Shown here: positions 1 to 35,346 of the stretch, one piece after another
Layout of the letters: each line of letters opens with the position of its first letter
Numbering within the stretch: position 1 is the stretch's first letter
From: Rhizomicrobium sp.
Lineage (GTDB): Bacteria; Pseudomonadota; Alphaproteobacteria; Micropepsales; Micropepsaceae
DNA: 35,346 nt
Assembly: GCA_031291635.1 (NCBI GenBank)
Contig: JARLIR010000049.1
Location: forward strand, 1-35,346
Direction: 5' to 3'
Notes under the pieces: model-generated
Databases searched by the model: none
Told to the model about the DNA's origin: nothing
The model's input: the letters and a program-made list of their open reading frames with translations, nothing else
Made by a program: the position numbers and the translations under genes

Positions 1-1
1 A

Positions 2-871
2 GCGACTATTGTTGCTGGCAGTTTTTGCCTCGGTCCGGCATCGGCGGCCGATGACTGCAAGCTCAAGCGGTACCTCAGTTTGCCGATGACCATCGACGAA
101 GGCGGTTTGGTGACGGTGCCGTTCAACGTCGGCGGCGAGCAGTTGAACCTGATGATCGACACCGGCGGCGTTTTTTCGATGGTGACCGACCGCACGGCAG
201 CCCGCCTTAAGCTTCGCCCGCAGATGATGCATTTCCAGTGGATGACCATGTATGGCGGTCGTACGCTTGACCACTTCGTCGAGGCGCCGATTGTCATCGG
301 CAGTGCGGTCGTGCCGAAGAGGCCCTTCGTCCTCATTCCCGACGATTCGCTACCGGTCAGCGACGACGGCATTTTGAGTACCGACATTCTGGGCATCTTC
401 GATATCGACTTCGACTTCGCAGCGAGCAAGGTCGGCCTTTTTGTGCCGCACCCCTGCGAAGGCAAGGCCGTCTACTGGCCCCACAGTGACTTTGCCGAGA
501 TCCCGTTCAAACTCGATGAAGGTCGCCACATCAAGGTCAAGGTGATGCTCGACGGCAAAGAGGTGAACGCCATTATCGACACCGGCGCATCGCGCAGTGT
601 CATGAGTCTGGAAACCGCTATCGAACTGTTCAAGCTCGACGCCAAGGCCCTACAGGCCAATCACGACCGCCACGAATTCAAGACGCTCCAACTCAATGGC
701 GTAACCGTCAACAATCCCAACATCATTTTAATCCCAGACGATAAGAGCAAGATTCTGGGCGGATACCGCGAGCCCGAGATGCTGGTCGGCATCAGCGTGC
801 TGCGCCAGCTTCATATGCTGATCGCGTTCAAGGAACGGAACATTTATGTGACGCCAGCATCGACGCAGTGA
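2..871 (+). CDS. Exported retropepsin-like aspartyl protease, two-domain (5' end outside window)
   Basis: The reading frame is open from base 2, so the gene starts before the window. The first visible residues look like the end of a signal peptide (small and hydrophobic residues ending in ASAA before DDCK), so the product is probably periplasmic or secreted. The mature part holds two copies of a retropepsin-type fold, each with an aspartic-protease motif: IDTGG near codon 58 and IDTGAS near codon 195. Each is preceded by hydrophobic residues, as in the catalytic strand. Known family: clan AA aspartic proteases, where two DTG motifs pair to form one active site; here both lie in one chain, as in pepsins. 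A TTG at base 80 is in frame but would remove the signal peptide. The substrate cannot be inferred. The gene stands alone and is followed by a 350-bp gap with a long hairpin. Confidence 0.72.
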   Translation, partial: ATIVAGSFCLGPASAADDCKLKRYLSLPMTIDEGGLVTVPFNVGGEQLNLMIDTGGVFSMVTDRTAARLKLRPQMMHFQWMTMYGGRTLDHFVEAPIVIGSAVVPKRPFVLIPDDSLPVSDDGILSTDILGIFDIDFDFAASKVGLFVPHPCEGKAVYWPHSDFAEIPFKLDEGRHIKVKVMLDGKEVNAIIDTGASRSVMSLETAIELFKLDAKALQANHDRHEFKTLQLNGVTVNNPNIILIPDDKSKILGGYREPEMLVGISVLRQLHMLIAFKERNIYVTPASTQ

Positions 872-1222
872 GTTTAGCGTTGCTCTGTTCAGGCGAACTT
901 CACAGCGATGACGTGCTGGCGGGTGTCGATTGGCGGCGCGTCCTACGCCTCGCCAGGGGGCGCTGATCTGATGTCGCGTTTAGAAGTTCCGCTGTTGCCG
1001 CTGGGCTAGAAACTCATGAGGCGGCCGACGTCCGAAGACATCGTTGCCGCCTCATGCTGCCCCCTTCAAAAAGGACCTTCTCCTGCGGCTGATCGCTTTT
1101 ACCCCCTCGATCATCCGCGGCGGGACGAATAGTCCAAAATCTTCACGCGAGTGCAACTGCCTCATATGTCGGTTCGGTAATTTGCATTGCGCTTGTGGAT
1201 TCAGTGCAACAACTATTTATGG
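872..1222. other. Intergenic gap with no convincing gene
   Basis: This 351-bp gap separates the convergent protease and dCTP deaminase genes. A 60-codon rightward frame opens at 1044 inside the long hairpin at 1015-1056. It has no ribosome-binding site and no recognisable protein features, so I do not call it. Nothing else stands out. Confidence 0.5.
1015..1056. repeat. Long near-perfect hairpin
   Basis: Arms CATGAGGCGGC (1015-1025) and GCCGCCTCATG (1046-1056) are perfectly complementary. Inside them CGACGTC and GACATCG pair with one mismatch around a CGAA tetraloop. The result is a stem of about 18 bp. No T-run follows on either strand, so it is not a classical intrinsic terminator. It lies between convergent genes and may still block transcription or be a palindromic repeat. 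Confidence 0.6.
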
Positions 1223-2347
1223 TTAACCGACAAAGTGTTTAGAGAGCTTCAAACCTTGGCGTTGGTAATGTGAACCGATGCCTTCACCGTACGCTTCCGA
1301 CGGTACTTCCGTCAGTCGCTCAAACACCAAGCGTCCAATTGTCTGACCATGTTCCAGGATAAAGGGAACTTCGCGCGAGCGCACTTCGAGCACCGCACGG
1401 GCAGAGGGCGGATGGCCTTGGGTGTAACCAAAGCCGGGATCGAAGAAGCCTGCGTAATGGACTCGGAATTCGCCCACCAAAGGATTGAAGGGCACCATTT
1501 CCGCGGCATATTCGGGCGGAATCGCCACCGCTTCGCGTGAGGCCAAGATATAGAATTCATCCGGGTCCAGAACGATATTGCCCGATTTGGAAGGCTCAAT
1601 CGGATCCCAGAACTCATAGGGATCGAGCACACCGCGCTTATCGACATCGATGATGTGCGTATGGCGTTTGGCCCGCCAGCCAACCAGCCGCGTCGCCGGA
1701 TCGCCTTTCAGATCGACACTGAGACCCAGGCCGTTCTCGATATCGGCTTCACAATCGACCAGCGGGCTTTCGGCATGCAGACGCTTGAGCTGTGTATCGG
1801 TAAATTGCGGCGAGCCGCGGCGCACGCGCAATTGATTCAGCCGAGAGCCTTTGCGCGCCAAGATGGGGAAGGTGCGCGGCGACACTTCCGCGTAAAGCGG
1901 CCCGTGGTAGCCGGTTTCAATGCGGTCAAAGCTTTGCGCCCGGTCGGTGATGAGGCGGGTGAACACATCCAGCCGCCCGGTCGAGCTTTTGGGATTGGCG
2001 ATGCCGGAGACACGGGCGGAGAATTCGACGCGTTCCAGCAGGGGAATGACATAGACGCAGCCGGTCTCCAGCACGGCGCCGTCTTCCAGGTTGATCTCAT
2101 GCATGATGTTGCCGGGCAGCTTGTCTTTCACCGTGGCGTTGGGGCCGGGCAAAAAGCTCGCCCGCACGCGCCACGCCACCGGCCCGAGCCTGAGATCGAC
2201 ACTGGCCGGCTGCACCTGGCCCTCGATGAAGGGCTCGTCGATAAGGATTTCGCGCCCCTGGGCTGCCAGCCTGATCAGGACATGGCCGGGCAGGATGCCG
2301 GTCGAGTGTTTGCCGTAGCTGTCGTCAACAATGGGATCGTCTGTCAT
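1223..2347 (-). CDS. dcd: 2'-deoxycytidine 5'-triphosphate deaminase, double-length form
   Basis: Deaminates dCTP to dUTP, supplying dUMP for thymidylate synthesis in the cytoplasm. The family is recognised from QPASVDLRLG near residue 45 and from ANPKSSTGRLDVFTRL near residues 115-131. The last corresponds to the substrate-binding and catalytic loop of the dCTP deaminase/dUTPase fold. At 374 residues it is about twice the size of the E. coli enzyme. The C-terminal half (for example GNIVLDPDEFYILAS, then a VPFNPLVGEFRVHYAGFFDPGFG block) looks like a second copy of the same beta fold, as in many alphaproteobacterial homologues. Start ATG at 2347 has AGG about 8 nt upstream. It runs leftward, 31 bp after the helicase gene, and may share its transcript. 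Confidence 0.85.
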   Translation of the reverse strand: MTDDPIVDDSYGKHSTGILPGHVLIRLAAQGREILIDEPFIEGQVQPASVDLRLGPVAWRVRASFLPGPNATVKDKLPGNIMHEINLEDGAVLETGCVYVIPLLERVEFSARVSGIANPKSSTGRLDVFTRLITDRAQSFDRIETGYHGPLYAEVSPRTFPILARKGSRLNQLRVRRGSPQFTDTQLKRLHAESPLVDCEADIENGLGLSVDLKGDPATRLVGWRAKRHTHIIDVDKRGVLDPYEFWDPIEPSKSGNIVLDPDEFYILASREAVAIPPEYAAEMVPFNPLVGEFRVHYAGFFDPGFGYTQGHPPSARAVLEVRSREVPFILEHGQTIGRLVFERLTEVPSEAYGEGIGSHYQRQGLKLSKHFVG

Positions 2348-2378
2348 AGCCGGAACCTAGCCGCCCAAAAGCGCCCCG

Positions 2379-5111
2379 TCACCCATGGGGGCCAAGAAAC
2401 TCACGGATTTCGCGGATCGCTTCGGCCAAACCGCAGCGCAACACGGGGGTATCGGGCGGAAAAGCGCTCAAAAGCCTGCTCGGCGTGGCCGATTCCAGGA
2501 TCACGAAGCAGCCCTTATCGCTGCCACCGCGGATCAGCCGCCCGAAAGCCTGTTTCAGCCGCAGGCGGGTCAGCAGATCGTCATAACTGCGGCCAAAGCG
2601 GGCCCGCCGTGCTTTGTGCAGAATGGTGGGCTTGGGCCAGGGGATTTTGTCGAACACCACCAGTCGCAAAGACCGCCCCGGCACATCGACGCCATCGCGC
2701 AAGGCATCGGTGCCGAGCAGGCAGGAGTTTTCCTCACTGCGGAAGAGATCGACCAGGGCGCCCGTATCGAGCTTGTCGACATGTTGGGCATAGAGCGTCA
2801 GCCCGGCAGCCGCGAGCGGCGCGGCGATGCGTTTTTCCACTTCACGCAAGGCGCGCACCGCGGTGAAGAGGCCCAGCGCCCCGCCACCCGTGGCCAAAAA
2901 CAACTCGCGTATGGCCGAGGACAACTGTTCAAGATTGCGGCGCTCGACATCTTTGACGATGAAGACACGGCTCTGCTCACCATAAGCGAAGGGTGAGCCG
3001 AAGCTGGCGCGCCGGGCCGGTTCCGGCAGATGCAGCGCCCCGGTGCGCACTTCAGCGCTTTGCCAATCGTCATCGCCAAGTCCGGCGTCACGCAAAGTGG
3101 CGGAGGTGATCAGCGCGCCATGGGCTTGCGCCAAAACTTCGTTGGCCAAAGGAATGGTCGGATCGACCCAACGCCGTTCCAGCCCGACATCCTGGCCACG
3201 GCCATCGTCGCGCGCGATCTCAAACCAATCGACGAATTCGTCATTGATCTCGCCGGTATTCAGCGCTTCCAGCATGCTGATCCAAGCGGGCAGCATGATC
3301 CGCGCCCGCCATTCCAGCCCGCGCGCCGCGGCATCGATCCGCCCGCGCTGAAAGGGCTCCAGCGTCTCGGCTTTATCGTCGAGTTGCTGGCGCAAGGCTT
3401 TGACCAAGCGCAGCATCGGCGTCGCCAGCCGCCGCAAACCGATGGCGAGGGTGCGTGCCGCATCCCCTGCTTCATCCGAGAGCGGGAAAGGCTCGGTCTC
3501 TTGCGAATAGAAAGCGTCTTTGTCTTCGCTGCGGGCGCGCACATGTTGGTAGACAGCAGCAAGAAACACTTCTCCCGGTCCATGGGGGGCGGAAAGCCGG
3601 TTAGGCCAGCCTTCACCAGCCAGAACGCCCGCCGCCGAGACCACCTCATCAAGCGTCTTTACGGCGTCCTCATTCTCGGCCACGAGATCTTTCAGGCGAT
3701 CTTCCAGGCCCCGCGAGCGGCTGCGGGCGCGGCCTTCTGGGCCTCTGATCCAACGGCGCAGATCGGCCATCTCGCTGCCGGACACGGCGGCGGCAAAACC
3801 GGAATCAGCGGCGTCGAAAAGGTGATGGCCCTCGTCGAAAACATAACGCACATGGCGTTCACCCGCGGCATCGGTGGTTTGGTCAGGCCCCAACCAGTCT
3901 TGCGCCGCGTTGGCGATCACCAAAGCATGATTGGCCACGACAATCGGTGCCAGCTTAGCCCGCCGCACAATCTTCTCGATGAAACAGACGCGGTAATGTG
4001 GGCAGGCGCCATAGATGCATTCGCCGCGCCGGTCGGTGATCTCGCGCATCGCCATCTGGCCTGCGAGAAAGGCGGGAAATCCGGCGCCCGAAATATCGCC
4101 ATCCGGCGTGGCCGAAACCCAGCGCGCGATCAGTGCCAGCACAATGGTGCGCGGTCCTGGCGCAAAGGCGGCGCGTTTCATTGCCTCTTCAAAATTCAGC
4201 AAGCAGAGGTAATTCTCGCGACCCTTACGTACCACCGCTTTTTCTTCGCGCTCAATCGGATCGGGATAAAGCCGGGCGATTTCCTGCACGATCTGGCGCT
4301 GTAGATTGCGGGTATAGGTCGAGATCCACAGGCCCGGCCCGTTTTTCTCTGCCCACAAACTGGCAGGCGCCAAATAGCCCAGCGTCTTGCCGATGCCGGT
4401 ACCTGCTTCCACTAGCGCGATCTTGGGCGCACCGGCGCGCTCGCGCGGCTCAAAAGCATAGCTGGCCGCATCGCTATAGGCTCGCTGTTCGGGGCGTTCT
4501 TCGCCGGAGAGGCCGACAATTTGTTGCAGCCGTGCACGGGCTTCGGCGGGCGCCACGCCAAGCGAAGAGGCTTTGGCCGGGGCAGGGGCATCTTCCCACT
4601 CACGCAAAGTCCGCCACACTTCGAAACCGGCCAGCGGCGCGCTTTGCAGATCGGAGGTTCCCACAATCTCGAGGATCAGCGGCGCCCAGCGCCAGCCCGC
4701 TTTGGCCAAGGTTTGCGTCATTGGCCGCATCGCCGATTTCACGGCTTCCGGCAGAAACGGAATCTCGAGCAGAAGCTGGTCGGCGGCTTGTTGCAAGGTG
4801 GCGACCACTGCGGCGGGATTTTCCGGAACGGCAATGCCCAGCGCCCGCGCAATGCCCAGCGCGCTCGGCACACAAGGCTGACAGGGCCGCACGAAAGCGA
4901 AGAGCTCCAAAACGTCGTAGACCGGCCGCTCGATCGTCGTATTCAGCCGCCCGGCCACGAAACCGGCATGGGCCACCAGAACCTCGCCGCTGCGGAACAG
5001 TTCGGCCGCCGCCGCGCGCGTCAAAATCTTCAAACCACCGTCGAAAACGGTGGCGCCTTGGGCCGTCGGCACCAAAGCCTTCAGGCGTGTTATGATTCGA
5101 GAGTTGGACAC
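2379..5111 (-). CDS. DinG/Rad3-type ATP-dependent DNA helicase with degenerate exonuclease-like N-terminus
   Basis: Superfamily 2 helicase of the XPD/DinG group, expected to unwind DNA 5' to 3' in repair. Walker A EAGTGIGKT is at residues 235-243 and the Walker B DEGH box at 426-429. Cysteines 303, 365, 370 and 376 have the spacing of the family's 4Fe-4S domain. Near the C-terminus an arginine-rich block with QAFGRLIRG resembles helicase motif VI. Residues about 40-95 (VLVAHAGF, then VYDVLELFAFVRP) resemble part of a DnaQ 3'-5' exonuclease fold, but the acidic catalytic residues are not apparent. The N-terminus is probably a non-catalytic remnant; that is inference. The start is GTG at 5111, 7 bp after the small gene at 5119-5529, so the two are likely co-transcribed. 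Length 910 residues. Confidence 0.85.
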   Translation of the reverse strand: MSNSRIITRLKALVPTAQGATVFDGGLKILTRAAAAELFRSGEVLVAHAGFVAGRLNTTIERPVYDVLELFAFVRPCQPCVPSALGIARALGIAVPENPAAVVATLQQAADQLLLEIPFLPEAVKSAMRPMTQTLAKAGWRWAPLILEIVGTSDLQSAPLAGFEVWRTLREWEDAPAPAKASSLGVAPAEARARLQQIVGLSGEERPEQRAYSDAASYAFEPRERAGAPKIALVEAGTGIGKTLGYLAPASLWAEKNGPGLWISTYTRNLQRQIVQEIARLYPDPIEREEKAVVRKGRENYLCLLNFEEAMKRAAFAPGPRTIVLALIARWVSATPDGDISGAGFPAFLAGQMAMREITDRRGECIYGACPHYRVCFIEKIVRRAKLAPIVVANHALVIANAAQDWLGPDQTTDAAGERHVRYVFDEGHHLFDAADSGFAAAVSGSEMADLRRWIRGPEGRARSRSRGLEDRLKDLVAENEDAVKTLDEVVSAAGVLAGEGWPNRLSAPHGPGEVFLAAVYQHVRARSEDKDAFYSQETEPFPLSDEAGDAARTLAIGLRRLATPMLRLVKALRQQLDDKAETLEPFQRGRIDAAARGLEWRARIMLPAWISMLEALNTGEINDEFVDWFEIARDDGRGQDVGLERRWVDPTIPLANEVLAQAHGALITSATLRDAGLGDDDWQSAEVRTGALHLPEPARRASFGSPFAYGEQSRVFIVKDVERRNLEQLSSAIRELFLATGGGALGLFTAVRALREVEKRIAAPLAAAGLTLYAQHVDKLDTGALVDLFRSEENSCLLGTDALRDGVDVPGRSLRLVVFDKIPWPKPTILHKARRARFGRSYDDLLTRLRLKQAFGRLIRGGSDKGCFVILESATPSRLLSAFPPDTPVLRCGLAEAIREIREFLGPHG

Positions 5112-5118
5112 GCCGCGA

Positions 5119-5529
5119 CTATGCGACAGAAGCCCCTTGCGATGCTACCAGCCCCGGATAGCGGCTTTCGAGCACCAGCACGCTACGTTCAAATTCCAGC
5201 ACCATCATCTGCGCCGCATTGCGGCGGGCATGGGCCGTGTGGCCCTCATAGACGGCATCGGAGAGCGCCCGCGCGGCAGCCACCACGGCTCTATTATCGA
5301 GATCGGAGGCCAGCGCCGCGATTTTAAGCCCTTGGCGGACCGCTTCCTGCCAATGCGCGCAGGTTGTGGCCTCTTGCAGGGCCAGGCTGTAGCGCTCGCC
5401 TTGGTCGATATAGACACGCAGCACATCCCACAGCGTATCGCCGAAAGCGGTTTCCAGCAGCGCAAAGGCGCGGCTTTCCGCCTCTGTCAGAAGGATCGGG
5501 GAATTCGCCAGGGGAGACGTTGACGCCAT
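5119..5529 (-). CDS. Conserved-looking hypothetical protein, 136 aa
   Basis: I do not recognise this family. The protein is predicted cytoplasmic, with no signal peptide or membrane segment. It is rich in Ala, Glu and Leu and probably all-helical. The frame is supported as real by its position: it ends 7 bp before the GTG start of the DinG-type helicase and fills the space up to the divergent lysK promoter region. The start ATG at 5529 has only a weak ribosome-binding site. Being first in a likely two-gene unit with the helicase, it might act in the same process, but the sequence gives no direct hint of function. Confidence 0.65.
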   Translation of the reverse strand: MASTSPLANSPILLTEAESRAFALLETAFGDTLWDVLRVYIDQGERYSLALQEATTCAHWQEAVRQGLKIAALASDLDNRAVVAAARALSDAVYEGHTAHARRNAAQMMVLEFERSVLVLESRYPGLVASQGASVA

Positions 5530-5585
5530 AATGTGCCAAGCCTAGCTTCCCGGCCTTTCCAAACCGTTTAAGGTTCCCAACACTG

Positions 5586-7169
5586 ATGAGCACGCCCCTG
5601 TCCGATGTCGCGCTGAAAGCCCATGCTTGGCCCTTCGAAGAAGCCAGGAAGTTGCTGGCACGCAAGACCGCCGCAGAGGAGGTCATCTTTGAGACCGGCT
5701 ATGGTCCCTCGGGCCTGCCGCATATCGGCACCTTTGGCGAAGTCGCCCGCACCACCTGGGTGCGCCGCGCCTTTCAGCTGATGAGTGATAAGCCGACACG
5801 CCTCCTCGCTTTTTCCGACGATATGGACGGTTTGCGCAAGGTTCCGGACAATGTGCCGAACCAGGAGATGCTGCAGGGCTATCTGGGCAAGTCGCTCACC
5901 GCCATTCCCGATCCTTTCGGCACCCATGATAGTTTTGGTGCCCATAACAATGCGCGGTTGAAAGCGTTTTTGGATCGCTTCGGCTTTGAATACGAATTCC
6001 TCTCCTCGACCGAATGCTACAAATCCGGCCGCTTCGATGAAGCGTTGCTGACGGTTTTGCGCAACTACGAAAAAGTGCGCGACGTCGTGCTGCCGACGCT
6101 CGGCGCCGAGCGCAAAGCCACCTATTCGCCCTTCCTGCCGATCTCGCTGAAGACCGGCATCGTGCTGCAAGTGCCGATTTTGGAATGGAATGCGGAACGC
6201 GGCACCATCGTTTACGAAGAGGACGGTGCAAAGGTCGAAACCTTGGTCACCGGTGGCCTCGTCAAGCTGCAGTGGAAGGCCGATTGGGCGATGCGCTGGC
6301 TGGCGCTGGGCGTCGATTACGAAATGGCCGGCAAGGATTTGATCTCGTCGGTCGAACTCTCCTCCAAGATCGTGCGCGCCATTGGCGGCAAGCCGCCGGA
6401 AGGCTTCAACTACGAGCTTTTCCTCGACGATCAGGGCCAGAAAATTTCCAAGTCCAAGGGCAACGGTTTGTCGGTCGATGATTGGCTGACCTACGGCTCG
6501 GAAGAAAGCCTCGGCCTCTTCATGTTCCAGAAGCCGCGCGCCGCCAAGAAGATGTATTTCGATGTCATCCCGCGTTGCGTCGATGACTACATCACCTTCC
6601 TCGACAATTACCGCAAGAAAGATCTGGAGCTGGCGCAGAAGCTGGAAAATCCAGTCTTCCATCTGCATGGCGGCAATCCGCCGGACGAGACCTATCCAGT
6701 ATCGTTTGCCTTGCTGCTCAATCTCGTCAGCGCCTCCAATGCGCTCAATCGCGAGGTGTTGTGGGGCTTTATCCGCAGGTATGCCGCTGACGCTTCGCCC
6801 GAGAACAATCCCGGCCTCGATAAGCTGGTCGGTTATGCCGTGCGCTATTACGAAGACTTCGTGAAGCCGACCAAAAAGTATCGCGCCGCGTCTGAAAACG
6901 AACGCGCCGCGCTTGCCGAGCTTGCCGAAAAACTGCGTGGCTTTGGTGCCGAACGTGATGCCGAGAAAGTGCAATTCGAAATCTACGAAATCGGCAAGAA
7001 ATACGGTTTCGAACCGCTGCGCGATTGGTTCAAAGCGATCTACGAAGTGCTCTTCGGCCAAAGCCAAGGCCCGCGCTTCGGCTCCTTCGCCGTCCTCTTC
7101 GGCAACGACGAAACCGCGAACCTAATCGACCGCGCCTTGGCGGGAGAGTTCGTGGAGAAGAGTGAGTAG
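5586..7169 (+). CDS. lysK: Lysyl-tRNA synthetase, class I (archaeal type)
   Basis: Charges tRNA-Lys with lysine in the cytoplasm. It belongs to the class I LysRS family, found in archaea, most alphaproteobacteria and a few other bacteria, and unrelated to the common class II enzyme. The Rossmann-fold signature HIG is at residues 46-48 in [11 protein letters not shown], and the KMSKS-loop equivalent KISKSKGNG is near residue 285. Length 527 is normal. The start ATG at 5586 gives an N-terminus typical of the family. The last codons (K-S-E-stop, 7158-7169) are built from sequence that is complementary to the heptamer array 65 bp downstream. The gene diverges from the helicase unit and converges on the ICMT-like gene. 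Confidence 0.95.
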
Positions 7170-7233
7170 GAAATAGTGAGTAGCGAGTAGAGAACCAAAT
7201 TCAGGCTTGATCGGGTCGCCTAATCAAACTTTT

Positions 7234-7275
7234 TCACTACTCACTACTCACTACTCACTACTCACTACTCACTAC
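7234..7275. repeat. Heptamer tandem array, six perfect TCACTAC copies
   Basis: Six exact head-to-tail copies of TCACTAC lie between the convergent lysK and ICMT-like genes. They stop 3 bp beyond the stop codon of the latter. Degenerate copies in the opposite orientation occur at 7161-7190; 17 bases at 7174-7190 pair with the array with one mismatch. The whole segment can therefore fold into a long stem with a loop of about 45 nt or more. It could act as a bidirectional transcription barrier. Copy number may vary by slippage. Confidence 0.85.
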
Positions 7276-7278
7276 TTT

Positions 7279-7878
7279 TCACCACACCCCCGGCAGCACG
7301 GCCCACGTCCGCTTGGCATGGGCTTCGAATTCTGCGCCGAAGGCCCCGCGCAGCGCGGCTTCTTCGACGATGATGCGCAGGCTGTAGCCGAGCAAAGCCC
7401 CGAAGAACGCCGCGGCCAGCGAGAACCAATTGCCGAAGGCCAGCCCCACGCCAGTGATAGTGATCAGCCCTCCGGTGTAAGAGGGATGGCGCAGAAAGCG
7501 ATAGGGTCCATGGGTGACCAGCCGGTGCTCGTCCAGAATGCGCACCGAGGTGCGGAAATGCTTGCCCAAGGTGAGCACCGACCACAGCCGCAAGACAATG
7601 CCCGCCCACATCATGGCGAAAGCCGTCCAGAACAGCGGCTCATAGGGCAAGGCAATCTGTGCCCAGGGCCACAGATGCGGCGCCCAGAAGGCCAGCGTGA
7701 CGCCGCCGCCGATGCCAAGGAAGATCACGAAGATGCTGCCGCGATCTTTCTTCTCGCCGGAGCCCTTTTTGATGTCGCGGCTGAAGATCCAAATCTCCAT
7801 CAGGATCCAGGCCCAATAGCCGGTCCAAAACGCAAGGCGGATTACGTGTGGGGCGGCTAAAGACGTGAAATTGGCCAT
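7279..7878 (-). CDS. Isoprenylcysteine carboxyl methyltransferase (ICMT)/PEMT-like integral membrane methyltransferase
   Basis: A polytopic membrane protein of about 199 residues with four or five hydrophobic segments. The C-terminal part has the family's SAM-binding signature: YRFLRHPSYTGG, a further hydrophobic helix, then an EE pair before a conserved helix and ALRGAFGAEFEAHAKRT. Bacterial members methylate small or lipid-linked substrates; the substrate here is unknown. I place the start at ATG 7878 (MANFTSLAAP) because GGGAGAG lies just upstream. An earlier in-frame ATG at 7965 would put a palindromic operator-like site (7911-7929) inside the coding region and add an atypical N-terminus. 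The gene converges on lysK. Confidence 0.75.
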   Translation of the reverse strand: MANFTSLAAPHVIRLAFWTGYWAWILMEIWIFSRDIKKGSGEKKDRGSIFVIFLGIGGGVTLAFWAPHLWPWAQIALPYEPLFWTAFAMMWAGIVLRLWSVLTLGKHFRTSVRILDEHRLVTHGPYRFLRHPSYTGGLITITGVGLAFGNWFSLAAAFFGALLGYSLRIIVEEAALRGAFGAEFEAHAKRTWAVLPGVW

Positions 7879-7910
7879 GGCTCTCTCCCGAATTCCAAGA
7901 GAATATAGAC

Positions 7911-7929
7911 TACTCTGCAATACAGAGTA
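7911..7929. promoter_or_regulatory. Palindromic operator candidate upstream of the ICMT-like gene
   Basis: TACTCTG (7911-7917) and CAGAGTA (7923-7929) form a perfect 7-bp dyad around CAATA. The site is 32-50 bp upstream of the chosen start at 7878, where a repressor would block the promoter. The form resembles sites of PadR/MarR-type dimeric regulators. No such regulator is encoded next to it; the neighbouring S24 regulator is another candidate. Confidence 0.5.
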
Positions 7930-7967
7930 AATGGCCAAGCAGATTAAATCGCATACTGCCGCCAATC

Positions 7968-8606
7968 CTACTGGCTGGCCCAGATGATGCGGTGGATGAA
8001 GAGGATATCGCTCAAGGCAAAGGAGCGGTCTTCGTAAGCCGGGTTGAGCGATTTCAGCTCGACGCGTTGCGCCGTTAGCCGGGCCAATTGTTTGGCCATC
8101 ACTTCGCCTGCAAGTGTCTTGACCACCACACGGTCGCCGCGGCGTGGGGCAGCGGCAGGCGAGACCACGATGCGGTCGCCGTCGCGATAGACCGGCTGCA
8201 TGGAATCGCCGGTCACCTCCAGCGCATAAGCATGGTCGTCGCCGAGCTCCGGGAAGGGGATTTCATCCCAGCCCGATCCCGCTGGGAAACCCGCATCGTC
8301 GAAGAAGCCACGCGATCCGGCTTGCGCCATGCCGACCAAGGGCACCAGCCGCAGCCGTGGCACCACAGAGGCGCCATCGGTGCTGACCAGCGCCACAAAT
8401 TCCTCCAATGAGGCGCCGGTGGCGGCGAGAATCTTGGCCACGCTTTCGGTGGAGGGCCAGCGCAACTTGCCGTTCGGCGTGCCGCGTTTGGACTTATTGA
8501 AGGTTGTGGGGTCAAGCCCGGCTTGCTTGGCGAGCCCCGAAGCCGACAGCTTGTTCTTCGCGGCGAGGGCGTCGATGGCTGTCCAGATTTGTTTGTGCGT
8601 CAGCAT
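7968..8606 (-). CDS. S24 family repressor (LexA/CI-like HTH plus self-cleavage domain)
   Basis: A 212-residue transcriptional regulator. The N-terminal helix-turn-helix is around residues 18-65 (SASGLAKQAGLDPTTFNKSKRG region). The C-terminal peptidase S24 domain has VTGDSMQPVYRDGDRIVV, containing the catalytic Ser, and downstream VVVKTLAGEVMAKQL, with the probable catalytic Lys. An Ala-Gly pair in GMAQAGSRG, just before the S24 domain, is a plausible self-cleavage site as in LexA and CI. I place the start at ATG 8606 (MLTHKQIW). An upstream ATG at 8777 would add about 57 residues of no family resemblance. It diverges from pyrD across a region holding an inverted repeat (8735-8760). It is not LexA itself, since its HTH and operator differ. 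Confidence 0.8.
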   Translation of the reverse strand: MLTHKQIWTAIDALAAKNKLSASGLAKQAGLDPTTFNKSKRGTPNGKLRWPSTESVAKILAATGASLEEFVALVSTDGASVVPRLRLVPLVGMAQAGSRGFFDDAGFPAGSGWDEIPFPELGDDHAYALEVTGDSMQPVYRDGDRIVVSPAAAPRRGDRVVVKTLAGEVMAKQLARLTAQRVELKSLNPAYEDRSFALSDILFIHRIIWASQ

Positions 8607-8734
8607 CTCGGAAATTCCACTGGGCGGTTGAGCCAAAACGCGGCTTGCACTGAGGGGCTGTTTTGTGGCGCTTTCCTGGTTCAGGAATTTTGCGCCAATG
8701 ATACTAAGAAGGTGATCCCTGATATTGGTTATTG

Positions 8735-8760
8735 TTCCTATGTCAAGGACGCAATAGGAA
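8735..8760. promoter_or_regulatory. Inverted repeat between S24 repressor gene and pyrD
   Basis: TTCCTAT (8735-8741) and ATAGGAA (8754-8760) are perfect inverted arms separated by 12 bp. The arm centres are about 19 bp apart, close to two helical turns, as expected for a dimeric repressor. The site is about 130 bp upstream of the repressor start and 40 bp upstream of pyrD. It is a plausible auto-regulatory operator. It does not match the alphaproteobacterial LexA box GTTC-N7-GTTC. Confidence 0.45.
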
Positions 8761-8800
8761 TTACCACTTTGGGGCACTTTCCGTCTAGAGGGTTGCTGTC

Positions 8801-9838
8801 ATGGATTTGGTTGTCGCGGCGATACGGCTTTTACCGCCTGAGCCCGCCCACAAGCTGACGGTGGAATTGGCCGCCCGTTTCAGTGCTTTCCTGCTGCCTG
8901 CGCCCAAGGATGATCCCCGCCTCGCGGTGAAGGTGCTGGGCCTCGATTTTCCCAATCCGCTCGGCATTGCCGCTGGTTTCGACAAGAACGCCCGTGCCTA
9001 TCGCGCCATGCTGAAGATGGGGCTGGGCCATGCCGAATGCGGCACGGTCACCCCGCGGCCCCAGCCTGGCAATCCCAAGCCGCGCATGTATCGCCTGCCG
9101 GAAGACGGCGCTGTCATCAACCGTATGGGCTTCGACAATGACGGCATGGAGGTCATCGCGGCTCGCCTGGCCCGCCGCGGCAAAGGCATCGTCGGCATCA
9201 ACATTGGCGCCAACAAGGATAGCGCCGACCGCATTGCCGATTACCGCACCGGCTTTGCCCGCCTTGCCGCCCTGGCGGACTACGTGACAGTCAACATTTC
9301 CTCGCCCAACACACCGGGGCTGCGCGGCTTGCAGGGGCGCGAGGATTTGCATCGTTTGCTCGGCAGCTTGATCGAGGCGCGCGGGCTTTCGAAGATTCCG
9401 CTGCTGCTGAAAATCGCGCCCGATCTCGACGAGGCCGCGCTCGATGATATTGCCGCCGAAGTGCTGAGCGCCGGCCTTGACGGCATGATTGTCACCAACA
9501 CCACTATCGCGCGGCCGGCGACACTGCAAAGCCGCCACGCGGACGAGACGGGTGGCCTCTCCGGCAAGCCGCTCTTGGAACCCTCGACGCGCATCCTTGG
9601 CGAAATCCGCAAGCGCGTCGGCGCGAAGGTCGTGCTGGTGGGTGTCGGCGGTGTGGCTTCGGGCGAGGACGCCTATCGCAAGATCCGAGCGGGTGCGAGC
9701 CTCGTGCAATTGTACACGGCGCTCGTCTACCAGGGCGGCGGTCTCATCCCGCGCATCAAACGTCAGCTCCTAACATGCTTAACGCGCGACGGCTTTTCGT
9801 CCGTCAACGAGGCGGTCGGGGCCGACATCGCCGGGTGA
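8801..9838 (+). CDS. pyrD: Dihydroorotate dehydrogenase (quinone), class 2
   Basis: Oxidises dihydroorotate to orotate in pyrimidine synthesis, passing electrons through FMN to membrane quinones. Family signatures are clear: NPLGIAAGFDKNA near residue 50, the TPRPQPGNPKPRMYRL block near 83-98, NRMGFDNDG near 107, and NISSPNTPGLRGLQ near 166-179, which carries the class 2 catalytic Ser. The N-terminal residues (amphipathic, with PEPAHKL) are those that dock class 2 enzymes on the membrane. Length 345 is typical. Start ATG at 8801 gives the expected N-terminus. It is divergent from the S24 repressor gene and may share its control region. Confidence 0.96.
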   Translation: MDLVVAAIRLLPPEPAHKLTVELAARFSAFLLPAPKDDPRLAVKVLGLDFPNPLGIAAGFDKNARAYRAMLKMGLGHAECGTVTPRPQPGNPKPRMYRLPEDGAVINRMGFDNDGMEVIAARLARRGKGIVGINIGANKDSADRIADYRTGFARLAALADYVTVNISSPNTPGLRGLQGREDLHRLLGSLIEARGLSKIPLLLKIAPDLDEAALDDIAAEVLSAGLDGMIVTNTTIARPATLQSRHADETGGLSGKPLLEPSTRILGEIRKRVGAKVVLVGVGGVASGEDAYRKIRAGASLVQLYTALVYQGGGLIPRIKRQLLTCLTRDGFSSVNEAVGADIAG

Positions 9839-10000
9839 TCGCTTTTGGCGGAAAATCAGAGCCGATAACGCTTATTCGCGCAGCGTATTGCCTCGTTGCT
9901 GTGCATCCAGCCTCGCGCAAAAGCCTCTAGAAACGGGCTTTTTCGGCGACGTCATTTCGTGCAGGATGTCTCCCAGAGATACGTCCCGGGGGGAACGGCG

Positions 10001-10423
10001 ATGGGTTGGGAAGAAGTGTGGCGTATGGCGATGAAGCATTTCATCGCTGAACCTGTCGAACTGCGCATCGTGATCGGATTGGTTTTGCTGTTCCTGGCGC
10101 TGATGGTCATCGTCGGGCTGAAGCACGCATTCCGGCCCGCAGGGCCTCAGCCAGAACCGCGATTGTCGGAGACGCCCCCCGCCCGCAAAACTACGCCCCT
10201 GATGGTGGCACCGGTCGCCTTCGCGGAGGTTACGCCCGCTGCCAAAACCGCGTCGCAACCATTCCGTGTGAACCAGACTGCGATCCGCGCTACGCGAAAG
10301 TCAGTGAAGCAAACGATGAAGCCTTTCGCGCCGCCGCGGCCGCAAATTCGTCGCGCGGAGGCGCATAAACCAAGATTCACGGAAGAACACGCGCCCTATT
10401 CGCCACTGCCTCCCCGTGGCTGA
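10001..10423 (+). CDS. Small membrane-anchored basic protein of unknown function
   Basis: I do not recognise the family. The 140-residue product has one N-terminal transmembrane segment (about residues 22-43, LRIVIGLVLLFLALMVIVGL). This is followed by a Pro/Ala/Lys/Arg-rich, probably disordered tail of about 95 residues. The start at ATG 10001 follows a G-rich stretch CGGGGGGAA. An ATG at 10025 is possible and would still keep the membrane segment. A longer frame from 9896 adds residues with no support. It precedes the DoxX gene by about 40 bp in the same direction, so the two may be co-transcribed. Confidence 0.5.
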   Translation: MGWEEVWRMAMKHFIAEPVELRIVIGLVLLFLALMVIVGLKHAFRPAGPQPEPRLSETPPARKTTPLMVAPVAFAEVTPAAKTASQPFRVNQTAIRATRKSVKQTMKPFAPPRPQIRRAEAHKPRFTEEHAPYSPLPPRG

Positions 10424-10465
10424 GGCGGCGTGCTAGGGTGCGGGCCTCAACGGGGGTGGGGTACT

Positions 10466-10852
10466 ATGGCAGACGATCTCAGTAAGCTGTTGCTGCGTCT
10501 TGGCGTCGGGGGCCTGATGCTGTTCCACGGCGTGCATACGCTGCTGACAGGGCTGGACCCGCTCAAGGCCATTCTATCCGCCCATGGATTACCGGAGGCG
10601 CTGGCCTACATCGCTTATTTTGGCGAAATCATCGGGCCCGGGCTGGTGCTGATCGGCATCTTCGCGCGCGTCGGCGCTGGCCTCATCGCTCTTGAAATTG
10701 TGGCTTTGATCGCGCTCGGCGGTCTTGCTCAGCTCGTTTCCTTGTCGCCGGGCGGTGCCTACGGTTTGGAGACCGAGCTGCTGTACCTCTTTGGCGCCTT
10801 GGCCATCGTCATTGGCGGCGGCGGCAAATACGGCCTCGCCCGGCACGACTAG
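10466..10852 (+). CDS. DoxX family membrane protein
   Basis: A 128-residue protein with four hydrophobic helices. The DoxX pattern is visible: LLRLGVGGLMLFHGVHTL at the N-terminus, then GLPEALAYIAYFGEIIGPGLVLIGIFARVGA, and a final hydrophobic pair with an ETELLYLFGALAI segment. Family members are inner-membrane proteins linked in some organisms to quinone or redox functions; the exact role is unclear. I prefer ATG 10466, which follows GGGGGTGGGG, over an in-frame upstream start at 10430. It is followed by a palindromic intergenic repeat. Confidence 0.8.
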   Translation: MADDLSKLLLRLGVGGLMLFHGVHTLLTGLDPLKAILSAHGLPEALAYIAYFGEIIGPGLVLIGIFARVGAGLIALEIVALIALGGLAQLVSLSPGGAYGLETELLYLFGALAIVIGGGGKYGLARHD

Positions 10853-10858
10853 CTATCC

Positions 10859-10943
10859 GTCATGGCCGGGCTTGACCCGGCCATCCAGCGGCGAAACCTA
10901 TGCAGACGGGGAAATGGATGGCCGCCTCAAGGACGGCCATGAC
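10859..10943. repeat. REP-like palindromic intergenic element
   Basis: The element starts GTCATGGCCG and ends CGGCCATGAC, perfect inverted ends. The left part folds as ATGGCCGGG-CTTGA-CCCGGCCAT. The right part folds as ATGGCCG and CGGCCAT around nine bases. It lies between the convergent DoxX and leuB genes. The same GTCATGGCC edge occurs at 12090-12212, so this is a repeated family within the window and resembles palindromes common in Hyphomicrobiales. Confidence 0.75.
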
Positions 10944-10966
10944 GCTATGGGAAGCGATGCGCTTAC

Positions 10967-12073
10967 TTACGCCGCCAATTTATCCAGCGCCTTCAGGATC
11001 GCATCGGTCATCGCGGTGGTGCCGATTTTGGTCATGCCCGGCTGCATGATGTCACCAGTGCGATAGCCTTCGGCCAGTACCGCTTCCACCGCTTTGTCGA
11101 GCAGCACGGCATCTTCGATGCGGCCAAAGGAGTAACGCAGGCACATGCCGAAGCTGAGCAAAGTGGCAATCGGGTTGGCCAAATCCTTGCCCGCAATGTC
11201 CGGCGCCGAGCCGTGGATGGGTTCATAGAGCGCTGGCTGGCGGCCATCAGCGCCCTTGGCACCAAGAGAGGCAGACGGGAGCATCCCGATGGAGCCGGTA
11301 AGCTGCGCCGCTTCATCCGACAGGATATCGCCGAACAGATTGTCAGTCAGGATGACGTCGAGAGTCTTGGGCGCGCGTACCAGCTGCATGGCGCAATTGT
11401 CGGCCAGAATGTCCGTGAGCTGAATATCGGGATATTCGGCCTTGTGCACGGCGTGTACGACTTCGCGCCACAACACACCGGTCACCATGACATTGGATTT
11501 TTCGGCCGAGGCCACACGCCCTGAGCGCAGCCGCGCCAGTTCGAATGCCACGCGGGCGATGCGCTCGATCTCATGGGTGTAGTAAATCTGCGTGTCGACG
11601 GCGCGTTTTTCGCCGTTGGCCAGGGTGACCATTTCTTTCGGCTGACCGAAATAAACCCCGCCCGTCAGCTCGCGCACGATCAGAAGATCAAGCCCGGCGA
11701 CGATTTCCGGCTTCAAGGTCGAGGCATCTTTCAGCGCATCGAAACACAGCGCCGGTCGCAGATTGGCGAACAATTTCAGGTCGCCGCGTAAGCGCAACAG
11801 ACCACGTTCCGGCTTCTTGTCGAAGGGCAGCTTGTCCCATTGCGGTCCACCAACGGAACCGAACAGCACCGCATCGGCGGCCAAGGCTTTGGCCATCATC
11901 GCATCGGTGGCAGGTTCGCCATGCGTCTCATAGGAAATGCCGCCGACCAGATCTTCCTCGGTGGTGTAAGCAAAGCCGCGGTTCTTGCCGTACCAGCCGA
12001 GCACGCGCTTGGTGGCTTCGAGGACTTCTGGCCCGATGCCGTCACCAGGGAGAAGGAGGAGATTATAGGTCAT
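10967..12073 (-). CDS. leuB: 3-isopropylmalate dehydrogenase
   Basis: Catalyses the NAD-dependent oxidative decarboxylation of 3-isopropylmalate, the third dedicated step of leucine synthesis. Signatures: [12 protein letters not shown] at residues 5-16 and [10 protein letters not shown] near 75. [10 protein letters not shown] near 140 carries the substrate-contacting Arg, and [24 protein letters not shown] near 244-267 binds Mg and [17 protein letters not shown] near 287 follows. The start at ATG 12073 ([10 protein letters not shown]) has AAGGG upstream. The alternative ATG at 12094 lies inside the palindromic repeat and is less likely. Length 368 is normal. It follows leuD on the same strand, 147 bp apart. 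Confidence 0.95.
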
Positions 12074-12089
12074 GGTCGTCACCCTTTTT

Positions 12090-12212
12090 GTCATGGCCCG
12101 CTACAGCGGGCCATCCAGATGGAGTGGGCTCAGGCGGGGAAGAATGTGTTCTTCGCTCTGGTCCCAAGTGGTACAGACGAAACCTGGGTGGCCCGCTGTT
12201 GCGGGCCATGAC
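12090..12212. repeat. REP-like paired palindrome between leuD and leuB
   Basis: Two hairpins face each other. The left one is ATGGCCCGC-TACA-GCGGGCCAT and the right one is TGGCCCGC-TGTT-GCGGGCCA. The outer ends GTCATGGCCCGC and GCGGGCCATGAC are inverted copies. Between them GAAGAA-TGTG-TTCTTC forms a third small hairpin. The element shares the GTCATGGCC edge with that at 10859-10943. It sits between two genes of one pathway, where it could stabilise or split the leuD-leuB mRNA. Confidence 0.8.
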
Positions 12213-12220
12213 AGCTCTTC

Positions 12221-12826
12221 CTAAAGCCAAGGCGCCTGCAGCTTGCGGGCTTCTTCATAGCCCGTAATTTCTTTTTCATGCTGCAGCGTCAGGCCGATAT
12301 CGTCCCAGCCGTTGAGCAGGCACTGGCGGCGGAAGGGATCGACCGTGAAGGCAATTGTGCCGCCATCCGGCCCGTGGATTTCCAGGGCTTCCAGATCAAT
12401 CGAGACAATGGCATTGGCGCCGCGGCTGGCATCGTCCAGCAGCTTGTCGATTTCGCTCTGCGGCAGGGCGATGGGCAGAATGCCGTTCTTGAAGCAGTTG
12501 TTATAGAAAATATCGGCGAAGCTGGGAGCGATGACGCAGCGAATGCCGAAATCGAGCAAGGCCCAAGGGGCGTGCTCACGGCTCGAGCCGCAGCCGAAAT
12601 TGGCGCCTGCGATCAGGATCTTGGCGCTGCGATAGGCCGGCTTGTTGAGCACGAAATCGGGATTTTCGCTGCCGTCGGGCAGCGTCCGCATCTCGTGAAA
12701 CAGCGCCTGGCCGAGCCCGGTGCACTTGATGGTTTTCAAAAATTGCTTGGGGATGATCATGTCGGTATCGACATTGATCATCGGCAGCGGCGCCGCGACG
12801 CCGGAGAGTTGCGTGAATGCTTCCAT
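12221..12826 (-). CDS. leuD: 3-isopropylmalate dehydratase small subunit
   Basis: Small (swivel-domain) subunit of isopropylmalate isomerase, which pairs with LeuC to convert 2- to 3-isopropylmalate. Signatures: [16 protein letters not shown] near residues 19-34, [21 protein letters not shown] near 71-91, and [18 protein letters not shown] near 102-119. Length 201 is typical. The start ATG at 12826 gives the standard [16 protein letters not shown]-terminus. LeuC, its obligate partner, is not next to it: upstream is the divergent EncFtn gene. Downstream on the same strand is leuB. Confidence 0.95.
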
Positions 12827-12925
12827 GGCGGGCGGGTTTTAGCGGCTCAGACCGGCTATAACAAGCGCTGTCCTTGTATTGAAATGATCGTGCGCTAAGC
12901 TGCCGCCATAAGAAGGGGGCAAGCC

Positions 12926-13345
12926 ATGTTCAAATTCCTGTTTGGCCGCAAAAAGCCAACTTTCGCACCCGCTCCGGCGCCTGCTGCCGCGATTTCTCCG
13001 CCGCCCCCGCCCGCGCCTATTCCGGTGGTGACTGGTGGCGGCGAGGGCATCCACATCCCGCCGCACAAGCTGTCGCGCCGCAACCTGCATCTGCATTACG
13101 CCATTTCCTCCCTGCGCGAGGAGCTGGAAGCGGTGGATTGGTACCGCCAACGCGCCGACGACACCGAAGATGCCGGGCTGAAGGCTATCCTGCTGCACAA
13201 TGCCGATGAGGAAATCGAGCACGCCGCCATGCTGCTGGAATGGATCCGCCGCAGCGAGCCACGCTTCGACAAGGAACTGAAGGAATACTTGTTTACCGAC
13301 GGCCCGATCACGGGCGTCGAAGAAAAGGCGATGGGGCGGAGCTAG
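12926..13345 (+). CDS. Encapsulated-ferritin (EncFtn)-like ferroxidase with Pro/Ala-rich N-terminal extension
   Basis: Residues about 52-129 match the EncFtn family of two-helix ferritin-like proteins, which form a decameric ring and oxidise Fe(II). The iron-site residues known from Rhodospirillum rubrum EncFtn (Glu32, Glu34, Trp38, Tyr39, Glu62, His65) correspond here to Glu66, Glu68, Trp72, Tyr73, Glu96 and His99, in EELEAVDWY and DEEIEHAAML. Two features are odd. Residues 1-47 are an extra leader: a basic, aromatic MFKFLFGRKK followed by a Pro/Ala-rich linker. The chain ends at about the end of the ferritin domain (LFTDGPITGVEEKAMGRS), without the C-terminal LTVGSLR-type peptide that targets cargo into encapsulin shells. 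No encapsulin gene is in the window. ATG 12926 follows AGAAGGGGGC. A hemerythrin gene lies 102 bp downstream. Confidence 0.85.
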   Translation: MFKFLFGRKKPTFAPAPAPAAAISPPPPPAPIPVVTGGGEGIHIPPHKLSRRNLHLHYAISSLREELEAVDWYRQRADDTEDAGLKAILLHNADEEIEHAAMLLEWIRRSEPRFDKELKEYLFTDGPITGVEEKAMGRS

Positions 13346-13447
13346 CTCCTTCCGCGTCGTTGTCGCGCCTATTCCCGCCTTGCTTGCAGGCCTATCCTAT
13401 GCCCTGCCCAGACGGCTCCTCGAGAACGCCGCGGGCGGGAGGGTGCG

Positions 13448-13855
13448 ATGGCCTTGATGGTATGGACCGATGAACTGGTCGATGGCGTGGCCTCGATCGA
13501 CACGCAGCATCACGAACTGGTCGATTTGATGAACGCGCTTTACGACAGCGCGCTGGCGGGCGAAGGCGCGGTCACAGTCCGCCTTTTCGATACCTTGCTG
13601 GAACACACCGTCGCGCATTTTCGCCATGAAGAGTCGCTCTTCATCGCCACCGGTTATCCCGATGCCTCACGCCACCGCCATCATCACGAGCTTCTCACCG
13701 CCAAAGCTATTGAATATCGCGATTGCGCTGCGGCGGGTGATTTCAAAGCCCTCACCGCCGAGATCCTGCCCAAGCTGCGCGATTTTCTTGCCTTCCACAT
13801 TTTGAAAGACGACAAGGAAACCTGCGCCTTCTTGAATGCGCAGGGCATCTCTTAG
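13448..13855 (+). CDS. Bacteriohemerythrin
   Basis: A single-domain, 135-residue hemerythrin, expected to bind O2 at a non-haem di-iron centre in the cytoplasm. The ligand pattern is complete: a His at 21 or 22 (DTQHHE), His57 and Glu61 (HFRHE), His76 and His80 (HRHHH), and His117 with Asp122 (HILKDD). The N-terminal VWTDELVDGVASID is the usual family opening. ATG 13448 follows GGGAGGGTGCG, a good ribosome-binding site. It follows the EncFtn-like gene in the same direction, 102 bp apart, so shared iron or oxygen handling is plausible but not shown. Confidence 0.92.
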   Translation: MALMVWTDELVDGVASIDTQHHELVDLMNALYDSALAGEGAVTVRLFDTLLEHTVAHFRHEESLFIATGYPDASRHRHHHELLTAKAIEYRDCAAAGDFKALTAEILPKLRDFLAFHILKDDKETCAFLNAQGIS

Positions 13856-13857
13856 GC

Positions 13858-13891
13858 AAAAAAACAGCGCCACCGGCAAGCGATGGCGCTG
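13858..13891 (-). terminator. Intrinsic terminator of the GH51 gene
   Basis: On the minus strand CAGCGCCA and TGGCGCTG arms (8 bp, 13865-13872 and 13884-13891) are followed by seven T residues (the A-run at 13858-13864). It begins 14 bp past the GH51 stop codon. Confidence 0.8.
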
Positions 13892-13905
13892 CTCGATACG
13901 TGGCT

Positions 13906-15462
13906 CTAATCCAGCGTCAGCACCGTCACCGAGGCGGGGGCCAGAGTCACGGAGACTTTGCCGTCCTTCACCACAGCCGTGATGGCTTTCGGCGTCACGG
14001 TGTTGGGCGCCGTAAAGCTATTGATGGAATCGGGCTTCGGCGCTGTCAGGCTTTGGCCGTGCGCGTTGCCCGTTTTGGCATCCGCGATGCTGATCTCAAA
14101 TTGGACCGCTTTGCTCGGATCGATATTGGTGAGGGCGATGACGATCTTGCCGTCCTTCGTCTTGGCCGCAATCACATCGACGCGCGGCAGGCTGGTGTCG
14201 CCGACCTTATAGCTGCCCGCATCGTAGCTCACCGGCACGAAGCTGGCATCTTGGAACGGCACATACATTTTGAAGACATGATAGGTCGGCGTCAGCACCA
14301 TCTTGCCGCCATCGGTCAGGATCATCGCCTGCAGCACATTGACCATTTGCGCGATGTTGGTCATGCGCACGCGGTCGGCATGACGGGCAAAAATATTGAA
14401 GTTGAGCGCGGTTAAAATCGCATCGCGCTGCGAGTTCTGTTGTTGCAGGAAGGCGGGGTTGGAGCCTTTGGTCGGCGCCAGCCAAGCGCCCCATTCGTCA
14501 ACCGTGAGCGAGATCTTCTTCTCGGGATCATACTTATCCATCACTGCCGTTTGCAGCTGGATCAGCGGCTCCATCTTCAGGGTCTCTTTCAGGACATTGG
14601 CATAGTCCTTTTCGCCGAAATCGGTCGCCGGCATATGCGGCGGCCAACCGTCGAACACCGTGTAGGAATGCAGCGACAAGCCGTTGAGATCGAAGGACCA
14701 GCCTTTGCGGTCCTTCCAAGTCTTCATCACCGCTTCGGTATAGGCGGTATCGGCAGTGCCGGGGCCGACGGCGACTTTCTGAGTCGGCACCTTGCTGTTG
14801 TAGTTGTTGATGAAGCGGGCATAGAGCTTCATCTGTTGCAGATAATCGTCAGGCGTCATCAGCCCGCCGCAGTCCCAGCTCTCATTGCCGAGGCCGAGGA
14901 AATTCACGCCGTAGGGCGCGGGATGGCCGTTGGCGGCGCGTTCCTGGCCGAGGGACGAGGTGGTCGGCGCCGTCATGTATTCCATCCAATCGGCGGCTTC
15001 CTTCACCGTGCCCGAGCCGATATTCACCGAGACATAGGGCTCGGCACCGATCTGTTCGGCGAAGTCCATGAATTCGTGGGTGCCGAAGCTGTTGGGTTCC
15101 ACCGAATTGCCCCAGGCCGCATTGAGCCGGGCCGCACGCTTCTTACCGATGCCATCGCGCCAGTGATATTGGTCGGCATAGCAGCCGCCGGGCCAGCGCA
15201 CGACCGGCACGTGTAAATCCTTCAGCGCCGCCACCACGTCTTTGCGAATGCCGCGCGTGTTGGGAATTTTGGAGGTTTTGCCGACCCAGATGCCGCCATA
15301 GATTTGGCTGCCGAGATGCTCGGTGAACTGCCCGAAGATATGGCGGTCGATCTTGGCCCCAGGTTGGGCGCTATCGACGCGAAGCGCGACCGTATCTTCG
15401 GCCAGGGCCGGGCTCAACGTCAGCAAAAAGGCAAAACAAATCCTTGGCGATAACGCGCGCAT
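13906..15462 (-). CDS. Exported GH51-type alpha-L-arabinofuranosidase
   Basis: Predicted to release L-arabinofuranosyl residues from plant polysaccharides. The N-terminus is a signal peptide (MRALSPRICF, hydrophobic core, cleavage after SPALA near residue 21), so it acts outside the cytoplasm. The GH51 TIM barrel is marked by FGQFTEHLG near 44, VVRWPGGCYAD near 87-97 and the acid/base GLGNESWD with Glu194. The nucleophile strand TVDEWGAWL has Glu323. A beta-sandwich of about 120 residues closes the chain, as in the family. The start at ATG 15462 has a strong GGGAGG five bases upstream; the frame is open further upstream but unsupported. A clear terminator follows. Length 518. Confidence 0.9.
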   Translation of the reverse strand: MRALSPRICFAFLLTLSPALAEDTVALRVDSAQPGAKIDRHIFGQFTEHLGSQIYGGIWVGKTSKIPNTRGIRKDVVAALKDLHVPVVRWPGGCYADQYHWRDGIGKKRAARLNAAWGNSVEPNSFGTHEFMDFAEQIGAEPYVSVNIGSGTVKEAADWMEYMTAPTTSSLGQERAANGHPAPYGVNFLGLGNESWDCGGLMTPDDYLQQMKLYARFINNYNSKVPTQKVAVGPGTADTAYTEAVMKTWKDRKGWSFDLNGLSLHSYTVFDGWPPHMPATDFGEKDYANVLKETLKMEPLIQLQTAVMDKYDPEKKISLTVDEWGAWLAPTKGSNPAFLQQQNSQRDAILTALNFNIFARHADRVRMTNIAQMVNVLQAMILTDGGKMVLTPTYHVFKMYVPFQDASFVPVSYDAGSYKVGDTSLPRVDVIAAKTKDGKIVIALTNIDPSKAVQFEISIADAKTGNAHGQSLTAPKPDSINSFTAPNTVTPKAITAVVKDGKVSVTLAPASVTVLTLD

Positions 15463-15652
15463 CGCAGCCTCCCATATTGTCTGATTTTTACATATGCCGC
15501 TTTGCCTCGTGCCGCAACGCACATTGCGGTGGGTGAGCGGCGGTCGAGCGCAGCGCGTCCCGCCGCGCCGGGCGTTCGCAGCCTAGCCGCAACACCGGGT
15601 TAAGCATTGGTAAGCCATAATCTCGGCTCGGGCGGAGCCCTTGGAGCGTGGC

Positions 15653-16462
15653 ATGCAAGTGGCAGCGGCACAGATCAGCACGGCGCAAGCGGCCTCGGCC
15701 AGCAGCAGCCCAAGCTCGGCCATCGCCCGGCCAGATCCCGCCACGGTTGCTGCACAGAAACAGCAGGTGGCTAAGGCTGCCCTGGCGACGCTGACCCAGT
15801 CCCAATCCTCACAGAAGAGCCTTGCCAAAAGCCAAGCCAAAGACAAGGTCGATCAGCTTAAAGAGCGCATCAAGATGCTGCGCATGATGTGCGCCGGTGA
15901 TCCCAAGGCTCTCGCCAAGATGGTGGCGAGTCTTTCGAAGGAATTGGCAGCCGCGGTCAAGCAATATACGGACGCTGGCGGTACAGACGCTGTCTCCGCC
16001 GATGCGGCCCCCGCCGACACCACTGCCGCTGCGGCGTCGGATGCTCCAAAGGATGCCGAAGCAAGCCCTGCAACCACGACCCAGGCTGACGATTCCGCCC
16101 AAGGCCCGCAGGCAACCGGTACCACAGCGGCGCCGCAGCAAACTGGCGATGCAGCGCAGAAGAGTGACGCCTATCAGAAAATGGTCGCGGGTCTCGAAAA
16201 GCAGAGCCAGATTCTTCAGGCCAAATCGGCGGACGCCAAGGACAGCACCGACTTCATGACCCAAGTGCGCAGCTTAGCTGATCAACTCAAGACCTACCTC
16301 AAGCACGCCGCCACTCACTTGGACAAAGCCCAGCAAAATACCAACACCGACGTGGCGGACGCCGACAAAGCGCTCAAGGAGGTCGATAAGGCGGTGAACG
16401 AATCCGACGCGGCGGCCGCTTCCGTCAAAGTCATGGGCGCCGCCCTAAACATCTCTGCCTGA
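15653..16462 (+). CDS. Ala-rich coiled-coil protein of unknown function
   Basis: I do not recognise the family. The 269-residue product has no signal peptide. A helical, probably coiled-coil part (about residues 35-110, with KDKVDQLKERIKMLRMM) is followed by a low-complexity Ala/Thr/Asp/Gln segment (about 115-165). A second helical part closes the chain (about 170-260). This layout suggests two helical modules joined by a disordered linker, perhaps a structural or scaffold protein. ATG 15653 has GGAG 7 nt upstream; a TTG at 15641 is an alternative. It converges on the Kir channel gene, whose stop codon abuts its own. Confidence 0.6.
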   Translation: MQVAAAQISTAQAASASSSPSSAIARPDPATVAAQKQQVAKAALATLTQSQSSQKSLAKSQAKDKVDQLKERIKMLRMMCAGDPKALAKMVASLSKELAAAVKQYTDAGGTDAVSADAAPADTTAAAASDAPKDAEASPATTTQADDSAQGPQATGTTAAPQQTGDAAQKSDAYQKMVAGLEKQSQILQAKSADAKDSTDFMTQVRSLADQLKTYLKHAATHLDKAQQNTNTDVADADKALKEVDKAVNESDAAAASVKVMGAALNISA

Positions 16463-17398
16463 TTACGCTTCGTCCGCCGAGCCGTCTGGCACCGCTTCGT
16501 GGAAATGCGTCAGTTCCACCACGATTTGTCCATCCGCTTGCCGCGACAGGATGTCGATGAAGCGGTGGCGCCACAATATCTCATGCGGGCGATAAGAATG
16601 GCGGGCAAAGATCACGGCCGCCAGGGTCTCATCGGTACCCGAGAGCATCGCCACGATCTCGCCCTGCACGGCCTTCAAAGACTCGGAGGTGTGGCCATAA
16701 AGTGGGCTGGTCTCGTCCAAGCGGTGCATTACGGTCCAGGATAGCGCGAACAGAGACGAACGCGCCCGCACCAGGCTCAGTTCTTCGAAGCGGCGCATGG
16801 TGTGGCCTTCGCGCGTGGTCTGCTGCCAAGCGAAATTGACCGCGATATTGGCATCAAGGATTTGGTTGCCGCGCTGATTGGCAGCGCGGAACATCAGCAT
16901 CGGTTCACCATCAAAGTTGGTGATCACTGCGATGTCGGAAAACAAAATGCGCGCCGTGGGCCGGGAAAAGCGCGAGAACACCGCGCCTGTGATCAGCGCC
17001 ACATTCAAGACGCCAACAAAGGCTTCGATGATGACGACGACATTGACGTAGGTGCCTTTCGGCGTCAGCACGCCATAACCGATCGAGGCGATGGTATGCA
17101 CGCTGAAGCGGAAAGCATCCCAGAAATTGCCCGGCTCGGCGTGCTCGATGCCGTTCGGGTCCACCATGTATAGCAGCGCAAAGGCGCAGTTGAGCGCCAC
17201 GAAAAACGCCGCCAGCATGAGCAGGAACAGCGGCCACGGCATCACCAGAATGGCGTGGTAAAAATCCGTCCAACGCGAGCGGTCCTGCCCCTTGATGATG
17301 GCGAGACGCCGACCGGGTGGCGCCCGCCATAGTGAGACATGTTCCCGCTTCTTGCGCCGGAAACGCTTGCGAAATTGCTCCGGCAGCAGGTTAACCAC
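16463..17398 (-). CDS. Inward-rectifier potassium channel (KirBac-like)
   Basis: An inner-membrane K+ channel. With the GTG start at 17398 the protein has 311 residues. TM1 is about residues 50-78, the pore helix about 92-104, the filter Ser105-Ile-Gly-Tyr-Gly109, and TM2 about 118-142. A C-terminal cytoplasmic immunoglobulin-like domain (about 150-300) carries Kir features such as FSDIAVITNFDGEPMLMFRAANQRGNQILDA. The N-terminal basic stretch and the slide-helix region (WTDFYHAIL) also fit. GTG 17398 overlaps the DUF971 stop codon by 8 bp, indicating coupling. A longer frame from 17497 would overlap DUF971 by over 100 bp. It is the last gene of the leftward run that starts at cnoX. Confidence 0.85.
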   Translation of the reverse strand: MVNLLPEQFRKRFRRKKREHVSLWRAPPGRRLAIIKGQDRSRWTDFYHAILVMPWPLFLLMLAAFFVALNCAFALLYMVDPNGIEHAEPGNFWDAFRFSVHTIASIGYGVLTPKGTYVNVVVIIEAFVGVLNVALITGAVFSRFSRPTARILFSDIAVITNFDGEPMLMFRAANQRGNQILDANIAVNFAWQQTTREGHTMRRFEELSLVRARSSLFALSWTVMHRLDETSPLYGHTSESLKAVQGEIVAMLSGTDETLAAVIFARHSYRPHEILWRHRFIDILSRQADGQIVVELTHFHEAVPDGSADEA

Positions 17399-17729
17399 GG
17401 CCTTGCCCGGCGCGATACGCCGCCCACAGCGTGTCCGCGTCGCGGCCCAGCTGGTGCAGATAATCCCAGGTATAAAGGCCGGTCGCATGGCCGTCATCGA
17501 AGATCAGGCGCACGGCGTAATTGCCCACCGGTTCGATCGCTTGGATCGCCACCGCCTCTTTGCCGGTGACGGTAATTTTTTGCGCCGGGCTGTGGCCTTG
17601 CACTTCGGCGCTGGGCGATTCCACCCGCAGATATTCCGCAGGCAGAGCAAATTGCGCGCCGCCATCGAAAGACACGGTCAATGTGCGCTTGTCGTGCGAA
17701 AGGCGTAGTTCGGTCGGCCAAGGGGGCAT
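17391..17729 (-). CDS. DUF971 family protein
   Basis: A 112-residue DUF971 protein, the fold that forms the N-terminal domain of gamma-butyrobetaine hydroxylase. Family features are [20 protein letters not shown] at the start, [14 protein letters not shown] near residue 30, and a C-terminal block with [24 protein letters not shown], then a short helix. Stand-alone DUF971 proteins are small cytoplasmic proteins sometimes linked to iron-sulfur metabolism; the role here is unknown. The start ATG 17729 lies 52 bp inside the end of the upstream Trm112-like frame. It also overlaps the Kir start by 8 bp. Confidence 0.85.
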
Positions 17730-17917
17730 TTGCTGTCGCGCTCCGCGTCGGAAAGAACGCGCGCTTCATCGGCGCGCATGATGGGAATGCCGCCGCGGAT
17801 GGGATAGGCCAGCCCTGCCGCTTTGCTCACCAACTCCTGGCGGGCGCGGTCGTAGGAGAGCGTCGTCTTGCTCACCGGGCAGACCAGAATTTCGAGCAGC
17901 TTGGGATCGGTGTCCAT
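17678..17917 (-). CDS. Trm112/YcaR-like small protein
   Basis: Residues 1-55 match the Trm112/UPF0434 family ([17 protein letters not shown], then [27 protein letters not shown]). These small proteins activate methyltransferases or act as accessory factors. Only the CP of the first Cys pair is kept; other zinc-ligand cysteines are missing, as in many bacterial members. The 79-residue chain is longer than the usual 60 or so. The extra C-terminal tail lies in the 52-bp overlap with the DUF971 gene in another frame. ATG 17917 is 8 bp past the stop of the LON-domain gene. Confidence 0.85.
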
Positions 17918-17925
17918 GGGTGCAA

Positions 17926-18579
17926 TCAGTTGACGGATTCGGGTCCGGGCGGACCGGCATTGGCCATTTCCAGCAGTGTCACCAGCGTATCCACGCGTTC
18001 ATCCCAACCCGGCGCTTCCAGCAGCGCTTGTTTTTCGGCGGGAAGGAAGGGGCAGAGCATGGCAAGCGCCGTCACCAAAGTTTCCGGTGGCGCGCCCATC
18101 ACGCTTTTCCAATCGGCCTTCAAATCGCGGCTGGCGAGATATTCTTTCAAAGCAACGATCAGCCGGTCGCGGGGAAAATTGGTTTCGTCCGCTGGCATCA
18201 GGTCTTCCAGGAAGGGCTCGAAATCGGGTTTGATCAGGCGATAAGGCAGATCCGTTTCAAGCTCTTCGGCTAGGCGGAAGCGGCAGACGCCGGTCAGGGT
18301 GATGAGATAGCGCCCATCCTCATTCTCGCGAAAACCGGTAACGCGCCCGGCACAGCCGACATGGGAGAGCGTGGGGCGGAGCACCTTGTCTTCGCTTTGC
18401 GTCGGCTGGATCATACCCATCAGGCGGTCACCGGCCAGCGCCGCGTCCACCAGCGCTAGATAACGCGGCTCGAAGACGTTGAGCGGCAGTTGTCCGCGTG
18501 GCAACAGCAACACGCCCGTCACCGGAAAGAGAGCGAGGGTTTCAGGCAGATCGTCGAGCGTGTTGTAGATGAAAGCCAT
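17926..18579 (-). CDS. LON N-terminal-domain protein
   Basis: A 217-residue protein that is essentially the substrate-binding N-terminal domain of Lon protease (PF02190), without the ATPase or protease parts. Features: [38 protein letters not shown] at residues 10-47, [30 protein letters not shown] near 80-110, and a C-terminal helical bundle. I place the start at ATG 18579 ([10 protein letters not shown]), 4 bp after the cnoX stop. The frame is open to 18918, but that part overlaps cnoX. Its place beside cnoX suggests a proteostasis role, which is inference. Confidence 0.88.
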
Positions 18580-18583
18580 GGCG

Positions 18584-19504
18584 TCACGAGAACAGGATGG
18601 AGGAAAGTTTGCGCCGCGCTGCGATGGTGCGCTCATCCGTCGGGCCCATCGCTTCGAACAGCGTGACGAGATGCTTGCGCGCGCCGTCGTCATTCCATTT
18701 GCGGTCGCGCCGTACGATGTCGAGCAAGGCTTCGATGGCGCCGTCGCGATTGCCTTCGGCGTCGAGCGCGAGCGCCAGATCATAGCGCGCCTGGTGGTCG
18801 TTGGGATTGGCTGCGAGCTTGGCTTCCAATTCCGCATTCTTGCCCGCCACCGCGGCGGCACCTTCGCGTAACGAAAGCTCGGCAGCAACCGCGCGCACCG
18901 CTTCATCCTTGGCATCATCAGGGCGTACCAGAGCGAGCGTGGTTTTGGCTCGTTCCAGATCGCCGGTCTTCAGGTAACAGCGGGCCAGCCCCGCCGCCGC
19001 TTTGGGATTGCCCGGCTCATCTTGCAGCACATGGGCATAGGCTTGGGCGGCTTGGCCGATATCGCCCGCGGCAAAAGCCTGTTCGGCCATTTCCAGAATT
19101 TCGGCGGCATGGTTGTGGCCGCCGCCTTCGCCGCCTGCCAGCGTTTCCACGAATTGCTGGATTTGGCTCTCCGGCAAAGCCCCCATGAAGCCGTCTACCG
19201 GCTGACCGTTCTTAAAGGCGTAGACCGTGGGGATCGATTGGATGCGCAGCTGGCGGGCAATTTCCTTGTTCTCGTCAACATTGACCTTGACCATCTTCAC
19301 CGCGCCGTTGGCCGCGATCACGGCCTTTTCGAGGTCGACGATGAGCTGCTTGCAAGGGCCGGATCCGGGCACCCAAAACGCGACGATCACCGCCACCTCA
19401 CGCGAGGCCTCCAGAACATCGGCGGTGAACGTCGCGATGCCGGTATCCTTGATGTGGGGGCTGCTGCTGGGTTTTGCGGTGGTGCTGGAGCCGAACAAAT
19501 GCAT
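18584..19504 (-). CDS. cnoX: CnoX/YbbN-like chaperedoxin with SxxC active site
   Basis: A thioredoxin domain (about residues 20-125) fused to tetratricopeptide-like helices (about 130-300), the layout of CnoX. CnoX protects unfolded or oxidised proteins and passes them to chaperones. The active-site stretch reads FWVPGSGPCKQL (residues 43-54). The first Cys of the usual CGPC is Ser48 and only Cys51 remains, and the preceding Trp is Gly47. This SxxC form should lack disulfide reductase activity, like E. coli CnoX, whereas Caulobacter CnoX is reported to be redox active. Length 306. It is first of a leftward five-gene run. A terminator-like hairpin lies in its 5' region (19551-19578). Confidence 0.88.
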   Translation of the reverse strand: MHLFGSSTTAKPSSSPHIKDTGIATFTADVLEASREVAVIVAFWVPGSGPCKQLIVDLEKAVIAANGAVKMVKVNVDENKEIARQLRIQSIPTVYAFKNGQPVDGFMGALPESQIQQFVETLAGGEGGGHNHAAEILEMAEQAFAAGDIGQAAQAYAHVLQDEPGNPKAAAGLARCYLKTGDLERAKTTLALVRPDDAKDEAVRAVAAELSLREGAAAVAGKNAELEAKLAANPNDHQARYDLALALDAEGNRDGAIEALLDIVRRDRKWNDDGARKHLVTLFEAMGPTDERTIAARRKLSSILFS

Positions 19505-19550
19505 GCTGATCTATCCTGAAATACGGGCCCAAACATGGGCGTTCGGAGGC

Positions 19551-19578
19551 AGAAAGAAAAGAGGGTCACACCCCTCTT
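19551..19578 (-). terminator. Terminator-like hairpin upstream of cnoX
   Basis: On the minus strand AAGAGGG and CCCTCTT (7-bp arms, six-base loop) are followed by TTCTTTCT, about 47 bp before the cnoX start. Nothing annotated on this strand lies just upstream. It is therefore either an attenuator within the cnoX leader or the end of an unannotated short transcript. It may also be fortuitous. Confidence 0.4.
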
Positions 19579-19661
19579 GGGCCAGCGGCGCCGTGCCCCC
19601 CTTTATCACCTTGTCTTGTCTGACAAATTGGTAAGAATGGTGCAACAGGGGAGTGGCAGCG

Positions 19662-21674
19662 ATGAAGCGGATGGCATGGATCGTGGCTTTGATCCAATTT
19701 TTAAGTCTAGCCGCCCCCGTCTTGGCCAAGGATCTTCTCGACGAGACCCGTCTGGCAACATCCTATTACGGCGCCGATGCGGCCTGGTACGAAAATAACA
19801 TCCCCTTCTTTGAATCTTCCGACCCCACCCTTGATGCGGTCTATTACTATCGCTGGCAGATCGCCCGCGCCCATCAGCGCGACCTTGGCGTGCGTGGCTA
19901 TATTTCCACGGAATTTCTCGAAGACGTCAGTTGGCAGCTTTTCCCTTATGCCAGCCTCAACGATGCCACGGGTTTCCACATCTATGAGGGACGCTGGCTG
20001 CGCGACCGCCGCTATACCAATAACTACATCGATTACATGACCAGCGGTGGCAATGAGCGCCACTTCTCCGAATATATCGCCGATGCGGTCTATGCCCGCT
20101 TTCTCGTCGATGGCGATCTGCCCTACGCGGCCAGCAAGCTGTCCTTGTTGAAGAAGACCTATGCTGATTGGGACGACCATTTCGACCGTTCCAAAGGTCT
20201 TTATTGGATCATGCCGCTGGCGGACGCCACCGAGTACACGATCTCTTCCATTGATGCGAGCGGCGGCAAGGATGGTTTTTGGGGCGGCGAGGCGTTCCGC
20301 CCTTCGATCAACAGCTATATGTTCGCCAATGCGCGGGCTATCAGCCGCTTGTCGGCACTCTCAGGCGACCAGACAGCGGCGTCGGAGTTCTCGCAGAAAG
20401 CCGCAACCCTGCAGCGGACCATGCTGGAGGCGCTGTGGAGCCCGCAATTCAACCACTTCATCGACCGCTACAAAGCCAACAACGAATTCGTGAAATACTG
20501 GGAACCGATCCGCGGGCGCGAGCTGGTTGGTTATCTGCCTTGGGCCTTCGCCATGGTGCCCTCCGAGGCGCGCTATGAGACCGCGTGGTCCTATCTTTTA
20601 TCGCCAGACGGATTGGCCGGGCCTGCCGGCTTGCGCACCGTGGGTCCGTCTTACGAATACTATATGAAACAATACCGCTACGACTGGCAGACGGAGCTGC
20701 GCGAATGCCAATGGAACGGGCCGGTCTGGCCGTTTCAGACCACGCAAGCGCTGATGGCGCTGCAGAATTTGTTGAATGACGAGCGCCAGCGCGCCGTTAC
20801 GCGCGCCGATTATCTGCGGCTGCTGCGCCAATACGCCAAGATGCACTATCAGAATGGCAAGCTTGACCTGGAGGAGGATTACGATCCGGCCACCGGCAAG
20901 CCCATTGTCGGGCTTCCGCGCAGCCATCACTATTTCCATTCCGGCTTCGACGATCTCGTCATCACCGGTCTGGCCGGTATTCGCCCACGCGAAGATGATG
21001 TGCTGGAGGTCAACCCGCTGATCCCCGCCGATCCCACCGATCCGCAAGCGCTGCGCAGCTTCGCGCTCCAGAGTGTGCCGTATCACGGCCATCTGATTGG
21101 CGTGGTGTTCGATGCCGATGGCAAGAAATACGGTCTTGGTGCTGGTCTGACCATTCTGGTTGATGGTGCCGTCGCCGCCCATTCGGACAGCTTGAAGCGC
21201 ATCACCCTGCCGCTCGCCCGTAAGGCCCCGGCCCCGATCGAACCGCGCCTCAACCTTGCGATGAATTTGTATGCCACAGGTTTTCCGCATGGCAATGCCT
21301 CGATCAATGCCGATGCACCGAGCCTTTACAAAGCGCTTGACGGTCGCGTCTGGTTCTTCCCTGAAATGCCGCATGGCTGGAGTACGGCGGGCGGCACGGG
21401 CGCTGAGTGGTATGCCGTCGATTTCGGCAAAGCCGTGTCGACCCATTCCGCCGAGCTCGCTTTTGCCGCGGATGATGTCAGCACCGTTGCGCCGCAATCT
21501 GTCCTTGTGCAAATAGGTAACGGGAGCGCCTGGCGCGATGTCGGGCGCGTCAAACCGCTCGCCAATGGCGTTACCAAGCTTGCCTGGACGCCGCGCCCCA
21601 CCCAGCAGGTACGTCTGCGCTTCACGGTTCCTAAGGGCAAGATCGTACGCTTGGTGCAAGTAAAGGTGTTCTAG
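19662..21674 (+). CDS. Exported six-hairpin glycosidase (MGH1/GH63-like)
   Basis: A 670-residue exported enzyme. The N-terminus is a signal peptide (MKRMAWIVALIQFLSL, cleavage after APVLA). The main part (about residues 40-500) is a (alpha/alpha)6 barrel with features of the mannosylglycerate-hydrolase/GH63/GH37 group: WGGEAFRPSINSYMFANARAISRL, WSPQFNHFIDRY, GRELVGYLPWAFAMVP, ECQWNGPVWPFQTTQALMAL and HSGFDDLVITGLAGIRP. The C-terminal 130 or so residues (WYAVDFGKAVSTHSAEL onwards, ending RLVQVKVF) look like an F5/8-type carbohydrate-binding beta sandwich. The substrate is unknown. ATG 19662 has AGGGGAG 8 nt upstream; GTG 19653 is an alternative. It diverges from cnoX. Confidence 0.82.
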   Translation: MKRMAWIVALIQFLSLAAPVLAKDLLDETRLATSYYGADAAWYENNIPFFESSDPTLDAVYYYRWQIARAHQRDLGVRGYISTEFLEDVSWQLFPYASLNDATGFHIYEGRWLRDRRYTNNYIDYMTSGGNERHFSEYIADAVYARFLVDGDLPYAASKLSLLKKTYADWDDHFDRSKGLYWIMPLADATEYTISSIDASGGKDGFWGGEAFRPSINSYMFANARAISRLSALSGDQTAASEFSQKAATLQRTMLEALWSPQFNHFIDRYKANNEFVKYWEPIRGRELVGYLPWAFAMVPSEARYETAWSYLLSPDGLAGPAGLRTVGPSYEYYMKQYRYDWQTELRECQWNGPVWPFQTTQALMALQNLLNDERQRAVTRADYLRLLRQYAKMHYQNGKLDLEEDYDPATGKPIVGLPRSHHYFHSGFDDLVITGLAGIRPREDDVLEVNPLIPADPTDPQALRSFALQSVPYHGHLIGVVFDADGKKYGLGAGLTILVDGAVAAHSDSLKRITLPLARKAPAPIEPRLNLAMNLYATGFPHGNASINADAPSLYKALDGRVWFFPEMPHGWSTAGGTGAEWYAVDFGKAVSTHSAELAFAADDVSTVAPQSVLVQIGNGSAWRDVGRVKPLANGVTKLAWTPRPTQQVRLRFTVPKGKIVRLVQVKVF

Positions 21675-22186
21675 CCCGCTGTCTTTTCCGGAATAGCCAA
21701 AATGATCGGCTGATGGCCGCAAGCTTGGACAAAGCGCACCAAGTCATCCGGCGCGATGGCTGTGGTGCGGTCGTTGCGGAGGGGGTGAAAATTAAGCGGC
21801 GACAGCGCCAGTATGTCCTGATCCAGCACCACACGCACCGTGTGTTCCCCATCATTCATCAGGGCGAAGGGAGTGACCGAGCCGGGTGTAACCCCCAGCG
21901 TCGCCTCCAGCAGCTCGGCTGAGCCAAAGGAAAAGCGCGGGGCGTCAAGTTGCTTGGCAAGTGCGTTCAGATCGACGCTGAGATGCGCTTGCACCACCAC
22001 CAGCCATAACCCGCCCTTCTTGTCCTTAAGGAAGAGGTTCTTGCTATGCCCGCCCGGCAGGCCATCGCTGATCGCCGCCGCTTCGCCCACCGTGAAAACC
22101 GGCGTATGCGCGTGAGTCGTGGAAGCGATGGCGAGCTCTCTGAAACGCGCGTAAAGCGCAGCTTCGCGTTGGTCGGCGTCGCTCAT
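21671..22186 (-). CDS. Prolyl-tRNA editing protein (ProXp-ala/YbaK-like)
   Basis: Hydrolyses misacylated Ala-tRNA-Pro in trans. Belongs to the INS/YbaK superfamily. The 171-residue chain has HSKNLFLKDKKGGLWLVV near residues 46-63 with the conserved Lys. GVTPGSVTPFALMND near 98-112 contains the GxxxP-type motif of the family, and DQDILALSPLNFHPLRND follows. The size and LFLKDKK pattern fit ProXp-ala (the PrdX group) better than YbaK or PrlXp variants, but exact specificity cannot be proved by reading. Its stop overlaps the end of the convergent glycosidase gene by 4 bp. Confidence 0.88.
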   Translation of the reverse strand: MSDADQREAALYARFRELAIASTTHAHTPVFTVGEAAAISDGLPGGHSKNLFLKDKKGGLWLVVVQAHLSVDLNALAKQLDAPRFSFGSAELLEATLGVTPGSVTPFALMNDGEHTVRVVLDQDILALSPLNFHPLRNDRTTAIAPDDLVRFVQACGHQPIILAIPEKTAG

Positions 22187-22393
22187 TTGCCCAATCTCTC
22201 AGCACCAAGCATGTTTTGTGACACCAGGTTTGTGACAATCAACAGGCTCATCCCCAAAACCGTAGTGCACCTGCCACAGCAGTGGGCAAAGCGTACCTCT
22301 GCGTCGGGGAGTTTGGTTGACACATATCTGCAGCATCAACACATTCCCTCCAACAACAAAAAATGCGCGCTAGGAAGGCACTGAACCACATTG

Positions 22394-22407
22394 GCCGAAA
22401 TTTCGGC
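22394..22407. promoter_or_regulatory. 14-bp perfect palindrome upstream of the TonB-dependent receptor
   Basis: GCCGAAATTTCGGC is perfectly self-complementary. It ends 15 bp before the receptor start and just before the AAGGGG ribosome-binding site. It may be an operator or an mRNA hairpin. A 9-bp direct repeat TTTGTGACA occurs further upstream (22215-22223 and 22229-22237). Confidence 0.45.
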
Positions 22408-22422
22408 ATTTAAGGGGTGTAT

Positions 22423-24603
22423 ATGATGGGCAGATTGTCCCAACTCGGCAAGTTTACGACATATCTTCTGCTCTCGGCGGCTTTTGCCGGCCTTGCGGAG
22501 GCGCAAACCGTCGAAGAAGTCACTGTGACCGCGCAGCGTCACGCGGAAAACATCCAGGACGTGCCGATGTCGGTGGCGACACTCGACACCACCCATATCG
22601 AAGCGCTGTTTGAATCCGGCATGGATGTGCGCGCTTTGGCCAATGCGCTGCCCAATGTTTACGCCGAATCCTCCAACGGCCGCGTCGCCCCGCGCTTTTA
22701 TATCCGCGGTCTCGGCAACACCGATTTCGATCTGGCCGCCTCCCAGCCGGTGTCGATCATTCAAGACAATGTGGTGATGGAAAACGTCATCCTGAAGAGC
22801 TCGCCGCTTTATGACATTGGCAATGTCGAAGTGGATCGCGGCCCCCAAGGCACCCTGTTCGGCCGCAACACCACCGCCGGCATCATCAAATTCACCAGCG
22901 TCAAGCCGAGCCAGGATTTCGATACCAAGCTGATCGCGTCTTATGGTGGCCTCGGCACCGTCAATGTTGAAGCGGCTGCCGGTGGCGGTCTCACCGATAC
23001 GGTGTCGGTGCGCGTCTCGGGCCTTTATCAGCATCGCGACAATTACATCGACAACGCCTATCTGAAGATCAACGACGCGCTCGGCGGCTATGACGAAAAG
23101 GCCGGTCGCGTGCAGGTTTTGTGGGCGCCGGTGGAGAAGCTTTCCGTCCTTCTCAACGTCCATGCCCGTTCGCTGGATGGTACCGCCGCGGTATTTCGCG
23201 CCAATATCCTGACCAAGGGCTCGAACAAGCTAAACAGCAACTACACCTTCGACAAGGTGTATTTCGATGCCGGCGCCAACAACCCGCAGAAGTATAACGG
23301 CATCGGCTCCTCCGCCGAGATCGCTTATGATTTCGGCCCGGTCACGCTGACCTCGATCACCGGTTACGAATACACCCACGGCTACTCGCGTGGCGACATC
23401 GATGGCGGCAATCCCACGGGCCCGGGCGTCATCTTCTTCCCCTCGGAATCCCAGGACGGCTTGAATTATCTGCACCAATACACGCAGGAAGTTCATCTTG
23501 CGTCTAATCCCGGTGGCGCGCTGTTCTGGCAGGTCGGCGGCTTCTGGTTCGATACCGATTACGCCGACGCCACCTACATCTCCCCGTCGGACCCGACTTT
23601 CTCCGCGACAGTCGTGCGCCAGACCAACGTCTCTTATGCCTTGTTCGGGCAGGCGAGTTATCTGCTCACCGACGCCTTCAAGGTTACGGGTGGTTTGCGT
23701 TGGACGGCCGACACCAAGGGGCTGACGGCGAACGGTCCACTGATGGCAGCAGCCATCACCAAACCGGTACGTCTGGGCGGTTCGAACATCTCCTGGGATA
23801 TCAGCGCCGATTACGCGCTGAATGAGGACGTGAAAGTCTACGGCCGTGTCGCGACCGGCTTTCGCGCGCCGTCGCTCCAGGGCCGCGATATGGCTTTCGG
23901 CAGTTCCTATTCCACCGCGCGGTCGGAGACCATCACCTCTTATGAAGCGGGTGTGAAGTCGGAGTTGCTCGACAATACCGTGCGCCTGAACTTCGACGGC
24001 TTTACGTATTACCTGCGCAACATGCAGCTCTCGGCTATCGGTGGTGGCGGCAACTCCGTCAAGCTGATGAACGCCCGGGCGGGCCTAGCCTATGGCTTAG
24101 AAGCGGATGCGGAATGGGCGGCACTCAAGAACCTCACCTTCACCGGTGGTGCGTCTTGGACCCACACTGAGATTCGCGATGCCAATCTCACAACGGGCGT
24201 CTGCGCCCAGTGCACGGTCACCAATCCGCTGAATGGTGCGGGCAATGCTTATCTGAATGGCAATCCCTTCCCGCAGGCGCCGGACTTCCAGTTCCAGCTC
24301 ACGGCGCGTTACGCCTATCCGTTGGAGAATGGCGGCGAGCTCTTCGCCTATACCGATTGGTGGTGGCAGGGTTACACCAACTTCTTCCTCTACAAGTCGA
24401 AGGAGTTTCATACCAACGGCAATTACGAGGGCGGTCTCAAGCTCGGCTACGTCTTCCCGGACAAGCACTTCCAGATTGCCGCTTATGCCCGCAACATCAC
24501 CAACAAGCCGAACCTGCAGGGCGGTATCGACTTCGACGACAATACCGGCTTCGTCAGCGACCCGCGCGTCATCGGCATCGAATTGTCGGCGCACGTTCCG
24601 TAG
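22423..24603 (+). CDS. TonB-dependent outer-membrane receptor
   Basis: A 726-residue outer-membrane receptor that imports a ligand with energy from TonB. The N-terminus is a signal peptide (cleavage after GLAEA near residue 28). It is followed by a TonB-box-like EEVTVTAQR and a plug domain with QDVPMSVATL, RFYIRGLGNTD and VEVDRGPQGTLFGRNTTAGIIKFTS. The beta-barrel follows, ending in an aromatic-rich strand region (GYVFPDKHFQIAAYARNITNKP) and DPRVIGIELSAHVP. Start ATG 22423 has AAGGGG five bases upstream. The ligand is not evident. The exported glycosidase upstream makes a sugar oligomer plausible, but many such receptors take iron chelates. A hairpin terminator follows at 24635. Confidence 0.93.
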   Translation: MMGRLSQLGKFTTYLLLSAAFAGLAEAQTVEEVTVTAQRHAENIQDVPMSVATLDTTHIEALFESGMDVRALANALPNVYAESSNGRVAPRFYIRGLGNTDFDLAASQPVSIIQDNVVMENVILKSSPLYDIGNVEVDRGPQGTLFGRNTTAGIIKFTSVKPSQDFDTKLIASYGGLGTVNVEAAAGGGLTDTVSVRVSGLYQHRDNYIDNAYLKINDALGGYDEKAGRVQVLWAPVEKLSVLLNVHARSLDGTAAVFRANILTKGSNKLNSNYTFDKVYFDAGANNPQKYNGIGSSAEIAYDFGPVTLTSITGYEYTHGYSRGDIDGGNPTGPGVIFFPSESQDGLNYLHQYTQEVHLASNPGGALFWQVGGFWFDTDYADATYISPSDPTFSATVVRQTNVSYALFGQASYLLTDAFKVTGGLRWTADTKGLTANGPLMAAAITKPVRLGGSNISWDISADYALNEDVKVYGRVATGFRAPSLQGRDMAFGSSYSTARSETITSYEAGVKSELLDNTVRLNFDGFTYYLRNMQLSAIGGGGNSVKLMNARAGLAYGLEADAEWAALKNLTFTGGASWTHTEIRDANLTTGVCAQCTVTNPLNGAGNAYLNGNPFPQAPDFQFQLTARYAYPLENGGELFAYTDWWWQGYTNFFLYKSKEFHTNGNYEGGLKLGYVFPDKHFQIAAYARNITNKPNLQGGIDFDDNTGFVSDPRVIGIELSAHVP

Positions 24604-24634
24604 GCGCCTTCAACAAACGCTGCAGATGTGAAAA

Positions 24635-24658
24635 CGGGCGGATCGCGAGATCCGCCCG
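24635..24658. terminator. Bidirectional intrinsic terminator
   Basis: Arms CGGGCGGATC and GATCCGCCCG (10 bp, perfect) enclose a GCGA tetraloop. It lies between the convergent receptor and UrcA genes. On the minus strand it is followed by TTTT (24631-24634 as AAAA); on the plus strand by AAGTTTAT. Confidence 0.75.
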
Positions 24659-24706
24659 AAGTTTATATGTGGGCTAGACGCCGTCGCGTGATGGCGGAAC
24701 GTGGTG

Positions 24707-25063
24707 TTAGCGGGCGCCGGCCACCCGTTCGTAGGAGCCGTTGCTCGCGAAGATCTGATGCACCAGGGGTGCCGGGATGGCGTTGACTGCCGCATTGACG
24801 GCATTGGCGCGGCAGGTCGCGAATTCCTCAGCCGCAAGCGAGGGGGCGACCGAATAAGAGCTGTAGAACGCGGCAGCGCCACCGCAGGCCGAGGCAGCAG
24901 CCGCTTGAATGCGGACGAGAAGGGTGCGCGCGCCGGCGTCGGTGGAAAGGTTGAGATCGCGATAGCTGACTTCGACGTCCTTGCGGATCATGTTCGATTC
25001 GGCATGGGCGGCGCCAACGATCAAAGCGGCGGCGGTAAGAGCAGTACCCACAAATTTCAACAT
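24707..25063 (-). CDS. UrcA family secreted small protein
   Basis: A 118-residue protein with a signal peptide (MLKFVGTALTAAALIVGAAHA). The mature part follows the UrcA pattern: a strand (VSYRDLNLSTDAGARTLLVRIQAAAASACGG), then a second helix with one Cys (ATCRANAVNAAVNAI). The two Cys (in SACGG and ATCRA) probably form a disulfide in the periplasm. The function of the UrcA family is unknown; it is common in Caulobacterales and Sphingomonadales. Start ATG 25063 has AAGGAG 6 nt upstream. A second UrcA-like gene lies at 26210-26524, with a winged-helix regulator gene between. Confidence 0.85.
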   Translation of the reverse strand: MLKFVGTALTAAALIVGAAHAESNMIRKDVEVSYRDLNLSTDAGARTLLVRIQAAAASACGGAAAFYSSYSVAPSLAAEEFATCRANAVNAAVNAIPAPLVHQIFASNGSYERVAGAR

Positions 25064-25144
25064 GGTGTTCTCCTTGGTTATCCGGGTCCGGCGGTTGTCC
25101 GGGTTACCGGTGGTCCGCGGCTCGTTGCTGAACCGCCCACCAAG

Positions 25145-25156
25145 GACAGCGCTGTC
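25145..25156. promoter_or_regulatory. 12-bp palindrome in the UrcA/regulator divergent region
   Basis: GACAGCGCTGTC is a perfect palindrome 82 bp upstream of the UrcA start. The regulator gene starts 240 bp to its right. The remaining 330 bp between the two genes hold no convincing ORF. It may be an operator for the adjacent regulator; this is inference. Confidence 0.35.
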
Positions 25157-25396
25157 AGGGGTGCGTCAGAAAGGACCAAAACCTGATCGATTGCTGATTT
25201 GTGCCGATCTCTGACCGACTTTTGGTGCGCTGCAACACGCAATTTCCGATCAGCTGGCACGATTTGCCCAATCGGTCATCTTTTTGCACAATTTCAGTCG
25301 TTTACAATGCTTTGCGAGAGCTCGATTATGAGCCGGTCCAGGGAGGACGCGCTGAACTATTGCTGCAATGCGGGCGATTCCGCCATGGAGCCGAGT

Positions 25397-25972
25397 ATGC
25401 GTGCCTCATTAACTCCGATCGTTTTGGCGCAAGAAGCCGATTTTCACCTGGGCGGTCTTCTTATCAGCCCATCCCAGCGACTGGTCGGGCCCAGCCCCAG
25501 CCATCAAGCCACAAGCGAGCGCTTGCAGCCGCGCATTATGCAGGTGCTGATTGCTTTGGCCCATCGCCGGGGCGAGGTCGTCAGCCGTGATGAAATGATG
25601 GCGGTGTGCTGGGGCGGCTTTGCCGTCAGCGACGATGCCATCAACCGCTGTATCGCGCGCATCCGCCGTCTCTCCGAAACCCATGGCGGCTTCACCTTGG
25701 AGACGATTGCGCGCGTGGGTTATCAGCTGAACGAAACTGGCGTCTCCGAGCAGGCCCCCGACTCGGCTCCGCCCCTGCTATCCGAAGCCAGTATGGCGGC
25801 CCTGCTTTCGCCAGACCTGGTAACGGAGGCCGAATACGCCATCGCCTTGACGGCACCTGCCGCAGCGCCGCCATCCTGGGTTGCTACACACGGTACGGTT
25901 GCAGCGACCGCTTTCGCCGCAGGCGTGCTTTTCACCGCCACCCTGTTCGTCGGCGTGCATTTTTTGCTGTGA
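25397..25972 (+). CDS. OmpR/ToxR-type winged-helix regulator with C-terminal membrane anchor
   Basis: A winged-helix DNA-binding domain occupies about residues 15-110. It contains FHLGGLLISPSQRLV, LQPRIMQVLIALAHRRGEVVSRDEMMAVCWGG, a recognition helix with DDAINRCIARIRRLSE, and ETIARVGYQL in the wing. A linker follows, then one transmembrane segment at the very end (about 165-190, ending VGVHFLL). Unlike CadC or ToxR, no periplasmic domain follows the membrane helix. The start is uncertain: I chose ATG 25397, which has GGAG 6 nt upstream and puts the domain 15 residues from the N-terminus. ATG 25328 or 25385 are also in frame. It lies between two UrcA-family genes. Confidence 0.78.
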   Translation: MRASLTPIVLAQEADFHLGGLLISPSQRLVGPSPSHQATSERLQPRIMQVLIALAHRRGEVVSRDEMMAVCWGGFAVSDDAINRCIARIRRLSETHGGFTLETIARVGYQLNETGVSEQAPDSAPPLLSEASMAALLSPDLVTEAEYAIALTAPAAAPPSWVATHGTVAATAFAAGVLFTATLFVGVHFLL

Positions 25973-25984
25973 AGGGCCGGGGTT

Positions 25985-26149
25985 CTAGGAAAGCGCGGGC
26001 AGGGCAAAGCTGAGCACTGCGCCGAGCGTCAAAGCGATCAGGCAGGCGATAAAGAAGAACGTCCGGCTCATGCTGCTGCCCAAGAATCTGCGGCGCGCAT
26101 AGAGCAAGGCGAGGATGGCGGAAAGTGTCCCCCATTCAGGCCAAAGCAT
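25985..26149 (-). CDS. Candidate 54-aa small membrane protein
   Basis: A 54-codon minus-strand frame, read by hand. It starts MLWPEWGTLSAILALL, has a basic loop (YARRRFLGSS), then a second hydrophobic segment (MSRTFFFIACLIALTLGAVLSFALPALS). Two short membrane helices with a positive loop between them are a strong protein-like pattern for such a short frame. The start ATG 26149 has AGAAAGGCC just upstream; an internal ATG at codon 27 would give a one-helix 28-residue form. No homologue is known to me. It is co-directional with both UrcA genes and may be in one transcript with the gene at 26210-26524, though a hairpin (26175-26199) lies between. Confidence 0.45.
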   Translation of the reverse strand: MLWPEWGTLSAILALLYARRRFLGSSMSRTFFFIACLIALTLGAVLSFALPALS

Positions 26150-26174
26150 GGCCTTTCTGAACGGCGGCGAAAGG

Positions 26175-26199
26175 GGAGGGCGGAAACGCTCCGCCCTCC
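26175..26199. terminator. GC-rich hairpin downstream of the second UrcA-like gene
   Basis: GGAGGGCGGA and TCCGCCCTCC (10-bp arms) enclose AACGC, 10 bp past the stop codon of the minus-strand UrcA-like gene. No long T-run follows, so termination is probable but not certain. Confidence 0.55.
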
Positions 26200-26209
26200 G
26201 ATATTAGAT

Positions 26210-26524
26210 TTACGGTGTGACCAGCTTTTCCGGGGCGATGCCGTAGCGCTGGGTATAAACTTTACTCACCAGCGGCTGGTTGAGGGCGACGACGGCCTTG
26301 GCGATCACTTGAATCGCGCAACGGCGGGCGGCGATGCTGTCAAATTTGGCGCAAGGATCGATGGCGGCATGCGCAATGCGGTCCAGCATCGTAGTGGCAT
26401 CGACGTCTTTGGTCAGGTCGAGGTCGGCATGGTTGACGACGGGCGCGGTAGGCGTGGTTTCCGCTTGGGCGGCACCCGCGAACAACAGCAGAGCGGCGAG
26501 CGGTAGGAATGTATAGCGGGACAT
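26210..26524 (-). CDS. UrcA-like secreted small protein
   Basis: A 104-residue protein with a signal peptide (MSRYTFLPLAALLLFAGAAQA). The mature part has the UrcA shape: VNHADLDLTKDVDATTMLDRIAHAAIDPCAKF, then RRCAIQVIAKAVVALNQPLVSKVY. It has one Cys in each helix. It is more divergent than the copy at 24707-25063 and would be called UrcA-like by similarity to it. Start ATG 26524 has a weak AGGAG nearby (CTAAGGAGCATTCCCC region). It lies on the other side of the winged-helix regulator gene. A small membrane ORF follows downstream. Confidence 0.75.
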   Translation of the reverse strand: MSRYTFLPLAALLLFAGAAQAETTPTAPVVNHADLDLTKDVDATTMLDRIAHAAIDPCAKFDSIAARRCAIQVIAKAVVALNQPLVSKVYTQRYGIAPEKLVTP

Positions 26525-26679
26525 GGGGAATGCTCCTTAGAGGGGGGGCTCGTGGCGAGCGCGCATTCCATAGTCCTTCCGGCTGTCTGGGGAAAGAAAG
26601 GCAGCCGGACAAGCACGACAATGTGACCGCTGAATACCAATGGCCGCAGGCATTTTGTGCCTGCGACGCATAGTAAAAT

Positions 26680-27537
26680 TTACGGCAATAAGCGGGCAAT
26701 CCATTCCGGCAAGGCGAAAGCGGCGGCATGGACGGCCGGATTGTAATAGTCGGTCTTCAGCTTCAGGCGCTTGAAGGCGCGCGTGGCTTTGGCGATGCCG
26801 GCGGGCGTGCCCAGGCGGGCGCCTTTGCCCGACCAGGAGAGCGCCATGAAGCCGCCGATATAGGTAGGAACCACAGTCAGATAGAGACCGGAACGCGGGA
26901 AGAAGGCTGCCAGTTCTTTCAGCGCCTCGGTGATCTCGCCAGGCTGATAGAAGGGCACGCCGGTCTGGAATGTGGCGAAGCCGCCGGGCTTCAGCGCCCG
27001 CTTGATGCGATCGTAGAAGGTTTCGCCGAACAGCGCCTTACCGGGGCCGATGGGATCGGGCCGGTCGCCGATGATCAGGTCGAAGCGGGCTTTGTTTTCG
27101 GGGCGTGCCAGAAACTCGAAAGCGTCGGCGATTTCGATCTTGAGGCGCTTGTCGCGGAAGGCTTTGGCGTTGATCTCGCCGAAATGCTTCTTGCACAGCT
27201 CGACGACCTTGCCGTCGATATCGACAAGAATCACTTCTTTGATCGCCTTATGCTTGAGCGCTTCGTCGGCGATGGAAAGGTCGCCGCCGCCAACGATCAT
27301 GACGCTTCTGACCTTGCCGTGTTCCAGGATCGGCAAATGTGTCAGCATTTCGGCGTAAGCTGATTCGTCGCGCGTGGTGATCTGGACGACGCCGTCGAGC
27401 GTCATGACGCGACCGTTCATCGGCGTGTCGAAGATCTTGATGTGCTGGTATTGGCTCTTTTCGTCCACCAGCGGTGCTCCGGAAAGCTCCATCGTCTGGG
27501 CGTAACCCTTGTGCAGGCGTTCTTTGAAGTTTGTCAT
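26680..27537 (-). CDS. speE: Spermidine synthase (polyamine aminopropyltransferase)
   Basis: Transfers the aminopropyl group of decarboxylated SAM to putrescine, giving spermidine. Signatures: the IVGGGDLSIADEALKH block (residues 81-96) for dcSAM binding, VDIDGKVVELCKKHF near 105-119, and LIIGDRPDPIGPGKALFGETFY near 154-175 with the catalytic Asp158 and Asp161. YIGGFMALSWS near the end is also typical. Two positions differ from consensus: GGGDL in place of GGGDG, and DRPDP in place of DSTDP. Length 285 is normal. Start ATG 27537 has GAGGGAC just upstream. It diverges from speD, which makes its co-substrate. Confidence 0.93.
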   Translation of the reverse strand: MTNFKERLHKGYAQTMELSGAPLVDEKSQYQHIKIFDTPMNGRVMTLDGVVQITTRDESAYAEMLTHLPILEHGKVRSVMIVGGGDLSIADEALKHKAIKEVILVDIDGKVVELCKKHFGEINAKAFRDKRLKIEIADAFEFLARPENKARFDLIIGDRPDPIGPGKALFGETFYDRIKRALKPGGFATFQTGVPFYQPGEITEALKELAAFFPRSGLYLTVVPTYIGGFMALSWSGKGARLGTPAGIAKATRAFKRLKLKTDYYNPAVHAAAFALPEWIARLLP

Positions 27538-27771
27538 GTCCCTCAGGCCTCAGAGCGATTTTCGGTGTCGCGCTTTTAGGTCTCGCTGCAGCGCGTGGCA
27601 AGGGCGCACACGCCAAGTTGGGTGTACCGCGTACATACGGCTTTGTTTTGCCGCGCTGGTTATCACACTGTCATTTTGCGCCTGTGCGCGCCCTTAAGTT
27701 CCCGGCAAGAATTATGACAAGGATCGCGACACAGGCGCGGCAAAAAACTTTGCAGGGGGGTGACAAACCGC
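27538..27771. other. speE-speD divergent intergenic region, left part
   Basis: The 234-bp left part of the gap between the two spermidine genes. It holds no protein-coding frame I can support. It should contain the leftward speE promoter, but I could not identify a convincing -35/-10 pair by eye. The speD promoter and leader occupy the remainder of the gap. Confidence 0.4.
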
Positions 27772-27799
27772 TTGCATAGGGGGGGGGTACGAATATATT
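27772..27799 (+). promoter_or_regulatory. sigma70-like promoter of speD with G9 spacer run
   Basis: TTGCAT (27772-27777) and TATATT (27794-27799) lie 16 bp apart, a good -35/-10 pair. The spacer contains nine consecutive G residues (27779-27787). The promoter would start transcription near 27806, giving a leader of about 120 nt before speD. Confidence 0.65.
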
Positions 27800-27825
27800 G
27801 CGCGCCGTTCTCTTCGGGGAACTGA

Positions 27826-27862
27826 GCGGCACGAGGGCCTTCCCTCGGGCCGCTTTCTTCTT
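27826..27862 (+). terminator. Terminator-like hairpin in the speD leader (possible attenuator)
   Basis: GCGGC (27826-27830) pairs with GCCGC (27849-27853), and CGAGGG (27832-27837) pairs with CCCTCG (27842-27847), with one 1x1 internal mismatch and a CCTT loop. The stem is followed at once by TTTCTTCTT. This is the form of an intrinsic terminator and lies about 65 nt before the speD start. It suggests attenuation or a riboswitch-like control of speD. Confidence 0.6.
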
Positions 27863-27926
27863 GAGGCGCCCACCACCGCGAGGCGGGGGGCACAGGTGTC
27901 AACACTCTGAGAGGGTAGGTGCCAGG

Positions 27927-28403
27927 ATGGCTCGACTCGAACTCGTGGCAGCGATCAAAGAAGCAAAGGCGCCACGCGCCCGCGCGACTGCGAGGACTGT
28001 CCCGGTTCCTATTCCCCCTGGGGATGAGGACCGCAAGGACCACTTCATCACTCGTAACGGACTGACCTATGCGGGAAGTCACCTGATAATCGATTTATGG
28101 GACGCCGAGGGTCTCGACGACCGTGATCGGATCGAAGCAGCATTGATTGATGCTGTGAATGCAGCGGGGGCGACCCTTCTGCACATTCACTTGCATACTT
28201 TCGATGATGGCGGAGGCGTTTCAGGCGTCGCCGTTCTCAGCGAAAGCCATATCAGCGTTCATACTTGGCCGGAAAAGAAATACGCGGCTTTCGATGTCTT
28301 CATGTGCGGAGATGCCGAACCTCGCAAAGCTCTTGCCGTGTTCAAGGCTGCCTTCAATCCAGGACGGCTGGTCATCGGTGAACATAAGCGCGGCGTGCTC
28401 TAA
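27927..28403 (+). CDS. speD: S-adenosylmethionine decarboxylase proenzyme (class 1b)
   Basis: Decarboxylates SAM to dcSAM for spermidine synthesis. The proenzyme self-cleaves before a Ser that becomes a pyruvoyl group. The cleavage motif LSESHISVHTWPE is at residues 104-116; cleavage is expected between Glu106 and Ser107. The conserved His112 and Cys127 (DVFMCGD) match the processing and catalytic residues of the Thermotoga enzyme. GLTYAGSHLIIDLW at residues 45-58 is the usual start of the core. The first 40 or so residues are an extra basic extension. Start ATG 27927 is preceded by AGAGGGTAGGTGCCAGG. The frame is open upstream to 27798 but would run through the leader hairpin. Confidence 0.93.
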   Translation: MARLELVAAIKEAKAPRARATARTVPVPIPPGDEDRKDHFITRNGLTYAGSHLIIDLWDAEGLDDRDRIEAALIDAVNAAGATLLHIHLHTFDDGGGVSGVAVLSESHISVHTWPEKKYAAFDVFMCGDAEPRKALAVFKAAFNPGRLVIGEHKRGVL

Positions 28404-28430
28404 TCAGCCTCAATGCGCGAGTTTCTATAA

Positions 28431-28468
28431 GGGCGGAAGCGGGCAACCGTTTCCGCCCTTTTTCTTTT
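28431..28468 (+). terminator. Intrinsic terminator of speD
   Basis: GGGCGGAA (28431-28438) and TTCCGCCC (28451-28458), extended by CGG/CCG, enclose a GCAA loop and are followed by TTTTTCTTTT. It lies 27 bp past the speD stop and isolates speD from the flavoprotein operon. Confidence 0.9.
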
Positions 28469-28525
28469 CCGGTCCGCTGTGTTTCCCCGCGCGGTTAACT
28501 GTGTTGTGGAAAAGCCTCTGTCATA

Positions 28526-29911
28526 ATGGCGGCCAGAGTGGCCGGAGCGGCGGGGACATTGCGATACGACGTTTGCATCATCGGCGCGGGCGCGGACGGT
28601 TTGACGGCCGCGGCGCATTTGGCTGCTCGCGGCCTGACGGTGATGCTGATTGAGCGGGGGGCGGCGCCTGGCGGGCGTTGTGAAACGGCCGAATTTACGC
28701 CCGGTTTTTTTGCCTCGCCCTTTGCCGACGAGCTGCCTGCTATGCCAGCGGAGATTTTCCGCAATCTGGATTTGGCGCGCCGCGGGGCCATTCTGGCGCC
28801 TTGTGAACGGCTCGCATCTTTCGTCGATCCCTTGCGCGCTGCGGTGATCGCAAGGGTGCAGGCGGATGCTGCGGGCGGCACCCCAAAAGCTGGGCTCTTC
28901 AAGCGTGCAGCGGATGAAGCGCCTTTTCCCGGCGAAGCTTTGTCTTGTCGCTCCCGAGCAGAACTGGAAGCGGTTTCCACCTCCGCCACGCTCTGTGATC
29001 CCGCTCTTGGCGGCAGCGCGCTGACCCTTTTGCAGGGCACGCCGGGCGGTTTGGTGGTCGGTGGGCTGGGCGCGCTCGGCAAAGCGCTGACGCGGGCGGC
29101 GACGGAAGCGGGGGCCGAAATTTCGCTCGGCGTCGAAGTGACCGATATTCGTCAGCGCCGGGGCCGCGCTGTGGCTGTTGTGCTGGCAGACGGGCGGGAG
29201 TTTGAGGCGCGCGCCATTCTCTCGACGCTCGATCTGAAGCGCACCTTTCTCTCCCTCTTTGCTTGGAATGAATTGCCCAAAGCTTTGGTCGAGCGCATCG
29301 GCGCGTTTCGCCCGGCGCCCGGCATCGCGCGCCTCTTGGTGGCGCTCAGCGCCTTTCCGGCAAAGCTGGACCCCGCACTGCTGCGCCATCCCATTGCCGT
29401 CGCCGCCGATCCCGAACACGCCTATCACGCTTGGAAAAGTGGCGTGATTCCGCAGCGTCCGCCCGCCACTGTCCGGCTTGTTTCCGCCGTCGATCCCTCG
29501 CTGGCGCCAGACGGAGCCGCCGTCGCCACCGTGACGCTCGGCGGTATTGCGCATCGGCTCTTCGATGGCCCGTGGACGCATGAGAAGCGCAGTAAGTTAC
29601 AAGCCTTGGCGCTGACGTTTCTGGAAGAGGCTTTGCCCGGCACCGCCGCCACTGTCACGGCCAGCGAATTGCTGGTGCCGCCCGACATCGAAAACCGTCT
29701 CGGCCTCAGTGATGGCGATCTCCTGGGCGGTGAAATGTCGGCGGCTCAAATGCTGGGCTTTCGCCCGTTTGCGGAATGTCGCGGCACGCGCACACCGGTC
29801 AAAGGTCTTTATCTCGCCGGGCCGTCATCGACGCTCGGCCCGCTTGCCACTGGCGCTGCCGGCTGGGCCGCCGCGACCGCCATCCTGTGCGATTTGAAGG
29901 AGGAAGCGTGA
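28526..29911 (+). CDS. FAD-dependent oxidoreductase, phytoene-desaturase fold (first of coupled pair)
   Basis: A 461-residue flavoprotein with a Rossmann FAD site near the N-terminus (YDVCIIGAGADGLTAAAHLAARG, then IERGAAPGGRCE). A C-terminal FAD-contact region reads VKGLYLAGPSSTLGPLATGAAGWAA. It belongs to the NAD(P)/FAD-dependent oxidoreductase family that includes phytoene desaturases. The middle part (about residues 55-160) differs from that of carotenoid enzymes and is partly low-complexity. The protein is probably cytoplasmic. Its stop codon overlaps the start of the next gene in a GTGA tetranucleotide, so they are translationally coupled. No carotenoid biosynthesis genes are nearby; the substrate is unknown. 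Confidence 0.82.
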   Translation: MAARVAGAAGTLRYDVCIIGAGADGLTAAAHLAARGLTVMLIERGAAPGGRCETAEFTPGFFASPFADELPAMPAEIFRNLDLARRGAILAPCERLASFVDPLRAAVIARVQADAAGGTPKAGLFKRAADEAPFPGEALSCRSRAELEAVSTSATLCDPALGGSALTLLQGTPGGLVVGGLGALGKALTRAATEAGAEISLGVEVTDIRQRRGRAVAVVLADGREFEARAILSTLDLKRTFLSLFAWNELPKALVERIGAFRPAPGIARLLVALSAFPAKLDPALLRHPIAVAADPEHAYHAWKSGVIPQRPPATVRLVSAVDPSLAPDGAAVATVTLGGIAHRLFDGPWTHEKRSKLQALALTFLEEALPGTAATVTASELLVPPDIENRLGLSDGDLLGGEMSAAQMLGFRPFAECRGTRTPVKGLYLAGPSSTLGPLATGAAGWAAATAILCDLKEEA

Positions 29912-31338
29912 GCGCGCTGGGCCAAGCGATTGTGGTGATTGGCGCGGGCCTCAACGGCCTCGTGGCGGCCACCTATTTGGCGCGAGCAGGCCACGCTGTA
30001 ACGCTGGTGGAGGCGGATGGCTCGCCCGGCGGCATGTGCGCCAATCGCGTTCCGATTAGCGCTTTCGCCGTGCCGCCCGGACCGCATCTCTTCACCGCGC
30101 TCGATCCGCGCATCATCAAGGAGCTGGATCTCAATCTCGCTTTTGTGGCGCGCGATCTGCCGCTGATTGGTCTGCGTGCCGAGGGGCCGCCGCTGTTGCT
30201 GCCGCGCGATGTGCATGAGGCGCGGCGCCATTTGGCGCCACTCTCGCAGCGCGATGGGGAGCGTTTCGCTGCTTTCCGGCGCGAGCATTTCGCCTTCGCC
30301 CGGGCCATGCGCGCGCTATGGTGGGAGGAGGGCGAACTCACTGACGAACACGCCCGCGCCACGCTCAGGCGCATGCAGGTGACCTCCGCGGCGGCTTGGC
30401 TCGACGGCGCTTTCGAAAGCGAAAGCCTGCTCGCCGCTTATGCCTTCGATGTCTTGGCAGCAGGCTTGTCGCCGTCAGCCGCGGGCAGCGCGCTGCTCTT
30501 CACCTGGCGCGCGGCGCAGGAAATGTGTGGTTTGCAGGGCGCCGTCGCCATACCCGATGGCGGACCGTCCCGGCTGATAGATGCGATGATGAATACGGCC
30601 GAAGCCGCTGGCGTTGCCATCCGCTTTGAATCTGCCGTCCGCGCCCTCGAAACCGACGGTGAGCGCGTGCGTGGTGTGGTGCTGGCAAGCGGTGAAAAGT
30701 TGCCTGCTGCCGCCGTGCTCTCCAGCCTTTCCAAACGGCAGACTCTGATCGATTTTTTGCCGCCCGGCAGGGCGGGTTTTGCTACCGCCCGCGCACTCGA
30801 AAAGCCGCAAAGCTGCGGTGAAGCCAAAGTGCTCTTGACGCTCAGCGCCTTGCCCAAACTGTTCGAACAGCCCGGCCGTTATGTCATCGCCGAAAGGCTG
30901 GAGACCTCCGCCAGCGCCCATGCCGCGGCGCGAACGGGCGTCATTCCTGCCGATCTGGCCTTGGAAATCGTGGCGCTGCCGACGGGCGGAACGCCGCCGG
31001 TTCTGCTCTCGATTCTGGTGCGTCCGGTGCCGGTGGAACCCATTGGCGGCTGGAAGGATCAAGCCACTAGGCTGGTTCAAGCGGTGCTGCATAAGCTGGA
31101 GTTGCACATTCCCCAATTCACCGGCTTGGTCGCTGGCCTCGCTTTTGTGCCGCCTAAATCCCGCGATCCTTTCTGCATGAGCGCTATGGTGAGCCCCTGG
31201 CGCGCCCGTATCCAAACGCCTCTGAAAGGGCTTTATCTTTGCGGCGAGGCCGCCGAACCGGTGCCGTGTTTGTCGGGCCGCGCCGCGCGCATTGCCGCCG
31301 CCCTGGTGGTGGCGGATTTGCAGGAGGCCAAAACATGA
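29908..31338 (+). CDS. FAD-dependent oxidoreductase, phytoene-desaturase fold (second of coupled pair)
   Basis: A 476-residue flavoprotein of the same family as the preceding one but clearly diverged. FAD site: IVVIGAGLNGLVAATYLARAG, then VEADGSPGGMCA. The C-terminal FAD-contact region is TPLKGLYLCGEAAEPVPCLSGRAARIAA. The start is GTG 29908, with GGAGG 5-7 nt upstream and an overlap of 4 bp with the preceding gene. A longer open frame from 29776 overlaps the first gene and is not used. Its stop overlaps the next ATG (ATGA, 31335-31338). Coupled expression points to a two-subunit enzyme; that is inference. Confidence 0.84.
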   Translation: MSALGQAIVVIGAGLNGLVAATYLARAGHAVTLVEADGSPGGMCANRVPISAFAVPPGPHLFTALDPRIIKELDLNLAFVARDLPLIGLRAEGPPLLLPRDVHEARRHLAPLSQRDGERFAAFRREHFAFARAMRALWWEEGELTDEHARATLRRMQVTSAAAWLDGAFESESLLAAYAFDVLAAGLSPSAAGSALLFTWRAAQEMCGLQGAVAIPDGGPSRLIDAMMNTAEAAGVAIRFESAVRALETDGERVRGVVLASGEKLPAAAVLSSLSKRQTLIDFLPPGRAGFATARALEKPQSCGEAKVLLTLSALPKLFEQPGRYVIAERLETSASAHAAARTGVIPADLALEIVALPTGGTPPVLLSILVRPVPVEPIGGWKDQATRLVQAVLHKLELHIPQFTGLVAGLAFVPPKSRDPFCMSAMVSPWRARIQTPLKGLYLCGEAAEPVPCLSGRAARIAAALVVADLQEAKT

Positions 31339-32444
31339 GCCTTCTGGCCACGCCTTTTCACGCTCGCGCCGTCGAAGCCAATCGCTGCAATGCATGGGAG
31401 AATCGCGGCGGCTATACCCTGGCGCGTCATTACGGCAGCATCGCCGAAGAAGCGGTGGCGGCGCGTTTCGGCGCTGTGCTGGCGGATCTTTCTTGGCATT
31501 GGCGGGCGACCTTTTCCGGCGGCGATGTGGACGCCTTTGTGGCGCAGGCCTTCAGCCGCAATGGCGCCGCGCTCGCCATTGGCATGAGTCTGGACGTCTT
31601 GTGGCTCAACGATACCGGCGCGGTACGCGGGCGGGGCAGGTTGGTACGCATGGCAGCGGATCGCTTCCTGCTGCTCTCGCCGCAAGACGATCGCGACTGG
31701 CTGTTTTTTGCCGCCTCGCTGTATGGCGTTGCGTGCAGCGAGCACGCGCCGGATGGCCTGTTGGCGCTGATTGGGCCGACGGCGCGCAAAATTCTCACCG
31801 CGGCGGGACTCGACGCCGATCCACCGCCTTCGGGCCTCGTGAGCGTCAGCTGGCGCGGCATCGATCTCACGCTAAGCCGCCTCGGCCTCGGTTATGAGCT
31901 GTGGTGTGATGCTGATAGCGGCTTGATCATTTGGGACCGCTTGGTGGCGGCAGGCCGCGCCTTTGCTTTGCTGCCTGCGGGCCAAGCCGCCCTCGACATC
32001 CTGGAGGCGGAAAGCGGCCTCTTCCTGCCCGGCCGTGATTTTGCCCCCGCCCGCGAAGGTTTTGCGCCCCAACCCACGCCGCAAGCCTTAGGACTTTGCA
32101 GCTTGGTGGACCGCTCCCACGCCTTTAACGGCAAGGCGGGTTTTCTTGCTGCCGGGCGCGATACGCAACTTTCGGGTTTGCTGATGGGCGCCGAGACCGA
32201 GATCGCACCAAGGGTTTTAACCCATCGCGGCGCGGCCATCGGCAATATCTTGAGCAGCCGCTATTCGCCCGCTTTGCAGCGGATGATAGGATTCGCCCTT
32301 CTCTCCGGTTCGTGGCCGTCGGGGGAAGTTGAAGCTGGTTCGGCGCCGTGCCGCATCGTGGGTTTACCCTTCCTGCCGATTGGGCTATCGCCAGCGCCTA
32401 CGGCCACAGAGCGTGCGACGGAAGGGGCGGGCGGCCCCGTTTAA
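31335..32444 (+). CDS. GcvT-fold protein (folate-dependent aminomethyltransferase family)
   Basis: A 369-residue protein of the GcvT/aminomethyltransferase superfamily. Features: SIAEEAVAARFGAVLADLSWHWRATFSGGDVDAFV (N-terminal fold), GALVRGRGRLVRMAADRFLLLSP-like block near residues 97-115, LIGPTARKIL, GYELWCDADSG near 190-200 and LDILEAESGLFLPGRDF near 219-235. The C-terminal barrel ends GLPFLPIG. GcvT-fold proteins bind tetrahydrofolate and act on methylamino groups, but the canonical folate residues are not certain here. ATG 31335 has GGAGG upstream and overlaps the preceding stop by 4 bp. It resembles demethylase systems that couple flavoproteins to folate, such as sarcosine oxidase, but the substrate is unknown. 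Confidence 0.78.
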   Translation: MSLLATPFHARAVEANRCNAWENRGGYTLARHYGSIAEEAVAARFGAVLADLSWHWRATFSGGDVDAFVAQAFSRNGAALAIGMSLDVLWLNDTGAVRGRGRLVRMAADRFLLLSPQDDRDWLFFAASLYGVACSEHAPDGLLALIGPTARKILTAAGLDADPPPSGLVSVSWRGIDLTLSRLGLGYELWCDADSGLIIWDRLVAAGRAFALLPAGQAALDILEAESGLFLPGRDFAPAREGFAPQPTPQALGLCSLVDRSHAFNGKAGFLAAGRDTQLSGLLMGAETEIAPRVLTHRGAAIGNILSSRYSPALQRMIGFALLSGSWPSGEVEAGSAPCRIVGLPFLPIGLSPAPTATERATEGAGGPV

Positions 32445-32471
32445 CCTAGCCAAAGGGGCAACCGAGCCGGA

Positions 32472-33020
32472 ATGGTCAGCGATCCGGATACCGATCTAGT
32501 TGTCCGCGTGGGCAAAGGGGATCGTGCAGCGGCTCAGGCCCTGATGGCGCGTCATCTGCCTGCGATGCTGGCGGTGGCGCGACGGATGCTGTCCGGCCAA
32601 GCCGAAGCCGAAGATTGCGTACAGGAGGCGTTCCTCAAGGTTTGGACGCATGCTGCCCGCTGGCAGCCGGGCAAAGCCAAATTCGAGACCTGGCTCTACC
32701 GGGTGGTGCTGAACCAATGTTACGACCGGCTGCGCAAGAAAGTGCCGGAACCCTTGGAAGCCGCCGCCGATGTTCCGGACGGCAGCGAGGCGGCTGATCA
32801 TGGTTTGGAAGTGGCCGATCTCGTCCACGAGGTTGACGCCGCCTTAAAGACTTTGCCCGAACGTCAGCGGGCGGCGGTTTTGCTCTGTCATTTCCAGGAG
32901 CATGGCAACAATGAAGCGGCGGAGATGCTCGGCATCAGCGTTGAAGCTCTAGAGTCCCTCTTGGCGCGGGGACGCCGGACGTTAAGATTGAAGCTCTCGC
33001 ATCTGCGGGATGGAGCCTGA
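32472..33020 (+). CDS. ECF RNA polymerase sigma factor (CnrH-like)
   Basis: A 182-residue group 4 sigma factor. Region 2 covers about residues 25-95 (AEDCVQEAFLKVWTHAARWQP and FETWLYRVVLNQCYDRLRK). Region 4 covers about 120-175 (LPERQRAAVLLCHFQEHGNNEAAEMLGISVEALESLLARGRRTLR). The closest pattern I recall is CnrH/NccH, which respond to metals. Start ATG 32472 is 27 bp after the GcvT-fold gene, so read-through from that operon is possible. The stop is 1 bp before the anti-sigma candidate start, so the two are coupled. The ECF group number cannot be assigned by eye. Confidence 0.88.
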   Translation: MVSDPDTDLVVRVGKGDRAAAQALMARHLPAMLAVARRMLSGQAEAEDCVQEAFLKVWTHAARWQPGKAKFETWLYRVVLNQCYDRLRKKVPEPLEAAADVPDGSEAADHGLEVADLVHEVDAALKTLPERQRAAVLLCHFQEHGNNEAAEMLGISVEALESLLARGRRTLRLKLSHLRDGA

Positions 33021-33021
33021 C

Positions 33022-33357
33022 ATGAACGACACGGATGATGCGGCTTTTGCCAGCAAATTTCTGAAGGCGCTGCCTACCCAGGCGGTTCCGGCCGCTCTGG
33101 AAGCACGCATTCTGGCCGATTTCGACCGCTTGGCGCTCGGCCGCGGCAAGGGCTGGATGGCGCGTTTCGCCTCCGGCTGGAGCGAGCTGTTGTGGCCGGG
33201 GGCGCCGCTCTGGCAACCGGCCTCATTGCTGGCTTTGTCGCTGGTCGTCGGCCTCACGGCTGGCGCCTTTGTGCCGTCATCAACCGCCGCGAGCACGGAC
33301 CAGACTTATGCTGTCGCTGACACCAGCTCCGTGATGGACCTCTACAAGGACCTTTAA
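33022..33357 (+). CDS. Membrane anti-sigma factor candidate
   Basis: A 111-residue protein with a cytoplasmic N-terminal part (FASKFLKALPTQAVPAALEARILADFDRLALG) and one membrane segment near residues 65-85 (PASLLALSLVVGLTAGAFV). A short periplasmic tail follows. The size, topology and position directly after an ECF sigma gene are those of anti-sigma factors such as CnrY, but no specific anti-sigma motif can be read. Start ATG 33022 has GGAG 6 nt upstream and follows the sigma stop by one base; ATG 33010 is an alternative overlapping start. The next gene begins 1 bp after its stop. Confidence 0.7.
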   Translation: MNDTDDAAFASKFLKALPTQAVPAALEARILADFDRLALGRGKGWMARFASGWSELLWPGAPLWQPASLLALSLVVGLTAGAFVPSSTAASTDQTYAVADTSSVMDLYKDL

Positions 33358-33358
33358 G

Positions 33359-33904
33359 ATGATCCCGCAGCCCGCGCCACGCACCCATACGGCTTTGATC
33401 GTGTCGCTCTGCGTGAATCTGCTCTTGGCAGGCGTCATTGCCATGGCCGCTGTGCGCCATTTCACCGAACAGCCGGAGCCGCCCGTGGCCGCCGCGCCGG
33501 TTCAGCCGCCCGAGCGTGGCCAGATGCGCCAGCTGCTCTCGCCGCATTTCCTCAGCCATGTGGCACCGGATCAGGCCGTCAAGATTCGCGATATCGTCGA
33601 CGCCCATCGGGAAAAACTCGATCACCTCAAAGTCGAAGCCAATGCGGCGCGGCGCGAAGTGCTGACGCTGTTCGGGGCCCCCGTGCTCGACAAGGACGCT
33701 CTTACCAAAGCCTTTGCGCGCACCCAGCTTGCCGATGCCGCGGTGGAAACCGAAGTCATGCATATCAGCGCCGAAATCGCGCCCATCCTGCCGCCCGCGC
33801 AACGCAAGCAGGCCGCCGATTGGCATGGACATCATATGATGGGCGGCATGATGGGCTGGCATCCCGGTCCCGACGATCACCCCCACGACCACGGGCGGGA
33901 CTAA
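33359..33904 (+). CDS. Periplasmic heavy-metal sensor/resistance protein (CnrX/Spy-like)
   Basis: A 181-residue membrane-anchored periplasmic protein. TM helix near residues 12-32 (ALIVSLCVNLLLAGVIAMAAV). The periplasmic part is helical (about 55-145), with the Metal_resist/Spy-like pattern (LLSPHFLSHVAPDQAVKIRDIVDAHREKLDHLK and ILPPAQRKQAADWH). The last 28 or so residues are a His/Met/Asp-rich tail (HGHHMMGGMMGWH, DDHPHDHGRD), a plausible metal-binding segment. Together with the sigma and anti-sigma genes it fits the CnrH-CnrY-CnrX arrangement, in which CnrX senses Co/Ni and releases the sigma factor. The metal here is unknown. No efflux genes are in the window. Confidence 0.84.
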   Translation: MIPQPAPRTHTALIVSLCVNLLLAGVIAMAAVRHFTEQPEPPVAAAPVQPPERGQMRQLLSPHFLSHVAPDQAVKIRDIVDAHREKLDHLKVEANAARREVLTLFGAPVLDKDALTKAFARTQLADAAVETEVMHISAEIAPILPPAQRKQAADWHGHHMMGGMMGWHPGPDDHPHDHGRD

Positions 33905-33912
33905 GCCCCACT

Positions 33913-34111
33913 TGTCATTCCCGGCCGAGCGGTCTGAAGCTGCGTGAGCAGCGAAGGAGCGCGAGGGGAAGGGAACCTAGGTCGGGACGTTGCCATTCAC
34001 CAATAGAAATAGAACGGCGTACCTTTTGGTGGCACCGCGTTTGCGTAGCGACCTGGGTTCCCTTCCCCTCGTAGCCTTCGCCATGCTCAGTCTACTCGGC
34101 CGGGAATGACA
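33913..34111. repeat. 199-bp nested palindromic element (MITE/REP-like)
   Basis: The ends TGTCATTCCCGGCCGAG (33913-33929) and CTCGGCCGGGAATGACA (34095-34111) are perfect 17-bp inverted repeats. Inside, a 30-bp block (about 33954-33984) reappears inverted at about 34049-34080 with few differences. The centre TGCCATTCACCAA and TTGGTGGCA pair too. Nearly the whole element can fold on itself. It separates the convergent metal-sensor and kinase genes and holds no supported gene. It resembles non-autonomous palindromic repeats of alphaproteobacteria. Confidence 0.8.
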
Positions 34112-34133
34112 GTCGGGTTTTGAGACGAGTAGT

Positions 34134-35346
34134 TCACCCCTTGGGCAATCTAAGTTCCGCACAGGTGCCTTGACCGAGCGCCGTTCCCAGCCGCACCGCG
34201 CCACCCATGCGCCGCGCCAGCGACACCGCGATGGCAAGCCCCAGGCCGGTACCAGTGGAAACACCGACGCGCTCAAAGCGGCGGAAGGCTGTGCCTGCAC
34301 GATCGCGCTCGCCAGGGCTGAAGCCGCTGCCGTTATCGGTCACGGCGATAGCGACAGCCCCCGCATCTTCGCGGATCGTCACCATCACGCTGCCGCCTTC
34401 GGGCGTGTAGAGCAAAGCATTCGACAGCAGAATGGTGATGATCCGGCGCACCGCCATGGGATCCGCTTCAACCGGAGTGGCGCTGGCGGGCGACAGCACC
34501 AGGCCGATGCGGCGCGAGAAGGCGCGGCCAGCGTTTTCGCTGACACAAGCGCCGACCAATTCGGTGGCATCGAACGTCACCGGTTTCAGCGGATAGCGTC
34601 CCGCCTCCAGCGCGGCGAATTCGAGGATGTCCCCTACCTTGCCGTGCAGGGCGCGACCCGCCATGCCGATATCGCGGGCATATTCGATGTATTTCTTGTG
34701 CCCGACCGGGCCATAGAAGCCGCGCTCGATCACTTCGGCAAAGCCGATGATGGCGTTGAGCGGGGTGCGCAATTCATGACTCATATGGGCGACGAATTCA
34801 TTCTTGGAGCGCACCGCTTCCACCGAAGCGCGTTCGGCATTGGCCAGCCGCACCAGCAATTTGGCTTCCGCGGGCCGTGTCGAACGCAATGCGCGGATGG
34901 CATCAGCGGCTTTGGCGCGGCGTTCAAATTCGCGCACGAAGATGGTCGCAAGCCAGGCCCCTACCAAGGCCGGGCCTAAGATCACAAAAATGTAGAGCGG
35001 CAGCGAACCATACCAACTGGCCACGGCACTGGGGTCTTCGATTTGCGCCCGCACTTCCACTGGCCAGCCGCCGACGGACGCCTTGACCGTCTCGCCCGCC
35101 TGCGCAGCGCCTGCCAGAACCGTCCCGGCTGTGCCCAAAACCGCAATGTTGTGCAAGGCCGCGTTGGGCAGCAGCGGATGGAAGGACACCGCCACCACAG
35201 TAACGCCTTGGCGAAAGGCGATGAGCGTGCGCTCCGCTGTGCCGATCACCACCGGCCTGTCGAGGGCCGCGGCCACGAGATTGTCGATGGGAAGGACTTC
35301 GCCCGCGCTGGCTTGCGTTCGTCCCAGCGCATCGGCTACCGCCACG
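34134..35346 (-). CDS. Sensor histidine kinase, DivJ/PleC-like (N-terminus outside window)
   Basis: The reading frame is open to the window edge, so the N-terminal part is missing. The visible 400 residues start with an extracytoplasmic region and one membrane segment (YIFVILGPALVGAWLATIF). The HisKA domain follows, with the phospho-acceptor His in FVAHMSHELRTPLNAIIGFAEVI. A HATPase_c domain has an N-box (ITILLSNALLYTPEGG), G1 (AVTDNGSGF) and G2 (STGTGLGLAIAVSLARRMGG). The HisKA sequence FAEVIERGFYGPVGHKKYIEYARDI is typical of the DivJ/PleC/PdhS kinases that control cell-cycle regulators in alphaproteobacteria. It might be such a kinase; no partner regulator is visible. Confidence 0.88.
   Translation of the reverse strand, partial: VAVADALGRTQASAGEVLPIDNLVAAALDRPVVIGTAERTLIAFRQGVTVVAVSFHPLLPNAALHNIAVLGTAGTVLAGAAQAGETVKASVGGWPVEVRAQIEDPSAVASWYGSLPLYIFVILGPALVGAWLATIFVREFERRAKAADAIRALRSTRPAEAKLLVRLANAERASVEAVRSKNEFVAHMSHELRTPLNAIIGFAEVIERGFYGPVGHKKYIEYARDIGMAGRALHGKVGDILEFAALEAGRYPLKPVTFDATELVGACVSENAGRAFSRRIGLVLSPASATPVEADPMAVRRIITILLSNALLYTPEGGSVMVTIREDAGAVAIAVTDNGSGFSPGERDRAGTAFRRFERVGVSTGTGLGLAIAVSLARRMGGAVRLGTALGQGTCAELRLPKG

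Follow-up and report, generated by a model that had tools for sequence, protein, structure and literature searches.

EncFtn proteins assemble into decameric rings, with N-termini that protrude toward the central channel from both ends and C-termini on the circumference, as described in the text available of a 2016 study (PMC5012862) and a 2024 review (PMC11202242). According to the same portions of these two sources, the central channel may contain N-terminal residues that remain unseen and is the proposed entry route of Fe(II), with exit of Fe(III) proposed at the outer side. Free R. rubrum EncFtn oxidizes iron and gives irregular precipitates, with no mineralization or storage in the absence of a shell (PMC5012862, available text). 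R. rubrum Rru_A0973 and H. ochraceum EncFtn belong to the FLP-TP proteins, which have a targeting peptide at the C-terminus and reside within an encapsulin. Tailless EncFtns have been named as well, as 'Non-EncFtn' in 2016 (PMC5012862) and as 's-FLP' in 2024 (PMC11202242). One of these is NE0167 of Nitrosomonas europaea (PDB 3k6c), a protein of 95 residues. The available part of the 2024 review describes encapsulation of the s-FLPs as unclear and lists a putative C-terminal signal (PMC11202242).

The window analyzed here, a 35,346-nucleotide stretch from Rhizomicrobium sp., carries at 12926..13345 on the + strand a gene for an EncFtn-family ferroxidase of 139 amino acids, N-terminally extended and lacking a C-terminal targeting peptide. 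Its open reading frame of 139 codons runs from the ATG at 12926 to the TAG at 13343-13345. A profile search matched residues 42-125, the EncFtn core domain (13049..13300, +), to PF22277 (EncFtn-like) with an E-value of 4.8e-37 and 126 bits against a gathering score of 27. The NCBIfam profile for encapsulin-associated ferritin-like proteins, TIGR04535, gave 121.1 bits, just below its curated cut-off of 125. By sequence, the best solved relatives are NE0167 of N. europaea (9.2e-30), H. ochraceum EncFtn (4.2e-28) and R. rubrum EncFtn (5da5; 2.3e-26).

Alignment with 5da5 places R. rubrum E31, E32, E34, W38, Y39, E62 and H65 at E65, E66, E68, W72, Y73, E96 and H99 of the window protein; all seven iron-site residues checked are kept. 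They include the ferroxidase residues Glu32, Glu62, His65 and Tyr39, present as E66, E96, H99 and Y73. The entry-site and ferroxidase residues E65, E66 and E68 (13118..13129, +) and the ferroxidase residues E96 and H99 (13211..13222, +) are invariant in 47 of 47 aligned rows. A preliminary description of this DNA had proposed an EncFtn-like ferroxidase with the iron-site residues retained, and both proposals are borne out. In the AF2 model, built with 25 aligned proteins, pLDDT exceeds 90 over residues 51-110 and averages 78.2 overall, while residues before 46 lack secondary structure and have block means of 45-73. The model predicts the two-helix EncFtn monomer fold, and the 50 Foldseek matches listed for it were all EncFtn chains, R. 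rubrum first, with TMt of 0.82-0.91. The window protein is thus like the FLP-TP proteins in core fold, E/E/H ferroxidase residues and entry-site Glu residues, and like NE0167 in EncFtn core, iron site and missing targeting peptide. It differs from the former in having no tail, and from NE0167, which has no leader, in its 139 residues, in a 40-residue leader plus linker and in its place in another part of the core-domain tree.

The chain ends in a short C-terminus (13301..13342, +) with no encapsulin targeting peptide in any frame. A targeting-peptide-like motif was absent from all three forward frames between 13250 and 13447, so a tail hidden by a frameshift, the case that the preliminary description had set against its own reading, is rejected; the chain does stop before the targeting peptide. 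A similar MG(R/K) stretch ends 12 of 13 leader-bearing proteins, the window protein among them. In the alphaproteobacterial class sample, 62 of the 65 genes with a strong EncFtn match were read for a tail, the remaining three belonging to the order set. The targeting tail was found in 15 of 15 encapsulin-linked genes and in 0 of 47 others. Tail and encapsulin shell occur together. The automatic tail rule missed the tail of L067, from Roseospira, in which F-T-I-G-A-I at the end of the EncFtn was recognized by eye; this was the only one of 80 genome-contig loci with an encapsulin match in the locus DNA. The same encapsulin tblastn gave a match at all 15 linked class-sample loci. A single-contig genome, G463, carries a tailed EncFtn adjoining encapsulin and a separate tailless copy (L121, L161), the latter counted among the 47. 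Loss of the tail is not specific to the window protein, since tailless EncFtns are already described in the available text of PMC5012862 and PMC11202242 and make up 47 of the 62 alphaproteobacterial genes read. What appears to be new is the form with an N-terminal leader; no printed record of such a leader on EncFtn was found in the literature searched, which covers few subscription papers.

Of the possible shells, which also include microcompartments and encapsulin Families 3 and 4, the search was confined to Family 1 encapsulin (PF04454) and SrpI-like encapsulin (PF19307). No PF04454 match was found in the assembly that contains the window, a metagenome-assembled genome only 82% complete, in agreement with the earlier remark that no encapsulin is encoded nearby. 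Among 96 genomes of the window's order, EncFtn occurs in 23, PF04454 in 4 and both in only one (G021), leaving 22 of the 23 EncFtn genomes with no Family 1 encapsulin. The leader form is present in nine of the order genomes (G000, G010, G017, G021, G026, G061, G065, G066 and G067). PF04454 is absent from eight of these nine, including the single-contig genomes G017, G066 and G067 (99-100% complete). PF19307 had no match in any of the 96 order genomes, those three included, in a run whose controls also gave no match. The same search did find matches in 3 of 130 phylum-sample genomes, and hence works. The encapsulin of G021 (L110:1115-2301) has beside it a small rubrerythrin-like protein ending in SGLGVGSLKK, a targeting peptide, and distinct from the EncFtn. 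With this tailed cargo of its own, the encapsulin was rejected as housing for the EncFtn.

A strong EncFtn match (PF22277 E of 1e-30 or better, with 12 genomes having only weaker matches, E above 1e-30, left uncounted) was present in 64 of 387 alphaproteobacterial genomes, 49 of which had no PF04454. In the other 15, an EncFtn has a strong PF04454 match no more than about 1 kb away. One further genome, G473, showed a weak PF04454 match only, and no EncFtn match. No Family 1 shell is thus available to most tailless EncFtns sampled in the class. In a phylum sample of 397 genomes, partly the same as those of the class sample, EncFtn scored above cut-off in 25 (a further 8 genomes below cut-off were not counted as EncFtn), and 21 of the 25 had no PF04454. 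In two of the other four (G516 and G534), the encapsulin is on a different contig or separated by about 2 Mb from a divergent EncFtn. The divergent PF22277 matches L217-L220 (E about 1e-23) come from one genus, and two of those four genomes have an encapsulin elsewhere; the tail reading extends neither to L217-L220, which its motif did not match, nor to L221-L225. Ten class genomes have an EncFtn that groups with NE0167 (L112-L120 and L122), with endings such as KPIAHK and KQIAHE. None of them has PF04454, which disfavors service of this type of ending for a Family 1 shell in those genomes. The window protein is very probably a shell-free EncFtn. These counts bear on the question, raised in the available part of the 2024 review, whether tailless EncFtns are encapsulated (PMC11202242).

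The N-terminal extension begins with the aromatic/basic leader MFKFLFGRKK (residues 1-10; 12926..12955, +), which holds three Phe and a net charge of +4, and is the same or similar in 12 other distinct proteins. It is followed by a Pro/Ala-rich linker (residues 11-40; 12956..13045, +) with 60% Pro plus Ala, compared with 13% in the core, and with no secondary structure in the model. The preliminary description was right that the leader is real, with an aromatic/basic start and a Pro/Ala linker; the 47 residues it gave are too many: with the PF22277 match beginning at residue 42, the extension is about 40 long. Three observations speak for translation of the leader: a G-rich, Shine-Dalgarno-like stretch precedes the ATG (12912..12919, +), although its match is of only 4 bases, AAGG, at a spacing of 9; no Shine-Dalgarno-like site precedes the GTG codons 34 and 35 (13025..13030, +), the sole alternative starts; and dN/dS of leader plus linker is 0.22 between the window protein and its nearest relative. 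The ideal-helix hydrophobic moment of the leader is 0.12, and lies at 0.12-0.35 in 11 of 13 leader proteins. Given this low moment and a model with no helix before residue 46, the leader is probably not a classical amphipathic helix.

Thirteen distinct leader proteins were collected. In every one, the 10 opening residues hold two or three Phe/Trp and have a net charge between +2 and +6, a composition that is partly a selection effect because the proteins were picked for an aromatic/basic start. Their linkers span 27-43 residues with 28-75% Pro plus Ala and a net charge of -2 to +1. The collection leaves out genes with an upstream in-frame ATG but a start of other composition (for example L116, L119 and L159). 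A rule drawn up once the leaders were known, which misses L014 and L022, both recognized as leaders by eye, finds a leader-like start in some frame before 14 of 153 genes, against 63 of 4,667 null windows (1.35%). With the start in frame and open, the figures are 12 of 153 genes against nulls of 112/39,200 (0.29%) and 59/14,280 (0.41%). Eight of these 12 are the window gene and its clade mates, and another, the encapsulin-linked L137, is probably a chance match. In six pairs, dN/dS was 0.21-0.59 for leader plus linker and 0.04-0.25 for the core, 1.6 to 6.8 times the core value. The leader is under purifying selection.

The core-domain tree was built from 151 rows (148 plus 3 references) and 92 columns, with duplicate 92-residue cores merged and truncated genes left out; many of its forks are unsettled because only 92 columns are available. 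A supported clade (96/94) unites eight leader proteins from two genera of the window's family, its own being one of them, while five others lie elsewhere on the tree. The starred branches force at least five leader changes, gains or losses. The preliminary description had raised the possibility that the extension defines a clade, but the leader as the mark of one clade is rejected (p-AU 0.000233). In L027 (1080-1290), an intact short EncFtn is preceded by a leader-like start that resembles the one of L014 and is broken by a stop codon. In L086 (1400-1500; genome G063), a leader-like start is out of frame with a leaderless EncFtn at the same syntenic locus, as if uncoupled. With leaderless orthologues at the same locus and the leader decayed (L027) or out of frame (L086), the leader is dispensable in some species.

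The start sites of the 13 leader genes fall into two groups. Six keep an internal ATG at the start used by leaderless relatives, in each case preceded at 5-11 bases by a 5-base Shine-Dalgarno match. Such a match precedes 691 of 20,701 ATGs of any kind (3.3%, the background) and is present in 86 of 134 short-only genes. The upstream leader starts have a 4-base match in seven genes of the 13, the window's included, and none in the other six; in the six dual genes the upstream match is of 4 bases at most. The short start should be favored in these six because of the weaker matches at the upstream starts, and long and short forms are both possible, so that the two may be produced side by side. An ATG at the short start is lacking in the other seven leader genes, including the window's. 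A count less biased by how the leaders were picked takes all 153 distinct genes: this ATG is missing in 13, of which six begin with GTG at or near the position, as judged by eye, and each of the remaining seven has the aromatic/basic start. In those seven proteins the leader should be present on every subunit, and in the window protein, which has no ATG at the start of its leaderless relatives, the leader is apparently obligatory.

Tentatively, and with a probability somewhat short of even, the window protein is viewed here as a free-standing, shell-free EncFtn ring ferroxidase whose N-termini tether the ring to the membrane. A protein of this kind must do something other than fill an encapsulin, because R. 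rubrum EncFtn cannot store iron without a shell, as stated in the text available of PMC5012862. As in its homologs, the subunits of the window protein would assemble into a decameric ring, their N-termini encircling the axial channel and their C-termini placed at the rim. As ring N-termini face the channel, the leader would sit on the axial faces and not on the rim that bears the tail in other EncFtns. Each subunit would present its aromatic/basic leader on a Pro/Ala stalk of about 30 residues, giving up to five leaders per ring face. A flexible stalk that carries a cluster of aromatic and basic residues suggests, by composition, contact with an anionic surface. The leaders might bind the anionic inner surface of the cytoplasmic membrane; as a membrane tether the leader is given nearly an even chance. 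The comparison is with FtsY, in which an N-terminal segment enriched in basic residues mediates membrane interaction according to the available text of PMC5533587. It is an analogy between short basic N-terminal segments, with no homology claimed, and lipid binding by the EncFtn leader is putative.

Held face-on to the membrane, the ring would oxidize Fe(II) near its point of entry and could pass Fe(III) to other acceptors, for example ferritin-fold proteins of the same genomes. Some acceptor would be needed by a shell-free ring, given the irregular precipitates formed by free R. rubrum EncFtn (PMC5012862, available text). Candidates may exist, as three to five PF00210 ferritin-fold proteins per genome are encoded in four of four genomes checked; none is tied to the window protein by evidence. 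In the dual-start relatives, leader-bearing and leaderless subunits could mix in one ring and make the number of anchors adjustable. A possible but doubtful extension is that translation sets the anchoring valency, with both forms co-assembling in dual-start species and all ten subunits anchored in the window's lineage, in which the inner start is lost. If the membrane-tethered ring is correct, the Fe(II) entry channel sits at the membrane, and ferritin-type ferroxidases have a third use besides cages and encapsulin shells. As the leader accompanies a conserved internal start in some species and is forced on the ring in others, the site of ring action is directly testable.

Several other readings of the leader were weighed against the membrane tether. 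The working protein may be the leaderless ring, with the leader a tolerated, slowly drifting 5' extension of little function. This would fit the leaderless orthologs that occupy the same locus, the decayed leaders of L027 and L086, a dN/dS above that of the core, and the internal start and ribosome-binding site kept in six leader genes whose upstream starts reach at most a 4-base match. It is nevertheless unlikely, since the internal ATG is gone in seven proteins, the window's included, and the aromatic/basic start recurs in separate lineages at a frequency above the null. A more extreme version takes GTG 34 or 35 as the true start and leaves the leader untranslated. These codons are in frame, and leaderless orthologs begin near there; yet the missing Shine-Dalgarno-like site and the purifying selection on the leader sequence speak against them, and L005, L101 and L106 have no ATG, GTG or TTG at all between leader and core. 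Such a start is extremely improbable.

If the leader is functional, it could contact something other than the membrane. Some Dps proteins have Lys-rich tails, and on this model the leader would be a basic tail that binds nucleic acid or some other anionic polymer, with the ring protecting DNA locally from Fenton chemistry. This agrees with the positive charge (net +2 to +6) of the 10 opening residues in all 13 leader proteins, although the proteins were picked partly for it. The two or three Phe/Trp found in every one, subject to the same selection caveat, and the linker charge of -2 to +1 fit a membrane better, and the nucleic-acid tail is considered quite unlikely. Very unlikely is a leader that directs the ring to another protein compartment or partner, such as an unlinked encapsulin, a microcompartment or the adjacent hemerythrin. 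N-terminal domains that mediate encapsulation are known for some cargos (PMC11202242, available text), and G021 has both a leader EncFtn and an encapsulin. That encapsulin has its own tailed rubrerythrin-like cargo, however, and the single-contig genomes G017, G066 and G067 have a leader EncFtn with no PF04454 or PF19307 match. The bacteriohemerythrin gene (NF033749; 13448..13855, +) lies 102 bases downstream of the window's EncFtn gene, but among the loci compared a hemerythrin neighbor is limited to the window and two close relatives; with only three genomes sharing it, hemerythrin was rejected as a conserved partner.

The leader as a tag common to other proteins was not supported. A degenerate leader pattern gave six matches in five genomes, compared with five for a reversed control pattern, and the pattern is not sensitive, as it misses the leader of G066. 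Three of the six matches are EncFtn leaders, one opens a 15-codon frame and two fall in other proteins, presumably portal proteins judging from their translations.

Gene order was compared over 34 loci, made up of 17 of the 80 genome-contig loci and 17 others, several of which overlap on the same contig stretch. In the window, the EncFtn gene has a divergent PF00694 neighbor (12221..12826, -), which we take to be LeuD-like, followed by a PF00180 gene (10967..12094, -), assumed here to be LeuB-like; both are frequent neighbors in relatives. The LeuD-like gene adjoins leader copies (L002, L003, L005, L007, L174, L175, L176 and L178) and leaderless copies too (L006, L008, L017, L035, L185 and L188). 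Most LeuD-flanked loci have a Kir-type channel gene and a LON-domain gene farther on. No LeuD-like neighbor was seen at L004, L014 and L022 or beside the second copies in L177 and L179. Two EncFtn genes each occur in G065 (L096 with L107) and G067 (L095 with L106): one at the leuD locus in leader-only form, the other leaderless and from a different part of the tree. Elsewhere in the window (26680-28403), spermidine synthase and S-adenosylmethionine decarboxylase genes adjoin divergently.
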